In this document: one piece after another, positions 1 to 64,000 of the stretch
Layout: each line of letters opens with the position of its first letter
How positions within the stretch are numbered: the stretch's first letter is position 1
Assembly (NCBI GenBank): GCA_040221055.1
Contig: JAVJVN010000012.1
Span: 112,890 to 176,889 of the forward strand
Direction of reading: 5' to 3'
Source of the DNA: Rhodothermales bacterium
Lineage (GTDB): Bacteria; Bacteroidota; Rhodothermia; Rhodothermales; UBA10348
Length of the DNA: 64,000 bases
Notes under the pieces: generated by a model
What the model saw: only the letters and a program-made list of their open reading frames with translations
Database searches by the model: none
What the model was told of the DNA's origin: nothing
Program-made: the position numbers and the translations under genes

Positions 1-1268
1 TGCCACAGCACGTCAAGCGCAGCCTGAGTGCGTACCAACCAGTTGGAGGGCATGAGCAGACGCTCCACATGAACACGTCCGTGGACAAAATCGGCATACT
101 GGGTTCCCAGCCCCCGCATCAGATACAGATATTTGCCCTCCGACTGCAGTGCGTTGTAGGTCCGGGCCGTCACGACGGTCCCTTCCATTCCGGAGGTCCA
201 GACATCCGACCATGCTCGCTCGGCCACGGTCGTGACAGCCAAGGACGGGGGTTCCTGACCGTTCAGGATATCAACATCGTCCAGCATGACCTGCATGGTA
301 AACAGACCATTTGGACCGGTATGCCGCACTTCGGCACCCAGGAAGCCGTTGTTCTCGTCGTTCTTGGGCCGGTTGTCCACGGAGAACAGGGCGATATTGA
401 ACGGATTGATGTATTTCAGCGACAATCCTGACCCGGGTCCGGAGTACAGCGTGGCGTGCATGAGGGCCACGGACCATGCCGCATTCAGCCGGATGTCGAC
501 CCGGTGGGCGGCGAGCCAGCGCCGATCGCTTCCAACGGCCACGGAGTCGTCTCCCGCCACGCCGGTGAAACGCCCGTCGGACGTTGCGCTGTCCAATTCA
601 TTGATGCTGGTGCGGACGGACAGCGTCCGCGTGCCGAACCGCATGGACATGGCATCCATGGGTCTGGGGTTGTCCGACAACAGCAAACCCGGTCGTGAAG
701 GGGCACCCCAGTGTTGTACCACGCGCCCCAGCATGGCATCCAGGTACCGACTCGAGTACCGGACATAGGTATGCTCCGGGCGGATAGCCCACCGGAGCGC
801 GGCATCCAGACCATCCGGATCGCGATCGTACCACCCGTCGTGTCGCCAGCCGAATCCCGCCGTCCATTGGTCCAGACGGAGAAAGGAGCTGTACAGGACC
901 GTCTGGTAGACAGCCGCATCGGACGGGGCATCCGGACGCAGGGGATCCTGGCGGGCATGCGGCGTGGCCAGGGCCTGGGCGCGCAGACGTATGCCCCAGG
1001 CTCGTGAACCGGACGGGGCTGGGAGTGCCCGGAACGACTCCAGACGTCGGGCCCAGACGCCGGGAGAGGCTGAAAGGAGCTCATTCAGTGCCGCCTCTTC
1101 CTGCGGTCCGACCGTCCAGTCGGCTTCCATTGCAACGCCCCGTACGAGCAATGGCCACGCCATGTCGAGGATCGGGTCGTCCGCAGGCAGGACCTGGCCG
1201 GCGACCGGTGCCACCCGGCCTGCAAGCGGGACCAACACCACTACCATCACGAAAAGCGAGCGAATCAT
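1..1268 (-). CDS. Wzi-like capsule/exopolysaccharide outer-membrane protein (C-terminus beyond left edge)
   Basis: An ATG at 1266-1268 on the minus strand opens a frame that stays open to base 1, giving at least 422 codons with the C-terminus missing. The first 25 residues form a signal peptide (hydrophobic core about 5-23, ending AGQ). The body looks like an outer-membrane beta-barrel, with alternating aromatic/polar strands and many Arg-Asp pairs. Around residues 175-203 the pattern YLD..LGR...WG....GLLLSDN, followed by residues around a Pro, resembles the Wzi capsule-assembly family. A later stretch, KYINPFNIALFS, also resembles that family. Wzi proteins bind or surface-anchor capsular polysaccharide. 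The divergent neighbour at 1423 is a sugar-1-phosphate transferase that starts polysaccharide chains, which fits. Family assignment is from remembered motifs; the frame itself is certain. Confidence 0.72.
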   Translation of the reverse strand, partial: MIRSLFVMVVVLVPLAGRVAPVAGQVLPADDPILDMAWPLLVRGVAMEADWTVGPQEEAALNELLSASPGVWARRLESFRALPAPSGSRAWGIRLRAQALATPHARQDPLRPDAPSDAAVYQTVLYSSFLRLDQWTAGFGWRHDGWYDRDPDGLDAALRWAIRPEHTYVRYSSRYLDAMLGRVVQHWGAPSRPGLLLSDNPRPMDAMSMRFGTRTLSVRTSINELDSATSDGRFTGVAGDDSVAVGSDRRWLAAHRVDIRLNAAWSVALMHATLYSGPGSGLSLKYINPFNIALFSVDNRPKNDENNGFLGAEVRHTGPNGLFTMQVMLDDVDILNGQEPPSLAVTTVAERAWSDVWTSGMEGTVVTARTYNALQSEGKYLYLMRGLGTQYADFVHGRVHVERLLMPSNWLVRTQAALDVLW

Positions 1269-1347
1269 GGCAGAGTCAGGGAAGAAGCGGAATACGAACG
1301 GGATACAAACGGGAGCGTACGCATTCTTGGATCGAAAGATCAACACC

Positions 1348-1378
1348 TTGCAGGGCGTGGCACCGCGCCCTAAGTTTC
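1348..1378 (+). promoter_or_regulatory. Candidate Bacteroidota-type promoter for the sugar-1-phosphate transferase
   Basis: In the 154-base gap between the divergent Wzi-like and transferase genes there is a TTG at 1348-1350 and TAAGTTTC at 1371-1378, 20 bases apart. This is close to the Bacteroidota pattern TTG (-33) and TAnnTTTG (-7), with the last G replaced by C. It lies about 45 bases upstream of the GTG start at 1423. A single near-match in a GC-rich gap could be chance. Confidence 0.3.
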
Positions 1379-1422
1379 GCCCACCTGTTCCTGTCTGACG
1401 ACATCCCCATGGTACCCACGCG

Positions 1423-2832
1423 GTGAGCCGACGTATAGAACTGATTGTGCTCGTTCTGGTCGACGCCCTGGCCGTGGCGCTGGCCAATCTCATCTGGTAT
1501 CTCGCGCGGTTCGAGTGGGGCTGGTTGCCGGCACCGGTGTTCCAGCCCGCGACCGAGGCATTGACGGTGATCGTCGTGCTCCTGACGGCTTTCTGGCTCG
1601 TGTTCTTCCTGTTCCTTGGCCTGTACCGGGAGCGGTATGCGTCGTCCCGGTTCGATGAGCTCGTGCTCATCCTGAAGACGGTCACCATGGGAATACTGGT
1701 GTTGTTCTTCGTGCTTTTCATTGGTCAACTCGACGCCATGAGTGCGCGGACCAACCTGGCTGCGTATTGGATGGCCATCGTGCTCTTCGTGTCAGGCGGG
1801 CGGATTGCCGTGCGATCCGTCCAGAAGCAACTCATCCTGCGTGGGAAAGGCCTGCACAGAGCGCTCATCGTGGGGTGGAGTGACTTGTTGGAGCAGCTGC
1901 ACGCCGAGGTGGCCCGATATCCGGAGGCGGGTCTGGACATCGTCGGGGCCGTCCGGCTGACCCGGGGTGACGGGGATGTAGCCCACGATGCATCGACGGG
2001 TGCCGTGCCCACGCATGAAATCGAGGATCTTCCACGCCTGATTGACGAACTCGGCATCCAGGATGTCTTGATCGCGCTGGGATCGAGCGACGCCGAATCC
2101 CTCATGCGGGTCCTTACGCTTTGCGACGGTAAGAGCGTATCGCTCAAGCTTGTGCCGGATTTCTACAGCATCATCGGGGGCATGGCCAAGACCGAGCACA
2201 TGTACGGCCTGCCGCTCATTGAAGTGCAACCAGAACCCATGCAGGTGTGGGAATATGCACTCAAACGGCTGATTGACTTCACGGTGGCGTTCTTGGTGCT
2301 CGTGGCCGGTCTGCCCTTGTGGTTGTTGACGGGCCTGGCCATCCGGTTGACCAGTCCGGGGCCGGCCATCTATCGCCAGACCCGGATTGGACGACACGGG
2401 AGGACATTCACGATGTTCAAGTTCCGGACCATGATGGAGAATGCCGAGGCGTCCACCGGACCGGTCTGGGCCACGGAATCGGACCCCCGGTACACCCCCA
2501 TCGGGCGGTGGCTGCGGAAGACCCGCCTGGACGAGATACCCCAGTTCTGGAATGTGCTCAAGGGTGAGATGTCCCTGGTAGGACCACGTCCGGAGCGTCC
2601 GTATTTTGTGGAGAAGCTGGCGAAGGAAATTCCCCTGTACAATCGACGTCATCGTGTGAAGCCGGGCATTACCGGCTGGGCACAGGTCAAGTGGAAATAT
2701 GATTCCAACCTGGACGACGTACGCCAGAAGGTCAAATACGATTTGTTTTACATCGAGAACATGAGTCTGCGTCGTGACCTGCAGATCCTGTTCCGCACCA
2801 TCCATACCGCGCTCCGGGGCGCGGGTCAATAA
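1423..2832 (+). CDS. Undecaprenyl-phosphate glycosyl-1-phosphate transferase (WbaP/exopolysaccharide family)
   Basis: This polyprenyl-phosphate phosphoglycosyl transferase moves a sugar-1-phosphate from a nucleotide sugar to undecaprenyl phosphate, the first membrane step of exopolysaccharide or O-antigen synthesis. The 469-residue protein has the full-length family layout. Four N-terminal membrane helices lie in about residues 3-126. A Rossmann-like CoA-binding-type domain follows (about 140-270, VGWSDLLEQLH). A fifth membrane segment lies near 285-305, and the catalytic domain runs from about 282 to 469. Diagnostic motifs are RLIDF, FKFRTM (about 331), DEIPQFWNVLKGEMSLVGPR (from 370) and PGITGWAQV. 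The start is a GTG at 1423, which places the first helix correctly. It is divergent from the Wzi-like gene and ends 4 bases before the next start, so the two genes may share a transcript. Sugar specificity cannot be read from the sequence. Confidence 0.92.
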   Translation: MSRRIELIVLVLVDALAVALANLIWYLARFEWGWLPAPVFQPATEALTVIVVLLTAFWLVFFLFLGLYRERYASSRFDELVLILKTVTMGILVLFFVLFIGQLDAMSARTNLAAYWMAIVLFVSGGRIAVRSVQKQLILRGKGLHRALIVGWSDLLEQLHAEVARYPEAGLDIVGAVRLTRGDGDVAHDASTGAVPTHEIEDLPRLIDELGIQDVLIALGSSDAESLMRVLTLCDGKSVSLKLVPDFYSIIGGMAKTEHMYGLPLIEVQPEPMQVWEYALKRLIDFTVAFLVLVAGLPLWLLTGLAIRLTSPGPAIYRQTRIGRHGRTFTMFKFRTMMENAEASTGPVWATESDPRYTPIGRWLRKTRLDEIPQFWNVLKGEMSLVGPRPERPYFVEKLAKEIPLYNRRHRVKPGITGWAQVKWKYDSNLDDVRQKVKYDLFYIENMSLRRDLQILFRTIHTALRGAGQ

Positions 2833-2836
2833 GTCG

Positions 2837-4942
2837 ATGCCCGCCAGAAAACCCACGGCCTCTTCCGCTTCCTCCGACGCTGCCTCTGCCTCTGCCGCTT
2901 CAGCCGGCACTGCTTCGTCTTCGGCCAAGTCCACGGCGGGCGACATTGCCCCTGATCTGGATCTGGATCTGCCGGCGTTGTACCGGGCCATGATGACGCC
3001 CCGCCTGATCGAGGAAAAGATGCTCCGACTCATCCGTCAGGGCCGTCTGTCAAAGTGGTTCAGCGGATATGGTCAGGAGGCCATCGCCGTCGGAACGGCG
3101 TTTGCCCTGGCCCCGGAGGACACCATTCTGCCCATGCACCGGAACCTGGGTGTCTGGACCACGCGTGGCGTACCCCTCCGACCGTTGTTCTGTCAGCTCA
3201 TGGGCAAGGAGGGGGGCTTCACCAAAGGGCGTGACCGGACATTCCACTTCGGGATACCCGAATACGGCATTGTAGGCATGATTTCCCACCTTGCGGCCAT
3301 GCTGCCGGTAGCCGACGGTTTGGCGCTGGGCGCCAAACTGGATGGCGCGGATCGGGTTGCGGTCGCTTTCACGGGCGAAGGCGCGACGCGGGAAGGGGAT
3401 TTCCACGAGGCATTGAGCCTGGCGTCGGTCTGGAAGTTGCCCGCCATATTCATCGTGGAGAACAATGGATACGGCCTGAGCACGCCCACGTCCCAGGCCC
3501 TGCCGGAATCGGACTTGTCCAAAGTCGGGGCCGGGTACGGAATGGTTGCCGAAACCCATGACGGAAACGACGTGTTCGCCGTCATCCGTGCCGTCCGTGC
3601 TGCGCGGAGACGTGCCGTAAACGGGGAAGGTCCCACGCTGCTCAACCTGGTGACGTTCCGGATGCGGGGACATGAGGAGGCATCGGGTACGAAATACGTA
3701 CCCCAGGCACTCATGGATGAGTGGGCCACGAAGGACCCGGTGCAGCGCCTTGAACGCGCCATGGCCCGGACCCTGCCGGACTCCGAGCGTGCCCGCGTAC
3801 GGAAGGAACTGACGGCGGAAATCGACGCCATCGCGGAATGGGCGCTGGAGCAGCCCGAAGTGACCAGCACGGCCGCCGCGGAGCGCGGGGACGTATACGC
3901 ACCCGCCAGGCCCGACGAGCGGACGTCCGGAACGCGTGCCGGATCGGGTGCGTCGGGAGGCGACGGGGCCGCTGTATCCCGGGAAATGCGGTTCATCGAT
4001 GCCGTGTCGGACGGGCTCAGGACGGCGCTCAGGGAGGATGTCCGAACCGTGCTCATGGGTCAGGACATAGCCGAATACGGCGGCGTATTCAAAGTGTCTG
4101 CGGGTTTCCTGGAGGAGTTCGGACCGGATCGCATCCGGAATACCCCGATCATCGAGAACGGCGCGGTCGGGGCCGCGATGGGCCTGGCGTTGGCGGGGTG
4201 GAAGTCCATCCTGGAAATCCAGTACTTCGATTTCATTTCCTGCGGATTCAACCAGATCGTGAACAACCTGGCGACGACGCATTATCGATGGGGGGCTCCG
4301 GTCAACGTGACGCTCCGCGCTCCCATCGGTGGGGGAATCGGTGCCGGTCCTTTCCACAGCCAGTCCATGGAGGCCTGGTTCTGTCATACGCCCGGGCTGA
4401 AGGTCGTTTTCCCGTCCGATCCGGCCGATGCCAAGGGTCTGTTGCTTTCTGCGATTGATGACCCCAACCCGGTCCTGTTCCTGGAGCACAAGGCGTTGTA
4501 TCGCTCGCTCAAAGGTGAGGTCCCGGAGCATGCCTACCGGACGCCCATCGGAAAAGCACGCTGTGTCCGGGAAGGGACACGCGCCACGGTGGTGACGTGG
4601 GGAGCGTCCGTCCATTGGGCGGTGCAACTCGCCGAAGCCCATGATCTGGATGTGGAGATCCTGGATCTCCGGACCCTCATTCCATGGGATCGTGACGCCG
4701 TCGTGGCGTCGGTCCGGAAGACGCACAGGCTGCTGGTCGTCCATGAGGCTCCCCGGACCGGTGGATTCGGTGGAGAGGTCGTCGCGGAAATGATGGAAGC
4801 CACGTTCGAGCACCTGGATGCTCCACCGGTGCGGATTGGCGGCGAGGATATGCCCATTCCGTTCTCGAAATCGCTCGAAGAAACCATCTATTCCGGAAAG
4901 TCCCGTCTTCCTGCCGCCATGCGGGACCTGCTGGCCTACTGA
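2837..4942 (+). CDS. Fused E1 alpha/beta subunits of a branched-chain-type 2-oxoacid dehydrogenase
   Basis: Thiamine-diphosphate-dependent decarboxylase component (E1) of a 2-oxoacid dehydrogenase complex, probably the 2-oxoisovalerate type, which feeds acyl groups to lipoyl E2. The 701-residue protein joins both subunits. The alpha part covers about residues 45-345; its ThDP motif GEGATREGDF starts at 180, with ENNGYGLST after it. The beta part runs from about 381 to the end, with EYGGVFKVSAG, PIIENGAVGAAMGLALAG and the EHKALY region. The start at 2837 is preferred over a start at 2774 that would overlap the upstream gene by 59 bases. The first 40 residues are low-complexity Ser/Ala/Thr, and a second low-complexity Gly/Ser/Ala/Arg linker (about 350-380) separates the halves. 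Alpha/beta fusions of this kind are known in Bacteroidota. Substrate preference is inferred, not visible. Confidence 0.92.
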   Translation: MPARKPTASSASSDAASASAASAGTASSSAKSTAGDIAPDLDLDLPALYRAMMTPRLIEEKMLRLIRQGRLSKWFSGYGQEAIAVGTAFALAPEDTILPMHRNLGVWTTRGVPLRPLFCQLMGKEGGFTKGRDRTFHFGIPEYGIVGMISHLAAMLPVADGLALGAKLDGADRVAVAFTGEGATREGDFHEALSLASVWKLPAIFIVENNGYGLSTPTSQALPESDLSKVGAGYGMVAETHDGNDVFAVIRAVRAARRRAVNGEGPTLLNLVTFRMRGHEEASGTKYVPQALMDEWATKDPVQRLERAMARTLPDSERARVRKELTAEIDAIAEWALEQPEVTSTAAAERGDVYAPARPDERTSGTRAGSGASGGDGAAVSREMRFIDAVSDGLRTALREDVRTVLMGQDIAEYGGVFKVSAGFLEEFGPDRIRNTPIIENGAVGAAMGLALAGWKSILEIQYFDFISCGFNQIVNNLATTHYRWGAPVNVTLRAPIGGGIGAGPFHSQSMEAWFCHTPGLKVVFPSDPADAKGLLLSAIDDPNPVLFLEHKALYRSLKGEVPEHAYRTPIGKARCVREGTRATVVTWGASVHWAVQLAEAHDLDVEILDLRTLIPWDRDAVVASVRKTHRLLVVHEAPRTGGFGGEVVAEMMEATFEHLDAPPVRIGGEDMPIPFSKSLEETIYSGKSRLPAAMRDLLAY

Positions 4943-4971
4943 ACGGTTCACCCCGAAAACCAACATAATTG

Positions 4972-6348
4972 ATGAAGAAGGCTTTGATTACATTCGCTTT
5001 CGCCCTCTCGATCCTGGTCGGATGCGGCGGTGGGACACCGCCTGGTGTGACCAGTCACGTGGAAGGCACCCTCCGGGTCCGCGGAGACGTGGAGACGACC
5101 GGTGACTATCGGGATTTCATCCTCACGGTGGTCAACCAGCGGGACGGGGATGTGGACACGCTGGCTACGGCCATAACCGACAGCCTGGGTGCGTTCTCCA
5201 TGACCGTGCGTGCTCCCGAGGCCGGCATCTATCCCCTCATTGTGGAACGGGCCGGACAGCAGCTCGCCCTGGAGGAATTGGTGGTCGTGGAAGGGGATTC
5301 CGTGAGCATAAGCGGCACGTTTCCGCTCGGCAACCGGAGGCTCATCATCCGTTCACCCGAGAACGCGGCGTGGGCAGCCTATCGCAATACGCGCGGTCAG
5401 CACAACCAACAAATGAATGCCCTGGTGCAAGGGGGGGCCTATACGGCCAACCAGCTTCGCCAGCTCATGGAACAGTCATCGACCATCCTGTGGAGTGTCG
5501 CGGACACCTATCCGGGAACCATGGGCGCCAAGACAGCCCGCGCCGAAAGCGTGATCATGCTCGAGGGATGGAACGATTCGCTGGTTGTGGCCCGGTACAC
5601 GGACGTGCCGCTGGACGCACCCATCCTGGTGGACATGGTCCGAGCCGCGCGTCGTTCGGTTGCCCGGGTTGCGGGGCAGGATTCCGCTGTTGCGGTCATC
5701 CGTTCCTATGTGGCCAGGATGGACGACGGGGAGCGTCAGGCCGCGCTGCGCTCCGAGTTGGTGATTGCGCTCGCTGACAGCGGCCAGACGGACCTCGCCG
5801 TGCAGGAGGCAGCCGAGTTGCGGCGGTTGCATCCGGATTCCCAGTGGGCGGAATGGGCCAGCCGCGCATCCTACGATCTGGAAAATCTGCAGCCGGGCAT
5901 GCCGGCGCCGGCATTCAATCTGGTGTCCCGGACATCGGAACCCGTTCGGCTGGATGACCTCGTCGGCACGTTTGTCATCCTCGAATTCTACGATCCGATG
6001 GACGACGGCTTCCGTCGCAACCTCGCCGCACGCAATGCGCTGTTCGATGCCCTTCCGGATGAGCTGTTCTCGAAGGTATCGGTCTCTGTTGAGCCGGATT
6101 CGGTACTGAATGACGGCATGTTCGATGAAGGCGATCATCCGGGCGTCTTCATCTACGCTCCCGAAGGCCTGGCCTCCGACGTTGCGGTGGCCTATAACGT
6201 GAATGTCGTGCCGACGCGGTTCCTGATTGATCCGGACGGAAACATCATGGCCAAATATGTCGGAGCAGCCTTGTCTGGATTGGAACAGGATCTGGTCTCG
6301 GTCATCAACGGGCTCAACGAACTGGCCCGCCGGAATCAGGGGCAATAG
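4972..6348 (+). CDS. TlpA/thioredoxin-like lipoprotein lacking the CxxC motif
   Basis: A 458-residue exported lipoprotein with signal sequence and lipobox LVGC (Cys18). The N-terminal third (about 25-130) is beta-rich and resembles the DUF4369-type domain that precedes TlpA-like domains in Bacteroidota. The middle (about 135-300) is helical. The C-terminal 150 residues are a thioredoxin-like fold, opening with PGMPAPAFNL (about 308) and keeping the cis-Pro region VPTRFLIDPDGNI. Where TlpA proteins have WCxxC, this one reads LEFYDPMDDGF, so it has no redox cysteines and is unlikely to be an active thiol oxidoreductase. The ATG at 4972 is chosen over the TTG just before it. It lies 29 bases after the E1 gene and 67 bases before tpiA. 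Confidence 0.8.
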   Translation: MKKALITFAFALSILVGCGGGTPPGVTSHVEGTLRVRGDVETTGDYRDFILTVVNQRDGDVDTLATAITDSLGAFSMTVRAPEAGIYPLIVERAGQQLALEELVVVEGDSVSISGTFPLGNRRLIIRSPENAAWAAYRNTRGQHNQQMNALVQGGAYTANQLRQLMEQSSTILWSVADTYPGTMGAKTARAESVIMLEGWNDSLVVARYTDVPLDAPILVDMVRAARRSVARVAGQDSAVAVIRSYVARMDDGERQAALRSELVIALADSGQTDLAVQEAAELRRLHPDSQWAEWASRASYDLENLQPGMPAPAFNLVSRTSEPVRLDDLVGTFVILEFYDPMDDGFRRNLAARNALFDALPDELFSKVSVSVEPDSVLNDGMFDEGDHPGVFIYAPEGLASDVAVAYNVNVVPTRFLIDPDGNIMAKYVGAALSGLEQDLVSVINGLNELARRNQGQ

Positions 6349-6415
6349 GCGCTGCCGCTTTCGTCGAACCCCCACCGCGTCATACACTCACCGCACAGAT
6401 AAATCGTCGTTTGCC

Positions 6416-7171
6416 ATGTTGATCGCTGGAAACTGGAAAATGAACATGGATCTCATTGCGGCCCGCCAATTGGCCGGTGCGTTGAGAAACAGTGTGGAAG
6501 CGTCGGAAGGCGTACAGGTGGCGATTTGTCCACCCTTCGTGGCGCTCGATGCCGCGTACGGAATCCTACACGGATCGGCCATCCAACTCGGCGCCCAGAA
6601 CATGCATGCGGCCGATTCGGGAGCGTTTACGGGAGAAGTCTCTGCCGGCATGCTCCGATCCGTCGGCTGCCGATATGTCATCCTGGGGCACTCGGAACGG
6701 CGGACGATCTTCGGTGAAACGGACGCCGATGTGAAGGCAAAAGTGGCACAGGCCCTGGCACACCGTCTCGTTCCCATTGTCTGCGTAGGGGAACAACTCG
6801 AGGACCGGGATGCCGGTCGGGAAGAGGCGGTGGTGGCGGACCAACTTCGCGGCGCCTTGACGGACGTGCGTCTTACGGTGCCGTCTGATATCGTCATTGC
6901 CTATGAACCCGTATGGGCCATTGGAACCGGCCGTACGGCAAGTCCCGAGCAGGCTCAAACCATGCATGCCTTCATTCGGAAGGAACTGACCAACCTGTTC
7001 GGGGCTGACACGGCCGCTGCTATCGACATCCTGTACGGCGGCAGCATGAAACCGGACAACGCCGACGAACTGCTGTCGCAACCGGATGTGAACGGGGGGC
7101 TCATAGGTGGGGCCAGTCTGGTCGCCGAATCGTTTGTTGCCCTGGTCCAGGCCGCCGTGCGCTGTCAATAG
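6416..7171 (+). CDS. tpiA: Triosephosphate isomerase
   Basis: Interconverts dihydroxyacetone phosphate and glyceraldehyde 3-phosphate in glycolysis and gluconeogenesis, in the cytoplasm. The 251-residue protein has the normal length and all family landmarks. GNWKMN at 5-10 holds the catalytic Lys, the catalytic His is in ILGHSERR (H92), the catalytic Glu is in AYEPVWAIGTG (E164), and the phosphate-binding loop end is LYGGSMKPDN then GGLIGGASL. The ATG at 6416 is set by GNWKMN, because the frame is open upstream without coding character. It is 67 bases downstream of the TlpA-like gene. Confidence 0.98.
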   Translation: MLIAGNWKMNMDLIAARQLAGALRNSVEASEGVQVAICPPFVALDAAYGILHGSAIQLGAQNMHAADSGAFTGEVSAGMLRSVGCRYVILGHSERRTIFGETDADVKAKVAQALAHRLVPIVCVGEQLEDRDAGREEAVVADQLRGALTDVRLTVPSDIVIAYEPVWAIGTGRTASPEQAQTMHAFIRKELTNLFGADTAAAIDILYGGSMKPDNADELLSQPDVNGGLIGGASLVAESFVALVQAAVRCQ

Positions 7172-7311
7172 GGTCAACACGCCCTGGGCTGAACAGGTCC
7201 TGACGCACCCTGGCTGAAAAGAGCCATCATTTCGGCGAAAGGTTCATCCAGAACCGGTCAATAGCCCTTTTTCCGTTGGACCGAAGGCAGGGAAACCGCA
7301 TTCAACGAAGC

Positions 7312-8055
7312 ATGCACCAAGAAAAAATCATCTGGATTGTGGGAGCCACGGGTGGCATTGGCCGTGAGTTGACCCGTAGACTCGCTTCAGGCGGTCATCG
7401 TCTGGTCCTGTCCGCCCGGTCGGAGGCCGCGCTCCTGGAATTGGCTGCCGAATTCCAGGCGACCGCCGTTCCGTTCGACGCCACGGATTTCGACGCGACC
7501 GTGGAGGCTGCCCGGAAGGCCTCTGCGGAGGGTCTTCATGCCGTGGTCCACCTTCCCGGGTCCATTCTTCTTCGTCCCGAACACCTGACATCCGAGAACG
7601 ACTTCGACGAGGTGATTTCGCAGAATCTGAAGAGTGCATTTTCCGTGGTTCGAGCGGCCACGAAGATCATGTACAAGGATGGGGGACGCATTGTGCTGGT
7701 CAGTACGGCGGCCGCGACGACCGGCATGAAGAACCATGGGGCCATTGCCGCGGCGAAGGCCGGGGTGGAGGGACTGGTCCGATCGGCTGCCGCGAGTTAT
7801 GCGGCGCGGGGGATATGCGTGAATGCCGTGGCGCCAGGCATGGTGGAGACACCGCTCTCCGAATCCATCCTGTCCAACGCGCAAAGCCGGGCCGTTTCCG
7901 AGGCACTGCATCCCCTGGGCCGGATCGGACAGCCGTCGGATGTGGCTGCTGCCATCGAGTGGCTGGCGGTCGGCCATGCCGACTGGGTGACCGGTGCGGT
8001 CATACCCGTGGACGGCGGACTCGCGAATGTACGGTCCGTCAATCCGACTTCGTAG
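7312..8055 (+). CDS. Short-chain dehydrogenase/reductase with a substituted catalytic tyrosine
   Basis: A 247-residue SDR-fold protein. The Rossmann nucleotide-binding motif is GATGGIG (11-17), and the strand ending VHLPGS sits where the NNAG motif normally is. VLVSTAAA supplies the usual Ser, but the YxxxK position reads IAAAK (within GAIAAAKAGVEGL), so the catalytic Tyr is replaced by Ile while Lys is kept. The C-terminal GMVETPL and VDGGLANV regions are typical. Loss of Tyr argues against ordinary ketoreductase chemistry. A binding role, a dehydratase-like role or an uncharted subfamily is possible. Its last 17 bases overlap the 3' end of the convergent FmdB-like gene. The 140 bases upstream hold no evident gene. 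Confidence 0.85.
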   Translation: MHQEKIIWIVGATGGIGRELTRRLASGGHRLVLSARSEAALLELAAEFQATAVPFDATDFDATVEAARKASAEGLHAVVHLPGSILLRPEHLTSENDFDEVISQNLKSAFSVVRAATKIMYKDGGRIVLVSTAAATTGMKNHGAIAAAKAGVEGLVRSAAASYAARGICVNAVAPGMVETPLSESILSNAQSRAVSEALHPLGRIGQPSDVAAAIEWLAVGHADWVTGAVIPVDGGLANVRSVNPTS

Positions 8056-8317
8056 TGTCGGCGGTCTTGGGTGCGGGAGTGGACTCCTTCGTGGATTCCT
8101 TTGTGGAATCCGATGAGGGTGCAGCGGGCGATCCGCTCTTGCGGGCATAGTCCGTGAGGTAAAACCCCGATCCCTTGAAAACCAGGCCGGTTCCACCACT
8201 TATGAGCCGCTCCACGGGCTGGCCCGTCGTAGGGCATTCCGTGAGGCGCGGTTCGGACATCCGTTGTTCAATTTCGAACGTCGTGCCGTCCTGGCGACGA
8301 TAAACATAGGTGGGCAT
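8039..8317 (-). CDS. FmdB/zinc-ribbon-family small protein with degenerate cysteine knuckles
   Basis: The 92-residue protein has the whole FmdB skeleton: MPTYVYR at the N-terminus, then MSEP.LTECP, ERLISGG and FKGSGFYLTDY. FmdB proteins normally carry two CxxC knuckles binding zinc. Here the first pair is absent (YRRQDGTTFE) and the second keeps only one Cys (ECPTTG), so zinc binding is doubtful. A Ser/Thr/Lys/Pro-rich tail follows from about residue 65, including a short duplication STKESTKES. The ATG at 8315-8317 matches the family start. The 3' end runs 17 bases into the convergent SDR gene. Family function is poorly known; often described as a regulatory or chaperone-like protein. Confidence 0.8.
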   Translation of the reverse strand: MPTYVYRRQDGTTFEIEQRMSEPRLTECPTTGQPVERLISGGTGLVFKGSGFYLTDYARKSGSPAAPSSDSTKESTKESTPAPKTADTTKSD

Positions 8318-8422
8318 GGTCGTACAGTGCTGTTCCAAAAAGCGGCAGGCCTCTGAAACGCCGGAGCCATGCGGGGTTCCCGTGTACGCGGTCGGGATCG
8401 GGTCGGCCGGGCTCGGCGCGGA

Positions 8423-11236
8423 TTACTCCAGCGCCTGGAATGCACGGTTTGCTACGGCAGGTCGGACGGGTACGTGCCCGGAATTGTTGCGCGTGGGGTG
8501 CACGCGATTGGTGAGCAGGATGACGTACAGGTCCTGATCCGGGTCAATCCAGAACGACGTACCGGTAAACCCGGTGTGTCCGAACGAGTGGGGGCCGAAA
8601 TGGGCTCCGGCCGACGAATAGCCGATCCGGCTTCGCGTATCCCATCCCAGTGCACGGGTGTGGCTGCCTTCAGGGTCGACTGGTGTCGTGAACAGCCGGA
8701 TGGTCTCCGGCTTGAGGAATTGACGTGTGCCGACACGGCCGTCATTCACATACATCATGGCAAATGTGGCCAAATCCTCGACGGTGGAGAACAGTCCGGC
8801 GTGTCCGGCCGTCCCGCCGAGCAACCATGCGTTTTCGTCGTGGACTTCGCCATTCAACGTCCTGTACCGGAAGTAGGTGTCCACTTCGGTCGGGATGGTG
8901 CGTGGGTCCTGTTGGCGCCGGGCCGGGCGGAATCCCGTGTCGTACATGCGGAGCGGCCGGAAGATGCGCTCCTGCACGAGCTCCTCGAACGGCCGTCCGG
9001 ATATGGTCTCCATCACCCAGGCCAGCGTGATGGGCCCGAAGTCGGAATAGCGCATGTTCTGGCCGGGTTGATAAACCAGTGAATCCGCCAGGATCCGTCG
9101 TCGCACTTCCCGGGCCGTTCGCACGCCGTCCGCATGGAATGCCCGGAAGGGGATGAGTCCGCCCGTATGCGTCAGGAGATCGCGTACGGTGACCATTTCC
9201 TTGCCATTCTGGCCGAATTCGGGCAGATATTCCGCTACGGGCCGATCAAGATCGAGCGTGCCGTCCTCGACCATGAGCATGACCATGGTCGTGGTGGCAA
9301 TCACTTTCGTGAGCGATGCCAGATCGAAAATGGCGCGGGTGTCCACGCGCGCCGTGCTTTCCCAGTCCGGATGCCCCCAGGCACCGAGCGTGGTGAGCGT
9401 TCCACCGCGGCCCACGGCCGCGGTGGCCGCCGGAAAGGCGCTGTCCGCGATGGCGGTATGGATGACCCGGTCGATGGCCTGCAGCCGGTCAGCGTCCATT
9501 CCGGCGGTGTGGGGCGGGCCGGTGGACGGGGCCACCGGCAGCATATCGAAGCCTGAGCCGCGGGGGAACCGGTCCGACACGTGGACGGGCAACCGACCCG
9601 TCACACCGGCCCGCCCCACGAACGCTCTCGCGAGCGCGGTGAGCGTCGACCCGAGGGCGTCATAGGCCACCAGGAGGGCATCGGTGGATGGCGCCATGGA
9701 GGGAACGGCCCAAGGAGAGCCGACCGACATGCCGACCACGCGGTCGTGCAACGCATCCAGACGCTCACCAAAACCGGCCATGTCCCAGCCCGCTACCGGC
9801 GTCACACCCGTTGCCTCGAGCCAGATGACCGTATGAGCATTGCGGATGGTGCTTGCCGCCCGGTCCAGATCCCGCCGCCATGTCCGGGGTGAGATCCGGA
9901 CGACATCGACGGCATCCGGCATGAGCGGGGCCAGATGCCGCCCAAGGACCGGCCCGGGTCCGGCATCCGGCGCGTGTATCCTGAAGTCCGTTTCGAGTAC
10001 GACGACCCGTCCGGAACCGCGGTCACCCGGCAACACGTCGTCGGCCCGTTTGAGCAGGGTCAAGGCTTGTGTGGCCACATGGACCGACATGAGACGCTCC
10101 CGTTCGGCCATGCCCATCAAGGCCACCAGATCGGGAGGGGATTGCCAGGCACGACGGGCGTCCAGGATCCGGCGAACGGACGCGTCTATCCTGGACTCCG
10201 GAATCAGACCCTCGCGCACCGCACGCACTACGGCCGCGCGGGCCGCGAACGCATCGGGGGACATGAGGAGGATGTCCGCACCGGCAAGGATGGCCCGTAT
10301 GGCAACGTCCTCGGCCGTGCCCGTGGATGTGACGCCGGCCATGTTCAATGCATCTGTCACGACCAGACCGCCATAGGCCAGGCTGTCCCTGAGCAGAACC
10401 GTCAACAACGTGGAATCCAGCGTGGCCGGGGTCCGGTCCGATTCGGAATACAGCACGTGCGCCGTCATCAAACCGGCTACGGAATCGGCCACCAATGTAC
10501 GGAAGGGTACGAGGTCCACGGCAGACAGCAGGTCGGCGTCGTGCCCGGAACGCGGCAGTGCGACGTGCGAATCCAGGACCGTCGAGCCATGTCCCGGGAA
10601 GTGTTTTGCGACCGCCGCGACGCCGGCCGAGCGCAAGCCTGCAGCGAAGGCCGCCGCGTGTACCTTCACGGTGTCCGGGTGGTCGGAGAATGCGCGGGTT
10701 CCTATGACCGGATTCATGCCCTCGGTATTCACGTCAGCAACGGGTGCGAAGACCATGGATATTCCGGTGGCCCGTGCCGCGAGCCCCGTCCGAAATCCGA
10801 CGTCGCGGGTCAGGCTGACATCGCGAGTAGCCGCCAGCCCCATGGCCCGGGCATACACGGGCATGTTGTCGTGCCGCATGCCGGTACCCCATTCGGCATC
10901 GAGCGCTTTCATGACAGGGAGGTCGGTCTGGCTGTCCAGCCAGGCTGCGATAGCCGCATGTTGGAGTGGATCGCCCCCGAGGAACACCACGCCACCGGCG
11001 CCGAAATGGGTAATCTCCCGTTCAAGTCGCTCGCGATCGGCCGCCATCCGTGGATCCAGGCCATCCGGTACGGACACCATGAAAAGCATGGACACCTTTT
11101 CAGTAAGGGAGAGCGAGGCAACCTCTGACTCCGGGGGCATCGTCCTTGAAGCCGGTCCCGTCACCGGTCCTTTTCGGCATCCGGTCGATGACGCCAACAG
11201 GAGGACGAGAACAATGGTGAGCGTGCGTGTATCCAT
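8423..11236 (-). CDS. Two-domain lipoprotein: GH3 beta-N-acetylglucosaminidase plus class C beta-lactamase-like serine hydrolase
   Basis: A 937-residue envelope protein, probably for peptidoglycan or muropeptide turnover. A lipoprotein signal ends at about SSTGC (Cys20 region). The N-terminal half is glycoside hydrolase family 3 of the NagZ type, with KHFPGHG at 211-217, then the loop with DSH that holds the acid/base dyad of NagZ, and later VVTDALNMAGV with the nucleophile Asp. The C-terminal part (about 590-937) is a beta-lactamase/transpeptidase-like serine hydrolase: SLTK with the nucleophile at about S641, YSD as the second motif, and HTGFTGTSFW near the end. The fusion is a known arrangement in Bacteroidota. 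The start at 11236 was chosen because it begins the lipoprotein signal. It diverges from the MFS gene. Confidence 0.93.
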   Translation of the reverse strand: MDTRTLTIVLVLLLASSTGCRKGPVTGPASRTMPPESEVASLSLTEKVSMLFMVSVPDGLDPRMAADRERLEREITHFGAGGVVFLGGDPLQHAAIAAWLDSQTDLPVMKALDAEWGTGMRHDNMPVYARAMGLAATRDVSLTRDVGFRTGLAARATGISMVFAPVADVNTEGMNPVIGTRAFSDHPDTVKVHAAAFAAGLRSAGVAAVAKHFPGHGSTVLDSHVALPRSGHDADLLSAVDLVPFRTLVADSVAGLMTAHVLYSESDRTPATLDSTLLTVLLRDSLAYGGLVVTDALNMAGVTSTGTAEDVAIRAILAGADILLMSPDAFAARAAVVRAVREGLIPESRIDASVRRILDARRAWQSPPDLVALMGMAERERLMSVHVATQALTLLKRADDVLPGDRGSGRVVVLETDFRIHAPDAGPGPVLGRHLAPLMPDAVDVVRISPRTWRRDLDRAASTIRNAHTVIWLEATGVTPVAGWDMAGFGERLDALHDRVVGMSVGSPWAVPSMAPSTDALLVAYDALGSTLTALARAFVGRAGVTGRLPVHVSDRFPRGSGFDMLPVAPSTGPPHTAGMDADRLQAIDRVIHTAIADSAFPAATAAVGRGGTLTTLGAWGHPDWESTARVDTRAIFDLASLTKVIATTTMVMLMVEDGTLDLDRPVAEYLPEFGQNGKEMVTVRDLLTHTGGLIPFRAFHADGVRTAREVRRRILADSLVYQPGQNMRYSDFGPITLAWVMETISGRPFEELVQERIFRPLRMYDTGFRPARRQQDPRTIPTEVDTYFRYRTLNGEVHDENAWLLGGTAGHAGLFSTVEDLATFAMMYVNDGRVGTRQFLKPETIRLFTTPVDPEGSHTRALGWDTRSRIGYSSAGAHFGPHSFGHTGFTGTSFWIDPDQDLYVILLTNRVHPTRNNSGHVPVRPAVANRAFQALE

Positions 11237-11349
11237 ACCAAGAAGGTACGGCCCGTCGGTACAATCCGAAATGTCCGTTAAGGCCGCCACAATGCGAAGG
11301 TCGAGGGGTACATTGCAGATCCAGCCAGCATCACCCCGTCCGACTCACC

Positions 11350-12711
11350 TTGGGAAAGATCCTCACCGTACTGTTCCTGGGCGTCCTGATGGCGGCCTTG
11401 GATATCGCCATCCTGGGTCCGGCCATTCCGGCCATCCGTGGACAATTCAGCCTGTCTGAAAGGGAGGTGTCCTGGGTCTTCACGGCTTGGGTGCTGGCGA
11501 ACCTCGTGGGCGTTCCCATCATGTCCAAGCTGGCGGACCGGTTCGGACGGAAGCGCATGTATCTGGTGGTGGTCAGTCTGTTTGCTGCAGGGGCTACTGT
11601 AGTGGCGGCTGCTCCCTCGTTCGATGTCCTCCTGCTGGGACGATCCATGCAGGGGTTCGCCGTTTCCGGCATCTTCCCGGTCGCAGGTGCATTCGTGGGC
11701 GATACCTTTCCGCCGGAGCGGCGAGGTCGGGCTTTCGGCGTCCTCGGCTCGGTTTTCGGTGTGGCTTTCCTGATCGGTCCCATCTTTGCCGGCATGATGC
11801 TCATGGTCGGCTGGCGTTATCTGTACCTGTCCTTCCTGCCGTTGGCGGCACTTATCCTGGTTCTCGGCGTGCTCTTGCTTCCGCGTTCGAAACCGGCGGC
11901 TGCGCGTCCTTTTGACGTGATCGGCCTGCTGTGTCTTGGCGGGTTCCTGTTGCCGCTGGCCTACGGGATATCCTTGCTCAACACGTCTGATTTCGCGGCA
12001 TCGCTCGCATCGCCCCGCGTGGTGTTGTCGTTTCTGGCCGTGGCCGTGTTCCTGCCCTTGTTCATCCGGGCAGAACGTAGCGCAGCAGACCCCATCCTTC
12101 GATTGGATCTGTTCCGCAACCGACAGGTCCGATTGGCCTGTTTGTTGGCAACGGGAGCGGGGATCAACGAGGCGGCCTTCATTTTCTTTCCGACGCTGGC
12201 TGTGCTTGCCTACGGCGTTTCGACGTCGGAAGCCGCGTTCATGTTGATACCACTCATGTTATCCGTAGCCATCGGGTCGCCCATCATTGGCCGGATACTC
12301 GACGTCACGGGCTCCAGGACAGTGGTCGTTGCGTGCAACATCCTGCTGGTAGCCGGAATGGCCGGGGTAGCATGGGCACCCGGAATCCGCGTCGTATTCT
12401 ATGCATCGTCCGTTGCCATCGGGCTCGGTCTTGCCGGGCTTATGGGTTCTGCCCTGAGTTATATCCTCATCCATGAAGCAGCCCGGGCAGAACGTACCGT
12501 ATCGCAAGGACTCATCACGCTCTTCATCTCGTTGGGCCAGCTCATGACGGGTGCAGCCGTGGGTGCCGTTGCCGCATCATCCCCGGACATCCTGACGGGC
12601 TATGCCTCTGCGTTCCTGGGCATTGCCTTGGTCTCTGTGGTGATGATCGCAGCCGCTGCCCGGCTGAAGGGCCGGACGAGTGAACAGTCGGTCGTCAAGG
12701 CCGCCGGATAG
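11350..12711 (+). CDS. MFS drug/metabolite transporter (DHA2-like)
   Basis: A 453-residue integral membrane protein with 12 or more hydrophobic helices. The first helix reads LTVLFLGVLMAALDIAILGPAIP, matching the DHA2/EmrB-type opening, and the conserved loop LADRFGRKRMYLV is MFS motif A. Drug:proton antiport is the usual role for such proteins, but the substrate is unknown. The start is uncertain: no ATG precedes helix 1 in frame, so the TTG at 11350 is taken, with a GTG at 11227 as a longer alternative overlapping the divergent GH3 gene. Its stop lies 30 bases from the convergent mechanosensitive channel gene. Confidence 0.88.
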   Translation: MGKILTVLFLGVLMAALDIAILGPAIPAIRGQFSLSEREVSWVFTAWVLANLVGVPIMSKLADRFGRKRMYLVVVSLFAAGATVVAAAPSFDVLLLGRSMQGFAVSGIFPVAGAFVGDTFPPERRGRAFGVLGSVFGVAFLIGPIFAGMMLMVGWRYLYLSFLPLAALILVLGVLLLPRSKPAAARPFDVIGLLCLGGFLLPLAYGISLLNTSDFAASLASPRVVLSFLAVAVFLPLFIRAERSAADPILRLDLFRNRQVRLACLLATGAGINEAAFIFFPTLAVLAYGVSTSEAAFMLIPLMLSVAIGSPIIGRILDVTGSRTVVVACNILLVAGMAGVAWAPGIRVVFYASSVAIGLGLAGLMGSALSYILIHEAARAERTVSQGLITLFISLGQLMTGAAVGAVAASSPDILTGYASAFLGIALVSVVMIAAAARLKGRTSEQSVVKAAG

Positions 12712-12741
12712 AGCGGATCCGGACGAACCGGGTTGCCAGGT

Positions 12742-13560
12742 TCACCGGTCGATCTTGCCGTCGATGTGCACGTCCATCTGAGGGAACGGGATTCCGATTC
12801 CGGCCTCATCCAGGTGCTCTTTCACTTTCTGAGTGAGTTCTTCCTTCACGGCCCAATAGTCCGACGTCTTCGACCAGACGCGCACACTCCAATCGATGGA
12901 AGACGCCCCCAATTCCGTCAGGATGGCGACAGGCGCCGGATCGGCCAGGATGCCATTCACGCTGCTGGCGGCCGTGATCAGGACCTTTCGCGCATCGGCA
13001 ATGCTGGCCGGGTAATCGGTACCCACAGCGACATCCACACGACGGGTATCGTGGAAGGTCATGTTCTCGATGGTGGATCCATAAACCGAACCGTTGGGAA
13101 CCGTGAAACGACGATTGTCGAAGGTGTCGATTTCCGTCGAGAACATGGCGATTTCAACCACTTTTCCGGTCACGCCGCCAATGTTGACCACATCACCCAC
13201 TTTGAACGGACGGAACGCCAGAAGCATGATGCCGGCCGAGAAATTCCCCAGCGTCCCTTGCATGGCCAATCCTATGGCCAGGCCGGCGGCACCGATGACG
13301 GCGGCGAAACTGGTTGTTCCGACGCCGAACATCTGAAGACAGCTCAAAATGGCCATCACCAGGATGCCGTATTTGGCAAGGCTTCCGAAGAACGACGCGA
13401 TGGTCGGGTCCAATCTTCGGCTTATGGACTGACGGATACGCCGTCCGATCCACCCGGCAACCGTCCAGGCGACGACGAGCAGCAGGATCACACCGACGAC
13501 TTTCGGAAGGAATCCGGTCAGGAATTCAACGAGCGAGGCTTCGATGGTGGACACGTCCAT
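12742..13560 (-). CDS. Small-conductance mechanosensitive channel (MscS family)
   Basis: A 272-residue inner-membrane channel of E. coli MscS size, which opens on hypo-osmotic shock to release solutes. Three membrane segments lie in about the first 115 residues. The third is the glycine/alanine-rich pore helix (AAVIGAAGLAIGLAMQGTLG). The beta domain follows, with FRPFKVGDVVNIGG and VPNGSVYGSTIENMT, then the C-terminal alpha/beta domain with the conserved PxPP-like ADPAPVAI and FPQMDVH. The ATG at 13560 was chosen because upstream residues are not channel-like. It is last in a co-directional chain with ctaA, ctaB, rlmN and a small membrane protein. Confidence 0.94.
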   Translation of the reverse strand: MDVSTIEASLVEFLTGFLPKVVGVILLLVVAWTVAGWIGRRIRQSISRRLDPTIASFFGSLAKYGILVMAILSCLQMFGVGTTSFAAVIGAAGLAIGLAMQGTLGNFSAGIMLLAFRPFKVGDVVNIGGVTGKVVEIAMFSTEIDTFDNRRFTVPNGSVYGSTIENMTFHDTRRVDVAVGTDYPASIADARKVLITAASSVNGILADPAPVAILTELGASSIDWSVRVWSKTSDYWAVKEELTQKVKEHLDEAGIGIPFPQMDVHIDGKIDR

Positions 13561-13564
13561 GATG

Positions 13565-13777
13565 TCAATCTGTTCGTTTCGGGTATGGGTATCGGGAAAT
13601 CCAGTGGAACAGGCGCTCCGCAATGAGACCGGCTGCCAATACGGCGACCACGTCCCGGAGGGAAGAGAGTACCACCCGCTTGAGCAGCATGCCCAGCGTT
13701 CTGGGCAGCAATGCGCCAACGATCAAGGCGGCGAAAAAGCCTGCGAGCGACTGTATGAGAGGGCTTTTGAGGTTCAT
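13565..13777 (-). CDS. Small two-helix membrane protein between rlmN and the MscS gene
   Basis: A 70-residue protein with two hydrophobic segments, about 10-30 (LAGFFAALIVGALLP) and 38-58 (LRDVVAVLAAGLIAERLF), and a short basic tail ending KRTD. Its ATG overlaps the rlmN stop (13774-13777, ATGA arrangement) and its stop lies 4 bases before the mscS start. This is the spacing expected of a real translationally coupled gene. I do not recognise a family. The position suggests an accessory membrane protein, but that is only context. Confidence 0.65.
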   Translation of the reverse strand: MNLKSPLIQSLAGFFAALIVGALLPRTLGMLLKRVVLSSLRDVVAVLAAGLIAERLFHWISRYPYPKRTD

Positions 13778-14832
13778 GACTCACTTGCCAATTGACCACA
13801 TGCGGCCGCAATGTCCTGGCCGCGGCTCCTTCTGACGGTCACGGTGACGCGGCGTTCTACGAGACGGGCAATGAAGGCATTCAGGTCGGCATCAGAGGTT
13901 CGCGTGAATCCGAGGCCATCGACGGCATTGTACATGATCAGGTTCACTTTGGATGGTGCACGATCCACAAGATCCGCCAGGGCCGTGGCATCTTCCAGGG
14001 TGTCGTTGAATCCTGCGAACATGCAGTACTCATAGGTCACGCCTCGTCCGGTTGTCCGACAATAATACTCAATGGACTGCAAGAGGGATTCCAGGTCCGT
14101 GCGCTCATTCCGGTTGACGGGCATGATGGAGGAGCGCTTGGCATCGATGGGGGCATGCAGGGACACCGCGAGATTCGAGCGGAAACCATCATCAGCCAGT
14201 CGACGGATTTGTTTGGCGAGACCGACCGTTGAGACCGTTATCCGTCGCGCGCCCATGCCCAGCCCGTCCTCGGACGTGATCTTGTCGATGGCATCCGTGA
14301 CCGCATCGTAATTGAGCAGGGGCTCGCCCATGCCCATGAAGACAATGTTCGTGAGTGCGGCCTCGTATTCGGTTCTGGCCCGGTCAGCGGCCAGCCAGAC
14401 CTGATCAAAAATCTCGCCGGATGTCAGGTTCTCCTTGAAGCCCATCTGGCCTGTAGCACAGAATGAGCAGCCCAGTGCACATCCCACCTGGGAAGAGACA
14501 CAGACGGTCATCCGCCGGGGGGTGCCGTCATCCTCGAAGTCCGGAATGAGGACCGTTTCGTAGCGCTGTCCGGTGACGCGTTCCACCAACCACTTCAGGG
14601 TGCCATCCGTGGCCCGTTGCTCGCGGACGACGCGGGGGGGAGAAAGCGTCGTGTTCTCCTTGAGGAAGTCACGGACGGAAGCCGGGACATTGGTCATGGC
14701 ATCAAATTCCCGTACCCCTTTGTTGTACAGCCAACGCCATACCTGATCCGCACGGAACGACGGGCCTACGGGTGCCAGAAAGGCCCGCAGGCCGGCTCGG
14801 GAAAGCGACGTCAGGGGGAGAGCGGCTTCCAT
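13774..14832 (-). CDS. rlmN: 23S rRNA (A2503)/tRNA (A37) C2-methyltransferase RlmN
   Basis: A radical-SAM enzyme that methylates C2 of A2503 in 23S rRNA and A37 in some tRNAs. The 352-residue protein has the cluster-binding motif CALGCSFC with Cys at 118, 122 and 125, followed by ATGQMGF. The GMGEPLLNYD motif, the ISVSTVGL-like strand (ITVSTVGLAKQIRRLA) and the conserved C-terminal Cys (AACGQL) that carries the methyl group are present. The ATG at 14832 overlaps the ctaB stop (TGATG), and the rlmN stop overlaps the next small gene, giving a tight operon. Confidence 0.97.
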   Translation of the reverse strand: MEAALPLTSLSRAGLRAFLAPVGPSFRADQVWRWLYNKGVREFDAMTNVPASVRDFLKENTTLSPPRVVREQRATDGTLKWLVERVTGQRYETVLIPDFEDDGTPRRMTVCVSSQVGCALGCSFCATGQMGFKENLTSGEIFDQVWLAADRARTEYEAALTNIVFMGMGEPLLNYDAVTDAIDKITSEDGLGMGARRITVSTVGLAKQIRRLADDGFRSNLAVSLHAPIDAKRSSIMPVNRNERTDLESLLQSIEYYCRTTGRGVTYEYCMFAGFNDTLEDATALADLVDRAPSKVNLIMYNAVDGLGFTRTSDADLNAFIARLVERRVTVTVRRSRGQDIAAACGQLASES

Positions 14833-15722
14833 CAAAGCAACCGATCCGCTACGATCGCCCCCAACAGCAATGGGATGTACATTACGCTCGCCTTCAGGAC
14901 CACGCGAGCCTGAACGGCACTTCGATCCATCCTGAACTTCAGGACAGGACGCAGGAACCAGACGCCAAGCACCAGCGCGAACCCGGCGTACCAGACCCCC
15001 ACTGCTCCGAGCGCGAACGGCAGCACGGAAAAACCGATCATGGCGAGTGTCCACGCCAGCATATGGAAGGCTGTTTTGCGTCCGGATTCATCTGCGACCG
15101 TCAGCATGACATAGCCGGCCCGATCATAGTCCTTCCTGTACATCCAGGCCAGCGAGTAGAAGTGGGGCATCTGCCAACAGACCAGGACCGCGAAAAGCGC
15201 CCAGCCGGCCGGTCCAAGCGTTCCTGATGCAGCCGTCCACCCGCCGAGCACCGGAAGCGCACCGGGCAGCGTGCCGACGAGGGTGTTCAGCGTGGTTTTG
15301 CGCTTCAGCGGCGTATAGACAAACAAATAGAGGACGACGGTAATGGCGGCCAATACACCCGTCAGGGGATTTGTCAGCGGACACAGGATTCCCAACCCGG
15401 CGCCGATGAGAAGCAGTCCGAACCACGCTCCTGCCTCCGGACGTATCCGGCCCGACGGCAGGGGACGTCCGGCGGTCCGTTTCATTTCCCCATCCAGATC
15501 GCGTTCCAGCCAGTGGTTCATGACGCATCCGCCTGCCGACGTAAGGGGGATGCCGATCATGGCCCAAAAAAGTGTCCAACCGTCTATGCCGTCGGGAGAG
15601 GCCAGCACGAAGCCCGCCAATGCCGAAATGGTCACGAGGAACGTGATTTCCGGCTTGGTCAGCATGAGCCAATCCCGAAAGGTAGCCTTCGGGGCGGTAG
15701 CTGCAAGGGTTTGGATGGACAT
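14832..15722 (-). CDS. ctaB: Protoheme IX farnesyltransferase (heme O synthase)
   Basis: A UbiA-superfamily prenyltransferase that attaches farnesyl to heme B, making heme O for terminal oxidases. The 296-residue integral membrane protein has about nine helices. The first Asp-rich motif is NHWLERDLDGEMKRTAGRPL and the second conserved loop is YTPLKRKTTLNTLVG followed by GALPVLGGW. The ATG at 15722 overlaps the ctaA stop, and its stop overlaps the rlmN start. The downstream step, heme O to heme A, is catalysed by the product of the adjacent ctaA gene. Confidence 0.97.
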   Translation of the reverse strand: MSIQTLAATAPKATFRDWLMLTKPEITFLVTISALAGFVLASPDGIDGWTLFWAMIGIPLTSAGGCVMNHWLERDLDGEMKRTAGRPLPSGRIRPEAGAWFGLLLIGAGLGILCPLTNPLTGVLAAITVVLYLFVYTPLKRKTTLNTLVGTLPGALPVLGGWTAASGTLGPAGWALFAVLVCWQMPHFYSLAWMYRKDYDRAGYVMLTVADESGRKTAFHMLAWTLAMIGFSVLPFALGAVGVWYAGFALVLGVWFLRPVLKFRMDRSAVQARVVLKASVMYIPLLLGAIVADRLL

Positions 15723-16657
15723 CAAATGCGATGGTTGAGCTGAAAAAGGGTCCTGGACACGAAGACACTGGTGACGACGGTCAAGGCGAACAGGAGGGCC
15801 CCCGTGACCATGTGGGCGGTATTCGCAATGACCTGGACGTTGCTGGGTTGGACCAGTCCGTGTTCATCCAGAAGGACAAAATACGCAAACAGGCCGAGCG
15901 CGACCTGGAAAGACAGGACACCGGCCATCCAGCCAGCAGACCGCCTTGCGGCATGGCCGACCGGTAAGGCGGAGCGGATCCGGGCGAACCACACGTACAC
16001 GAGAACCGTGGCCACGAACGCCCATGTCAGATGCAAGGCCACCAACAGGGTGTCAATTCCGGCACCCGGATGCCTGAGCAAGGCTCCAAGGAAGATCTGG
16101 ATGTATACGACCAGCGGGACAATCCACCGAAGTCGCATGAGGGGGCCTTCCGTTCCGCGGAGTGCCAAGGGGGGAGGTGTCCGCCAGGCCCGCGACGTGA
16201 ATACCATCATCGAGGCCAGCAACGCGAAGAAAATCTGGGCCGTGAGTGCGTGGACAACCGCCAGGTCCAAGGAGACCCACACGACGCGCAGTCCCCCCAG
16301 CAGCCCCTGCAGGATGACCAACACCAAGGCGAACCAACCCAATCGGGTCATCCAGCGGCGGGATTCGGAGCGCCATGTCCAGAAGGCCAGGACCACCGTC
16401 AACAGGCCAAGGACCGCGCCCAGCAACCGATGGCCGTGTTCGGCGAGTACCGGCGTGATTTTCCACCATCCGGGCCACGGATTGAAGGGATCGTACGAAT
16501 TGAACGAGGTCGGCCAATCCGGGACCGCCATGCCCGCATTGATGCTGGTGACGAACGCGCCCCACGAGAGCAGGCCGACGGCAACGCCCAACGTGACCGC
16601 TGTGAAGACGAAACGCGACCGGAGTGTCGCCGGGTACCCTGTCGAGAATGGATTCAT
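15722..16657 (-). CDS. ctaA: Heme A synthase
   Basis: Oxidises the C8 methyl of heme O to formyl, giving heme A for aa3-type cytochrome oxidase. The 311-residue membrane protein has eight helices in two four-helix halves. Heme-ligand histidines are seen in EHGHRLLGA (first half) and VVHALTAQ. ALHLTWAF and ANTAHMVTGAL carry the second-half pair. The ATG at 16657 was preferred to a GTG 21 bases upstream because it sits closer to the first helix. It is the first gene of the ctaA-ctaB-rlmN-small protein-mscS chain. Its presence implies aerobic respiration with a heme-A oxidase. Confidence 0.95.
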   Translation of the reverse strand: MNPFSTGYPATLRSRFVFTAVTLGVAVGLLSWGAFVTSINAGMAVPDWPTSFNSYDPFNPWPGWWKITPVLAEHGHRLLGAVLGLLTVVLAFWTWRSESRRWMTRLGWFALVLVILQGLLGGLRVVWVSLDLAVVHALTAQIFFALLASMMVFTSRAWRTPPPLALRGTEGPLMRLRWIVPLVVYIQIFLGALLRHPGAGIDTLLVALHLTWAFVATVLVYVWFARIRSALPVGHAARRSAGWMAGVLSFQVALGLFAYFVLLDEHGLVQPSNVQVIANTAHMVTGALLFALTVVTSVFVSRTLFQLNHRI

Positions 16658-16841
16658 ACTCAGGACCAACCCGTGCACCGCACGGGCGTTCTGGCCGTGG
16701 TGTAAAGAGCGTGAGAAATGAAGACCGGCTGTCGTGGAACAGGACCCGTGCCCACGTTTGCTGAAAGGGGGTATTCATGCGTATCTTACTGCCTTGCGCG
16801 GCGATATTCAATCGCTCAGGTCCATCCATTCCACCATCTGC

Positions 16842-17237
16842 GTGTCTCCTCTCCGTTCCCATCACCTGCAACAGGGCCTGGCGGTCCTGCTCCTGGTCAG
16901 CTCGACGATCTGGATGGTCGTACCCCAGGCGTTCGCGGGATCGGCAGGAGCGGCTGACGGCGGGTGGTTGACGCATTTCCTCGGCCAGTCCCCGGTCCAA
17001 ACCTCGGGGAATGGTTTCCAGGATGCCTCTGCCCCGGATGCGCTGATCGTCCAGCCTGTAGTCGTTGCAGCACAAGTTTCGGCTCCGACGGTCCAGAAAC
17101 GCAACGTTGCCACGCGGTCGGCCCTTCCTTCACTGTCCGCTCCCGGAATTTCACGTTTTTCGGTTGAGCGCGATGCCGGTACCGCCGTTTCATATGCCCG
17201 GTTGCTGGGTTCCTCCATCCAGGCACTGGGTCCATAG
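16842..17237 (+). CDS. Putative small exported protein upstream of secD
   Basis: This frame fills most of the 730-base gap between ctaA and secD. From a GTG at 16842 it encodes 131 residues with a convincing signal peptide: a short basic/histidine start (RSHH), a hydrophobic core GLAVLLLVSSTIWMVVP, and a signal-peptidase-like site ending QAFAG. The mature part is low in recognisable features (Ala/Val/Ser/Pro rich, one KR pair) and matches no family I know. Codon third positions are GC-rich, as in neighbours. A GTG at 16734 would be a longer alternative. The flanking 16658-16841 and 17238-17387 hold nothing else I can name. It may be a chance frame. Confidence 0.42.
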   Translation: MSPLRSHHLQQGLAVLLLVSSTIWMVVPQAFAGSAGAADGGWLTHFLGQSPVQTSGNGFQDASAPDALIVQPVVVAAQVSAPTVQKRNVATRSALPSLSAPGISRFSVERDAGTAVSYARLLGSSIQALGP

Positions 17238-17376
17238 CCCCCATTTCTCTCAGTTGGCCGCGTCCGACATGACATTCTCTCGTCGCGACGCCAGCCAGAC
17301 CCGGATTCCTTCGCGTCGTCGGCACAGGCCCGCCGACGCATCCCACAGTTCATTCAGTTCATCACTACCATCATGC

Positions 17377-17390
17377 AAGGAAATGGAATG
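17377..17390 (+). promoter_or_regulatory. Ribosome-binding site deciding the secD start
   Basis: AAGGA at 17377-17381 lies 6 bases before the ATG at 17388-17390, whereas an in-frame ATG at 17373 has no such site. This favours the shorter protein beginning MKVGLTIFF. Confidence 0.6.
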
Positions 17391-19226
17391 AAAGTCGGTT
17401 TGACGATCTTTTTTCTCGTCCTGTCCGGCTACTACCTGTATCCCACATTCCAGGGGTATTTCATGGACCGCACCGCCAACAATCTCCCGGAAGCGGAGCG
17501 TGTTGAATGGGAGCGGGAGAATGCGGCCAAGATCCGCACCGTAAATGAGAAGGCCCTGAAGCTGGGTCTCGACCTTCAAGGAGGCATGCACGTCACGCTC
17601 GAAGTCCGCGTCGACGCCCTCATTGACGCCCTCGCAACGGATCAGGATGAGGTATTCCAGACCGTGCTCGTCGAAGCGCGCGACGAAGCTTTCGCATCCG
17701 GTGGGTCCGTCATCGATGCATTCGTCGCCAATTTTGAAGCACGTGACCCCAACATGCGACTTTCCCGGTACTTCCGGAACGAGCCGGCGGGAATTACCCG
17801 TCGTTCGACCAACGCGGAAGTGGCTGCCTGGCTTTCCACGGAGGCCGACGCGGCCGTGGCCAGGGCCATTGAAATCATCCGGGACCGTGTGGACCGCTAT
17901 GGCGTGACCGAACCGGCCATCCAACGGCAGGGAAGCCGTCGTGTCATCGTGGAGCTGCCGGGTATTGATGATGAAGAACGCATCCGTGGTCTCCTCCGCG
18001 GTACAGCCCGTCTGGATTTCCGTTTGATGGCCGAGCCGGCCGAGTTGCTCCGTTCGTTGCAGCGCATCATTGAATATTATGAAGTCGAGCCGGACAGCGC
18101 CGATGTGGCAGCCGCCGACACTTCGATGGATGTGCTGGACTTGCTGGACACCGGTGAGGACGGAACGTCGGGAAATCTGCTCCTGGACAAGTTCCAGCCC
18201 ATCGGGCAGGGAGTCATATTCGGCAGCTCCGTGGCGGCCGATACGGCGGCCGTGAATGCCATGCTCGACGCACCCGATGTACAGGCCATGTTGCCTCCCG
18301 GCGTAACGCTCATGTACACCTCATCCCCTGAGGGCATGACAGCCGATGGCGAAGAAATCTATTACATCGTCGGCGTGCTGAATGAAGCCGATCTGACGGG
18401 TGAGGTCGTAACCGATGCCCGCGTGGAATTCGATCCCTTCACGAACGTCCCCGAAGTGTCCATGGACATGAACTCGGAAGGGGCACGGACCTGGGCCCGC
18501 ATGACGGGTGCGAATGTCGGCAAGCAGGTAGCGATTGTCCTGGACGGCGTGGTCTATTCGTTCCCGACCATCCAACAGCGGATTACGGGTGGGCGCACGA
18601 AGATTACCAATCTGGCCTCGCGCGAGGAAGCGGCGGACATCGTGACCGTATTGAAATCCGGTGCGCTGCCTGCGCCAGTGGACATCGTGGAAGAACGTAC
18701 CGTCGGACCAAGCCTCGGTGAACGGTCCATCAAAGCCGGTCTCAACTCGGTCATCCTCGGCCTGGTGTTGGTCGCCCTCTTCATGATTTTCTACTACCGC
18801 GGTGGGGGAATGATTGCCAACCTGGCACTCATCCTGAACCTGATCTTCGTGATGGGCATCCTGGCCGGCTTCAATGCGACGCTGACCCTGCCGGGTATTG
18901 CAGGTATCGTGCTGACCATCGGTATGGCAGTCGACGCCAACGTGCTGATCTTCGAGCGCATCCGGGAAGAACAGTCCACGGGCAAGACGCTCAAGGCCAG
19001 TATTGACGGGGGGTATTCGAAGGCGTTGTCCGCCATTTTCGATGCCAACATCACGACGTTCTTCGTCGGTGTCATCCTGTACTCCTTCGGCCTCGGCCCC
19101 ATCCAGGGATTCGCTGTGACACTCATGGCCGGCATCCTGTCGTCCCTGTTCACGGCCATCGTCTTCACCCGCATCATTTTTGACTACTTGATCACCGAGC
19201 GCCGTCTGACGGTCAGCGTTGGTTGA
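17388..19226 (+). CDS. secD: Protein translocase subunit SecD
   Basis: An inner-membrane accessory subunit of Sec translocation that uses proton-motive force to pull exported proteins out on the periplasmic side. The 612-residue protein has an N-terminal helix (about 4-22), the conserved GLDLQGGMHVTLEV motif starting near 61, a large periplasmic domain, and a C-terminal six-helix RND-like bundle beginning near residue 455. Conserved motifs there include GMAVDANVLIFERIREE. It is followed 19 bases later by secF. With T9SS substrates in this genome, efficient Sec export is a prerequisite, since T9SS cargo crosses the inner membrane by Sec. Confidence 0.97.
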   Translation: MKVGLTIFFLVLSGYYLYPTFQGYFMDRTANNLPEAERVEWERENAAKIRTVNEKALKLGLDLQGGMHVTLEVRVDALIDALATDQDEVFQTVLVEARDEAFASGGSVIDAFVANFEARDPNMRLSRYFRNEPAGITRRSTNAEVAAWLSTEADAAVARAIEIIRDRVDRYGVTEPAIQRQGSRRVIVELPGIDDEERIRGLLRGTARLDFRLMAEPAELLRSLQRIIEYYEVEPDSADVAAADTSMDVLDLLDTGEDGTSGNLLLDKFQPIGQGVIFGSSVAADTAAVNAMLDAPDVQAMLPPGVTLMYTSSPEGMTADGEEIYYIVGVLNEADLTGEVVTDARVEFDPFTNVPEVSMDMNSEGARTWARMTGANVGKQVAIVLDGVVYSFPTIQQRITGGRTKITNLASREEAADIVTVLKSGALPAPVDIVEERTVGPSLGERSIKAGLNSVILGLVLVALFMIFYYRGGGMIANLALILNLIFVMGILAGFNATLTLPGIAGIVLTIGMAVDANVLIFERIREEQSTGKTLKASIDGGYSKALSAIFDANITTFFVGVILYSFGLGPIQGFAVTLMAGILSSLFTAIVFTRIIFDYLITERRLTVSVG

Positions 19227-19245
19227 ATCAGAGCACACTACTACC

Positions 19246-20148
19246 ATGAGAATTTTCGAAAACGCGAATTTCAGATTCGTAGAGAGCCGCAAGATCGGCT
19301 ACATCATTTCGGGCGTGCTCTTGCTGCTGAGCATGGGCTCGCTGTTGTTCAACGGTCTTGAGTTGGGTATCGATTTCCGGGGCGGCATGGAGTTCGTCGT
19401 CGAAATGGATGAACCCCATTCAGCCACGGAAATGCGGTCCGTCCTGGGCGCTGCCCTTGGCCAGGAGCCGGAAGTCAAGACCTTCGGTACGGACGGTCGC
19501 GCACTCCTTATCCGCGCGGCAACCACGGAGGAAATGCGTACCGTCCAGGAACAGATCATTTCGGCCATCCAGGCCGAATACGCGGCAAGCAATCCGCGGA
19601 TGATCAAGACGGACGTCGTAGGTCCACGGTTTGCCCAGGACCTTCAGCGCGGGGCCATCTACTCCATCCTGGGGTCGTTGCTCGTCATCTTCGTCTACAT
19701 CCTCATCCGGTTCGAATGGCGCTTCAGTGTGGGGGCCGTCGCGGCGCTGTTCCATGACGTCGTCATCGTTCTGGGGATGTTTTCGCTGCTTCGTTTCGTC
19801 ATGCCGTTCTCACTGCAGATTGACCAGACCATCATTGCGGCGTTCCTGACCATCGTGGGCTACTCGCTCAACGATACCGTGGTCGTGTTTGACCGCATCC
19901 GGGAGTACACAGGTCTGTTCAAGTCCGAGAAATACGAAAACGTGGTCAACCGGTCCATCAACAACACACTGAGCCGGACCATTGTCACCTCCGGAACGAC
20001 CTTGCTCGTGGTCGTCATCCTGTTTATATTCGGAGGCGAGGTACTTCGAGGCTTCACGTTCGCTTTGATCATGGGTATCATGATCGGAACGTACTCCTCT
20101 GTTTTTGTGGCTTCTCCGGTGGTTTTGGCGCTTCGCCAACGGTCCTGA
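19246..20148 (+). CDS. secF: Protein translocase subunit SecF
   Basis: Partner of SecD in the SecDF complex. The 300-residue protein starts at ATG 19246. It has the first helix IGYIISGVLLLLSMGSLLF, the family hallmark GIDFRGGMEFVVEM, and a C-terminal five-helix bundle with YSLNDTVVVFDRIRE and the NNTLSRTIVTSGTTLLVVV segment. It is separated from the STAS gene by 42 bases that contain only a ribosome-binding site. Confidence 0.97.
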   Translation: MRIFENANFRFVESRKIGYIISGVLLLLSMGSLLFNGLELGIDFRGGMEFVVEMDEPHSATEMRSVLGAALGQEPEVKTFGTDGRALLIRAATTEEMRTVQEQIISAIQAEYAASNPRMIKTDVVGPRFAQDLQRGAIYSILGSLLVIFVYILIRFEWRFSVGAVAALFHDVVIVLGMFSLLRFVMPFSLQIDQTIIAAFLTIVGYSLNDTVVVFDRIREYTGLFKSEKYENVVNRSINNTLSRTIVTSGTTLLVVVILFIFGGEVLRGFTFALIMGIMIGTYSSVFVASPVVLALRQRS

Positions 20149-20181
20149 TCAGCCATTCCAGCCCGCATAAACCATTTTTCT

Positions 20182-20193
20182 GGAGGAATAATG
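20182..20193 (+). promoter_or_regulatory. Strong Shine-Dalgarno sequence of the STAS gene
   Basis: GGAGGA at 20182-20187 lies 3 bases before the ATG at 20191. Most genes in this window have no recognisable Shine-Dalgarno sequence, so this one stands out and suggests a highly translated gene. The spacing is short. Confidence 0.55.
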
Positions 20194-20532
20194 AACTACA
20201 ACGTCGAAGAGCGATACAACAGTGTCGTCATCACGCTGAAAGGCAACGTCATGGGGGGGCCGGACGGCTCCAAGCTGCATGACACCCTGCATGACCTGAA
20301 AGAGTCCGGCAAGACCAACATTGTCGTAGACCTGTCAAAGGTCAAGTTCATGAATTCCAGTGGTTTGGGCATGCTCATCAGTGCGATGACCACCATGCGG
20401 AATGCAGGAGGAGATCTGCGTTTGGCCAACGTTGCCGATCGGATCCAATCCCTGCTCGTGGTGACAAAGCTCATTACCGTGTTCAAGCATTTCGAGTCCG
20501 TCGACGAGGCTGCCAAGAGCTTCGACGCCTGA
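20191..20532 (+). CDS. STAS-domain anti-sigma factor antagonist (SpoIIAA/RsbV-like)
   Basis: A 113-residue single STAS domain. The signature MNSSGLGML (about 54-62) matches the region of SpoIIAA/RsbV whose Ser is phosphorylated by an anti-sigma kinase; here S56 would be the equivalent. The usual preceding Asp is Asn (N55). The motif VDLSKVKFMNSSG is otherwise classical. In the family, dephosphorylated protein binds the kinase and frees a sigma factor or other partner. No HATPase-type anti-sigma kinase or PP2C phosphatase is adjacent. A strong perfect terminator follows the gene, so it ends its transcript and is separated from purA. Confidence 0.9.
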   Translation: MNYNVEERYNSVVITLKGNVMGGPDGSKLHDTLHDLKESGKTNIVVDLSKVKFMNSSGLGMLISAMTTMRNAGGDLRLANVADRIQSLLVVTKLITVFKHFESVDEAAKSFDA

Positions 20533-20554
20533 CGTCCATCCGCAACGAATGAAG

Positions 20555-20587
20555 GAAAGGCGACGGGTGGATTACCCGTCGCCTTTC
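20555..20587 (+). terminator. Perfect 14-bp stem terminator after the STAS gene
   Basis: GAAAGGCGACGGGT at 20555-20568 pairs perfectly with ACCCGTCGCCTTTC at 20574-20587 around a 5-base loop (GGATT). The 3' arm ends in CCTTTC followed by TTGTGT, a modest T-rich tail. It lies between the STAS stop (20532) and the purA ATG (20601). Confidence 0.8.
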
Positions 20588-20600
20588 TTGTGTAAAAACC

Positions 20601-21875
20601 ATGCCAGTCAGTGTAGTCATCGGAAGTCAGTGGGGCGATGAAGGGAAAGGCAAGATTGTCGATCTCATCAGCCAGGACGTGGATATCGTAGCCCGATACC
20701 AGGGGGGGGCCAATGCGGGTCATACCATCTGTTGGGGCGACGAGACCTTCGTTCTCCACCTCGTTCCGAGCGGCATCTTCCAGAAGAATGTGACGTGTGT
20801 CATCGGCAACGGGGTCGTCATCGATCCGGTGGCCGTGATGGACGAGATCCGGATGATCAAGGAGCTTGGGTACGACGTGGAGGGACGTTTACTCATCTCC
20901 CACAATGCGCATCTGATCATGCCGTACCACAAGAAAGTGGAAGAGGCCCGGGAGCGGTGGCGGGATGCCGGCGCCATCGGGACGACCGGCCGGGGTATAG
21001 GTCCGGCCTATGTGGACAAGTTCGCACGGACCGGCGTCCGGGTCGTGGACCTCCTGGACCGGGACACCCTGCGCAAGAAGCTTCTGCTGTCGCTTGAGGA
21101 GAAGAACTCCATCCTGAAGAATGTGTATGGTGCCGCAGAATTGGATGTGGACGCCATGATCGAAGAGTATGTCGAGTTCGACAAGCAGATCGATCCTTAC
21201 GTCACCGATACCACGCACTTCCTGTGCCGCTCCCTGAAGGAAGGCAAGCGTGTCCTGGCCGAAGGCGCCCAGGGATCGTTGTTGGATGTGGATTTCGGAA
21301 CGTATCCGTTTGTCACATCCAGCCATCCTACGGTGGGTGGCTGTTGTACCGGCCTGGGTGTCCCGCCGACCGAGATCGATCGCGTCATCGGGATCGTCAA
21401 GGCGTACTCCACACGCGTGGGGAACGGACCGTTTCCGACGGAACTGCTGAATGAGGAGGGGGAGCAGCTTCGGAAGAAAGGACATGAATTCGGAGCCACG
21501 ACCGGTCGTCCGCGGCGGTGTGGCTGGCTCGACCTCGTGGCACTGGGTTACACCAGCATGATCAACGGATTCACGGAATTGGCCATTACCAAAATGGACG
21601 TGCTGTCCGACCTGGACGAAATCCAGGTGTGCACGGAATACGATATCGACGGCAAGCGGACCACGCGATTCCCCAGCGATCTGCGCACGCTTGAGCGCGC
21701 CGTCCCGGTCTATACCCGACTGGACGGTTGGAAGCAGGACATCACGGGTGTCACGGACTATCAGGCATTGCCGGCTGCGGCCCGGACCTACCTGACGTTT
21801 ATTTCAGATCAACTTGATGTTCCCATCCGGATTGTCTCGTCGGGTCCGAAGCGGGAACAAACCATCCTGACCTGA
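20601..21875 (+). CDS. purA: Adenylosuccinate synthetase
   Basis: Makes adenylosuccinate from IMP, aspartate and GTP, the first committed step to AMP. The 424-residue cytoplasmic enzyme has the P-loop GSQWGDEGKGKIVD (8-21) with the catalytic Asp, GGANAGHT with the catalytic His, GTTGRGIGPAYVDK, EGAQGSLLDVDFGTYPFVTSS and TTGRPRRCGWLD, all in order. It starts 13 bases after the upstream terminator and is followed 28 bases later by a sensor histidine kinase gene. Confidence 0.98.
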   Translation: MPVSVVIGSQWGDEGKGKIVDLISQDVDIVARYQGGANAGHTICWGDETFVLHLVPSGIFQKNVTCVIGNGVVIDPVAVMDEIRMIKELGYDVEGRLLISHNAHLIMPYHKKVEEARERWRDAGAIGTTGRGIGPAYVDKFARTGVRVVDLLDRDTLRKKLLLSLEEKNSILKNVYGAAELDVDAMIEEYVEFDKQIDPYVTDTTHFLCRSLKEGKRVLAEGAQGSLLDVDFGTYPFVTSSHPTVGGCCTGLGVPPTEIDRVIGIVKAYSTRVGNGPFPTELLNEEGEQLRKKGHEFGATTGRPRRCGWLDLVALGYTSMINGFTELAITKMDVLSDLDEIQVCTEYDIDGKRTTRFPSDLRTLERAVPVYTRLDGWKQDITGVTDYQALPAAARTYLTFISDQLDVPIRIVSSGPKREQTILT

Positions 21876-21903
21876 CGCATTCATCCCTTTCCGGGAGTAC
21901 GGC

Positions 21904-23268
21904 ATGAAGGCATATCGCGTATCCGTCAACCTGAAACTGGGTCTGATCGGGTTCGCCATGGTCATTGCGGTCTCCTCGCTGTGGTACACCAACAGCTTGG
22001 TCGAACGCCTGAAGGAACGGGAATTTGCCATGGTGGAGATGTGGGCACGGGCGCTTGAGGAATTGCCCGTGTCTGCGCAGGCAGGCAATACGTACCGCCA
22101 GGAGTTCCGTGAACTCGAAGGGCTGGTCCCGGAATTGAAGCCGTTTGTCGGCTGGACCGATGCCAAACTGAGCCGAATGGTGCGCTCGCTGGCTTGGGCA
22201 CAGGGCATGCCTTCCGGACAAAGTGTGTCCGTGATCCTGGATGCGTTCCTGACTCCGAATGCCTTCACGATTCCGGCGCTGGTCTACGATTCAACGGCGG
22301 GCACATACACCATCTGGAATAATCTGGATGTGGAGGAACTCTCGTTCGCCGGGCTGGATGAAGACGAACGCATGGATCTTGAGGCCCGACTTTCGGCCAT
22401 CCAGGCGGATCTGGAAGCCCAGTACGACCCGATTCCGATCGTGGTTGAATTCGACACCGATCCACCCCAGCGCCTGGTCCAGAAGCTGTATTACGGCGAG
22501 TCGGATCTCGTCGCTGCGCTTCGCTGGTTTCCGTACGTCCAATTGGTGTTCGTGGGCCTGTTCGTGGTCGTCGGCTACGTGGGCTTCTCCTACGTGCGTC
22601 GGAGCGAGCAGTCCAGCCTGTGGGTCGGGATGGCGAAGGAAGCCGCCCATCAACTGGGGACGCCCATCTCAAGTCTGATGGGGTGGATGGAGATGCTCCG
22701 TCTACAGCCCGACCCGGACGGATCCATCGGGCAAACCGTGAATGAGGTGGAACAGGATATTGCGCGGTTGAATCGCGTAGCCACGCGCTTTTCGGACATC
22801 GGATCCATGCCCAAATTGGAGCGACAACCTCTTGGACCCATCCTGGAGGCGACAACCGATTACATGCGACGCCGGATTCCCCGCAAAGGGGCGTTCCTTC
22901 GGATAAGTGTGTCCGTTCCTACGGACCTGGCGGCACCGGTCAATGCAGAACTGTTCGAATGGGTCATCGAGAACCTGCTCAAGAATGCCATGGATGCCAT
23001 GGAAACCGAGCGCGGACGGATAGATATCGTTGCATCGGAGCACGACGGATTTGCCCGGATTGACGTCATGGATACGGGCAAGGGCATCGACCGTCGGCAA
23101 TTCAGGAATATTTTCCGACCGGGCTATTCGACCAAGAAGCGGGGATGGGGTCTCGGGTTGAGTCTGGCCAAACGGATTGTCGAAGACTATCACGGCGGCA
23201 CGCTTACGTTGCACGCGTCCCGACCAGGTGAAGGGACCACATTCCGGATCCGGATTCCCGTGGACTGA
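21904..23268 (+). CDS. Membrane sensor histidine kinase
   Basis: A 454-residue sensor kinase. TM1 lies at about 8-28 and TM2 at about 205-225, enclosing an extracytoplasmic domain of about 175 residues. The dimerisation/phosphoacceptor box has KEAAHQLGTPISSLMGW with His at 249. The catalytic domain shows the N box (NLLKNAMDAM), G1 (DVMDTGKGID), an F-box-like FRNIFRPGYSTKKRGWG, and G2 (GLGLSLAKRIVEDYHGG). No response regulator gene is adjacent, so it is an orphan kinase in this window. The start at ATG 21904 places TM1 near the N-terminus. The stop codon lies inside a small inverted repeat shared with the convergent gene. Confidence 0.93.
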   Translation: MKAYRVSVNLKLGLIGFAMVIAVSSLWYTNSLVERLKEREFAMVEMWARALEELPVSAQAGNTYRQEFRELEGLVPELKPFVGWTDAKLSRMVRSLAWAQGMPSGQSVSVILDAFLTPNAFTIPALVYDSTAGTYTIWNNLDVEELSFAGLDEDERMDLEARLSAIQADLEAQYDPIPIVVEFDTDPPQRLVQKLYYGESDLVAALRWFPYVQLVFVGLFVVVGYVGFSYVRRSEQSSLWVGMAKEAAHQLGTPISSLMGWMEMLRLQPDPDGSIGQTVNEVEQDIARLNRVATRFSDIGSMPKLERQPLGPILEATTDYMRRRIPRKGAFLRISVSVPTDLAAPVNAELFEWVIENLLKNAMDAMETERGRIDIVASEHDGFARIDVMDTGKGIDRRQFRNIFRPGYSTKKRGWGLGLSLAKRIVEDYHGGTLTLHASRPGEGTTFRIRIPVD

Positions 23269-23284
23269 TTCCTCCCGGAATCAG
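23265..23284. terminator. Compact bidirectional stem-loop over two convergent stop codons
   Basis: CTGATTCC at 23265-23272 pairs perfectly with GGAATCAG at 23277-23284 around a TCCC loop. It covers the stop codons of both the histidine kinase (+) and the hybrid protein (-). The 8-bp stem without a clear T run could act as a short terminator for both strands, though its strength is modest. Confidence 0.45.
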
Positions 23285-24375
23285 GGATAGACGAAGCGGG
23301 ACCGGATGCCGGCGGGGTCGTCTGCCGTCGTGAACACGGTGTAGATGTCGTCCCTGTAGCGCCAGCTTGCCCGGGCCACATTTCCGTTGACCGTGATATC
23401 CACGCCGTCCGGAGCGGCCAACTGTGTCATGGACGCGGGATTCAGCGCAAAGTCATACCGGAACTCGTCCAGGAGGCGGTACGATATGACGAACACTTCC
23501 AGATCCGGCCCCCCATCCATTTCATAGTGCAGGATGGGGACGTCCACCTGCCCGGCCAGATCCATGGATGAAGCCCCTTCCAATCGTCCGTCCGTGATTC
23601 CGGGGACGGTAATCCGCGCACCGAATTGGTCCAGGAGGACCCGCTCTGCCTGCACTGGACTCGGTCCCGTATACAGCACGGTCTTTTCCGATCCTGAGGC
23701 GAGCAAATCAAACAGATTCGGGGGGGCACTCGCCGCGGGGTCCGTCGGATGTGTGGGACGACCAACCCAGATACCTATGAGCGACACAATCAGGATGACT
23801 GCGAGTGCCCCCCCGAATCGAACGGCTGGATGTATCCGTTTCGGATGAACGACGGGGCCGCCCGGACCGGGATGGCGTGTACGGAGTGCGGCATCAATAC
23901 GGGTACGGAGTTCACTGGGAACGGGTGGGGCGGAAGATCCCAGGACCCGGAAAAGGGCATCCCTGATTTCCGTATCGTCCAGCTGGCGTGCGGTCCCATC
24001 CGCCATCCTGCGGCGAACGGCATACGTAAACACCGTCCGCTCAGTCTGGGTGGCCTCGCCTTCGGGATTGACGGGCATCCATGCGCTCAAGATGGCCAAC
24101 CTGCGTTCGGCCGGCAAGGATGCCAGCAACTCGCGTACGGTGCGGTCCAACGCGTCGCGGCGGACGGAAAGGGTCCAAATCCCGTGAGGGCGACTCCGGA
24201 CTCCCGACGTCATCCGCTCCAGTCTCGTGATGACGTCCAGTTCGTTGGTCGGCTCGGCTTCGGAAAACAGCCGCTCGACCAAACGCACGGCATCCTCCCT
24301 GGAGTCGGCCACGAGTTGCGCCGCCGCCCAAGCGACCTGAATGAGGTCCGGTGCATCGGAATCAGGATTTGTCAT
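23281..24375 (-). CDS. Membrane-anchored hybrid protein with ECF-sigma-like N-terminus and uncharacterised C-terminal domain
   Basis: A 364-residue protein with no confident family. Residues about 10-40 (AQLVADSREDAVRLVERLF) read like ECF sigma region 2.1-2.2, and about 76-98 (RELLASLPAERRLAILSA) reads like the start of sigma region 4. The spacing between them is short and no DNA-contacting helix-turn-helix is clear. A single membrane segment lies at about 187-204 (FGGALAVILIVSLIGIWVG). The outer domain (205-364) is beta-rich, with repeated Leu/Val/Asp strands and no Cys. Topology resembles a transmembrane anti-sigma factor, but the cytoplasmic half resembles a sigma factor. Its start overlaps the 3' end of the SAM hydrolase gene by 14 bases. 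Function is not assigned. Confidence 0.75.
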   Translation of the reverse strand: MTNPDSDAPDLIQVAWAAAQLVADSREDAVRLVERLFSEAEPTNELDVITRLERMTSGVRSRPHGIWTLSVRRDALDRTVRELLASLPAERRLAILSAWMPVNPEGEATQTERTVFTYAVRRRMADGTARQLDDTEIRDALFRVLGSSAPPVPSELRTRIDAALRTRHPGPGGPVVHPKRIHPAVRFGGALAVILIVSLIGIWVGRPTHPTDPAASAPPNLFDLLASGSEKTVLYTGPSPVQAERVLLDQFGARITVPGITDGRLEGASSMDLAGQVDVPILHYEMDGGPDLEVFVISYRLLDEFRYDFALNPASMTQLAAPDGVDITVNGNVARASWRYRDDIYTVFTTADDPAGIRSRFVYP

Positions 24376-25201
24376 CGGAAAACAGAACGTTTACAGGAGC
24401 ACCCTTGTGGATATTCAGCATTTCGGATGCATTCCCGTTGTTTATGGCAATTTCGACGAGTCCGTTGCTGTTGACCAGCAGTGTGGCATCGCCGGGTGAG
24501 ACATCGGCATAGGTGGCACTGAAACTGGGAATAATGGCATTGCCGGCATAGCATTTCACCGGTCGGCCCCTCCTGCGTGATTCCAGTTCCTGTGCAGAAA
24601 TATTGGTCACGCAGTTCCCGAACCGGTCTACGTGTACGACCCATCCCTGTGTCCCTTCATCGTCCGAGATGGGGAGGGCCCAGTGCATGCGCATGACCGA
24701 ATCCACCGGCGTGCCGGCTGCCGTCATCGACAGGCCGGCAGACATACGTGCAGCAACCGGCCCAAAGATGTCACGGCCATGGAAGGTGGGACTGGGTGTG
24801 GGCGTTCCCCAGAAACGAGGTTTGTCCAGGAGCACGACGTGCTCCGGTTCATCTCCACTGAGTACCAGGGAAAACAGTCCATTGTCGGGTCCTACGAAGG
24901 TATGTCCCCGGTAACGCATGGCAATGGCCCGGCGCGTCGTTCCCACTCCCGGGTCCACCACGGCGAGGTGCACGGTCCCGACCGGAAAATGCCACCACAC
25001 GTTGCGGAGCACGAAGGCTCCACCCATGACGTCCTGCGGGGCGATGTCATTGGATATGTCAACCAGCCGGACATCCGGGGCCAGCCCGAGCATGACACCT
25101 TTCATGGCCGCAACATACCCGTCGCTGGAGCCGAAATCGGTCGTCAGCGTAATGATGCCGGAGGTTACGTACACAGGGTGGATGGGTTTTGGTACTTGCA
25201 C
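24362..25201 (-). CDS. SAM hydrolase (SAM hydroxide adenosyltransferase, DUF62 family)
   Basis: Member of the fluorinase/chlorinase-related DUF62 family, most members of which hydrolyse S-adenosylmethionine to adenosine and methionine. The 279-residue protein has TTDFGSSDGYVAAMKG near the N-terminus, VDPGVGTTRRAIA, VGPDNGLFS, FHGRDIFGPVAA and the C-terminal WVVHVDRFGNCVTNIS with the ADE-binding residues of the family. The N-terminal start is a GTG at 25201; a GTG 27 bases inside is an alternative, since the domain begins with the ITLTTDFG strand. It overlaps the next gene by 14 bases. Confidence 0.92.
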   Translation of the reverse strand: MQVPKPIHPVYVTSGIITLTTDFGSSDGYVAAMKGVMLGLAPDVRLVDISNDIAPQDVMGGAFVLRNVWWHFPVGTVHLAVVDPGVGTTRRAIAMRYRGHTFVGPDNGLFSLVLSGDEPEHVVLLDKPRFWGTPTPSPTFHGRDIFGPVAARMSAGLSMTAAGTPVDSVMRMHWALPISDDEGTQGWVVHVDRFGNCVTNISAQELESRRRGRPVKCYAGNAIIPSFSATYADVSPGDATLLVNSNGLVEIAINNGNASEMLNIHKGAPVNVLFSDDKS

Positions 25202-25306
25202 AGACAGTATAGAACACGCATCCGTTCCCTGCGTTCTTCGGAATTCCTAAGAACCCTCCCCGGGCGTGTTGCTGCGCCCATTCACCAGCCCCGACAACCT
25301 CAACCG

Positions 25307-25690
25307 ATGCCATCAAGGAATCAGCAAACCGGAGCCCGTGGCGAGGATTTGGCCGCGACGTTCCTTGAAGAGAAAGGGTACATCATCCTGGACCGGAACT
25401 ATCGATTCCTGCGTGCCGAGGTCGATTTGGTGGCCTTCCTGCCCACACGTGACTACGAGAGGGGCGGTGACTTGGTCTTCGTGGAGGTGAAATGGCGACG
25501 GACCGGTACGTACGGATCGCCGGAAGCCGCCGTCGGTGCCGCGAAGCAGCGTAACCTGATGTCCGTGGCCGAGGCCTGGCTCCATGAACGGAAAATGGAG
25601 GGTACACCGTGCCGGTTCGACGTGATATCCATCCGCGGGGACGCGTCAGCTCCCAGGATTGAGCATTTCGAACACGCATTCGTGGGATAG
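25307..25690 (+). CDS. yraN: YraN-family (UPF0102) endonuclease-like protein
   Basis: A small 127-residue protein of the restriction-endonuclease-like YraN family, with unknown physiological role. Landmarks are GARGEDLAATFLEEKGY near the N-terminus, ILDRNYRFLRAEVDLVAF (the E-x-D of the fold), VFVEVKWRRTG (the ExK of the nuclease active site), AKQRNLMSVAEAWL, and a C-terminal CRFDVISI strand. The ATG at 25307 starts exactly where family members start. It sits between divergent and convergent genes with no operon partner. Confidence 0.93.
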   Translation: MPSRNQQTGARGEDLAATFLEEKGYIILDRNYRFLRAEVDLVAFLPTRDYERGGDLVFVEVKWRRTGTYGSPEAAVGAAKQRNLMSVAEAWLHERKMEGTPCRFDVISIRGDASAPRIEHFEHAFVG

Positions 25691-25703
25691 CGCCCGGAAG
25701 GCA

Positions 25704-26858
25704 TCAGGATCCCGGTCTGTACTCCCGTGGGACTTCATCGGCAACGCGCTGCCATGCCAGGTATCCACGGAACGTGATTCCATACGGGTTCAGGATGTCG
25801 CCCTTGTAGTCCATTACGGTCGGACCGTCTTCCATGGTCAACCAGGACGTCTGGAAGGAGGGGCGTCGTCTGCCGTCCCGGGCTCCCGGATTTCCCTGTG
25901 ACAGGTATTCCGGATGCTCCATTTCGCCCATGAAGGCAATCTCGACCGCGCCTTCGAAGTGGAGATGGTATTCTCCGGGCGAATCACCGGGCGTTATCAA
26001 GCTTGCAGGATCCAACGGAAACCGGGTATCTCCCTGTATTCCCTGGCCACCCGCCGTGGGACGGGACCACGTCTTGAAGCCTTGCGCCTCGACACGACCG
26101 GCAAGCAGGGCCAGTGCGAAATGTCGGAAAGAGCCCATGAAGGCAACGCGACGGTTCTCGTCCCACAACCGGGCCTGTTCCGGGTTGTCCGTCTGCATCT
26201 GTTCAAACAGGGGCTCCCCATCGTACTGAACACGGGTAGGCGTAATGGCAAAATCCGACAGGAAATACTGTATCCGATACCCGAGTGCCAGGTTTTCAAT
26301 GATGATGGGCGCTTGTGCGGTGGCGCGGAACGTGCCGCGATGCTCCTCGAAATCAAGTACCTCCGGATTCACGATGGTGGTCTGCTGCGCATTGGGCGTC
26401 TCACCGATGAAGGCGCGCGTGAATCGTTCCAGTCGTGACAACCACTTGTCGTCCCGCTCAGCCTCTACGACAATTTCTCCGGCATCCAGGACCACCTCCG
26501 AGAGTTCGAAGTCGAACGTAAGGACCTGCACCGACCGGATGAGGATGTCCCTGAAATCCGGCTGGTAGCCCAGCATGGACACGTACAGGCGATGGGCGCC
26601 TGCAGGCAGTCCACTCAGCATATAGCGCCCCTGTCGGTCCGTGACGGTCCCCGCCATGGAACCGGCAATGAAGACGTGCGCGCCCACCAGGGGAAGACCC
26701 GATTCCGCGTCGATCACGGTTCCTCGCAATTCCGCACGCGGAGGGGACTGCGCGCGCAGATCGGGAGGAAGCATGGACAGCGCCAGTCCGAGAAGAAGCA
26801 ACGGCAGCATGACGGTGCACGGCCGGCGACGTGGGGATGAGGCGGTGGTTTCCGTCAT
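25704..26858 (-). CDS. Exported protein with CarboxypepD_reg-like domain and uncharacterised C-terminal domain
   Basis: A 384-residue protein with an N-terminal signal peptide (core LPLLLLGLALSMLPP, cleavage near LRAQS). It is followed by a carboxypeptidase-regulatory-like beta-sandwich at about 43-120 (LRGTVIDAESGLPLVGAHVF, TVTDRQGRYML). The remaining roughly 260 residues (DKWLSRLERFTRAFIGETPNA onward) match a protein type common in Bacteroidota, but I cannot name its function; it has no TonB-receptor barrel. Its ATG overlaps the stop of the upstream acyl-CoA synthetase gene (ATGA), so the two are probably coupled. Likely at the cell surface or in the periplasm. Confidence 0.82.
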   Translation of the reverse strand: MTETTASSPRRRPCTVMLPLLLLGLALSMLPPDLRAQSPPRAELRGTVIDAESGLPLVGAHVFIAGSMAGTVTDRQGRYMLSGLPAGAHRLYVSMLGYQPDFRDILIRSVQVLTFDFELSEVVLDAGEIVVEAERDDKWLSRLERFTRAFIGETPNAQQTTIVNPEVLDFEEHRGTFRATAQAPIIIENLALGYRIQYFLSDFAITPTRVQYDGEPLFEQMQTDNPEQARLWDENRRVAFMGSFRHFALALLAGRVEAQGFKTWSRPTAGGQGIQGDTRFPLDPASLITPGDSPGEYHLHFEGAVEIAFMGEMEHPEYLSQGNPGARDGRRRPSFQTSWLTMEDGPTVMDYKGDILNPYGITFRGYLAWQRVADEVPREYRPGS

Positions 26859-28825
26859 GAGGCACTCCGGATGGCGTCGAGGGCAGTCGGATCCTCCAGG
26901 CTGGACACGTCACCGGGATCTGCACCCAGGTAGGCCGCGCGGACCAGGCGACGCATGACTTTCGCATTGCGGGTTTTGGGTAACTGGGTGGTGAAGCGGA
27001 CAAACGCGGGGCGCAAGGGTTTGCCCAATTCCGCGGCGATGGCCGCGGAAAGCGCGTTCCGGAGATCCGTGGTCGGATCGGAGCCGGGATTCAGCACGCA
27101 GTACACGCCAAGCGCTTCGCCTTTCACGTCGTCAGGAATACCGATGGCTGCACTCTCCGCGACGGCCGGATGGGCATTCAAAATGGCCTCGGCTTCGGCT
27201 GGTCCAAGTCGCTTGCCGGCAACTTTGATGGTGTCGTCACTTCTTCCCAGGATGAACCAGAGTCCATCGTCGTCCACGGCGGCAAAATCACCGTGCAACC
27301 ACACACCGGGAAACGTCTTCCAATAGGATTCGATGTATCGGGGGTTGTCGTTCCAGAAACCCCGGGTCATCCCGATCCATGGGCCACGGATGACCAACTC
27401 ACCTACGGCACCGCGAATGGAGGAACCGGTTTCATCGACGACATCTGCGGCCATTCCGGGCACCGGACCAGAGAACGAACATGGTTTGAGCGGCCGGAAA
27501 AAATTCCCGCACAGGATTCCGCCGCTGATCTCGGTTCCGCCCGAATAGTTCAGGATGGGCTTCCGGCTGTCGAGTACGTTGCGGAAAACCCAAAGCCAGG
27601 AGTCGGGGTCCCACGGGCTGCCCGTGGAAGCAATGGCACGAAGGGAAGACACATCCCGGCTTCGGATGGGCTCCGTTCCGTGGGGCATGAGGGCTCGCAC
27701 CAGGACGGGGGACAAGCCCAGATGTGTAACGCCATGGGAGGCCACGGACTGCCAGACCCGTCCGGCGTCCGGGACATCCGGTGCCCCGTCATAGAAAACC
27801 ATGGTGGCACCCAACGCGAGCGTTCCGAAAACGAGCCAGGGTCCCATCATCCATCCCATGTCCGTCATCCAGTAGACGACGTCCCCCGGCTTCACATCCA
27901 TGGCCTGGCGCATGTCCTGGGCACTCTTTACCGGAAAACCGCAATGCGTATGGACGGCACCCTTCGGCCGGCCGGTCGTTCCGGACGTATAGATGATCAT
28001 CAGCGTATCCTCCGCCGACGTGGACGCCGTGGGAGCCACGGCTCCGTGTCCGCTGACAAAAGCCGACCACCAGACATCCCGACCGCTGGTCATGGGCGTT
28101 CCGTCGCGGCCGGTTGCGTCCTGGACAATGACGTGGCGTACGGTGGGAGCCATCGTCAGGGCCTCATCGGCCGTCTCCTTCATCGGAATCTGCTTGCCCC
28201 GGCGCATGAATCCGTCGGCCGTGAAGAGGGCTTTCGCACCCGCATCATTCAGTCGCGTGGCAATGGCTTGCGGGCCGTATCCGGAGAAGAGCGGCAGGAT
28301 GACGCCTCCAATCTTGATGATGGCCAGGAAGGCCACCGCCAGTTCCACCGTCATGGGCATGTAGAGCCCCACGGCATCGCCTTTTACCAAACCCAAGGAG
28401 TGCAGGGCATTCGCACACCGGCAGACGGCATCGTTCAACTCTGCGTAGGTAAGCGTGTCCACCGACCCGTCTTCCGATTCCTGGATGATGGCAGGCCGAA
28501 GACGGGTATCCGGGTCCTCTTGCCATTTGTCCAGCAGGTTGTGGATGATGTTCATGCGGCCGTTCACACACCAGACGGGGAACTCCACCCCCTTGGACAG
28601 ATCCATGACGGAGGAATAGGGCCGCTCGAAGCGGATATCCAGATCCTTCAGGACAGCGTCCCAGAACCACTCGGGTTGGGAAACCGAGCGCTCCTGGAGG
28701 GCATCCAGACTCGGTATCCCGTATCGATCCATGAATGCCTGGAGATTGGATCTGGAAATCCAGTCCGGATTCGGGCTCCAGGCCACGGATTGATCGAAGG
28801 GAAAGGTCGTGGAAGGCAGTGGCAT
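26855..28825 (-). CDS. AMP-forming acyl-CoA synthetase
   Basis: Activates a short-chain carboxylate to acyl-AMP and then acyl-CoA. The 656-residue cytoplasmic enzyme matches the acetyl/propionyl/acetoacetyl-CoA synthetase group. The N-terminal cap includes ISRSNLQAFMDRYGI and WFWDAVLKDL. The adenylation core has IIYTSGTTGRPKGAVHTH, YWMTDMGWMMGPW, GGTEISGG and WLHGDFAAVDDDG. The C-terminal lid has GRSDDTIKVAGKRLGP and the catalytic Lys region LPKTRNAKVMRR. The W instead of E.D in some core positions does not let me fix the substrate. It runs into the next gene through a 4-base overlap. The nearest functional partners in the window are the E1 fusion and tyrosine catabolism genes, but linkage is not shown. 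Confidence 0.9.
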   Translation of the reverse strand: MPLPSTTFPFDQSVAWSPNPDWISRSNLQAFMDRYGIPSLDALQERSVSQPEWFWDAVLKDLDIRFERPYSSVMDLSKGVEFPVWCVNGRMNIIHNLLDKWQEDPDTRLRPAIIQESEDGSVDTLTYAELNDAVCRCANALHSLGLVKGDAVGLYMPMTVELAVAFLAIIKIGGVILPLFSGYGPQAIATRLNDAGAKALFTADGFMRRGKQIPMKETADEALTMAPTVRHVIVQDATGRDGTPMTSGRDVWWSAFVSGHGAVAPTASTSAEDTLMIIYTSGTTGRPKGAVHTHCGFPVKSAQDMRQAMDVKPGDVVYWMTDMGWMMGPWLVFGTLALGATMVFYDGAPDVPDAGRVWQSVASHGVTHLGLSPVLVRALMPHGTEPIRSRDVSSLRAIASTGSPWDPDSWLWVFRNVLDSRKPILNYSGGTEISGGILCGNFFRPLKPCSFSGPVPGMAADVVDETGSSIRGAVGELVIRGPWIGMTRGFWNDNPRYIESYWKTFPGVWLHGDFAAVDDDGLWFILGRSDDTIKVAGKRLGPAEAEAILNAHPAVAESAAIGIPDDVKGEALGVYCVLNPGSDPTTDLRNALSAAIAAELGKPLRPAFVRFTTQLPKTRNAKVMRRLVRAAYLGADPGDVSSLEDPTALDAIRSAS

Positions 28826-28948
28826 GAACGGTTGCAGGGTTGGAACGTACGGTTTCAGTCGGTTGTCTTTTCGCTAAACCAAATTGCGGGACGTTCGTTC
28901 TATTGGACCTTGCGAAATACCCGGAACCCCCCAAATCGTTCAGAACCC

Positions 28949-30268
28949 ATGCCCCGTCTGCCCCTGGTTGTATTGTTCATGCTCCTCGTGGCCGGTTGCT
29001 CAACCGAGTCGACAATGGAAGGATTGATTTCCGACCATTTGCCCGGTCCGGACTCGGGCAATCCGAATGAGATGATCCTGTTTGACGGGGCCCTCTATAT
29101 GCAGATGGCCGATCCGGCGTATGGCGTAGAAGTGTTCAAGTACGATGGTACAGGCCTGGAACGCGTTACGGATATTGAACCGGGTATCGGCAACGCTGTG
29201 CCTTCCCGGTTCACCATCTGGCAGGATCGACTGTATTTCACGGCCAGTCGAATGCCTTACGGCCGGGAGCTCTTCCGGCTGGAAGACGGCCGTGCCCGTC
29301 TGGTCAAGGACATCGGTGAAGACCGGGGTGGCTCGGATCCCCGCAGCAAGACGGTCATGGGCGATGTCCTCTACTTTTCCGCGAATGACCACAAGATCGG
29401 GTTCGAACTCTGGCAATACGACGGTACGGAAGCCACGTTGGCCGCGGATGTGGAAGCGGGGCCTTCCAGTTCCAATCCGGTCGGACTGACGGTATTCGAG
29501 GACGCGTTGTACTTCATGGCGACCGTATCGACCACAGGAAGTGAACTGTATCGATTCGTCCCCGGATCCGGGGCTGAACTTGTTGCTGACATCAACCCCG
29601 GAACGTCGTCCAGTCGGCCGCAATTCCTGACGGTTCTGGGCGATGCACTGTATTTCTCTGCATTTGCCCCGGAAACCGGCATCGAACTGTATCGACTCCG
29701 AGACGGTGTGGTTGCGTTGGTCTCCGATCTGAACGAAGGCACGGCCAGTTCCTCGCCGACGCAGTTGACTGTGGTGGACAATACACTCTACTTCGTGGCA
29801 TCGACGGCTGAAATGGGCCAGGAACTGTATCGGATCAACCCGGAAGGGTCCATCGAACTGGTGGTCGATATTGCTGAAGGTGCGCAGGGAAGTTCGCCGT
29901 CCAATCTGTTCGCCAGCGGGAATCGCCTGTTCTTCTCGGCGGATGATGGCAAGACCGGTGCAGAATTGTGGATTGCCGACGGGGCAGGCGTGCGGATGGT
30001 GCGTGATATCCACATGGGCCCGGAAGGCTCAGGGCCGTTGCATTTCGCGACCTTCAACGACGAATGGGTGTGGTTTACGGCGCGTACGGCGGCGCACGGT
30101 GCCGAAGTATGGCGTTCCAACGGCACGGACGCCGAGCTGGTCCGGGACATACGCCCCGGACCGAATTCCAGCTCTCCGACCGACTTCGCCGCCATCGGCA
30201 CGCAGATGTGCTTTGCGGCAAACGAAGGGGGGACCGGCCACGAATTGTGGTGCCTGGAGGCCCTTTAG
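28949..30268 (+). CDS. ELWxxDGT-repeat surface lipoprotein
   Basis: A 439-residue lipoprotein with signal peptide and lipobox LVAGC (about residues 13-17). The rest is a tandem array of about eight 45-50-residue repeats. Each holds a strand such as LYFSA or LYFVAS, then GxELWxxDG or GxELYR, then VxDIxxGxxSSxP. This is the ELWxxDGT repeat pattern, a beta-propeller-like array in surface proteins of unknown ligand. The ATG at 28949 is set by the signal peptide; the frame extends far upstream but antisense to the acyl-CoA synthetase. The TAG stop (30266-30268) sits on the left end of the inverted-repeat element, so the original 3' end may have been altered by insertion. Confidence 0.88.
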   Translation: MPRLPLVVLFMLLVAGCSTESTMEGLISDHLPGPDSGNPNEMILFDGALYMQMADPAYGVEVFKYDGTGLERVTDIEPGIGNAVPSRFTIWQDRLYFTASRMPYGRELFRLEDGRARLVKDIGEDRGGSDPRSKTVMGDVLYFSANDHKIGFELWQYDGTEATLAADVEAGPSSSNPVGLTVFEDALYFMATVSTTGSELYRFVPGSGAELVADINPGTSSSRPQFLTVLGDALYFSAFAPETGIELYRLRDGVVALVSDLNEGTASSSPTQLTVVDNTLYFVASTAEMGQELYRINPEGSIELVVDIAEGAQGSSPSNLFASGNRLFFSADDGKTGAELWIADGAGVRMVRDIHMGPEGSGPLHFATFNDEWVWFTARTAAHGAEVWRSNGTDAELVRDIRPGPNSSSPTDFAAIGTQMCFAANEGGTGHELWCLEAL

Positions 30269-30541
30269 AAGGCTGTTGAAAAAGTGGAGGACCCCTCGTT
30301 CGGAGCGCCATGACATCAGATTCCAGGCGTTCCGACGTTTGCGTAGCCGTAGCTACTCATAGGAGGAACAACACCGAAGATGATGTCATGCCGCCCGAAC
30401 CCTTTGGGAGCGAGGGGGTTACGGGCGGATACTTTGTCATGGCTCCTCCACGATACTACGGCATCGCGTCGTCGCCCTTCCTCGTCTGCGCCTCGTAAGA
30501 CCCTCGCTCGAGGGGCCCTCCACTTCTTCAACAGCCTTCTA
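30266..30541. mobile_element. Non-coding MITE-like element with 32-bp terminal inverted repeats
   Basis: The 32 bases at 30267-30298 (beginning AGAAGGCTGTTGAA) are repeated in inverted orientation at 30509-30540 (ending CAACAGCCTTCT) with only two mismatches. The element is about 274 bp and has no gene I can support: the internal frames are 62 and 71 codons with no recognisable domain. It also contains an internal inverted pair (CATGACATCA at 30309-30318, TGATGTCATG at 30381-30390). Outermost bases are T at 30266 and A at 30541, which would fit a TA-type target pair, but this is not proved. It separates convergent genes, so it may also terminate transcription. Whether it is a MITE, a decayed IS or a repeat used as a terminator is not decidable from one copy. 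Confidence 0.72.
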
Positions 30542-30567
30542 GAAGGCTGTTGAAGACGCGGAGGACC
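30541..30567 (+). repeat. Third, directly adjacent partial copy of the terminal repeat
   Basis: The 27 bases at 30541-30567 match the left repeat end, with two or three differences depending on which arm is compared. The copy abuts the right arm, so the junction 30526-30555 is a perfect 30-base palindrome centred on TCTAGA. It could be a truncated second element, or a nested insertion into an existing copy. The palindrome would also form a hairpin between the ELWxxDGT gene and hmgA. Confidence 0.7.
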
Positions 30568-30581
30568 TGTAGTAGAGCCTT

Positions 30582-31748
30582 TCAGTCGTACAGTTCCGGT
30601 CGCCAGGAGAGCATGTAGCCCGGGTCCTCGTTGGCAAGGGCGTGTTTCGTAAGCTGCAACGGCTTGAACGTGTCGACCATCACCGCCAACTCCTCCGTGG
30701 CCTCCTTTCCGATGGACGCTTCCACGGTGCCGGGATGCGGACCATGGGCAATGCCACCGGGATGGAGCGTAAATGAACCCCGTCCAACACCACGGCGGCT
30801 CATGAAATCCCCTTCTGCGTAGTACAGGACCTCGTCCGAGTCGATGTTGGAGTGGTTGTACGGTGCCGGTATGCTTTCGGGATGGTAGTCGTATTTACGC
30901 GGCACGAAGGAGCAGATCACGAAATTCCGCCCTTCGAAATGCTGATGTACCGGAGGTGGCTGATGGATGCGTCCGGTTATGGGCTCGAAATCGTGGATGG
31001 ATGTAGCATAGGGATACATGTATCCATCCCAACCGACGAAGTCAAAGGGATGATGCCGGAAAAAGAGACGATGGAGATAGTCGTTCTTGGCAATGCGGAC
31101 CTCGAACTCCCCGGTCTCGTCAATCGTGACGAGTTCCGTCGGCGGACGGATGTCCCGTTCGCAGTAGGGGCTGTGTTCCAGCAACTGCCCGAACGCATTG
31201 CGATACCGCTTCGGGGGATGGATTTCCGAGAATGACTCAATGACGAGGAATCGGCAGGCGGGGCTTGTGACCTTCCACCGGTGGGTGATGGTACGCGGGA
31301 CGTGGACGTAGTCGCCCTGGCGGAAGGGCACTGGACCGAAGGGGCTTTCAAGTACGCCTTCGCCGTCGTGCACATAGACCATCTCATCGGCCACCGCATT
31401 CCGATAGAAGTAGTCCATGGGTTCACTCGGCGAGCACACGGCAAGCCGGACATCCGAATTGCCCATGATATACCGTCTGGATGCCAACCAGTCCCCCGAG
31501 GACGGAACGTCATAGCCATGGATGTGGCGATGCCGCAGGAAGTCCAGGTCGGCAAATTCCACCCGCCATGGGATGGGGTCGGCCACCCGGTCCACGATGG
31601 TGGGTGGGTGGATGTGATAGGCGATGGATGATATCCCGCTGAATCCTTCTGCACCAATGACTTCTTCGCTGTAGAGGGAGCCGTCAGGCTTCCGCATTTG
31701 CGTATGCCGTTTGTGGGGAACGGAACCGAGTCGTGTATAGTGTGGCAT
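30582..31748 (-). CDS. hmgA: Homogentisate 1,2-dioxygenase
   Basis: Opens the ring of homogentisate to maleylacetoacetate with O2 in tyrosine/phenylalanine catabolism. The 388-residue protein starts at ATG 31748 and keeps the family landmarks: WRVEFADLDFLRHRH, the double beta-helix core with VYVHDGEGVLESPFGPV, the iron-ligand region PYNHSNIDSDEVLYYAEGDF (His and Glu ligands), and HPGGIAHGPHPG (second His). It lies 13 bases downstream of hppD on the same strand, and its 3' end faces the inverted-repeat element. Maleylacetoacetate isomerase and fumarylacetoacetase are not in the window. Confidence 0.95.
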   Translation of the reverse strand: MPHYTRLGSVPHKRHTQMRKPDGSLYSEEVIGAEGFSGISSIAYHIHPPTIVDRVADPIPWRVEFADLDFLRHRHIHGYDVPSSGDWLASRRYIMGNSDVRLAVCSPSEPMDYFYRNAVADEMVYVHDGEGVLESPFGPVPFRQGDYVHVPRTITHRWKVTSPACRFLVIESFSEIHPPKRYRNAFGQLLEHSPYCERDIRPPTELVTIDETGEFEVRIAKNDYLHRLFFRHHPFDFVGWDGYMYPYATSIHDFEPITGRIHQPPPVHQHFEGRNFVICSFVPRKYDYHPESIPAPYNHSNIDSDEVLYYAEGDFMSRRGVGRGSFTLHPGGIAHGPHPGTVEASIGKEATEELAVMVDTFKPLQLTKHALANEDPGYMLSWRPELYD

Positions 31749-31761
31749 GGCTGTAGGCGTA

Positions 31762-32910
31762 TCAGAGGTTTCCGCGGCGTTCCTGCTCCCGTTCGATGGC
31801 TTCGAACAGTGCCTTGAAATTGCCTTTTCCGAATGAACGGGCACCCTTCCGCTGGATGATCTCATAGAACACCGTTGGACGGTCCTGAACCGGTCGAGTA
31901 AAGATCTGCAGCAGGTAGCCTTCGTCGTCGCGGTCCACCAGGATGCCCAGTTCCTTGAGAGGAGCGAGTTCTTCGTCTATGGTGCCGACCCGGTCCGGCA
32001 GGATGTCATAATAGGATTCCGGTACCTGCAGGAATTCCACACCGCGTGACCGGAGGTCACGTACCGTCCGGATGATGTCATCGGTGGCCATGGCCACGTG
32101 CTGGACACCGGCGCCGTGGTAGAAGTCCAGGTATTCCTCGATCTGGCTTTTCTTCTTGCCGGCAGCCGGTTCGTTGATGGGAAATTTGATCCGGTCATTG
32201 CCGTTGGCCATCACCTTCGACATGAGCGCCGTGTAATCCGTTGAAATATCCTTGTCATCGAAGGATAGCAGGTTCCTGAATCCGAGTACGTCCGAATAGA
32301 AGTCCACGAAGCGATTCATGTCACCCAGGTGGACGTTTCCTACGCAATGGTCCACATACTTGAGGCCGACCGGAGCCGGTGCAAAGTGGGGATTGGACCA
32401 CGCCACGAAGCCGGGCAGGAATACGCCGTCGTAGGCCCGGCGCTCCACAAACGTGTGGATGGTGTCACCGTACGTCTCGATGGCCGCCACGACGACTTCT
32501 CCGTATTGATCCTTGAGCACTTCAGGCTCCCGCACGGCCGTGGCCCCACGGGACATGGTCTCCTTGAAGGCTTTCCGTGCATCATCGACCCACATGGCAA
32601 TGTCCCGGACACCGTCTCCGTGCAGGTTGACATGTCGTGAGACAGCGGTGTCCGGCTGCATGGATGACGTGAACACAAACGTGACCTTGCCCTGGCGCAC
32701 GACGAAACTCGTACGATCCCTGAGACCGGTTTCGAGGCCGGCATAGGCGAGCGCCTGGAAACCGAACGCAGCCATGTAGAAGTAGGCGGCCTGTTTCGCG
32801 TTTCCGACAAAGAACTCGACGTAATCAGTTCCATTGATGGGAAGGAAATCATCCGCGACGAGAAGCGAGGATGACGGAGCGGAGGTGGTCAGGGTCGGTT
32901 CGGTCGACAT
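31762..32910 (-). CDS. hppD: 4-hydroxyphenylpyruvate dioxygenase
   Basis: Converts 4-hydroxyphenylpyruvate to homogentisate, feeding the adjacent hmgA. The 382-residue Fe(II) enzyme has two vicinal-oxygen-chelate halves. Recognisable segments are NGTDYVEFFVGNAKQAAYFY, GDTIHTFVERRAYDG, the HVAMATDDI segment with an iron His, and FYEIIQRKGARSFGKGNF with the C-terminal iron Glu followed by a helix (LFEAIEREQERRG). The ATG at 32910 was chosen; an in-frame ATG 30 bases upstream (32940) is possible and neither has a clear ribosome-binding site. hppD-hmgA is the usual two-gene tyrosine-catabolism order in Bacteroidota. Confidence 0.96.
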   Translation of the reverse strand: MSTEPTLTTSAPSSSLLVADDFLPINGTDYVEFFVGNAKQAAYFYMAAFGFQALAYAGLETGLRDRTSFVVRQGKVTFVFTSSMQPDTAVSRHVNLHGDGVRDIAMWVDDARKAFKETMSRGATAVREPEVLKDQYGEVVVAAIETYGDTIHTFVERRAYDGVFLPGFVAWSNPHFAPAPVGLKYVDHCVGNVHLGDMNRFVDFYSDVLGFRNLLSFDDKDISTDYTALMSKVMANGNDRIKFPINEPAAGKKKSQIEEYLDFYHGAGVQHVAMATDDIIRTVRDLRSRGVEFLQVPESYYDILPDRVGTIDEELAPLKELGILVDRDDEGYLLQIFTRPVQDRPTVFYEIIQRKGARSFGKGNFKALFEAIEREQERRGNL

Positions 32911-33029
32911 GCGTTGGATTCCAGCTGTTTGCAGTTTCATTTACACGGCAAGATAGTCCTCCCGTTCCACGGGATCACGCAGAAGCGCCTGTTGTATTTG
33001 TCCCCTTTGCCACCAGATGAACCCGCACC

Positions 33030-33587
33030 ATGTCTGATCGCCCGGCGCCCTGGACCGTCCTGTCCCGCAGCTACCTGCTTGAACGGTGGTGGATGAAGCT
33101 GCGTGTGGACGAGGTCCGATTGCCCGACGGCCAGGTCTTGCCGGAGTACCACGTTCTCGAATATCCCGACTGGACGCTATCCATGTGCCAGGACGTGACC
33201 GGCAAATTGATTCTGGTGGAGCAGTACCGTCACGGTACCGGCAAGTTATCGCTTGAATTCGCGTCCGGGATGTTGGACGAGGACGAATTGCCATTGGAGG
33301 GTGCCTGTCGAGAGTTGCTGGAAGAAACGGGGCACGTGTCCGAGTCCTGGATCCGACTCGGCCGATGGGCCCCCGACCCATCCCGGCATGACAATGTGGG
33401 ACACGTATTCCTCGCCAGACATGCGCGCAGTGTAGCCCCACCTTCACCGGACAGCACGGAGGATTTGCGTGTGATCTCGTTGTCAGTCCGGGAAGTGGAT
33501 GCTGCCATCCGGGACGGTCGGATTACCCATGGTCTGCATGTGGCCGCTTTCTATCGGGCTGCAACAGATGGGCTGTTGGAAGGGTAA
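33030..33587 (+). CDS. NUDIX hydrolase (ADP-ribose pyrophosphatase-like)
   Basis: A 185-residue NUDIX-fold protein. The NUDIX box is intact: G at the start of GMLDEDELPLEGACRELLEETG, giving G-x5-E-x7-REL-xEE-x-G with the metal-binding Glu residues. Upstream there is the MKLRVDEVRLPDG strand and the EQYRHGTG region typical of ADP-sugar hydrolases; the later segment FLARHARS also fits. Likely substrate is ADP-ribose or an ADP-sugar, but the family's specificities vary. It diverges from hppD and its stop lies 8 bases before the downstream lipoprotein, suggesting a short operon. Confidence 0.9.
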   Translation: MSDRPAPWTVLSRSYLLERWWMKLRVDEVRLPDGQVLPEYHVLEYPDWTLSMCQDVTGKLILVEQYRHGTGKLSLEFASGMLDEDELPLEGACRELLEETGHVSESWIRLGRWAPDPSRHDNVGHVFLARHARSVAPPSPDSTEDLRVISLSVREVDAAIRDGRITHGLHVAAFYRAATDGLLEG

Positions 33588-33595
33588 CAAGCACC

Positions 33596-34690
33596 ATGAA
33601 CACCATCCGCGCTTGTTTGGTCTCCCTGGTGGCCGTCGGATTCCTTGCTGCCCTCGCCGGCTGTCGTTGGAATGCCTCACTCGAGGTGGCGGAATTGCGC
33701 GTGGAACGCACCTCATGGGACACCCTTGCGGTCTCCACGACGTTCCGGCTGAACCCCTTGGTGGGAGGCACGGAGAACGTCCAGCCCGACTCCGTCATGG
33801 TGACCCTGTTCCGTGCATCCTATGACACCCTTTACCGTGGATCTCCCGGCACAATCGCCATCGACGATACCGGATTGTTGAATCGCGAACGCCTGCTGGT
33901 GGACGTGTGCGGGTTCCACGCGGCCGGCACGGCGTGTGACCAGTACGCCGTTTCGGCATCCCCGAAGCGAATGATTCCACAAGCCGATATTGCCTTCCCG
34001 ACGGAAGATCGTGGATACGAGCGTGGTTCGTACACGCTCCGGTACACATTGCACCGACAACGCTTCGGGACGGACGATTGGGAACCCCTTTTACGCTCCA
34101 GTCGAACGGAAACCGTTCTGTCCATCCGCGTAGCTGGATCGTCCAACCCGTCGGTGGAGATCCCGGTGAAGCAGGGAGACAACCGTCTGATCCTGGCGCG
34201 TCAGGACAACTTCCGCTTGCTCCGCTATGACATCCAGTCCGCGATGCTGGATGCCGACTCCGCAGCCGTCGTGTTCGATCTCCGGGCCCGATTGGGACAG
34301 ACGCTGGAATCCGTAGCCATCGATACCGTCGTGGTCCGGAGCAAATCGACGCTTGAGCGCCGGGAGGAGGTGGCACGCCTGGTGGAATTGGCCGGCGAAA
34401 AAATCCTGGACGAACTCAAGGGGCGATTCGGGTTACGACGAGCGTATGTATTCATTGACGAATGGTCCTATGAACCGTTGGATCGCATGTACGTGGCCAC
34501 CATCGACTTGCAGTGGCAGGACGGGCTGCGCAGCAACTGGTCGGACCTGAGCGCCCAGGTGTCGGTTCGGTTTGACGGGACCATGGGCCAGGTGGTACTC
34601 TTGGGAGCAAGCGAGGGCGCCCGCGAACGGTGGGACCGGGCCTACGGCACCTCGACCATGTTTCTTGAACCGCTTTACGATACTCCCTGA
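33596..34690 (+). CDS. Hypothetical lipoprotein
   Basis: A 364-residue lipoprotein with signal peptide and lipobox LAALAGC (about Cys23). The mature protein is beta-strand rich, with two visible halves: about 30-180 (VAELRVERTSWDTLAV, SYTLRYTLHRQRFG) and about 195-364, which has a helix (LERREEVARLVELAGEKILDEL) followed by strands (RAYVFIDEWSYEPLDRM). It has only three or four Cys, one being the lipid anchor. I do not recognise a family. It follows a NUDIX gene by 8 bases and precedes a YhdH-like reductase by 36 bases, so it may share a transcript, but no functional link is evident. Confidence 0.75.
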   Translation: MNTIRACLVSLVAVGFLAALAGCRWNASLEVAELRVERTSWDTLAVSTTFRLNPLVGGTENVQPDSVMVTLFRASYDTLYRGSPGTIAIDDTGLLNRERLLVDVCGFHAAGTACDQYAVSASPKRMIPQADIAFPTEDRGYERGSYTLRYTLHRQRFGTDDWEPLLRSSRTETVLSIRVAGSSNPSVEIPVKQGDNRLILARQDNFRLLRYDIQSAMLDADSAAVVFDLRARLGQTLESVAIDTVVVRSKSTLERREEVARLVELAGEKILDELKGRFGLRRAYVFIDEWSYEPLDRMYVATIDLQWQDGLRSNWSDLSAQVSVRFDGTMGQVVLLGASEGARERWDRAYGTSTMFLEPLYDTP

Positions 34691-34726
34691 GCACTGTACA
34701 GCCTGTTAATCCCTGGTTTTTCAATC

Positions 34727-35719
34727 ATGCATTTCCAAGCCCTGTTCGTGGACGACACGACGACTCCCCGGGCCCGACTTCGGTCCCTGTCCCCCGACGA
34801 CCTCCCCGAAGGGGGCGACACCCTGGTCCGGGTCCACTGGTCGGCCATCAACTACAAGGATGCGTTGGCGGTGACCGGGAACGGGAAAATCATCCGTGGG
34901 GCGTATCCGTTCGTCCCGGGAATCGACTTGGCCGGTGAGGTCATCGAGACGTCCTCGGATCGCTTCCAGTCAGGTGATCGGGTCCTCTGCACAGGCTGGG
35001 GGTTGGGTGAGAACGTTTGGGGTGGATACAGTCAACTCCAGCGCGTCCAATCGGAGAACCTGCTTCCGCTTCCGACGGATATGGATCCACGGGCAGCCAT
35101 GATTGCCGGTACGGCCGGACTGACCGCCATGCTCGGAACCATGGAGATAGAGGATGCGGGCGTAAACCCGGATGCCGGTGATGTCCTGGTCACGGGGGCG
35201 AGCGGCGGCGTGGGCTCATTTGCCATCATGAGCCTCGCTGCAGCAGGCTATCGTGTCGTGGCCTCGACAGGCTCCATGAACCATCGGGATTGGCTGACCG
35301 ATCTGGGGGCAGACGCCATTATTGAACGTTCCGAATTGGAGACCGGTGCCAAGCGACCTCTCGACTCTGCCCGGTGGGCCGGTGCCATCGATTCCGTTGG
35401 AGGGACCACGCTGGAGCACATCATCAGTACGACCGCGCGTCATGGATGCATTTCGGCGTGCGGACTGGTGGCGGGTGCGGATGTCCACACCACCGTGTTT
35501 CCCTTCATCCTCCGGGGCATACGTCTGGTCGGAATCGACTCGAATACGTGTCCGAATGACGTTCGGGAAGTCGCATGGCAGCGGATAGCCGAACTCGCCC
35601 GCAATCGGGATTTCACCTCGCTTGCCGAAACCATTCCTCTCGACGCGGTTCCGCAGATGTGCGAACGCGTCGTTCGCGGCGAGACGCGCGGGCGTGTCCT
35701 GGTCGAAGTAGGAACGTAG
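34727..35719 (+). CDS. YhdH/YhfP-family zinc-less MDR quinone oxidoreductase (acrylyl-CoA reductase type)
   Basis: A 330-residue medium-chain dehydrogenase/reductase of the YhdH/YhfP class, which reduce activated double bonds with NADPH; the E. coli member is acrylyl-CoA reductase. Seen here are the N-terminal ALFVDD, VHWSAINYKDALAVTG (a family signature), FVPGIDLAGEV, and the nucleotide-binding VTGASGGVGSFA near residue 146, followed by STGS and GADAII. The C-terminal VPQMCERVVRGETRGRVLVEV is typical. No zinc-binding Cys cluster is present, as expected. A strong inverted repeat follows the stop. Confidence 0.92.
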   Translation: MHFQALFVDDTTTPRARLRSLSPDDLPEGGDTLVRVHWSAINYKDALAVTGNGKIIRGAYPFVPGIDLAGEVIETSSDRFQSGDRVLCTGWGLGENVWGGYSQLQRVQSENLLPLPTDMDPRAAMIAGTAGLTAMLGTMEIEDAGVNPDAGDVLVTGASGGVGSFAIMSLAAAGYRVVASTGSMNHRDWLTDLGADAIIERSELETGAKRPLDSARWAGAIDSVGGTTLEHIISTTARHGCISACGLVAGADVHTTVFPFILRGIRLVGIDSNTCPNDVREVAWQRIAELARNRDFTSLAETIPLDAVPQMCERVVRGETRGRVLVEVGT

Positions 35720-35748
35720 CCGGGGCAGGCCGTCCGGCCCGCCCCGGC
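35719..35748. terminator. GC-rich bidirectional stem-loop between convergent genes
   Basis: GCCGGGGC.GGCCG from 35719 pairs with CGGCC.GCCCCGGC ending at 35748. This makes an 8-bp plus 5-bp stem with a single A/C mismatch and a TC loop. It begins at the last base of the reductase stop and lies before the convergent small membrane gene. There is no T run, so it may be weak, but the stem is very stable. Confidence 0.5.
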
Positions 35749-35757
35749 CACATCCGG

Positions 35758-36003
35758 TCATTTCTTGTCGTCCGGGTTCTGCCGTTTTCGCCCGAGCCAG
35801 TAGCCGAGGCCACAAACGAACAGGGAAACAAGCAACATCCCATGGGACCCCAACTCCATCCACCAATGGGGCTGGATGCTGTAATCGCGGTATAACACCC
35901 ATTGAAACCAGCCTCCCACGGCTGCAGCGACAATGGCGAGTCCTATGAAGAGCCAGCGATAGGGAACGAGGGTTTCTATGGCACGCGTCAGTTCGTCTTT
36001 CAT
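35758..36003 (-). CDS. Small membrane protein of unknown function
   Basis: An 81-residue protein with two hydrophobic segments (about 17-39 and 52-72), separated by a short loop, and a basic/acidic tail RKRQNPDDKK. The ATG at 36003 is chosen over an in-frame upstream ATG because residues before it do not look coding. I see no family match. It lies 7 bases downstream of the lipoprotein gene's stop on the same strand. Confidence 0.6.
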   Translation of the reverse strand: MKDELTRAIETLVPYRWLFIGLAIVAAAVGGWFQWVLYRDYSIQPHWWMELGSHGMLLVSLFVCGLGYWLGRKRQNPDDKK

Positions 36004-36010
36004 GGCAGTT

Positions 36011-36736
36011 TCAATTGTTTTCCCGGCATGCGTCAATGCATGCCGTGTAATCAAGTGTCGAGGTGACCATGGCAACGGTTTTTGCCGCCGTTACGCCGCC
36101 GAAGCACAGGAGTACACCGGGTCCGGTCGCTGTGCAGCCGAGGAGACCACCGAGATAAGCCAGCTCGATTTGGGTAACATTGTTTATGTACGCTGTTGTA
36201 CACGCCCGATCGCAGGGGCCGGTTTTCGACAGTGAGCCTTCAACTTGAAGTGATTTCGTCAATGCAGGCACGTCCGCTGGTGAAAGTCCGAGTTCGTCCA
36301 GTCTCCGCGCAACGGCTGACAGATAGACGGCATCCTCCGCATTGAAGAACGGTTCCAGTGCCATGTTCGCCTGCTGTACCATGTTGTCCAGCACGTCGGG
36401 TGTCACGTTTCCGTTCAGGGCAATAACCTCCTCGGCGGCTTCGCGGGCAAGCACCAGGGCGCGGATCTGGTCGGGTGTCGCCGCAGCGGCGCGCGCACGG
36501 GCCTTCACCAAGACGCGATCATCCAAGGCGCGCACCAGCGTTTTCGGGGATGTGACCGTTGGAATGGTCTCGACCGGAATGTCTACGGTCTCAATGTGGT
36601 TGTCGGGCGAAACCGGCGATATCACGTCGGCATGATCCACCACGGACGACGAGTCGCAGGCGGCCAGCAGCATGGCCAGGACCAGCGTTATCGAGCCTGG
36701 AATGCCTGCCTTTTGGATTTTTGGGTAACGGTTCAT
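36011..36736 (-). CDS. Hypothetical lipoprotein with cysteine-rich C-terminus
   Basis: A 241-residue lipoprotein with signal MNRYPKIQKAG then the core ITLVLAMLLAAC (lipobox LAAC). A helical central region (about 90-180) shows repeated Ala/Arg-rich heptads (LVKARARAAAATPDQIRALVLAREAAEEV). The last 60 residues are unusual: they hold several Cys (CDRACTTAY, LGCTATG, LLCFGG, CIDACRENN) and a Gly-rich hydrophobic stretch, suggesting disulfides or a membrane-contacting segment. The ATG at 36736 is supported by a strong GGAGAAGG-type ribosome-binding site immediately upstream (complement of 36740-36749). Function unknown. Confidence 0.7.
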   Translation of the reverse strand: MNRYPKIQKAGIPGSITLVLAMLLAACDSSSVVDHADVISPVSPDNHIETVDIPVETIPTVTSPKTLVRALDDRVLVKARARAAAATPDQIRALVLAREAAEEVIALNGNVTPDVLDNMVQQANMALEPFFNAEDAVYLSAVARRLDELGLSPADVPALTKSLQVEGSLSKTGPCDRACTTAYINNVTQIELAYLGGLLGCTATGPGVLLCFGGVTAAKTVAMVTSTLDYTACIDACRENN

Positions 36737-36879
36737 GATCCTTCTCCTCAATTTCCTCGGGTTCAGTGAGACCCCAAGACCCGGAATGCAGGACTTCGTA
36801 ACCCGTCGAGCGGCCGTGCCCGTCAAAAACGCATGTTCAATGCCCTTAACGGACCGTCAAAACGACCGATACGATAACC

Positions 36880-37548
36880 ATGAAGATCCTTGACGCCATA
36901 CGAACCTGGAGGGTCCAACCCGAAGAGGAGTTGGATTCCATCCTGCTGAGCGGTTTCAACCCGGAGGAGGATGCGGAATTCGGCGCTCTGGTGCAATCCA
37001 TGGGCTTCGATCGCGTCCTTGACGTGGCCCGTCGGGAGCAGGTATTGCCCCATTATATCGTGGCGCGCATGGACCCGGATGCCACGTGGAGGGACATTGC
37101 ACAGGCGCATCCGACAATCGCCGACACGCTCCATCGTCTGGCAGCACGCATCTACGGGTATCGACCCATACTGATCTGTGAAATGGGTTCGCTGGTACTG
37201 GCCGATCTGCTCGCATCCCATTTTCCGCGCATGGACTGGAAGCGGCTGTTCGATGCCGGACTGGTTCCGGTCGTGGAGCACGGTGATCATCCGCATCTTG
37301 CCACCAGCATCCGGTTGGCCTCCCACGATCCGTCCCGGAGAGAGGTCAGGGCCACGGCAGAGTCCATCCCGTCCTTGCGTCCGGACATCGTTTATGCGGA
37401 CCACGCGACGGTCCTTGACCTCCAGCGGGACATGACTGCATGCATTCCGGCCGTTCGACGCGCCATCGGCGAAACGCGCGCACAGGAACGTCCCCGACTG
37501 AAGAAGGTGGTGCTTCCGGACGATACCGGATATGGCAAAGCCGCCTGA
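36880..37548 (+). CDS. MshEN-like protein paired with the GspE/PilB-type ATPase
   Basis: A 222-residue protein not confidently assigned. Its C-terminal half (RLFDAGLVPVVEHGDHPHLATSIRLASHDPSRREVR then VYADHATVLDLQRDM) resembles an MshEN-type N-terminal domain of type II secretion ATPases, with the same strand-loop pattern around the A.HDP motif. The downstream ATPase has its own such domain. The gene ends 15 bases before the ATPase start, suggesting an operon. I infer a stand-alone MshEN-like regulator or adaptor; MshEN domains bind cyclic di-GMP in some proteins, but the classic binding residues are not obvious here. No catalytic motif is seen. Confidence 0.55.
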   Translation: MKILDAIRTWRVQPEEELDSILLSGFNPEEDAEFGALVQSMGFDRVLDVARREQVLPHYIVARMDPDATWRDIAQAHPTIADTLHRLAARIYGYRPILICEMGSLVLADLLASHFPRMDWKRLFDAGLVPVVEHGDHPHLATSIRLASHDPSRREVRATAESIPSLRPDIVYADHATVLDLQRDMTACIPAVRRAIGETRAQERPRLKKVVLPDDTGYGKAA

Positions 37549-37563
37549 TCCAGGAAACAGAAC

Positions 37564-39405
37564 ATGAGCCATACGGCCATCCAGACCCCACTTGAGCCCG
37601 AGCTGCAGAACGTTGCGGACCGGGATCGCGTAGTCGTTCGCCTGCGACGCAAGGGCGTCCTGGACGATGCCACGCTGCGTGCCGCCTGGGGAGAATGGCA
37701 GGCCACCCGGAACAAAGGCATCCGTGTACCCCTGTGGCGCATGCTCGCGCTGTCAAACGATCTCGACTCGAATGAGGTTTTTGCGGAGGCGGCCAGGGTC
37801 TATGCGTTCACCTTTGCCAAGATAGACGAGGAGCGGGCCATCGCGTTCGTGAACGCCCAGCGGGAATCGTTCAGCGATGACGCTTGGGATGATATGGTCG
37901 AACACTATGTCATGCCTGTCGGAAAGGATCGTGATCCCGCGACCGGGGAGCCCCGTTGGCTCTTTGCGACCCACGATCCGACGCGTCCAGAGGTCCATCA
38001 ACTGGTCCAAGGCATGCGCCTGAGACGATTCGAGGTGCAATACGCACCCGAGGACGTCGTAGGGCGGTTGGTCAGCCAGACCTTCCTGCAGCGCAACCTC
38101 TTCCTGGATCGGTTGGAGGACGAGCCGGCGACGTTCGACATGGGGTCCTCGTTCGAATCCGAGGCTGGTCTGGTCGACGAGGATGCCCTGGAAGCTGAAA
38201 TGAGCCGTTCGCGGCTCATCAATTTGTTTGAAGCCGCTCTCATTGAGGCCGTCAAGCGCGGAGCGAGTGACATCCATATCTACCCGAACCAGGACGGATT
38301 CATTGAAATCCACATGCGCATTGACGGCGAATTGCAATCCTGGCACATGGAGGAATCGGTCCGCCCGGAATCATTCCTGGCTGTGGTCAAGGACAATGCG
38401 ACCAATGTGGACCGATTCGACCGGGACACGGCACAGGATGGATACATCCAGCGCTGGGTGGACGATACCATGATCCGGTTCCGTGTCTCTGTCCTGCCGA
38501 TTGCCAGTCGGCAACAGGGGCTGCATGCGGAAAGTGTGGTTATCCGGGTGCTGGATGACCGGAAGGTACTCACGGACCTGCGCAAGATCGGACTGGCCGA
38601 GGACGCTTACAGTCGCTTCCAGGACGCTATCCGTCAACCGCATGGAATGGTCATCCTGACCGGGCCGACCGGCTCGGGAAAAAGCACGACGCTTGTTGCA
38701 GCGTTGCATCAGGTCATCACGCCCAAGGTCAACGTGCTCACGGTGGAAGACCCTGTCGAGTACCTCATGCGGGGCGTCCGCCAGATCAAACTCGGACCGC
38801 GGCTTGACCTGGAAGGCGCCCTGCGCGCCATCCTGCGTCACGACCCGGACGTGGTCATGGTCGGGGAGATGCGCGACCGCCCGACCGCTGAGTTGGCCAT
38901 CAAGCTGGCCAACACGGGTCACCTCACGTTCTCGACCCTGCATACGAACGATGCGCCGAGCGCCGTCTCCCGTCTGTTCAAGATGGGGGTCGAGCCGTTC
39001 CTGATTGCCTATGCCATCAACATCGTGGTCGCGCAGCGACTGGTTCGCAACCTGTGCCCGACGTGCAGGATACCGGATCCCAATCCGGATTTCGTCTTCC
39101 TCGAGCACGTCGGATTCAAACCCGACGACATCTACGGAGCGACGTTCTACCAGGCCGGCGGTCACGCGAACTGCAAGACCTGCAAGGGAGCCGGTTACAA
39201 GGGCCGGCGCGCCATCGCTGAGACCATGTTGTTCAACCAGAAAATCCGCTCGATTATCATGGCCTCGGAAGACATCGTCGACGAGGACGGTTTGCGCGAC
39301 GCGGCTGTGGCCGACGGTATGGTCACTCTGGAACAGGCGGCCCGGCAGCTGGTCATCACCGGGGAGACCAGCGTTGCCGAAGCCATCCGCGTAACGGGTA
39401 CCTGA
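37564..39405 (+). CDS. GspE/PilB-family secretion or pilus assembly ATPase
   Basis: A 613-residue hexameric secretion-ATPase-type protein. The N-terminal region (about 1-200) includes an MshEN-like domain (VMPVGKDRDPATGEPRWLF, HDPTRPEVHQLV). From about 210 the catalytic domain begins: SRLINLFEAALIEAVKRGASDIHI, Walker A GPTGSGKSTT (from 367), LTVEDPVEY with Asp-box features, MVGEMRDRPTAELAIKLANTGH (Walker B region), STLHTNDAPSAVSRL, and a tetracysteine zinc site (CPTC at about 498 and CKTC at about 538), then GYKGRRAIAE. The ATPase motor of type II secretion or type IV pili is implied, but no pilin, PilC or secretin genes are in the window. Confidence 0.94.
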   Translation: MSHTAIQTPLEPELQNVADRDRVVVRLRRKGVLDDATLRAAWGEWQATRNKGIRVPLWRMLALSNDLDSNEVFAEAARVYAFTFAKIDEERAIAFVNAQRESFSDDAWDDMVEHYVMPVGKDRDPATGEPRWLFATHDPTRPEVHQLVQGMRLRRFEVQYAPEDVVGRLVSQTFLQRNLFLDRLEDEPATFDMGSSFESEAGLVDEDALEAEMSRSRLINLFEAALIEAVKRGASDIHIYPNQDGFIEIHMRIDGELQSWHMEESVRPESFLAVVKDNATNVDRFDRDTAQDGYIQRWVDDTMIRFRVSVLPIASRQQGLHAESVVIRVLDDRKVLTDLRKIGLAEDAYSRFQDAIRQPHGMVILTGPTGSGKSTTLVAALHQVITPKVNVLTVEDPVEYLMRGVRQIKLGPRLDLEGALRAILRHDPDVVMVGEMRDRPTAELAIKLANTGHLTFSTLHTNDAPSAVSRLFKMGVEPFLIAYAINIVVAQRLVRNLCPTCRIPDPNPDFVFLEHVGFKPDDIYGATFYQAGGHANCKTCKGAGYKGRRAIAETMLFNQKIRSIIMASEDIVDEDGLRDAAVADGMVTLEQAARQLVITGETSVAEAIRVTGT

Positions 39406-39410
39406 GCCGG

Positions 39411-39971
39411 TCAGTGGGCCATGATCGGAATCCTGACTTCCGTCCGGTCCCAATTCAGGATCATTTCCGTACGGCTGTCCGTGCCTTCTGCGAACCCGAT
39501 GGTAAAGGCCTCATGCATCTGGTTCACCGTCGTGGCCGGTACTTCAATCCGGTGTACATCGGCTTCCGTGTCGTGTGAGAAGGCGCCCCACTGTCCGACC
39601 ACGCTGTTCAGGATAACGGTCCAGGAGTCTTCGGTCGGGATGGTGAACACGCTGTAGATCCCCGGCTGAACATGGGCGCTCCCGAACATAACAGGGCCGG
39701 TCAGCAGGATTTCGGTTGCCTCATTGGCCCCGGTGCGCCATACTTCCCCGAATGGAACCAGGCCCCCGAAGATTTCGCGATCGCGCTTTCGTGGCGATCC
39801 ATAGACCACCTTGATGAACGTGTCACCCAGCGAGGTGGCCGCCATCTGGATGGGGCTGGGCCGGGCGTCTGGAGCAGGTACAACTTCCACCTGGGCATGG
39901 ACCGTACCGGGCGTCCCCAGGAGCAGGGTCAGCAACAGGAGCGAAGAACAGGAAAGGAATAGGCGTTTCAT
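39411..39971 (-). CDS. DUF2911 domain exported protein
   Basis: A 186-residue protein with N-terminal signal peptide (core LSCSSLLLLTLLLG, cleavage near VHAQV). The mature part has the DUF2911 pattern: VYGSPRKRDREIFGGLVPFGEVWRTGANEATEI, GIYSVFTIPTEDSWTVILN, WGAFSHDTEADVHRIEV and WDRTEVRIPI at the end. DUF2911 proteins are common in Bacteroidota and have no known function. The start at ATG 39971 is set by the signal peptide. Its stop is 5 bases from the convergent ATPase stop. It lies 26 bases downstream of the next lipoprotein gene. Confidence 0.9.
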   Translation of the reverse strand: MKRLFLSCSSLLLLTLLLGTPGTVHAQVEVVPAPDARPSPIQMAATSLGDTFIKVVYGSPRKRDREIFGGLVPFGEVWRTGANEATEILLTGPVMFGSAHVQPGIYSVFTIPTEDSWTVILNSVVGQWGAFSHDTEADVHRIEVPATTVNQMHEAFTIGFAEGTDSRTEMILNWDRTEVRIPIMAH

Positions 39972-39996
39972 GGTGTTCAAGGGGTTGGTAAAGGGT

Positions 39997-40746
39997 TCAA
40001 TAGGGTTCGACCTGGACATTTGAGATCCGGACCTCCGATACGAGCCGGAGGCTGTCGGCGTTGTACAACGCATCGTACCGGTTGATGGAATCAAAATCGA
40101 GACCATCGTAGGCAAGGTTCAGGTAATCCTGCAGGCGGACTCCGGCAACTTCGTGCACGCCATCCACCGAGCGGAAGCGCGACCCGGTGTCGTCCGTGAA
40201 ATACCAGTAGGCGAAGTAGTCCATGGTGTAGCGGTCCGCGTGGATCCAGAACAGGAACCGGTCCTGGTAATCGCGACCGCCGCCATCGGGCGTGAAGGTG
40301 ACTCCGATCTTGCGGTACGGTTCTCCCTTGATTTCAACGCGACCAAGGTCCTCCTTGATGACCGCAGGATCATTCAAGGGGATGGGCAGCAACGTGAAAT
40401 AGGCCACGGTATTGACGTTGTTGCCAATCCGTCGGTTCGTGAGGGAATCCACCGGCATGGAACGGTCATCGTGGTACAGGAAGGTCCCGTCGTTGTTGAT
40501 GACTTCGCGGATGGCTGTGCCCGTTGTGTCTGTTCGGTGTCGCTCGTAGGAAAAAAGGCCGTCATGGCGATCCAGGACGAACCGGTCGCCGCGGAATTCA
40601 AAGGTGATGCGGGATGCGTCGATGATATCCCCGCCGTGCGCCAGGATGGCACGATCCACGACATCCTGGGCCGTTTCGGGCGCAGAGGCACACGATGCGA
40701 ACAACAGACCGGCCGCGAGGAGACCGGGAAGAGAGCGTCTGGGCAT
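39997..40746 (-). CDS. DUF6503-like lipoprotein
   Basis: A 249-residue lipoprotein with lipobox LFASC (about 16-20). After the anchor comes VVDRAILAHGG, then a long beta-sheet domain: ITFEFRGDRFVLDRHDGLFSYER, FLYHDDRSMPV, TVAYFTLLPIPLNDPAVIKE, EPYRKIGVTF and DRFLFWIHADRYTMDYFAYWYF. This matches the DUF6503-type lipoproteins of Bacteroidota, which are LolA/LolB-like folds. Lipid or lipoprotein binding is plausible from the fold, but not proven. It is upstream of the DUF2911 gene, 26 bases away. Confidence 0.78.
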   Translation of the reverse strand: MPRRSLPGLLAAGLLFASCASAPETAQDVVDRAILAHGGDIIDASRITFEFRGDRFVLDRHDGLFSYERHRTDTTGTAIREVINNDGTFLYHDDRSMPVDSLTNRRIGNNVNTVAYFTLLPIPLNDPAVIKEDLGRVEIKGEPYRKIGVTFTPDGGGRDYQDRFLFWIHADRYTMDYFAYWYFTDDTGSRFRSVDGVHEVAGVRLQDYLNLAYDGLDFDSINRYDALYNADSLRLVSEVRISNVQVEPY

Positions 40747-40823
40747 GGGTACTCGGGGGGGGGCGCGGGTGGGACTCGGGCTAATGCAGAAGATGAACGG
40801 TCATTCAGGTCGCGGCGTTCCAA

Positions 40824-42182
40824 TCAGGTCCGGGCTCGGGACCGGCTGAACAACCACCATGCTCCGGTCAGCACGACGAGATACGCGACCAACACGCTGA
40901 TCAACACAACAAAGCCGGTACGGGATCCACCATACATCGTGTAGGGCAGGTTGATGGCCAGCAGCAACGGGAACCCCAATCCCATGGCCATGCCGCTGGA
41001 CAGCACCAGCTCCTGGGCAACGGGAGTCCGGTATTCCGGATCGGTGACCCGAAGTAGGGCCAGCCCGGAACTGATGTTGCCCGTCATCTGGGCGAACATG
41101 CCGATGAATCGCTCAAACAAGTGGGTGCCGAACACGCGCCGGATAGTGAACCGGAGGAACATGTAGGTCCCGAGCGTTCCCGCCACACAAACGGCCAGTA
41201 CCGGAAGCGCGAACTGCCACGCAATGGTCAGGCTGATACCCACAATGGAGGCCGCAATCAGGTAGTCTGCGAAGGTCCCGGTCATGCGGTGCACCATTCC
41301 GTCGTCCATCCAGCTCCCGGCCCAACCGCGCAGTACGAAGCGCCGGGCGCCCATGGCCACGAGATTGGCCAGGATGAAATGGAAGGACCAAAGGATGGGG
41401 ATTTCCCGTCCCAGTCCCGCTGATTCCAGGATTCCGGCCAGGCCGACGGTAATCAGGTAGGTCAGGTAGTATAACCCGCCGACGAGCGCAACGTGGACGG
41501 CCAGCGGTTCGATAGCCGCTCCCGAAAACGACAGTCTCGAGCCTACGGGGCGGTCATGGTCCGGAAGGAAACCGGAACGGAGCCCGGGGATGTCTGTGGT
41601 GTCTGCTCCGGATCGATTGACCAGGAACATGCCCAGGAAATAGGCCACAAGGAACCCGATGGCAGCAATCGTGAGGCCGATGTTACCGCCGTCCACGAAG
41701 CCGAACGCGTTCCAGGATTGGCCCACGGAATAGGCGATGCCCGGACCCATGGCGAACCCAAGGGGAAGGAGCAGTCCAACGCCCGGGTTCAGATCCGGGA
41801 AGATCATCCAGGCCGCTGTCAGGGTGATGCCCAGGCCAAGAATGCCCTGGATGAGCATGATGGAAACCTGCATGAATCCGAGGTGGACCGCACCGACGGT
41901 GTGCCGATCGGAGGAACGCTGCAAGCCGATGCCGATGAAGGTGATGGCCAGCAGATGATAGACGTAGGCGCCCATCCGGGATGCATCGAGGGGCAGGACG
42001 TTGAACAGCTCTGAACCCAGAAACAGGCCAAGGAAGCCGGCAATCAGGCTGTTGGGCACGAGGTATCGCTGGAAGAACCCGACCTGGCGCCGCAGGACGG
42101 TGCCCGCCAGCAGCAAGCCTCCCAGGATGGAAATGTCCAGCAACAGGTCTCCAACCGTCAGTTCAAGCGTCCAGGCGTCCAT
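40824..42182 (-). CDS. gltS: Sodium/glutamate symporter, GltS family
   Basis: A 452-residue inner-membrane transporter with about 11-12 helices in an inverted-repeat topology typical of GltS (sodium-dependent glutamate uptake). Recognisable segments are DISILGGLLLAGTVLRRQ at the N-terminus, LIAGFLGLFLGS, MGPGIAYSVGQSWNAFGF, GGNIGLTIAAIGFLVAYFLG, MTGNISSGLALLRVTDPEYRTPVA and SSGMAMGLGFPLLL near the C-terminus. It is about 50 residues longer than the E. coli protein. The start at 42182 immediately follows the upstream acyltransferase stop. Substrate is by family only. Confidence 0.88.
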   Translation of the reverse strand: MDAWTLELTVGDLLLDISILGGLLLAGTVLRRQVGFFQRYLVPNSLIAGFLGLFLGSELFNVLPLDASRMGAYVYHLLAITFIGIGLQRSSDRHTVGAVHLGFMQVSIMLIQGILGLGITLTAAWMIFPDLNPGVGLLLPLGFAMGPGIAYSVGQSWNAFGFVDGGNIGLTIAAIGFLVAYFLGMFLVNRSGADTTDIPGLRSGFLPDHDRPVGSRLSFSGAAIEPLAVHVALVGGLYYLTYLITVGLAGILESAGLGREIPILWSFHFILANLVAMGARRFVLRGWAGSWMDDGMVHRMTGTFADYLIAASIVGISLTIAWQFALPVLAVCVAGTLGTYMFLRFTIRRVFGTHLFERFIGMFAQMTGNISSGLALLRVTDPEYRTPVAQELVLSSGMAMGLGFPLLLAINLPYTMYGGSRTGFVVLISVLVAYLVVLTGAWWLFSRSRART

Positions 42183-43349
42183 TCAAGCGTTGATATGGGG
42201 GGCGAGTCGGAGGAGCGTATCGTACCAGGCCAGCACGCTGAACGGCTCCGGGAAGTGGCAATATACGCGCGGCCCGGCCCCCGAGAGCCAGATCCGGTCG
42301 CTGCGCTCCAGGGCCATGTGGCGAATGTGCTCCAGAGGCAGGATGTGATCGTCCATCTGCACGTGGTCCACGTGCAGCGATGCCATGCCCGTTCGCCACG
42401 GAGACCAGGCTTTTCCCCGGCTGGTGTCGTGTTCCGTCCGGATACGGGCGGGATGAGACAGGATGCGGCCATCCGGTGCGGGAATCAATTCCAGGTCACG
42501 GATCCGGGCGTACAGGTCGGCGGAGTTGGATACCTGCCCGTCGGGCTGGATCAGGTGGCTGTCTGCACGAACCGTGAACCGGTGCATGCCATGGCGGTCC
42601 ATGACAGTCCTGCCGTCAGGGGAGGAGAAGACATGGAAAGCGCCGTTGTCCGGATCGCGATAAAGAAGCCGCTCAATGCCATCGGCCGGCCGCCAGGCCC
42701 ATGCGGGCTGGATGCTCTGGTCCACCCGGTTTTCATCGGCCGATATTGGTTGGGCAAGTCGTTGGATGGCCTGGTCCGTCGTTCGGCAGTCGGTCAGGTC
42801 GACCGCAGGAAGGGGTTCTACGACGACGTGTGCCGGTCGGGGCCATCGGGCCCACCGCGGCCAGGAGACGTAGGACCCATGGATGAGGACGGGATGGACC
42901 GGGACCCCGGCGCGCTGGAAAATCTTGGCCGTTGAACGGATCCAGGGGGCGGGGCGTCCATCCCAGCGGCGACCTCCTTCGGGGAAGATCACGACCCTCC
43001 GGCCGTCCTCCAGCATCCGGTAGATGCGTCGGATGAGGTGCGGTTCGGGTTCATGCTTGCGCGTCCCCTCAATGCCTGCTGACCGGAACAACCAACCCAC
43101 CAGGCCCCGCTCCACGTGCTCCATGGTCATGACGCCGGCCGTGGACTGGCCCAACTCCGTGAACAGGTTCAGGATGAATGGGTCATAGTTGTTTGAATGA
43201 TTTCCGTAGATGAAGCAGGGGCCGTCCGGAAGCCGGTCGGCACCCTGGATCCGGACATCCCAGAAGGCCCTGGACCCGGCACACATGGTGGACCGGAAAA
43301 GGAGCTCGGCACCAATCCGGCGCAGGGGTGGAGGGGAAACGGTGTGCAT
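42183..43349 (-). CDS. PlsC-like acyltransferase with an uncharacterised C-terminal domain
   Basis: A 388-residue protein. Residues about 20-200 are a 1-acyl-glycerol-3-phosphate-acyltransferase-type domain: NHSNNYDPF with the HX4D motif (His near 52), and FPEGGRRWDG as the third motif. This domain transfers fatty acyl groups to a lysophospholipid-type acceptor at the membrane face. From about 205 to the end is a roughly 185-residue region that I do not recognise, with DRHGMHRFTVRAD, LHVDHVQMDDHILPLEHIRH and YCHFPEPFSVLAWYDTLL. This is unusual compared with single-domain PlsC proteins. The stop is directly adjacent to the gltS start. Confidence 0.82.
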   Translation of the reverse strand: MHTVSPPPLRRIGAELLFRSTMCAGSRAFWDVRIQGADRLPDGPCFIYGNHSNNYDPFILNLFTELGQSTAGVMTMEHVERGLVGWLFRSAGIEGTRKHEPEPHLIRRIYRMLEDGRRVVIFPEGGRRWDGRPAPWIRSTAKIFQRAGVPVHPVLIHGSYVSWPRWARWPRPAHVVVEPLPAVDLTDCRTTDQAIQRLAQPISADENRVDQSIQPAWAWRPADGIERLLYRDPDNGAFHVFSSPDGRTVMDRHGMHRFTVRADSHLIQPDGQVSNSADLYARIRDLELIPAPDGRILSHPARIRTEHDTSRGKAWSPWRTGMASLHVDHVQMDDHILPLEHIRHMALERSDRIWLSGAGPRVYCHFPEPFSVLAWYDTLLRLAPHINA

Positions 43350-43446
43350 GAGGGTGTGCGGATCGACTTCGTGAATATAGCCGATTCAGTGGATCATGCC
43401 GCAAAAGATGGCGTAATCGGTTGAACTGCAATCACATACGCTGTAC

Positions 43447-43462
43447 GGAGGTGTATTTCGTG
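43447..43462 (+). promoter_or_regulatory. Ribosome-binding site deciding the HU start
   Basis: GGAGG at 43447-43451 lies 8 bases before a GTG at 43460-43462. An upstream in-frame start at 43421 would add 13 residues unlike HU. This supports the GTG, giving TKADIIDKI after the initiator. Confidence 0.65.
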
Positions 43463-43744
43463 ACGAAAGCCGACATCATTGACAAGATTTCTGAAGGAAC
43501 GGGATTGACCAAGATGGAAACGGAGGCCGTGGTCAACGGCTTCATCACCGTCGTCAAGAACGAGATGTTGCGCGGCGGACGCGTGGACCTTCGAGGGTTC
43601 GGGGCCTTCACGGTCCAGCACCGGGCTGCCCGGACGGCCCGGAATCCAAGGACCAACACTCCGGTCCACGTTCCCGCGAGCACGATTCCTGTGTTCAAGC
43701 CGTCCAAGGAATTCCGTAAGGAAGTAGACGAATCCGTTGCCTGA
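43460..43744 (+). CDS. hup: HU/IHF-family DNA-binding protein
   Basis: A 94-residue nucleoid-associated protein that bends and compacts DNA. The family pattern is complete: KADIIDKISEGTGLTKMETEAVVNGFI, NEMLRGGRVDLRGFGAFTV, and the DNA-arm signature RTARNPRTNTPVHVPA followed by VFKPSKEFR. The Pro in the beta-arm tip is present within NPRTNTPV. It starts with a GTG, with a clear Shine-Dalgarno site. Its stop is followed by a single base before the zinc-ribbon/TPR gene, so the pair is probably co-expressed. Confidence 0.96.
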   Translation: MTKADIIDKISEGTGLTKMETEAVVNGFITVVKNEMLRGGRVDLRGFGAFTVQHRAARTARNPRTNTPVHVPASTIPVFKPSKEFRKEVDESVA

Positions 43745-43745
43745 C

Positions 43746-44798
43746 ATGGCCTTGAGTTGTGAATCCTGTGGCGCCCGTCTGAGTGATGGGGCCGTCCGCT
43801 GTGACATCTGTGGCACGGCGGTCGGAGGGGTCGATGCCGGAACGGAATCGGTGCCCGGAACGGCCGCGCCTGAAATGGAGGCGCCGTCACCCGTACCTGC
43901 GCCTGAGCAAGGGCCGTGGTGCACGTCTTGCGGCACGCGGAATCCGTTGAAGGCCCGATTCTGCTTCGCTTGCGGATCGGCACTGGTGGCCGTCACACGC
44001 GCCGTGGATGAGGCTCCCGTCATTCCTGCAGTCTCCGAACCCCAGTCTTCCTCGGCATCGCCTGCTCCGGACGCGCCCATGGGGCGGCAAGTTGCCATCG
44101 TTTTGACGGCGGCCATCCTGGTGGTCATCGCCCTGTATGTGATTACGACCATGTCCCGGGATGAAGCGGCCTCGCTCGTGCCCGAGGACAGCGTGGTGGC
44201 CCTGTTGGACGAGGGACCGCTTCCCGAACAGTTCCAGTCCAGGGAGGCGGAGTTGAATGATCAACTCGCGGCCGCCGCAGAAGATGTACAGAAAGTGCTG
44301 GTCCACAGGGAGCTGGTGGACCTCTATCTCTCAGCCGCGCGTCTGGACCTGGCTGCCCGGGAGACCATCCGCCTCGCGGAGTTGACGGGTCGCGAAGCCG
44401 ACTGGGTTGCGGCCGGCAACATGTACTACGACTGGATGGAAACCAAACCCGTCGCGGAACGGGGACCTTGGGCGAAACAAGCCATTTCCGCGTACCGGCA
44501 AGCGCTTGAGCTGAACCCCTCGAATACGGATGTGCGTACCGATATGGCCATCGCCTACATGTACGACCCGGATAATCCCATGATGGCCATTCAGGAGACG
44601 AATGCGGTCCTGGAGCAGGACTCCTTGCACATCCAGGCCAATTTCAATCGCGGGATCATGCTTATGCAGATCAACCGGGTCGATCAGGCGCGGGCGCAGT
44701 TCGAAAAGGTCCAGAGCCTGATAGGCGATCCGGAGAATCCCATCTGGCAGCGCGCCGCCGAGGCCCTGGCGCGGCTGGACGACCCCCAACCCCAGTGA
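43746..44798 (+). CDS. Zinc-ribbon, single-pass membrane protein with TPR domain
   Basis: A 350-residue protein. The first 30 residues hold two CxxC pairs (CESCGARLSDGAVRCDICG) and a second ribbon follows at about 60-78 (CTSCGTRNPLKARFCFACGS). A Pro/Ala/Ser linker leads to one membrane helix at about 117-135 (IVLTAAILVVIALYVITTM). The rest (about 170-345) is helical with TPR features, including AISAYRQALELNPSNTDVR and NFNRGIMLMQINRVDQARA. This plan (zinc ribbons, TM, TPR) is a widely seen but uncharacterised family, possibly in stress or envelope regulation. It starts 1 base after the HU gene. Confidence 0.82.
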   Translation: MALSCESCGARLSDGAVRCDICGTAVGGVDAGTESVPGTAAPEMEAPSPVPAPEQGPWCTSCGTRNPLKARFCFACGSALVAVTRAVDEAPVIPAVSEPQSSSASPAPDAPMGRQVAIVLTAAILVVIALYVITTMSRDEAASLVPEDSVVALLDEGPLPEQFQSREAELNDQLAAAAEDVQKVLVHRELVDLYLSAARLDLAARETIRLAELTGREADWVAAGNMYYDWMETKPVAERGPWAKQAISAYRQALELNPSNTDVRTDMAIAYMYDPDNPMMAIQETNAVLEQDSLHIQANFNRGIMLMQINRVDQARAQFEKVQSLIGDPENPIWQRAAEALARLDDPQPQ

Positions 44799-44813
44799 CG
44801 AGCCTGGTTTCGT

Positions 44814-45986
44814 TCAGCGGCCCCGGGTGTCTATAACGCGTATCCGCACGTGCGCCACATGCGGATACGGAGATGATCGGGTGATATAGAATTCACCGGG
44901 TGCCACGACTGCCGCCGAGCCCAACGACGAAATATCAAGGGCTTCGGCTTCTTCGTTTTCGACGGAGAACAGGAGCTGCCAGTTCTCATCGTAGACATCG
45001 AACGTATGGTGGATGATGGGGTCAGGCGGGTTCTCCTGTGCAAAGGACTGCCGGGTGTGTTCGTTGGGATCGTCGATGTTGGTGGGCCAGCTGGCCCGGA
45101 CGAGTTGGAATCCACCTTCCAGGGGTACTGGAAGCGACAGGATGCTGTACACCCGGGCCCCCATGCCACCACTTCCGAACGTGGCAAATCCGGGACGTGT
45201 GAAGTCTGCTACATCGCGTCGAACCACGCGGACGGTGTCACCCTCCAGCGTATGTAACACGAATTCGTACCGGGACGGGTGGCCGATGGCTACGTGATCA
45301 TTGACGAATCCGACGTTCCCGCCCAGTGCCATGCCGGCCAGGACCTCTCCGCCGTCGGACAGGTCCACCGAGAAGGAATCGACCATCGCCCAGTTGTTTG
45401 CGGCATCGACCCGCATGACGCGTGCGCCCATCATACCGGGCACACTCGAGTTGAACAGCACGGTCGAGTCCGGAAGGAAGGCAACGGGCCGGGGAAATCC
45501 GGGCAGTCCCAGGGCATCCCGTGAGACCGACGACAGGAGATTGCCCCCCAGGTCGTAGAAATCAAACCGCTGACCGGCTTGATTGGAAATCATGAGGGCG
45601 CCCTGGGCCGTCATGATGACCCCGAAAGCCCGGTTGAACTCTCCCGGGCCTTCGCCTTCACGGCCGGTTTCCCAGCGCAGGGATCCGTCCGGGCCGAAAG
45701 AAACCAGGCGCGTACGATCCATGAAGTAGATATTGCCAGCGTCATCGAACTGTACGCCCGATGCCGATGTCAGGACTTCTTCGTCCGGCGCTTCATCCGC
45801 GCCGAACCGGGCCAGTTCCTCAACCTCCAACCGGTATCGTCCATCGGATTGATGGGGACCGTGGAACGGGTTGTCGACCATCGGCCCGTCGGTTGCGGGC
45901 GTGCCGCGGCCACAGCCGGTGACGGACAGGAGGAGGGCAGCGGCGCCGAGGAGGAGAGCGGCAGGGAAGGGTCGTACGATGGACAT
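44814..45986 (-). CDS. 6-bladed beta-propeller lipoprotein
   Basis: A 390-residue lipoprotein (signal core LLLGAAALLLSVTGC) with repeated blade strands. Examples are VQFDDAGNIYFMDRTR, LVSFGPDGSLRWETGREGEGPGEF, FDFYDLGGNLLSSV and FDVYDENWQLLFSVEN, in the pattern of the 6-bladed beta-propeller family of Bacteroidota. It probably acts at the cell surface or in the periplasm as a ligand-binding or scaffold protein; no catalytic residues are identified. It lies convergent with the TPR gene, which ends 15 bases away, and downstream of ettA on the same strand. Confidence 0.85.
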   Translation of the reverse strand: MSIVRPFPAALLLGAAALLLSVTGCGRGTPATDGPMVDNPFHGPHQSDGRYRLEVEELARFGADEAPDEEVLTSASGVQFDDAGNIYFMDRTRLVSFGPDGSLRWETGREGEGPGEFNRAFGVIMTAQGALMISNQAGQRFDFYDLGGNLLSSVSRDALGLPGFPRPVAFLPDSTVLFNSSVPGMMGARVMRVDAANNWAMVDSFSVDLSDGGEVLAGMALGGNVGFVNDHVAIGHPSRYEFVLHTLEGDTVRVVRRDVADFTRPGFATFGSGGMGARVYSILSLPVPLEGGFQLVRASWPTNIDDPNEHTRQSFAQENPPDPIIHHTFDVYDENWQLLFSVENEEAEALDISSLGSAAVVAPGEFYITRSSPYPHVAHVRIRVIDTRGR

Positions 45987-46096
45987 GACAGGCAGGCAGG
46001 CAGGTTGGACATCCAGGTTACAGTCCGATAGGACACGTGCTGCCTCGGAAAGTTGCCGTCGTGCAAACCACCCTGCCGGGCAGGTCCAACCCGGTC

Positions 46097-47770
46097 CTAC
46101 CGCGTCAAATGCCGATACTTGATCCGGTGGGGTTGGTCCGCGTCGATGCCCAGGCGCTGCTTCCGGTTTTCCTCGTATTCCGTGTAGTTGCCGTCGAACC
46201 AGTAGACCTCGCTGTTGCCTTCGAATGCCAGGATATGGGTCGCCAAACGATCCAGGAACCAGCGATCATGGGAGATCACGACCGCGCATCCCACGAATTC
46301 CTGGAGCGATTCCTCCAGGGCCCGCAGGGTGTTCACATCCAGGTCGTTCGTGGGTTCGTCAAGCAGCAACACGTTCGCACCTTCCTTCAGCATCTTTGCC
46401 AGATGCACGCGGTTGCGTTCACCGCCCGACAGTTCCGTGACCAGTTTCTGCTGGTCCGAGCCACCGAAGTTGAACTTGCCGACGTAGGCGCGGGAATTGA
46501 TCTCGCGGTTGCCCAGCCGAAGCACCTCGGCTCCTCCCGATATCTCCTGCCAAACGGTCTTGGACGGGTCGAGAGGTCGGTCCTGGTCAATGTAACCGAG
46601 CTTCACGGTCTGGCCGATGGTGAACGTGCCGGCATCCGGTTTCTCCTGTCCGGTGATCATCCGGAAGAGCGTGGTCTTACCGGCGCCGTTCGGTCCGATG
46701 ACCCCGATTATGCCACCCGGCGGCAAGGAGAAATCCAGGTTGTCGTACAGCAGACGATCTCCGTATCCCTTGGCCACACCCTCCGCCTGGATGACCACGT
46801 TGCCGAGGCGAGGGCCGGGCTGGATGGGGATCTCCATGTCCTCCTGGCGCTTCTCCTGCTGCTCCTCGACCATTTTCTCATAGGAGGTAATACGGGCCTT
46901 GCTCTTGGCGTGACGTCCCTTGGGGGACATCCGAACCCATTCAAGCTCCTGCTTCAGCGATTTCTGGCGCTTCGACTCCTGTTTCTCTTCCAGTGCCAGG
47001 CGCTTCTGCTTCTGTTCCAGCCAGGACGAATAGTTGCCTTCGAACGGAATACCGGTGCCCCGGTCCAACTCCAGGATCCAGCCGGCCACGTTGTCCAGGA
47101 AATACCGATCATGCGTAACGGCGATGACCGTGCCTTCATAGCGGGCCAGATGCTGTTCAAGCCACGCCACACTTTCCGCGTCCAGGTGGTTGGTGGGCTC
47201 GTCCAGCAAGAGCACGTCGGGCTTTTGGAGCAACAGGCGGACCATGGCAACCCGTCGTTTCTCGCCGCCGGAAAGGACTCCGATCTTCTGGTCGGGCGGG
47301 GGACAGCGGAGCGCATCCATGGCCATCTCAAGCCGGCTCTCCAGATCCCAGGCGTTCATGGCCTCAATCTTGTCCTGCAACTTCTGCTGCTGCACCATGA
47401 GTGCATCGAAATCGGCATCGGGCTCGGCGAATTTGGCGTTTACCTCGTTGTAGGCATTCAGCAGGCGGACAGCCTCGCCAGCACCTTCTTCCACGATCTC
47501 CAGGACCGTTTTTTCCGGGTCAAGCGCCGGTTCCTGCGGCAGGTAGCCGAACGATATGCCCTTCTGGGCGTCGATCTTCCCGGAATAGTCCTCGTCCAAG
47601 CCCGCAATTATGCGCAACAGGGTGGATTTTCCCGATCCGTTCAGACCGAGGACGCCGATCTTGGCACCATAGAAGAAGGAGAGGTAGATGTCCCGCAGGA
47701 CTTGCTTGTTCGTGGATCGGTAGGTCTTGCCTACACCGACCATCGAGAAGATGATTTTTTGATCGCTCAT
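46097..47770 (-). CDS. ettA: Energy-dependent translational throttle protein EttA (ABC-F)
   Basis: A 557-residue ABC-F ATPase that binds the ribosomal E site and gates early elongation according to ATP/ADP state. Two ABC cassettes lie in tandem. The first has GLNGSGKST and LSGGEKRRVA; the second has GPNGAGKTT and LSGGERNRVH. DEPTNHLD and DEPTNDLD Walker-B segments are present. Between them is the charged linker with the ribosome-binding arm (EQKQKRLALEEKQESKRQKS). The C-terminal YWFDGNYTEYEENRKQRLG is EttA-like. The ATG at 47770 begins MSDQKIIFSMVGVGK, as in EttA proteins. The 108 bases upstream to the next gene hold nothing clear. Confidence 0.96.
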   Translation of the reverse strand: MSDQKIIFSMVGVGKTYRSTNKQVLRDIYLSFFYGAKIGVLGLNGSGKSTLLRIIAGLDEDYSGKIDAQKGISFGYLPQEPALDPEKTVLEIVEEGAGEAVRLLNAYNEVNAKFAEPDADFDALMVQQQKLQDKIEAMNAWDLESRLEMAMDALRCPPPDQKIGVLSGGEKRRVAMVRLLLQKPDVLLLDEPTNHLDAESVAWLEQHLARYEGTVIAVTHDRYFLDNVAGWILELDRGTGIPFEGNYSSWLEQKQKRLALEEKQESKRQKSLKQELEWVRMSPKGRHAKSKARITSYEKMVEEQQEKRQEDMEIPIQPGPRLGNVVIQAEGVAKGYGDRLLYDNLDFSLPPGGIIGVIGPNGAGKTTLFRMITGQEKPDAGTFTIGQTVKLGYIDQDRPLDPSKTVWQEISGGAEVLRLGNREINSRAYVGKFNFGGSDQQKLVTELSGGERNRVHLAKMLKEGANVLLLDEPTNDLDVNTLRALEESLQEFVGCAVVISHDRWFLDRLATHILAFEGNSEVYWFDGNYTEYEENRKQRLGIDADQPHRIKYRHLTR

Positions 47771-47878
47771 GGTGCGCCAGGGTCGCCGGAAGGGCCAGGT
47801 TGTTGTGCGGCATGTAGTCCGCTGGCGGGGAATTGTTCTGACTTGGTCAGGTTTCCACAATCAGGGACGGTCGGCATG

Positions 47879-48577
47879 CTATGGCCGACGGCCCAGGCTG
47901 GTCGATGCGCCGAGTACGGCAGCCCAGGCCGGGGCGTACCATGCAATGCCTTCCATGCCGAACACTGCGGCGAGCAGGAGCCCGAGGACCAGCACGAACA
48001 CCTGGGCGCGGCGGACCGCCTGCGGAGAGAGGGGCGTTCCGGTATCGTCTCCGACGCTGTCCACCTCAACCGAGGCCTTGTACACCGGAAGGAACGCCAG
48101 CGACAGGGCCATGGCGATCCCGGCGGCGAGGAGCGGGCGGGATGGATGCAGGGGAAAGAACGTCGCGGACAGATCGTAGGCCAGCCACAATCCGAGCCCG
48201 ATGAATCCGACCCGATCCAGCGCCGTCGGCTTGATTCCCGTGGATCCATTCAAGAAACGCGTGGCCATGATCAACCAGAAGCCCGGCAAGAGGGGAGGAG
48301 CTTCCTGGAAAACAGCCCACAGCAGGGCAGCGGCCGATGCCACGAAGGCCGTGCGTTGGTGGTCCGGATCGATCTCCCGGCAAAGGGCCCATGCCAGGAA
48401 TACGCTGCCTGCCGTTCGGACAGCCGTCCAGGCCATTTCTGTGGGGGGCAAATCATTCCAGATGCCGGATGCGGCGGAAAGGATACCCACGGCAATCGTC
48501 ACAAGGAAAATGGCCACGTTCGTGGGCCAGGCAAAATCGAGCGGTCGGCCGATGCCGGAGAATTTTCGGACGTTCAT
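47879..48577 (-). CDS. Uncharacterised multi-pass membrane protein
   Basis: A 232-residue protein with about six hydrophobic segments: near 20-40 (VAIFLVTIAVGILSA), 52-65, 80-95 (FVASAAALLWAVFQE), 122-137 (VGFIGLGLWLAY), 148-165 (LLAAGIAMALSLAFLP), 190-225 (VFVLVLGLLLAAVFG). I recognise no family. Its ATG at 48577 overlaps the stop of the upstream DUF4197 gene by 4 bases, which indicates coupling with that protein and perhaps with ettA. Confidence 0.7.
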   Translation of the reverse strand: MNVRKFSGIGRPLDFAWPTNVAIFLVTIAVGILSAASGIWNDLPPTEMAWTAVRTAGSVFLAWALCREIDPDHQRTAFVASAAALLWAVFQEAPPLLPGFWLIMATRFLNGSTGIKPTALDRVGFIGLGLWLAYDLSATFFPLHPSRPLLAAGIAMALSLAFLPVYKASVEVDSVGDDTGTPLSPQAVRRAQVFVLVLGLLLAAVFGMEGIAWYAPAWAAVLGASTSLGRRP

Positions 48578-49371
48578 GGCCCCACCCCGCCGGATGGCAT
48601 GCGTACGGCCCCTTCCCGGAACACCCGTTTCAGCAGGTCGGTGGTGCGGGCGGCAGGATCTTCCCGTATGCGCCGCTCTTCAACGGCAAGCTCATTGAAC
48701 AGGACGCCCGTCGTCCGCTCGACGATGTGACCGACCAGGTCGACGGATGGCGGGCGGGTGAAGGGAAGTGCGGCATAGCGCTCCACCAGGTCCTCGTAGA
48801 CCCTGAACACACCCGCCTCCTCCATGACTGATTGGACGACGGGCGTGAACGCCTCGGTCAGCGCCGCGGTTGTCCGCTCCTGGAAGTACAGGGTGGCGGC
48901 ATTGTCCGGACCGTCCAGGATGGCAAAGGCGTCCGCTATCGTCATTTGACGTACGGCCTGCGCAAAAACAGGAACGGCACGGGCTGCCGCCTGTTCGGCC
49001 GCCCGGTTCATGCGGAGCTCGAAGTCATCCACCTGAGGGCCAAGTCCCAGCGTCCGCAAGCGGGAGGCAATGGTTTCAAGTTCGTCGGGAATGCCAATCC
49101 GTCGCGCAGCGACGCCGGCAAATGCATCGGTCACCGACAGGCGTCCGGAGGCTCGCTCCGTTCCGGTCTGCAGGGCCTCCCGGAGTCCGGAGGCAACCGT
49201 CTCCTGGGTCAGCGGCGTCGATCCGGAGAACAGATCGTTCACGTCCTGCATGGACAACGAGGCGCACGACGCCAGGAGAAATGCCGGCAGCATGGCGAAC
49301 GTCACGCCGGACCGTGCCTGGCGAAACATCCGTACCGGATGGAAGACGGCTGGCGGAAAGAGCGTTTTCAT
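48574..49371 (-). CDS. DUF4197 lipoprotein
   Basis: A 265-residue protein with a signal ending in a lipobox-like LLASC (near 30-35). The DUF4197 pattern is clear: DVNDLFSGSTPLTQETVASGLREALQTGTERA, then GIPDELETIASRLRTLGLGPQVDDFELRMNRAAEQAA, then AVRQMTIADAFAILDGPDNAATLYFQERTT, and VYEDLVERYAALPF near the end. Function of the family is unknown, but it is widespread in Gram-negatives. It overlaps the next gene by 4 bases. The N-terminal 20 residues before the hydrophobic part may be too long, so the real start could be slightly later. Confidence 0.9.
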   Translation of the reverse strand: MKTLFPPAVFHPVRMFRQARSGVTFAMLPAFLLASCASLSMQDVNDLFSGSTPLTQETVASGLREALQTGTERASGRLSVTDAFAGVAARRIGIPDELETIASRLRTLGLGPQVDDFELRMNRAAEQAAARAVPVFAQAVRQMTIADAFAILDGPDNAATLYFQERTTAALTEAFTPVVQSVMEEAGVFRVYEDLVERYAALPFTRPPSVDLVGHIVERTTGVLFNELAVEERRIREDPAARTTDLLKRVFREGAVRMPSGGVGP

Positions 49372-49416
49372 GGGTGCGGGGTTGCGATCGCGATGGGATG
49401 TCGGCTGTCAGGGACG

Positions 49417-49839
49417 CTACGAATGCGGAGCCTCCGCCCAAACCGCCAATTCATTGCCGGCCGGATCCGTGAAATGGAAGCGTCGTCCACCGGGAAAGGA
49501 GAATATGGGCACCGTGATGGTACCGCCAGCCTTCCGTATGGTTGCTTCCGCGGCCTCCAGATTGTCTGCATGCAGAATGACCAGTGCACCGCCACGTCCC
49601 GCGGAACCGGAGTCCACCCCCGACCCTGTGGCTTCCTCAGGTCCTGCTGCGTCTTCACGGTCCTCCGGTTTTCCAGATGGGCCCGTCTTTCGGAATCCAC
49701 CCTCTACGCCGGCGCCGGAGAAGGAAATGTACTCGTCTCCCCACTGCTGGAAGGTCCAACCACACGCAGCCTCATAGAAGGTCATCGTACGGCTAAAATC
49801 AGAGGATTCGAATTCGACGTAATTGATGGGGAGATTCAT
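49417..49839 (-). CDS. VOC-family protein (glyoxalase/bleomycin-resistance fold)
   Basis: A 140-residue two-module vicinal-oxygen-chelate protein: INYVEFESSDFSRTMTFYEAACGWTFQQWGDEYISF as the first half, and GGALVILHADNLEAAEATIRKAGGTIT with GRRFHFTDPAGNELAVW as the second half. Metal-type residues (His and Glu in the usual positions) are partly present: HFTDPAGNELAVW contains the usual Glu. A specific substrate cannot be assigned; VOC proteins of this type are often annotated as lactoylglutathione lyase-like. The ATG at 49839 was chosen because the first strand begins right after it. The 44 bases downstream hold no gene. Confidence 0.85.
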   Translation of the reverse strand: MNLPINYVEFESSDFSRTMTFYEAACGWTFQQWGDEYISFSGAGVEGGFRKTGPSGKPEDREDAAGPEEATGSGVDSGSAGRGGALVILHADNLEAAEATIRKAGGTITVPIFSFPGGRRFHFTDPAGNELAVWAEAPHS

Positions 49840-49892
49840 GGCGTTCCTGGCGTCAATGAGAATTCCTGTTCGGTCCGTCTGCTCGGTCAGGA

Positions 49893-49931
49893 CAAAAAAG
49901 TGGGGGGCGGGGCCAAAGCCCCGCCCCCCAC
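49893..49931 (-). terminator. Strong GC-rich rho-independent terminator of the choice-of-anchor-B gene
   Basis: GTGGGGGGCGGGGC at 49900-49913 pairs perfectly with GCCCCGCCCCCCAC at 49918-49931 around a CAAA loop. On the minus strand this 14-bp stem is followed by a T run (complement of the A tract at 49894-49899). That is the layout of an intrinsic terminator for the minus-strand gene ending at 49999. Confidence 0.88.
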
Positions 49932-49998
49932 AATCTATCGTTTCAGCTGCCTCCACACCAAATGTGCGGAGATGCGTCGATGAAGACGCGCCAGAGGA

Positions 49999-52323
49999 TC
50001 AGAGGTCCAGCTCTTTCTTGCGCAGGATGAACAACCCGTTGGAGCCGCCCGTTACCACGATGGTACCGCTTTTGAAGTAGGGGTAGTTGCTCCAGGAGCC
50101 GCCACTGCCACCGACCGGCGAGGTATCGAAGTACGCGACCTCCACAGGAGCGGTCGGATTCGTGACGTCCAGGACGCGGAATCCAGCGCCATAGTTGGAC
50201 TGGTACATCATGTTGCCCTTCACGTAGAGGTTATGATCCGTCTCCGTGGTCGTGGCAATGTACTCGCCCACCAATTGGGGCTCATCCAGATCCACCAGAT
50301 CCCAGATCAGTGTCCGCGTGCCTTCAACCAGACCCTGGGGCTCATCGCCCTCATCGTTCATGTAGAAGTAGCGATGATCTTCGGTCAGCCAGCCCTGGTG
50401 GGCATACGCGACCTTCGGATACGTCGCATATGCGATGGCCGTGGGATTGGATTTATCCGTAACGTCTGCAATCGAAAGAGCGGTTTCGTTCGATCCGAGG
50501 CAGATTTCACGACCGGAATAATCCGAGTCGGGACCGCGGTAGACCACGCACTGCGCATCGTGTGAATAGCCGGTACCACGACGTCCGGTGTTGTTGTCCT
50601 GGAAGCATCCTGCAAACGTAGGGTTGGCTGGATCCTCGAGACTGATCATGTGCAGGCCACCACCACAGGTCGTACCGCCTGAACTGCTGCCCACCGAGTA
50701 GGCGAAGCCCGTCTCCTCATTGATGACAATGTTGTGCGCACTGGCAATCTGGTCGTAGTAGTTCGTCATTTCGAACACGACGGGCGGATTCTGGACGTTG
50801 CGAAGTTGGCGCAGATCAAAGACCTGCATGCCGTGCTGTCCGGCGCCGTCGGCGACGATATACGTATGATCCTTGTACACCTTCATGTCCCGCCATACGC
50901 TTGGACGCGCGGTTTCGGTCAATGGAAGTGTACCCAGCATGATCGGATTTTCGGGGTCCGTGACATCCACGAAGGATGTCGCGTTCGTCAATCCGACGAG
51001 CGCATATTCGCGGCCCGTTTCCGGGTCTTCCCAGCCCCAGATGTCATTCGTCCGGACGCCGCGGTCGGCGCCGAGGTCATCCATGTCCAGGAACGAGACC
51101 ATATTCACGTCGCGACAGGGGAATCCGGCAGCTTCGTCATTCTCACACTCGACCATGCCGCCGGTGATGGAGGTGTAGCCATCCGGGTCACGGAAGAAGG
51201 ACATGCCCTGGGACCACGATCCGTCACCGGCGATGGCGAAGGGTACAATGCGGCCCGAACGATTGTCCATGCCTGTTGCTGCGATGGCTGCGACCCCGCT
51301 GCCCACGGCAATATTGGCACCGAACGACGCACCTTCCGGCAGATCCCTGGCCCACATGGCCATGGTCGCCGTTCCTGCCGTGGAGAGCGATGAAAGCCCG
51401 ATGGCATGGATGACACCGTGGCCTCCGGTTCCGGGTGCACCGATGAACAATGCATCTCCGTGTGTGGAAAGTGACGAACCGAAGGAGTCGCCGCGCTGCG
51501 CCGTACCCGGAGCAATGCGACTCTGGAAGGTCCACTCACCGGAGTCGGCGTCCATGTCGAAAACAGCGACGGCGCCCATGCGTCCATCATGTCCGGGAGC
51601 ACCGACCACCAGGTGGCCGTCGGTCAACAGGATGCTGGATCCGAAGGAGCCGCCACCCGACGAAAAGGCCGGCGTGGGCGATCCGTTGGTGACCCAGGAA
51701 TTGGCCATCGTGTCGAATCGGAACGCATAGGCAGCACCGGCGCGCTCGCTCGCGAACGGGGCACCTACAACGGCATGTCCGTTGTGCAGGGCCACAGCGG
51801 CGGCGTAGGAAGGGATTTCTTCTTCGCTTTCCACGGCCAGGGCGCCTGTTGACATCCATTCGCCGTTCTGCCAGCGATAGGCGTGTACGGAGCCCGCGCC
51901 CCGGAATCCACCCGATACGGACACCAGCAGATGCTCTCCATTGAGCGCAACGCCGCCACCGAATCCTTCAATGTCGGATTCGGACAGGTGGCCGCTTCCG
52001 GACCAGGCGCCGTCCGCACCTTTCTCGAAGAAATGAACGGTGCTCGCACCCGGGGCCCCGACGGCCATGCGGTTGCCGTCCACGGAAATGGACCGGCCGA
52101 AGCCGTCATTCATGTCGGTTGCCTTGACGACGGACGATTCAACCCAGGCATCACCAGCCCCGGCCGTGAACACGTAAACGGAGCCGGACGAGACCGGGCC
52201 GCCAGCCACGCCAGCCAGGATCTGATCGCCGGAAACGGCCATCGTGGATCCGAAGGACTGACCGAGGACGGGCGCCACCGCCAGGAGGGCCAGGGTCAGG
52301 AAGGACAAGAAAATTCGATTCAT
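49999..52323 (-). CDS. Choice-of-anchor-B family exported protein with FG-GAP-like beta-propeller
   Basis: A 774-residue protein with a signal peptide (FLSFLTLALLAVAPVLGQ). Residues about 25-380 are a beta-propeller of repeated FG-GAP/integrin-like blades: AVSGDQILAGVAGG, SVDGNRMAVGAPGA, LNGEHLLVSVSGG, LTDGHLVVGAPGHDG and STHGDALFIGAPGTGG. From about 400 onward it has the choice-of-anchor-B region: DIWGWEDPETGREYALVGLT, SFVDVTDPENPIMLGTLP, MQVFDLRQLRNVQNPPVVF, HDAQCVVYRGPDSDY and DVTNPTAPVEVAYFD. No T9SS domain is seen at the C-terminus, which ends KKELDL. It is last of the SSS-AGE-this gene set and ends at a strong terminator. Partner or ligand unknown. Confidence 0.88.
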   Translation of the reverse strand: MNRIFLSFLTLALLAVAPVLGQSFGSTMAVSGDQILAGVAGGPVSSGSVYVFTAGAGDAWVESSVVKATDMNDGFGRSISVDGNRMAVGAPGASTVHFFEKGADGAWSGSGHLSESDIEGFGGGVALNGEHLLVSVSGGFRGAGSVHAYRWQNGEWMSTGALAVESEEEIPSYAAAVALHNGHAVVGAPFASERAGAAYAFRFDTMANSWVTNGSPTPAFSSGGGSFGSSILLTDGHLVVGAPGHDGRMGAVAVFDMDADSGEWTFQSRIAPGTAQRGDSFGSSLSTHGDALFIGAPGTGGHGVIHAIGLSSLSTAGTATMAMWARDLPEGASFGANIAVGSGVAAIAATGMDNRSGRIVPFAIAGDGSWSQGMSFFRDPDGYTSITGGMVECENDEAAGFPCRDVNMVSFLDMDDLGADRGVRTNDIWGWEDPETGREYALVGLTNATSFVDVTDPENPIMLGTLPLTETARPSVWRDMKVYKDHTYIVADGAGQHGMQVFDLRQLRNVQNPPVVFEMTNYYDQIASAHNIVINEETGFAYSVGSSSGGTTCGGGLHMISLEDPANPTFAGCFQDNNTGRRGTGYSHDAQCVVYRGPDSDYSGREICLGSNETALSIADVTDKSNPTAIAYATYPKVAYAHQGWLTEDHRYFYMNDEGDEPQGLVEGTRTLIWDLVDLDEPQLVGEYIATTTETDHNLYVKGNMMYQSNYGAGFRVLDVTNPTAPVEVAYFDTSPVGGSGGSWSNYPYFKSGTIVVTGGSNGLFILRKKELDL

Positions 52324-52419
52324 GGTATCTCGAAAGGGATTGGAACAGGTAAATCAGGGGCCGGTGAGGCCGCGGTCAATCTATCGTGCTGGACGCACAA
52401 TTGCTCATGAACGAGCATT

Positions 52420-54255
52420 TCAAGGCAAGCGCACCACCGGCATTGACCGACGGCCGGTCGCGCCTGCGACAGTGACTACATAGACACCCGGGGGCAGGGA
52501 GGAGGTATGGATCCTGCCCGGCTGCCCCGGCGGCAATGTTGCTTGCAATACGATGCGGCCCAATACATCTGTAAAGACGACGTTCACCGGACCTTCATTC
52601 CATTCGATGGTCAAATAATCGGTGAACGGGTTTGGATACGCCGTCAAAGTGGGCGCTGCCGGAAGCGTCGCGGCCCCTTCCGTGGCCACCGGACCCGGGC
52701 CGAAGCCGAACGATACCGCGAGCACTCCCTCCGTTCCGGCCGGAATGATCCATGCGTCCTCGAACGATCCCGGACGACCAATCGACTGACCATCGAGGGT
52801 CACATCCAGGATGCCCATGTTCCGCCCGCCGTCCTCCCACGGTGCGAACACCTTCTCGGTATCCCGGCTCACCGGCCATGCCCGCCAATACAACGTGATG
52901 GCATGGCCGCCGATCCACGCGTCGTACAGGAACGTGTACCACGCCAGTTCCGTGCTGTGGTATCCGGCCTTGAATCCGTCGCCCTTGTGGTCGCCCCACT
53001 GCGGAATGGCCCCGCCCCGGCGCGTCCGGTCGGCATAGACCTCCCCGTACACGTCATCCACGAAGAAGTCCTCGAAAAAGTCCAGTGTCTCGTCGGCAAT
53101 CCGGTACCCGTCGTCGTGGTCCCGATTGGTCATCCCGGCCATGACGGCCTGCTGCATCTGCCACCAGGCCTTGGTGGTATCGGCCAGGCCCCAGAGCTGC
53201 ATTTCGCCCGTCACGCGGTCGTAATCCTTGTACGGACCGCCGAATTCGTGATCGTACCCTCGTTCCAACACGTGCTCAAACAACACGTCGGACGCATCGG
53301 TCAACGCACGGCCAAACAGTTCGGCTGCGCCACCCCCGTTCGGGCGGGCGGCATCAATGCGGAACACCGCATCGAGCCGCTCCAGCACCCACGCGGTCTT
53401 CAGTACATGCCCCATGATGGACAGTCGCTCATTGGACAGCACCTTCCAGTCCGAATCGTATTTCTCGGCGAATCCGATGGCGTTGTCCGCCATGGTTGGC
53501 AGGAACCGGTCCAGGATGTTCTGCGCCAGCAGCTCGAGCCGGTCGCGATTCTGACCGCCGTACATCTGCGACTCCTGCAGGGCGTGGGTCGTGAGCGCAT
53601 CCACGGTGGCGTTGAAGCTCTTGCCGGTCGGATTCTGGCTGCGCCAGTCCACGCGGTCGTAGTAACCTTCATGGCCGGGCCGCGCATCCCAGAGCACCGT
53701 GTTGTTGTACTCCAGACCGCGGTGGAACCAGACGGAATCGACTTCGACGCCGACCGTGGCTTCCATCATGGCCATGGGTCCGAGGAGCGCATAATGATGC
53801 AGGAAGGCCGTCTTGTCCTGTTGGATGTTGTAGGGGATGCCCAGCGACGAGATGTTGTTGCGCCATCCGCCGTAGGTGTGGTCCCAACCATGGTCGTACA
53901 TGAAATCCAGGGCGCCGCGGGCATACTCCAGATACGTCTCGTCTCCGGTCATCTGGAATGCGCGGATCATGCCATACGCGTTGCGGCTTTGCGTGAGCAC
54001 ATCTTTGTTTGTACCGCGCGACGACAGCACCTGCCCTTCCCGCCCGACGTTGGTGTAGAAACCGCCCCGGTCCGGATCGTACGTAGCCGCCCAGAAATCG
54101 GCGTTGGATCGGGCAAACGCAATCAGCCCGTCCGGATCCTGCAGCCATGCGGACTGCTGCGCCCGCGCCCATCCAGGACACGTGAGTACGCACGCCGCCA
54201 GGAGCACCAGCAGCGCAGGGAGATGGAAGGAAGACACCGAACGGAGATTGCGCAT
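52420..54255 (-). CDS. Secreted N-acylglucosamine 2-epimerase-family protein with T9SS sorting domain
   Basis: A 611-residue exported protein. Residues 1-33 are a signal peptide (core LPALLVLLAACVLTCPG, cleavage near ARAQQ). About 35-500 is the alpha/alpha-barrel of the AGE superfamily: DFWAATYDPDRGGFYTNVGR, TKDVLTQSRNAYGMIRAF (as NKDVLTQSRNAYG), FMYDHGWDHTYGGW, GHVLKTAWVLERLD (the AGE His-containing motif) and FFEDFFVDDVYGEVYAD. The C-terminal 75 residues (AYPNPFTDYLTIEW, DVLGRIVL, LPPGVYVVTV) are a type A T9SS sorting domain. AGE-family enzymes are normally cytoplasmic (GlcNAc or cellobiose epimerases), so export is unusual. It starts 3 bases after the symporter stop. Substrate is not predictable. 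Confidence 0.9.
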   Translation of the reverse strand: MRNLRSVSSFHLPALLVLLAACVLTCPGWARAQQSAWLQDPDGLIAFARSNADFWAATYDPDRGGFYTNVGREGQVLSSRGTNKDVLTQSRNAYGMIRAFQMTGDETYLEYARGALDFMYDHGWDHTYGGWRNNISSLGIPYNIQQDKTAFLHHYALLGPMAMMEATVGVEVDSVWFHRGLEYNNTVLWDARPGHEGYYDRVDWRSQNPTGKSFNATVDALTTHALQESQMYGGQNRDRLELLAQNILDRFLPTMADNAIGFAEKYDSDWKVLSNERLSIMGHVLKTAWVLERLDAVFRIDAARPNGGGAAELFGRALTDASDVLFEHVLERGYDHEFGGPYKDYDRVTGEMQLWGLADTTKAWWQMQQAVMAGMTNRDHDDGYRIADETLDFFEDFFVDDVYGEVYADRTRRGGAIPQWGDHKGDGFKAGYHSTELAWYTFLYDAWIGGHAITLYWRAWPVSRDTEKVFAPWEDGGRNMGILDVTLDGQSIGRPGSFEDAWIIPAGTEGVLAVSFGFGPGPVATEGAATLPAAPTLTAYPNPFTDYLTIEWNEGPVNVVFTDVLGRIVLQATLPPGQPGRIHTSSLPPGVYVVTVAGATGRRSMPVVRLP

Positions 54256-54258
54256 GGG

Positions 54259-55791
54259 CTACCAGAATATCACGTACATGACCAGGGTCACCGCCACGAT
54301 GCCCATACCGAGTTTTTTCGCGGCCGGACTGGGCGTGACATCAATGTCCTGGTTGACCGGCATGACGACGGGTTCGGAGAGGGGCTTGACGAGGGTGATG
54401 ACGGCCATCAGGGCCACCAAGAGGAGGAAGGTAATGGCCATATGGTTCAGGAACGACTCGTCGGGGAGCGTCCACAGCAGAAGCCCATAGATGACCACAT
54501 TGCCGAGCAGCGCGGCAATGGCCGCCGCCGGGGGCGCCTTCCGCACAATGAGCCCGAAAAGGAACGTCGTCACGATTCCGGGGGAAATGAAGCCCTGGAA
54601 CATCTGGATGTACGTGAAGATGCCACCGAATTCCGGATTGGACAGCAGGGGAGCTATGAGACACGCAATAAGGACAAAGACGCCGGTCGCGAACTGACCC
54701 GTGCGGACCAGTTTTTTCGTGTCTGCGCCGGGGTTGAGGTGGCGTTTGTACAGGTCCATCGTGAAGATGGTCGATGCCGAGTTGAGCATGGAATCCAGAC
54801 TACTGAGTACGGCCCCGAACAGCGCAGCGAACATGATGCCCCTCAAACCGCCCGGCAGGATTTCCCGGATGAGGGTTGGATAGGCCTGGTCAGGATTGCT
54901 GATCTGGTCGGAGTACAGCTGGAACGCCATGATGCCCGGCAGGATGATGATGAAGGGAATGAAGACCTTGATCCCGGCTGCCAGCATGATGCCGAGTTGG
55001 CCATCCCGCAAGGACTTGGCCCCCAGGGTTCGTTGCACGATGAACTGGTTCAGCCCCCAGTAGAACAGGTTGGGGATCCACAAGCCCAGGACCAGCGCCG
55101 TCCACGGGATTTCCGGATGATCGGCCGGGAGGATGACGTGCAGTTTGTCCGCATTCTGCTCGAAGAACGCCGCCGGACCACCGACCGCCACAAAACCGAG
55201 GACCATGACCACGAGGCCCCCCACCAGCAGCGCGCCGCCCTGGAACAGGTCGGTCCACACAACGGCCTTGAGTCCGCCATAGACCGTGTACAGACCGGCC
55301 ACGATCCCGATGGCCCACACTCCCGTGGTGAGGTCCAGGTCGAAGATGGTGGCGAGTCCGATGGCTCCCGAGTACAGGATGGAGGCCAGCGCAACGGCCA
55401 CGTACATGATCATCATGAAGATGGCCATGATGAGCCGGCTCGTGGCGTTGAACCGGTACTCCAGGTACTCGGGAATGGTATAGATGCCGGACCGGAGGAA
55501 CCGGGGCAACAGGTACAACCCCACGAAAACGAGGGTGATCGCCGCCATCCACTCGTAACTGGCCACCGCCATCCCCACGGAGCCGAATCCCTGGCCGGCC
55601 ATCCCCACGAAGTGCTCGGTGGAGATATTCGAGGCAATGAGGGAGAAACCGATGAGTCCGAATCCCAGACTGCGTCCGGCCAGGAAATAATCCGCGCTGG
55701 ACGACTCGTCCCGGGCCTTGTACAGTGAAATGCCGATGACGACGGCGAAGAACCCGACGAAAGTCAGGATGTCGAAAGGGGAAAGTGACAT
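54259..55791 (-). CDS. Sodium:solute symporter (SSS/SGLT family)
   Basis: A 510-residue transporter with about 13 membrane helices. The N-terminal region has DILTFVGFFAVVIGISLY and ADYFLAGRSLGFGLIGFSLIASNISTEHFVGMAG, the family's sodium-binding/first-helix signature. The GIYTIPEYLEYRFN and GGLKAVVWTDLFQGG segments match SGLT-type sugar symporters. It is first in the set, 3 bases before the secreted AGE-family enzyme, so the released sugar or epimer may be its substrate. That coupling is inferred from gene order only. The upstream 86 bases hold a likely promoter region but no clear motif. Confidence 0.93.
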   Translation of the reverse strand: MSLSPFDILTFVGFFAVVIGISLYKARDESSSADYFLAGRSLGFGLIGFSLIASNISTEHFVGMAGQGFGSVGMAVASYEWMAAITLVFVGLYLLPRFLRSGIYTIPEYLEYRFNATSRLIMAIFMMIMYVAVALASILYSGAIGLATIFDLDLTTGVWAIGIVAGLYTVYGGLKAVVWTDLFQGGALLVGGLVVMVLGFVAVGGPAAFFEQNADKLHVILPADHPEIPWTALVLGLWIPNLFYWGLNQFIVQRTLGAKSLRDGQLGIMLAAGIKVFIPFIIILPGIMAFQLYSDQISNPDQAYPTLIREILPGGLRGIMFAALFGAVLSSLDSMLNSASTIFTMDLYKRHLNPGADTKKLVRTGQFATGVFVLIACLIAPLLSNPEFGGIFTYIQMFQGFISPGIVTTFLFGLIVRKAPPAAAIAALLGNVVIYGLLLWTLPDESFLNHMAITFLLLVALMAVITLVKPLSEPVVMPVNQDIDVTPSPAAKKLGMGIVAVTLVMYVIFW

Positions 55792-55877
55792 GGTCCCGGC
55801 GGGTGAAGTGCGTGCCAGAGTATACGATACCCGGACGGACGTGGAAACGCGACGGAACGTAACAGCGTACCACTGAC

Positions 55878-56528
55878 ATGAATCTGTTTACTGATGCCGA
55901 TCGCGATCGGATAGCCGAAGCCGTCGAGGCCGCCGAATCGCGGACCTCCGGCGAAATCGTTCCTGTCATTGTCCAGCGCTCGTCCACATACGGCGTTGTG
56001 GCCTACCGTCTTGCCATCAGCGGGGCCGTCTTCGGAGCGTTGTTGCACGAACTGGTCAAGATCGGCTATGACGGATGGGGCCTGCCGCTGCTCTTGAGCG
56101 ATACGGCATTGTTTTTCTGGATGCTGGTGTTCGGTTTGCTTGCTGCGTGGCTGGGTCCCCGCGTGCCCGCCATACTCCGTCTTTTCGCTGGATCGGAAAT
56201 GCTCGACGAACGGGTCCACATGCGTGCGCAAATGGCCTTCCTGAGTGAGCAGGTCTTTGCCACGAGGGATCGGACGGGCATCCTGCTGCTGGTCTCGCTC
56301 GACGAGCACCGGGTGGAAGTGCTGGGTGACAAGGGGATCAATGAGCGGGTGGAGGCCAGCGACTGGGCCAACGTCGTGGAGGACGTCGTATCCGGTATCC
56401 GGTCCGGGAGTGCGGTGGACGGTCTGGTTGCCGCCATCGAGCGATGCGGGCACCTGCTGGAGGAAAAAGGGGTGGCGCTGCGCGGCGACGACACGGACGA
56501 ACTGTCCAATGCTCCGCGAATCCAGTAG
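55878..56528 (+). CDS. TPM (Psb32/YgcG-like) domain membrane protein
   Basis: A 216-residue protein. The TPM-like fold is split: an N-terminal strand-helix (DADRDRIAEAVEAAESRTSGEIVPVIV), then two membrane helices (about 45-65 and 74-98, LFFWMLVFGLLAAWLG), then the second part (RVHMRAQMAFLSEQVFATRDRTGILLLVSLDEHRVEVLGDKGINERV). This matches the TPM_phosphatase-type subfamily with a membrane insertion seen in Bacteroidota. In the family, roles include photosystem repair and phosphatase-like activity; here the function is unknown. It is followed 24 bases later by a Ser/Thr kinase gene. Confidence 0.82.
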   Translation: MNLFTDADRDRIAEAVEAAESRTSGEIVPVIVQRSSTYGVVAYRLAISGAVFGALLHELVKIGYDGWGLPLLLSDTALFFWMLVFGLLAAWLGPRVPAILRLFAGSEMLDERVHMRAQMAFLSEQVFATRDRTGILLLVSLDEHRVEVLGDKGINERVEASDWANVVEDVVSGIRSGSAVDGLVAAIERCGHLLEEKGVALRGDDTDELSNAPRIQ

Positions 56529-56552
56529 GATCGCGTATCTTGTGGCGAACAA

Positions 56553-58331
56553 TTGCCGGAGTCCACGTTGGTCGGTCAGCAGGTAGCCCACTATATCATT
56601 GAAGCCGAACTCGGACAGGGCGGCATGGGAGTGGTGTACAAAGCCCGCGATACCATGCTCGAGCGCACCGTCGCGCTGAAATTCCTGCCGCCCATGTTCA
56701 GCAAGGACGAGCAGGCGAAGGCCCGGTTCACGCATGAAGCCCGCGCGGTCTCCGCGCTGGACCACCCGAATGTGGCCGTGGTTCATGAAATCGGCTCGAC
56801 CGAGAAGGGCGAGATGTTCATTGTCATGGCCTTCTACAATGGCCGGACGCTCGAAGACATCATTGCCGAAGGGCCCGTTTCCCTCGACGACACCGTATCC
56901 TGGTGCCTGGACATCGCTCGCGGCCTGGCCGCCGCCCACGACAAGGGCATCATCCACCGGGACATCAAGCCCGGGAATATCATGGTCACCGAGGCCGGAT
57001 TCCTGAAAATCCTGGACTTCGGCCTGGCCAAGGTGCAGGACGTGACCATGACCATGGGAGCCATGTCGCTCGGGACCCTGGCCTACATGAGCCCGGAGCA
57101 GGCGCAGGGCGTGCCCGTGGACAACCGGACGGATCTGTGGGCGCTCGGCGTGGTCATGTATGAGATGCTTGCCGGCAAACGCCCGTTTGATGGTCCGTAT
57201 GATGCGGCCATACTGTACGCCGCGGCCAATACCGATCATGAGCGGGTGTCCGTGTGGCGGGCCGATGCGCCCGCTCATCTGGCGGCCATCGTGGACAAAT
57301 TGCTCCAGAAGATGCCGGAACAGCGGTATCAGGATGCCCACGAATTGATTGCCGATCTCGAACAGATGCGGGCGCCCATGCCCAGCGTCATGACGGCTGC
57401 TCCCGCTTCCGCCATTTCTGCCCCTGCCCACCTCTCAGCCGGTCCTGCTGGGCCGAGCGCTGTTTCAGGCTCGGGCCCAGCGTCTGTTGGGCCAGGGTTT
57501 TCTCCGTCCGCTCCCACCATTCCTTTATGGAAACGGCCGGTTGTCATTGGCGGTGCCGTGGTGCTGGGACTCGTGGGGGCCGGTGGTGTGTACTGGGCCG
57601 CGGTGGGAGGGGGCTCTGACGGGGGGAACACCGAAGTGGCGCAGCTGTCACCCCGGGTCATGGCCCAGTCCCGTTACGACAACGGAATTGAAAAATGGCG
57701 GCAGGGCGACCGGGCCATGGCTCTCCGGGACATCGAACGGGCCACGCAGGAGGATCCTACATTCGCTCCGGCCTGGATGTCGCTGTCGGCGTTCTATTAC
57801 CAGACGGGTGACTACGGGAATTCCGTCCGAACGGCCCGCAGAGCCATAGAACTGAATCCCGCGGAATCAGAAACGGCATTTTACAATCTTGGACTCTCGC
57901 TGGCCGAGCAGAACGATAGCGCAGGCGCCATTGAGGCCCTGGAATCTGCCATCCGTGCAGATACGCTGATGGGTGCCGCCTACAGCGCACTGGGTGACAT
58001 CCTGACGGAGAATGGGCAAGCTGAAGATGCGTTGATGGTGCTTCGCCAGGGCTCGGCGGTGGCATCGTCGGAAGTGTTGCCATTCATCTACAAGAATGAA
58101 GGCAAAGCACTGTTGGCCCTTGGCCGAACGGAGGACGCCATTACGCGACTCCGCGGATCGCTGAACCTCAACCCCGGCCTCGCCGAATCGGCCTTGCTGC
58201 TGGCGCGCGCGTACGATTCCATCGGTCAGCGCCGCCTGGCCCGCGAACAGTGGGAGACCTTCCTCCAACTGGAGCGCACGGACCTGGACGCCATCAGCGA
58301 GGCCGAAGCCCGCCTGCTCCAGAACCCCTGA
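56553..58331 (+). CDS. Hanks-type Ser/Thr protein kinase with transmembrane helix and TPR domain
   Basis: A 592-residue receptor-like kinase. Kinase domain about 12-275: glycine loop [10 protein letters not shown] (21-30), Lys in VALKFLP (K43), catalytic HRDIKPGN (H135-N142), DFGLAKV (from 155), activation segment end [10 protein letters not shown], and the later [14 protein letters not shown] Pro/Ala/Ser-rich linker follows (about 280-325), then one membrane helix (about 329-347, [16 protein letters not shown]), then an extracytoplasmic TPR array (about 370-575: REDIE-like, [23 protein letters not shown]). The start is a TTG at 56553 or 15 bases later; no ATG precedes the glycine loop. The substrate is unknown; candidates are the TPM protein and the sigma-related proteins of this genome. 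Confidence 0.92.
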
Positions 58332-58377
58332 CCCGCCGCCGCATTCCAGAGGCCTCAGCAAGTCCTTGCCCAAAGAA

Positions 58378-58408
58378 AGAGGGGGGCGCGTGAAACGCGC
58401 CCCCCTCT
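58378..58408. terminator. GC-rich bidirectional terminator between the kinase gene and the giant surface protein gene
   Basis: AGAGGGGGGCGCGT at 58378-58391 pairs perfectly with ACGCGCCCCCCTCT at 58395-58408 around a GAA loop (14-bp stem). On the minus strand the stem is followed by TTTCTTTG (complement of 58370-58377). It lies between the kinase stop (58331) and the stop of the giant minus-strand gene (58466), so it can end both transcripts. Confidence 0.8.
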
Positions 58409-58465
58409 ATGCTTTCGTCCGGATTCCCGGGTTCAAGACCCGGATCCCGTTCGCGGTCCCGGGCC

Positions 58466-61400
58466 TTACTTCAGGATGGTCATCTGCTTGACCTGGATGA
58501 AGTTGCCGGCCTGGATCCGGTAGAGGTACATGCCGCTGGCCAGTCGACTGGCATCGAACCGGTACTGGTGCGTGCCGACGTCCAATGGTCCGTTTACCAG
58601 CGTCTGCACGTGGCGACCCAGGAGGTCGAACACCTCCAGACGTACGTTGACGGCCTCCTTGAGTCCGAATTCAATCGTGGTAGTCGGATTGAACGGGTTC
58701 GGGTAGTTCTGTGAGAGTGAGAACTCCACAGGAACGAGGTCCTCATCCGTATCCAATCCACCCTTGCCGTACGAACCGGTCGTCGCTTTGACGACGTCCA
58801 CAGCGGATTGCCATGCTTTCCGGAGATCATCGACCGCCTTGTCCTGGTCGGACCGGTCGCGATCCGCCAGTTCATCGGCAGAGTCGATATCGAGCTCATC
58901 CAGCGCATCTTCCAGTGACGCATCGGCTTTCTGCAGATTCTTCCGGCATTTCTTGTCGGCCGAGCACGATGCCCGGGTTGCATCATCCAGCAACTCCGTT
59001 ACGATCGCGAAGTCGTACGTCAGGATGCGGGTTGCCAGTTCATCGAGATCCTCGTCTGCACCCGTTGTCAGGTCGATGAGTTTCCCGATGGCCTTCAGGG
59101 CATTCTTGTCGTTGTTGAACACGACATTGCCGCGCTTCGCCGACGGGAACGTGGTATTCTCTTCCCACAGCTTGGCATCGAGGTTCGCTTCGATTTTCTC
59201 CACGAGGGTTTCGATGATGTCTTCAACGGAGTCTTCGTCCTCCTTCTCCGACTTGTTGGATTTGGATGATTTGCCACCCTTGTTGAAGGCGACGTCCGGT
59301 ATGACCCGGCCCAGCATGGCGTTCAGATCAGCCAGGATGGTCTGCCGGATGTCCGGCCCATTCTTGCCGTCCGCATCGGGGTCCAGGTTGTCATCAAGGC
59401 CGTCACCGTCTGTGTCTGCCGACATCGGGTCCGTGTAAGGGCTTTGAACTTCTTCGAGGTCGGACAGGCCGTCACCGTCGGAGTCCCAAAAGAATGGGTC
59501 CGTGCCCAGCGCGATCTCCTCGATATCCGTTAAACCGTCGCCGTCAGAATCGAGATCGGTACCAGCAAGTGGTTCACCGAACGCAAGAATCGTAAGGTCG
59601 TCCGATCCGGAGTTGACCACGATGGCAACCTGCGCCGCAGCCGAGAACACCACGGCTTCCGGGTTGTCACCTACAGTCAACTGCTGTACCGGTGTAAGCG
59701 TCAGGGCAAATACGGTACCCGTTGCCGACGATGAGCTCGGCACGATCTGCGACGAGATGGCATAGACCTGTACGATGCCCAGATCAAAGCTGGTCACGTA
59801 CAGCAGGCCGCCGTCCGGGCTGACTTCGACTTCACGGGAGTTCGACTCAACACCAATCCGCGCGACAGCCTGGTACGAGCCGTCCACCTCCAGCGGTACG
59901 CGGTAGCCTTCCAGTGCACCCGCCATGGTGGTCACCCACACGACGCCGCCATCCGGGGAGACTTCCACGTCACGCGTGGAGGATTCCTTGGTGATGCGAA
60001 CGGTGCCCGCGTTCTCGTCGGCCGAGCCGTTCTCATCGAGTACGAGGTAGCGCAGGCCGAGATCTTCGGTCGTGAAGAACAGCGTACCGCCGTCCGGCGA
60101 GACTTCCACATCCCGCGGGCTGGACTCTGCAACAATCCGCGTGCCACCGTCCGGAGCGACTTCCGAGTCCCGTTCATTGCTTTCCACCCCGATCCGGGCG
60201 ATGGCCCGGTCGGCCGTCCCGCTGTCCGGATCGAGGTCAATGATGGAGATCTTCTGGCTGGTGTATTCGGCTACGTAGAGTCGTCGACCATCGGGTGAGA
60301 TGGCCATTCCGAACGGGTTGAGCCCCACCGGGATGGTCTTCTCGACGGTCAGCGTGGAGGTCAGGATAACCGAGACCGAATGCGACCCGAAGTTCGAAAC
60401 GTACAGGCGTGCGCCATCGGGTGACATGACGACCTTGAGCGGTGAATCACCCACGTCAATGCTTTTCAGCACATCACCCGTCTCGACGTCAATCACACTG
60501 ACCGATCCTGCGCCGGTATTCGTGACGTATGCCGTTCCACCGTCGGGCGTTACTTCCACGTCGCGAGGTGCGCTCTCGGTGGTGTACCGTGAAACGGCCG
60601 GGTCAACGAGGGGCAGGACGTCATAGAGCTCGATGTCGATGGAGGCGGACGAACCGCCCACCGTCACAGTCACCGGTCCGGCCACGGCGCCTTCCGGCAC
60701 GATGACGGAGAGGGAGGTCAACGTGGAAGAATCGACAATTCCCTGAACCGTGCCACCGCCAGCTGCCGTGAAGGCAACCAGATTATTCGTCTTGGTCGTG
60801 CTGAACCCATCGCCCGACAGGGTAATGAGTGCACCCGGAATGGCAAACAACGGGGAGACCGATTCGAGTCGAACAACCGTTGGCGCATTTGCCGTCGTGA
60901 ACGCGAAGGAAAACGGCCCAATTGGCAACGCCGGATTCGAGGCATCGGTCAGGCTCGAATGGAACGATGCAGTGTACGTGGTCATGTACGCAAGTGGCGC
61001 ATCGGGACGGAACACCACGCGCTTTCCATCCTCCAGGAGTTCGGCCGTGCCGGCAACGTCCCCGCCGGGACCACTCAGCGTGACCGCTGCGGTCCCCGTC
61101 GGCAACGTCATCCGCTCATTGAAGTCGGCATAGACGGACGTGCGGACCGATATGCCCGTTCCGGTCGGGCCAGAGGCTACCACCTCAGGCGACACATTGG
61201 CCTGCGTGGTGTACGTGTAGGTGGCTGTCGTACCGAACGAGTTGCCGGTCAGGTCTGCAACTCCGGTGCCAACCGTCAACCGGTACGTCGCTCCCTCCAA
61301 CAGGGTCGATGTCGGTTTGAACACGGCAACCCAACCCGGAAGGCCCTCAATCTGGCTTGATGTCGGGAAGGAGAACTCGCCAGCGACGGCGGCCGTCGTC

Positions 61401-64000
61401 GGGCATACTGTGGGAGCCGCATCCACGCAGGTCAGCGCGATATTCGCAGGAATGGACGTCTTGTCCATCGGCTCATCAAATGTAACCGCGAAGGTTACAT
61501 TTGTCCCGATGCCTTCAGACCCGTTCGCTGGCGAGACCGAGACGATGACCGGAGCGATGTTGTCGGCTGGGCGGACGGTGAAGGCCTGCGTAAATGGCAG
61601 GGTCTGCACAACGCCTTTCTTGTCCGTAGCCCCTGAAATCCGGATTTCGTACGTCGTTTCGAACGCGAGGTCAACTCCGGTGTCCAGCGTGAACGTGGCA
61701 ATCACACCGGTACCGCCGGGGACTTCAACGCGCCCAGGTACCGCGGTGCCAGTCGACTGTTCAACGACCTGGAAGTCGAGGTTGGCCGTGGTAATCGGCT
61801 CGGAGAACGACGCCGTGATTTCCGGTCGCGTGCGGACGCGGTCGCCACGGGGCGATGCTCCGTTCACGGTCGGCGGCGTGGTATCCAGGTTGGTCGTGAA
61901 GTCGATGCCTGCCGTGTTCTGTCCGGCCAGCACGAGGATGGCTTCAGCAACGTCTTCCGCTTCGTTTCCGGACTCGCCCGTGCCCGACCACGTCTCCGGG
62001 GTGAACGTGGCGTTGTTTGCGATGGAGCGGAGGTAGGGGCTGACCGTACCCGGCGTCATGCCCGGAACATTGTCTACGAGTCCGGCCAGCGGCTGAATGC
62101 GCAATGTGTAGGTAGCCGGGGGAAGGCCTGGGATGGTGAACGTGCCGTCCGCGTCGGAATACGCATGAACGCGGGCGCCATCGGCGTTACGAGCGACGAC
62201 GAGCGCGCCGGCGACGGGCGTGGGCGAGAGAGACTCGCCATCCATAATCGTACCCGACATGCTGCCGAATGTCCCGGCGGCGGAAGGAGAGGGGTAACGA
62301 TGCGACACCCAAGCCACGTCGTCCACCTCCAGCGACCGGTACGATGTGCCGGACGGGATGGAGAAGAACATGGTGGCAGTCGATACGCCCGAGTGGCGAA
62401 GACCCAGCGCGTGTCCGAACTCGTGCGTGGCTACCGCCTGCGCATCCCAGATTTCCTTCTGGAGATCGGTACCAATTCCACCCGGTTGACCGATCAAGTC
62501 GGCGTTGAAGATGATGTCGGCCTCAATGATCTCGGCTTCCTGTCCGTTCTGTGGGGCAGCGAGCAACTTCGAGGCCACGGCCAACGTGTTGCTGGACAGC
62601 GGAAACTGGGGTGTGGACTTGGTGACCACATTCTGCAGGTCATTGATGGTCGGGGGGAGCACAGACGTGCTCGCGCCCCCGAAGGCAATCTTGGCCGTCG
62701 TATTGGCCGTCGGAACGTCGTTCCATGCCTGGATGGCGGCTGCAATCGCGTCAGTCATGCCCGGAATGGCGGCCAGATCGCTGCTGAGCAGGAATGAGAG
62801 TTGCGCATCGGCATCCACGATCTGGTCGGGAATGAACTGCAGTTCGGAACCCAGTGCAACCGACTGCGCCAGCGAGAACTCCGAGGTACCCTCGGGCCCG
62901 GTGACGGTCGCCGTAATCAGATCCGTCGCTTGAACGCTGCCCGCCGGAACGGTCATCAACAAGCGGTTGCTGGCCGTGGCCGTCGCCGTGCCCAGGTACG
63001 TCTGTCCTTCCGCACCATCGGCGTCGGCCGCGAAGACCTCGACCGTGGCCGGCAGGGCAGTATCCAGGAAGACCTCCAGATCGATGTTCGTGCCGTTGAG
63101 CGTCGCCCAGTTGAATACCGGCGCGTTGGTCAGGCCGTTCGGTCCGGAGTCGGCGTCGCCCGCATCGTTGTCGTTGCGGCCGTCACCTTGATCATCGTCT
63201 GCGGTATCCGGATCGTCAAGCAGCAGGTCAATGCCCAGGCCGCCGTTGGAGAATATGCTGTTCTGGGTGATCACTGCAGCCGGCGCCGCATCGCCCGGGG
63301 AATCCTCCTTCACGAACACCCCGTTGTATCCGTTATGGGCGATGATGTTGTTTTCAATGAGGGTTTCGCCATAGCCACCCGTCAGGATTCCGTGCCCGAC
63401 GTTGCCGAAGGCGCCAGTGCCCGCAGGACCCGTGCCAATGAAGTTGCCACGCAGCACGTTGTCGTTACCCGAAGCCCATAGCACAACGCCGTCGAGCATG
63501 TTGCCCGAGAGAATATTGCCCTCAGCCCGGTTGCCCCACGCGTTGTCGGTGATGGCGAGGCCCTGACGCACGTTGCCAATGGCGGCCGTCTTCGGCACAT
63601 TGAGGCCCACGTTGTTGTCCGTGACAACGTTCAGGTTGGCACCGGAGGTGAGCACAATACCCGTGTCCACGTTGCCCGACACTACGTTGTCTGAAATGGT
63701 GTTGGCGGACGAACCGCGTTCCACCCAGATTCCGGCATACCCATTCGCGAGGGCCGCCGTGCCATTGAGATTCAGGCCAATCACATTGTGGGATACAGTG
63801 TTGCGCTCATTGACGAGTGATGTCGTGATCTGGTTTTCGGCCGCGATGGCGACGCCGTGCGTACCGTTGCCGGAGATGTAATTCCGTCCGTCAAGCGAGC
63901 CACCGACCACGTTGTCGGTAGCGCCGAACGTGATCCGGACGCCGTCAGAGCCGTTGCCCACGCTGTTGAAGCCTGACACGTCCGTTCCGATCAGGTTGCC
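58466..64000 (-). CDS. Giant mosaic T9SS-exported surface protein (N-terminus beyond right edge)
   Basis: The frame is open to base 64000, so at least 1844 residues are encoded here and the N-terminus is missing. From N to C: right-handed parallel beta-helix repeats (about 63000-64000, NTISDN and N.I..N..NG...), and a matrixin/M10-type zinc-protease segment with HEFGHALGLRH (62393-62425). Next come a CarboxypepD_reg-like domain (about 62050-62250) and Ig-like/Big_5 segments (about 60900-61850). An IPT/TIG-like segment (about 60640-60890, PLFAIPGALITLSGDGFS) and YVTN-type beta-propeller blades (about 59600-60600) follow. Last are calcium-binding thrombospondin-type-3-like repeats (59345-59560, DSDGDGLTDIEE), a low-complexity Lys/Glu/Ser segment, and a C-terminal T9SS type A domain (58466-58720, YPNPFNPTTTIEFGL, LASGMYLYRIQAG). 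A very large adhesin or protease-scaffold is implied; the catalytic segment looks complete. Confidence 0.92.
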   Translation of the reverse strand, partial: GNLIGTDVSGFNSVGNGSDGVRITFGATDNVVGGSLDGRNYISGNGTHGVAIAAENQITTSLVNERNTVSHNVIGLNLNGTAALANGYAGIWVERGSSANTISDNVVSGNVDTGIVLTSGANLNVVTDNNVGLNVPKTAAIGNVRQGLAITDNAWGNRAEGNILSGNMLDGVVLWASGNDNVLRGNFIGTGPAGTGAFGNVGHGILTGGYGETLIENNIIAHNGYNGVFVKEDSPGDAAPAAVITQNSIFSNGGLGIDLLLDDPDTADDDQGDGRNDNDAGDADSGPNGLTNAPVFNWATLNGTNIDLEVFLDTALPATVEVFAADADGAEGQTYLGTATATASNRLLMTVPAGSVQATDLITATVTGPEGTSEFSLAQSVALGSELQFIPDQIVDADAQLSFLLSSDLAAIPGMTDAIAAAIQAWNDVPTANTTAKIAFGGASTSVLPPTINDLQNVVTKSTPQFPLSSNTLAVASKLLAAPQNGQEAEIIEADIIFNADLIGQPGGIGTDLQKEIWDAQAVATHEFGHALGLRHSGVSTATMFFSIPSGTSYRSLEVDDVAWVSHRYPSPSAAGTFGSMSGTIMDGESLSPTPVAGALVVARNADGARVHAYSDADGTFTIPGLPPATYTLRIQPLAGLVDNVPGMTPGTVSPYLRSIANNATFTPETWSGTGESGNEAEDVAEAILVLAGQNTAGIDFTTNLDTTPPTVNGASPRGDRVRTRPEITASFSEPITTANLDFQVVEQSTGTAVPGRVEVPGGTGVIATFTLDTGVDLAFETTYEIRISGATDKKGVVQTLPFTQAFTVRPADNIAPVIVSVSPANGSEGIGTNVTFAVTFDEPMDKTSIPANIALTCVDAAPTVCPTTAAVAGEFSFPTSSQIEGLPGWVAVFKPTSTLLEGATYRLTVGTGVADLTGNSFGTTATYTYTTQANVSPEVVASGPTGTGISVRTSVYADFNERMTLPTGTAAVTLSGPGGDVAGTAELLEDGKRVVFRPDAPLAYMTTYTASFHSSLTDASNPALPIGPFSFAFTTANAPTVVRLESVSPLFAIPGALITLSGDGFSTTKTNNLVAFTAAGGGTVQGIVDSSTLTSLSVIVPEGAVAGPVTVTVGGSSASIDIELYDVLPLVDPAVSRYTTESAPRDVEVTPDGGTAYVTNTGAGSVSVIDVETGDVLKSIDVGDSPLKVVMSPDGARLYVSNFGSHSVSVILTSTLTVEKTIPVGLNPFGMAISPDGRRLYVAEYTSQKISIIDLDPDSGTADRAIARIGVESNERDSEVAPDGGTRIVAESSPRDVEVSPDGGTLFFTTEDLGLRYLVLDENGSADENAGTVRITKESSTRDVEVSPDGGVVWVTTMAGALEGYRVPLEVDGSYQAVARIGVESNSREVEVSPDGGLLYVTSFDLGIVQVYAISSQIVPSSSSATGTVFALTLTPVQQLTVGDNPEAVVFSAAAQVAIVVNSGSDDLTILAFGEPLAGTDLDSDGDGLTDIEEIALGTDPFFWDSDGDGLSDLEEVQSPYTDPMSADTDGDGLDDNLDPDADGKNGPDIRQTILADLNAMLGRVIPDVAFNKGGKSSKSNKSEKEDEDSVEDIIETLVEKIEANLDAKLWEENTTFPSAKRGNVVFNNDKNALKAIGKLIDLTTGADEDLDELATRILTYDFAIVTELLDDATRASCSADKKCRKNLQKADASLEDALDELDIDSADELADRDRSDQDKAVDDLRKAWQSAVDVVKATTGSYGKGGLDTDEDLVPVEFSLSQNYPNPFNPTTTIEFGLKEAVNVRLEVFDLLGRHVQTLVNGPLDVGTHQYRFDASRLASGMYLYRIQAGNFIQVKQMTILK

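Follow-up and report, generated by a model that had tools for sequence, protein, structure and literature searches.

In IutY (ECF243) and in the groups ECF48, ECF52, and ECF53, according to PMC8999054, an ECF sigma factor is fused C-terminally to a membrane-bound anti-sigma portion, and these proteins are described as sigma factors that proteolysis activates or is expected to activate. PhyR is described in PMC4598750 as a sigma-mimic anti-anti-sigma factor, in which a sigma2-sigma4 fold does not act as a sigma factor. For sigma and anti-sigma factors in general, a co-evolution study (PMC7406223) indicates that helix 4 of the anti-sigma domain binds sigma2 and helix 1 binds sigma4, and that sigma regions 2.1–2.2 bind the clamp helices. 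The same study reports that Bacteroidetes ECF12 sigma factors have no adjacent class I anti-sigma factor, so that they would use orphan anti-sigma factors or another mode of regulation.

Here we describe a gene of a Rhodothermales bacterium, lying in a stretch of 64,000 nucleotides of contig JAVJVN010000012.1 that is called the window below, whose product appears to combine a degenerate ECF sigma factor with a membrane helix and a periplasmic domain.

The fusion gene and its neighbors

The fusion gene occupies positions 23281–24375 of the minus strand and encodes 364 amino acids, with an ATG start and the stop codon included. The initial annotation of the window, which gave no strand, had proposed a 364-residue membrane protein here with two sigma-like stretches, and the open reading frame and both stretches are real. 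In the protein, helices extend as far as residue 166 or so, the membrane helix begins at residue 187, and an alpha/beta domain follows at about residue 221. Residues 10–54 (24214–24348, minus strand) form the putative region-2-like remnant and contain the first stretch, DSREDAVRLVERLF (residues 24–37, positions 24265–24306). The second, LLASLPAERRLAIL (residues 83–96), belongs to the putative start of region 4 at residues 73–97 (24085–24159, minus strand), after which the helix-turn-helix has been shortened away. Both assignments come from profile comparisons and from the alignment to the free sigma factor described below. They are followed by a juxtamembrane helix with the motif PVPSELR at residues 150–167 (23875–23928, minus strand), which looks like the fourth helix of an anti-sigma domain. 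The single membrane helix that had been noticed before was recovered by hydropathy at residues 187–205 (23761–23817, minus strand; Kyte-Doolittle 2.37 from residue 187) and as a helix at residues 188–204 of the structure model. The periplasmic alpha/beta domain takes up residues 221–364 (23284–23715, minus strand) and gave the structural match to the RseB C-terminal domain and the profile matches to outgroup zinc-finger anti-sigma factors that are described below.

Upstream of the fusion gene, and overlapping its start by 14 nt, lies a gene on the same strand (24362–25201) that presumably encodes a DUF62 or SAM hydroxide adenosyltransferase-like protein. On the other side, a histidine kinase gene on the plus strand (21904–23268) is convergent with the fusion gene and ends 12 nt from its stop codon. 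This arrangement was found widely in Rhodothermales, where the kinase is convergent with the fusion gene in 38 of 43 regions and DUF62 lies next to it in 41 of 43, among the neighbors tested. Further along the window, at about 28900–30268 on the plus strand, a protein with a lipoprotein-like start carries repeated ELYR/ELW-type motifs; the mechanical open reading frame given there (27170–30268) is longer, because it continues upstream over a gene of the opposite strand.

A STAS gene (20191–20532) had been pointed out 2.7 kb away, and the distance is correct (2.75 kb). It is part of a conserved purA-STAS-secF-secD run, and its product is 91–93% identical within the genus versus 37–38% for the fusion protein. 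No link to the fusion gene was found, and the STAS gene was ruled out as a partner by the conserved run and by this contrast in identity.

Resemblance to ECF sigma factors

Analysis of the window protein alone gave little. A Pfam search returned no match, a sequence search against the PDB returned nothing usable, and a single-protein scan of genome contigs found no relative. In a search of 44 proteins, it matched a region-2 sub-profile at E = 0.012 and a region-4 sub-profile at E = 0.63. Judged by its own sequence, the sigma likeness of this protein without its orthologues is not significant, and the sigma assignment becomes significant because of the orthologues.

The family was found in 47 of 60 genomes searched (the window's included), and its profile matched 90 of 114 Rhodothermales genomes. 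Matches limited to about profile positions 8–115 are sigma factors and were excluded from the family count. By the rows listed for the 90 genomes, the match in 61 is one unbroken stretch that begins at profile position 12 or before and reaches at least 364, in 19 it covers the C-terminal part only (from at least 145), and in 10 it is partial or split. Direct comparison by hhalign of 16 N-domains of the window family with 15 ECF sigma factors (13 from the window's genome and 2 from outgroups) gave 6.3% over 28 columns, and these columns (12–39) include the region-2 stretch of the initial annotation. The same 16 N-domains matched those of 10 better-preserved orthologues with 96.2% (E = 2.7e-9; columns 8–96), and the latter matched the ECF sigma factors with 98.7% (E = 3.8e-16) over 148 columns covering regions 2–4, the hhalign E-values being pairwise. 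The sigma resemblance proposed earlier is therefore borne out for the family through its better-preserved members, but not by direct comparison of the window family.

Individual orthologues agreed with this. The N-domain of L046 (L numbers denote the regions compared) exceeded the Pfam cut-offs for PhyR_sigma2 (1.8e-7), Sigma70_r4_2 (1.3e-6), and PhyR_sigma-like (1.7e-6), so that ECF regions 2 and 4, which sequence profiles do not find in the window protein, are present in some orthologues. With E-values up to 0.1, the sigma model PRK12546 matched 8 of 35 members and Sigma70_r4_2 matched 6 of 35. In the PDB, the 35-row family profile matched SigL and SigE over profile positions 8–129, with E-values of 3e-5 to 5e-5 (SigL, 3.1e-5), and among PDB sequences the N-domain of L158 was matched best by the PhyR sigma-like domain 2lfw (E = 9.5e-7). 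Chance similarity, which the initial annotation had kept among its readings, is ruled out by these matches at the level of the family, a point that the window protein alone cannot show.

Structure models

AlphaFold2 was run on eight-row alignments and gave modest models for the window protein and L158, with mean pLDDT of 69.7 and 68.5. L158 and L046 come from the same contig. In the L158 model, the N-part matched SigL region 4 with Z 9.4 (75 residues), and over regions 2–4 it matched SigW (Z 8.1, rmsd 4.0) and CnrH (Z 8.0, rmsd 4.5). SigK was also matched with Z 8.5 but with an rmsd of 8.4, and PhyR with Z 7.5 and 27% identity. By title, 41 of the 50 structural matches listed are sigma factors, sigma complexes, or PhyR entries. 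In helical bundles, Z values up to about 13 can reflect a common arrangement, and weight was therefore put on the agreement with sequence. The inner half of the window model is poorer (pLDDT 32–79 in ten-residue blocks), and its N-part gave a weak match to RpoE with NepR (Z 5.0, rmsd 6.0).

The outer domain was modeled better, with pLDDT blocks of 82–93 for residues 221–350, and its seven strands agree with the beta-rich domain described before. Its best structural match was the RseB C-terminal domain, both in the window protein (Z 7.1, rmsd 3.1, 92 residues) and in L158 (Z 8.0), although a Z below 8 over about 92 residues may represent a common arrangement. For the window protein, TM1622 (Z 5.5) and kinases (Z at most 4.5) followed. 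The search of the PDB with the family profile found no sequence-level match for this domain with E up to 1.

The separate sigma and anti-sigma genes of the outgroup

In L137 and L138, two genomes that belong to the class but to another family, the outer domain was found on a separate membrane zinc-finger anti-sigma factor (profile E = 4e-32 and 2e-30; zf-HC2 1.8e-12 and 5.9e-9). The gene of this anti-sigma factor overlaps by 20 nt that of a canonical SigH/SigR-type ECF sigma factor (TIGR02947, 8.2e-53 and 2.4e-57). Both halves of the fusion are thus separate overlapping genes in L137 and L138, and single open frames in Rhodothermales. An earlier suggestion was to look near homologues for a full ECF sigma gene, the absence of both sigma similarity and RNA polymerase-related neighbors counting against the sigma reading; the similarity exists, and a homologue adjoins an ECF sigma gene in these two genomes.

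In 11 other class-member regions (L139–L147, L151, and L152), which we take to be Balneolales, the N-domain profile found no sigma factor and the outer domain lies on an anti-sigma-like gene. All 11 genomes carry the free sigma factor elsewhere, and these orphan genes are candidate regulators of it.

Of 117 class genomes searched for the free sigma factor, 58 contained it, all of them outside Rhodothermales (49–100% identical among the matches listed); the other 59 had no match, 39 of them being counted without individual listing. When 114 Rhodothermales genomes were searched with it, 47 gave matches with E = 5e-24 to 1e-21 and, among the matches listed, 30–40% identity, which by sequence would place them at the level of paralogues. 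No orthologue-level free sigma was found in these 114 genomes, 67 of which had no match at all at 1e-21.

The convergent kinase connects the two kinds of loci. An orthologue of the window's kinase, convergent in the same way, adjoins the free sigma gene in 26 of 28 loci checked, these being outside the two adjacent-pair genomes and taken from 60 such matches listed. Three outgroup kinases compared were about 40% identical to that of the window over more than 410 residues. Since the convergent kinase is shared, the fusion gene lies where most of the outgroup loci examined have the free sigma gene. In L137 and L138 the kinase is not beside the sigma/anti-sigma pair, so the pair and the kinase slot were not seen together. 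In six outgroup loci (L166, L168, L176, and L190–L192), the free sigma gene is flanked on its far side by the gene of a membrane protein, which presumably resembles a CPBP-type intramembrane protease and may aid sigma release. A divergent orthologue in the same slot (L148:4623–5570, G029) shows an HTH-like stretch by eye in its N-terminal part, for which no sigma or anti-sigma family match was found.

In a tree of 31 domains, a branch with support of 100/100 set 17 ECF paralogues apart from the sigma factors, 7 free and 7 fused; the tree was built without PhyR and EcfG, the branch of the fused domains has a great length of 2.57 changes per column, the composition of two fused rows is odd, and the 7 free sigma factors do not make up one side of a branch.

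Judged from sequence profiles and gene order, together with the tree and the lack of an orthologue-level free sigma factor in Rhodothermales, the protein very probably originated as a sigma/anti-sigma fusion, and the fusion remnant named among the earlier readings is the one that this evidence favors.

Loss of DNA- and polymerase-contacting charges

In promoter recognition, the basic region 2.4 serves the −10 DNA and the recognition helix of region 4 the −35 DNA. The charges of both were found to be reduced in the fusions. The mean net charge of regions 2.3–2.4 fell from +7.1 in 8 free sigma factors to +0.9 in 9 well-preserved fusions, that of the recognition helix from +4.3 (7 free sequences) to −0.8, and that of region 2.2 went from −3.8 to −0.1; the shift was seen in all nine of the well-preserved fusions. 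In six rows of the window family, a mean of +1.7 was obtained for the columns that align with the recognition helix, an alignment that is unsure because the helix-turn-helix has been shortened away in this family. Some orthologues keep the sigma fold and its position, with the DNA- and polymerase-contacting charges lost.

Proposed explanation

We propose the following course of events. A SigH/SigR-type ECF sigma factor and a membrane zinc-finger anti-sigma factor would have been neighbors in the ancestor, as they are in the two outgroup genomes, and would have become one protein in the lineage of Rhodothermales, in which the free sigma factor is no longer found. The fused sigma factor would then have lost the charges that bind −10 DNA, −35 DNA, and the polymerase clamp, and the window family would have lost the region-4 helix-turn-helix in addition. 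The result, probably no longer a sigma factor, may be a membrane sensor whose periplasmic RseB-C-like domain would read the envelope. In its inner part, the region-2-like helices and the juxtamembrane helix derived from the anti-sigma factor may keep a protein-binding surface, which would dock a partner, perhaps another sigma or anti-sigma factor, rather than DNA.

It is probable that the fusion protein is not an active sigma factor, and this together with the fusion origin makes a reading that we hold with reasonable confidence. The docking function of the inner part is a tentative suggestion, to which we would give somewhat less than an even chance. A more specific form is that of a transmembrane sigma mimic, in which the state of the envelope, read by the periplasmic domain, would determine across the membrane whether a sigma2-like surface is open or covered, and this surface would titrate an anti-sigma factor or compete with a sigma factor. 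This form we think unlikely. If true, it would be a membrane-embedded counterpart of PhyR, born by the fusion of a sigma factor with its own inhibitor.

Loss of the sigma part and constraint on the inner domain

A different function with the same origin would be that of a relic, in which the membrane helix and the periplasmic domain alone work and the inner domain is a leftover that is tolerated while it is being lost. The sigma part is indeed absent from 7 of 44 orthologues, whose N-termini are short or proline-rich (among the 44 proteins scored, the reading of L052 and L053 was confined to the C-part frame, and contig ends truncate L063 and L067). In L199, L200, and L201, DUF62 and the kinase are adjacent and no fusion gene lies between them. 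According to a species tree, the sigma part seems to have been lost independently at least twice; this tree is rough, with poorly supported deep branches, and L148, L150, L153–L156, and L198 were labeled as reduced by default, without scoring, although a profile search of the L198 genome found no family match at all. The fusion protein also evolves faster than the neighbors compared, being 37–38% identical to its genus relatives as against 61–63% for DUF62, 63–64% for the kinase, and 85–86% for purA.

Among three other members of the genus, however, identity was 74–85% in the region-2 part, 65–70% in the rest of the N-part, and 72–76% in the membrane helix plus outer domain, versus 39–49% in the linker. 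The dN/dS of the three pairs that these form was 0.10–0.13 for the N-part, 0.07–0.12 for the C-part, and 0.26–0.36 for the linker, dS being close to saturation. Four further pairs gave N-part values of 0.05, 0.12, and 0.25 and, in one case, a value that was not computable. The N-part is also of steady length, with 123–144 residues in the 16 nearest members. From identity and dN/dS together, the inner domain does not look free to drift in the window's genus, and we consider the relic possible but on the unlikely side.

That the short forms without a sigma part represent the ancestral state was rejected, because the full sigma domains match the free sigma factor. In two regions, L052 (G032, about 6510–6600) and L053 (G048, near 5965), whose genomes consist of one and three contigs, a frameshift in a linker splits the fusion gene. 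One of the two frameshifts precedes the membrane helix and the other follows it, and they may represent a sequencing error, a pseudogene, or a switch.

The segment before the membrane

The topology of the protein is that of a transmembrane anti-sigma factor, and the inner domain could in that case repress an unlinked sigma factor. The NCBIfam anti-sigma model NF052375 matched residues 122–236 with E = 2.8e-6, at 27.5 bits versus a cut-off of 100, and it matched 6 of 35 members. By hhalign, residues 75/95–186 gave 67–75% with the outgroup anti-sigma domains, and orphan anti-sigma-like genes with the same C-domain exist in other orders.

However, the same residues gave 74% with the sigma4 region of the full fusions, and residues 95–165 are linked through intermediate orthologues to that region (93.3% over 42 columns in the first step and 88.4% over 101 in the second). 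Since the 75% anti-sigma match is about equal to the sigma4 match, and the intermediates lead to sigma4, residues 95–165 may be either a retained anti-sigma domain or part of sigma4. In the full fusions, no anti-sigma domain is detectable, the pre-membrane segment giving 1.1% and 0.2% with it. The part that ends at about residue 97 derives from the sigma factor, and the sequence of the window protein has no Hx3Cx2C zinc motif. We regard repression of an unlinked sigma factor as distinctly unlikely.

As for the preferred docking function, the window protein keeps the sigma2-like part and the helix-4-like PVPSELR helix, with sigma4 reduced and helix 1 unrecognizable. Such a combination is what a docking module complete in itself would be expected to have. 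An orphan zf-HC2 anti-sigma factor for the inner domain to titrate was not found in the genome, where each of the three zf-HC2 hits lies beside an ECF sigma gene.

Very improbable, finally, is a membrane-tethered active sigma factor whose inner domain is freed by proteolysis to direct transcription, as in IutY of Pseudomonas putida, since the overall architecture of the known fusions (PMC8999054) and the sigma2 and sigma4 folds retained by some orthologues are set against the charge losses and the shortened helix-turn-helix given above.

Comparison with known systems

Searches of the open-licence PMC literature found no report of the present family among the papers listed. Living relatives appear to keep the stages of such a course: a two-gene switch, a fusion, a sigma factor without its DNA-contacting charges, the loss of the sigma part, and the loss of the gene. 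The stages from the fusion onward share one chromosomal slot with the free sigma factor of most outgroups.

Compared with the SigR/SigH-type sigma factors and their zinc-finger anti-sigma factors, the outgroup pair holds both halves of the fusion, but there as two separate genes with intact motifs. This type of free sigma factor is, we assume, ECF12-like. If the free sigma factors are ECF12, the unlinked genes with the C-terminal domain described here would be candidate anti-sigma factors, and in two outgroup genomes a gene with this domain lies next to the sigma gene. The periplasmic domain has its best structural likeness in the C-terminal domain of RseB/MucB, but here it is fused in cis and the identity is about 10%.

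PhyR is similar in that its sigma-like domain was the best PDB sequence match of an orthologue, L158. However, PhyR has a receiver domain, whereas the window protein has a membrane helix and a periplasmic domain and, without any Pfam match, no receiver, and our tree, from which PhyR and EcfG are absent, points to a SigH/SigR-like source. Unlike IutY, ECF48, ECF52, and ECF53, the family described here has lost the DNA- and clamp-binding charges, has no zinc finger, lacks the sigma part in some relatives, and belongs to a different lineage. Fusions such as IutY and ECF52 and mimics such as PhyR were already known, and what is new is a membrane-fixed, non-functional-looking sigma factor with a traced origin.
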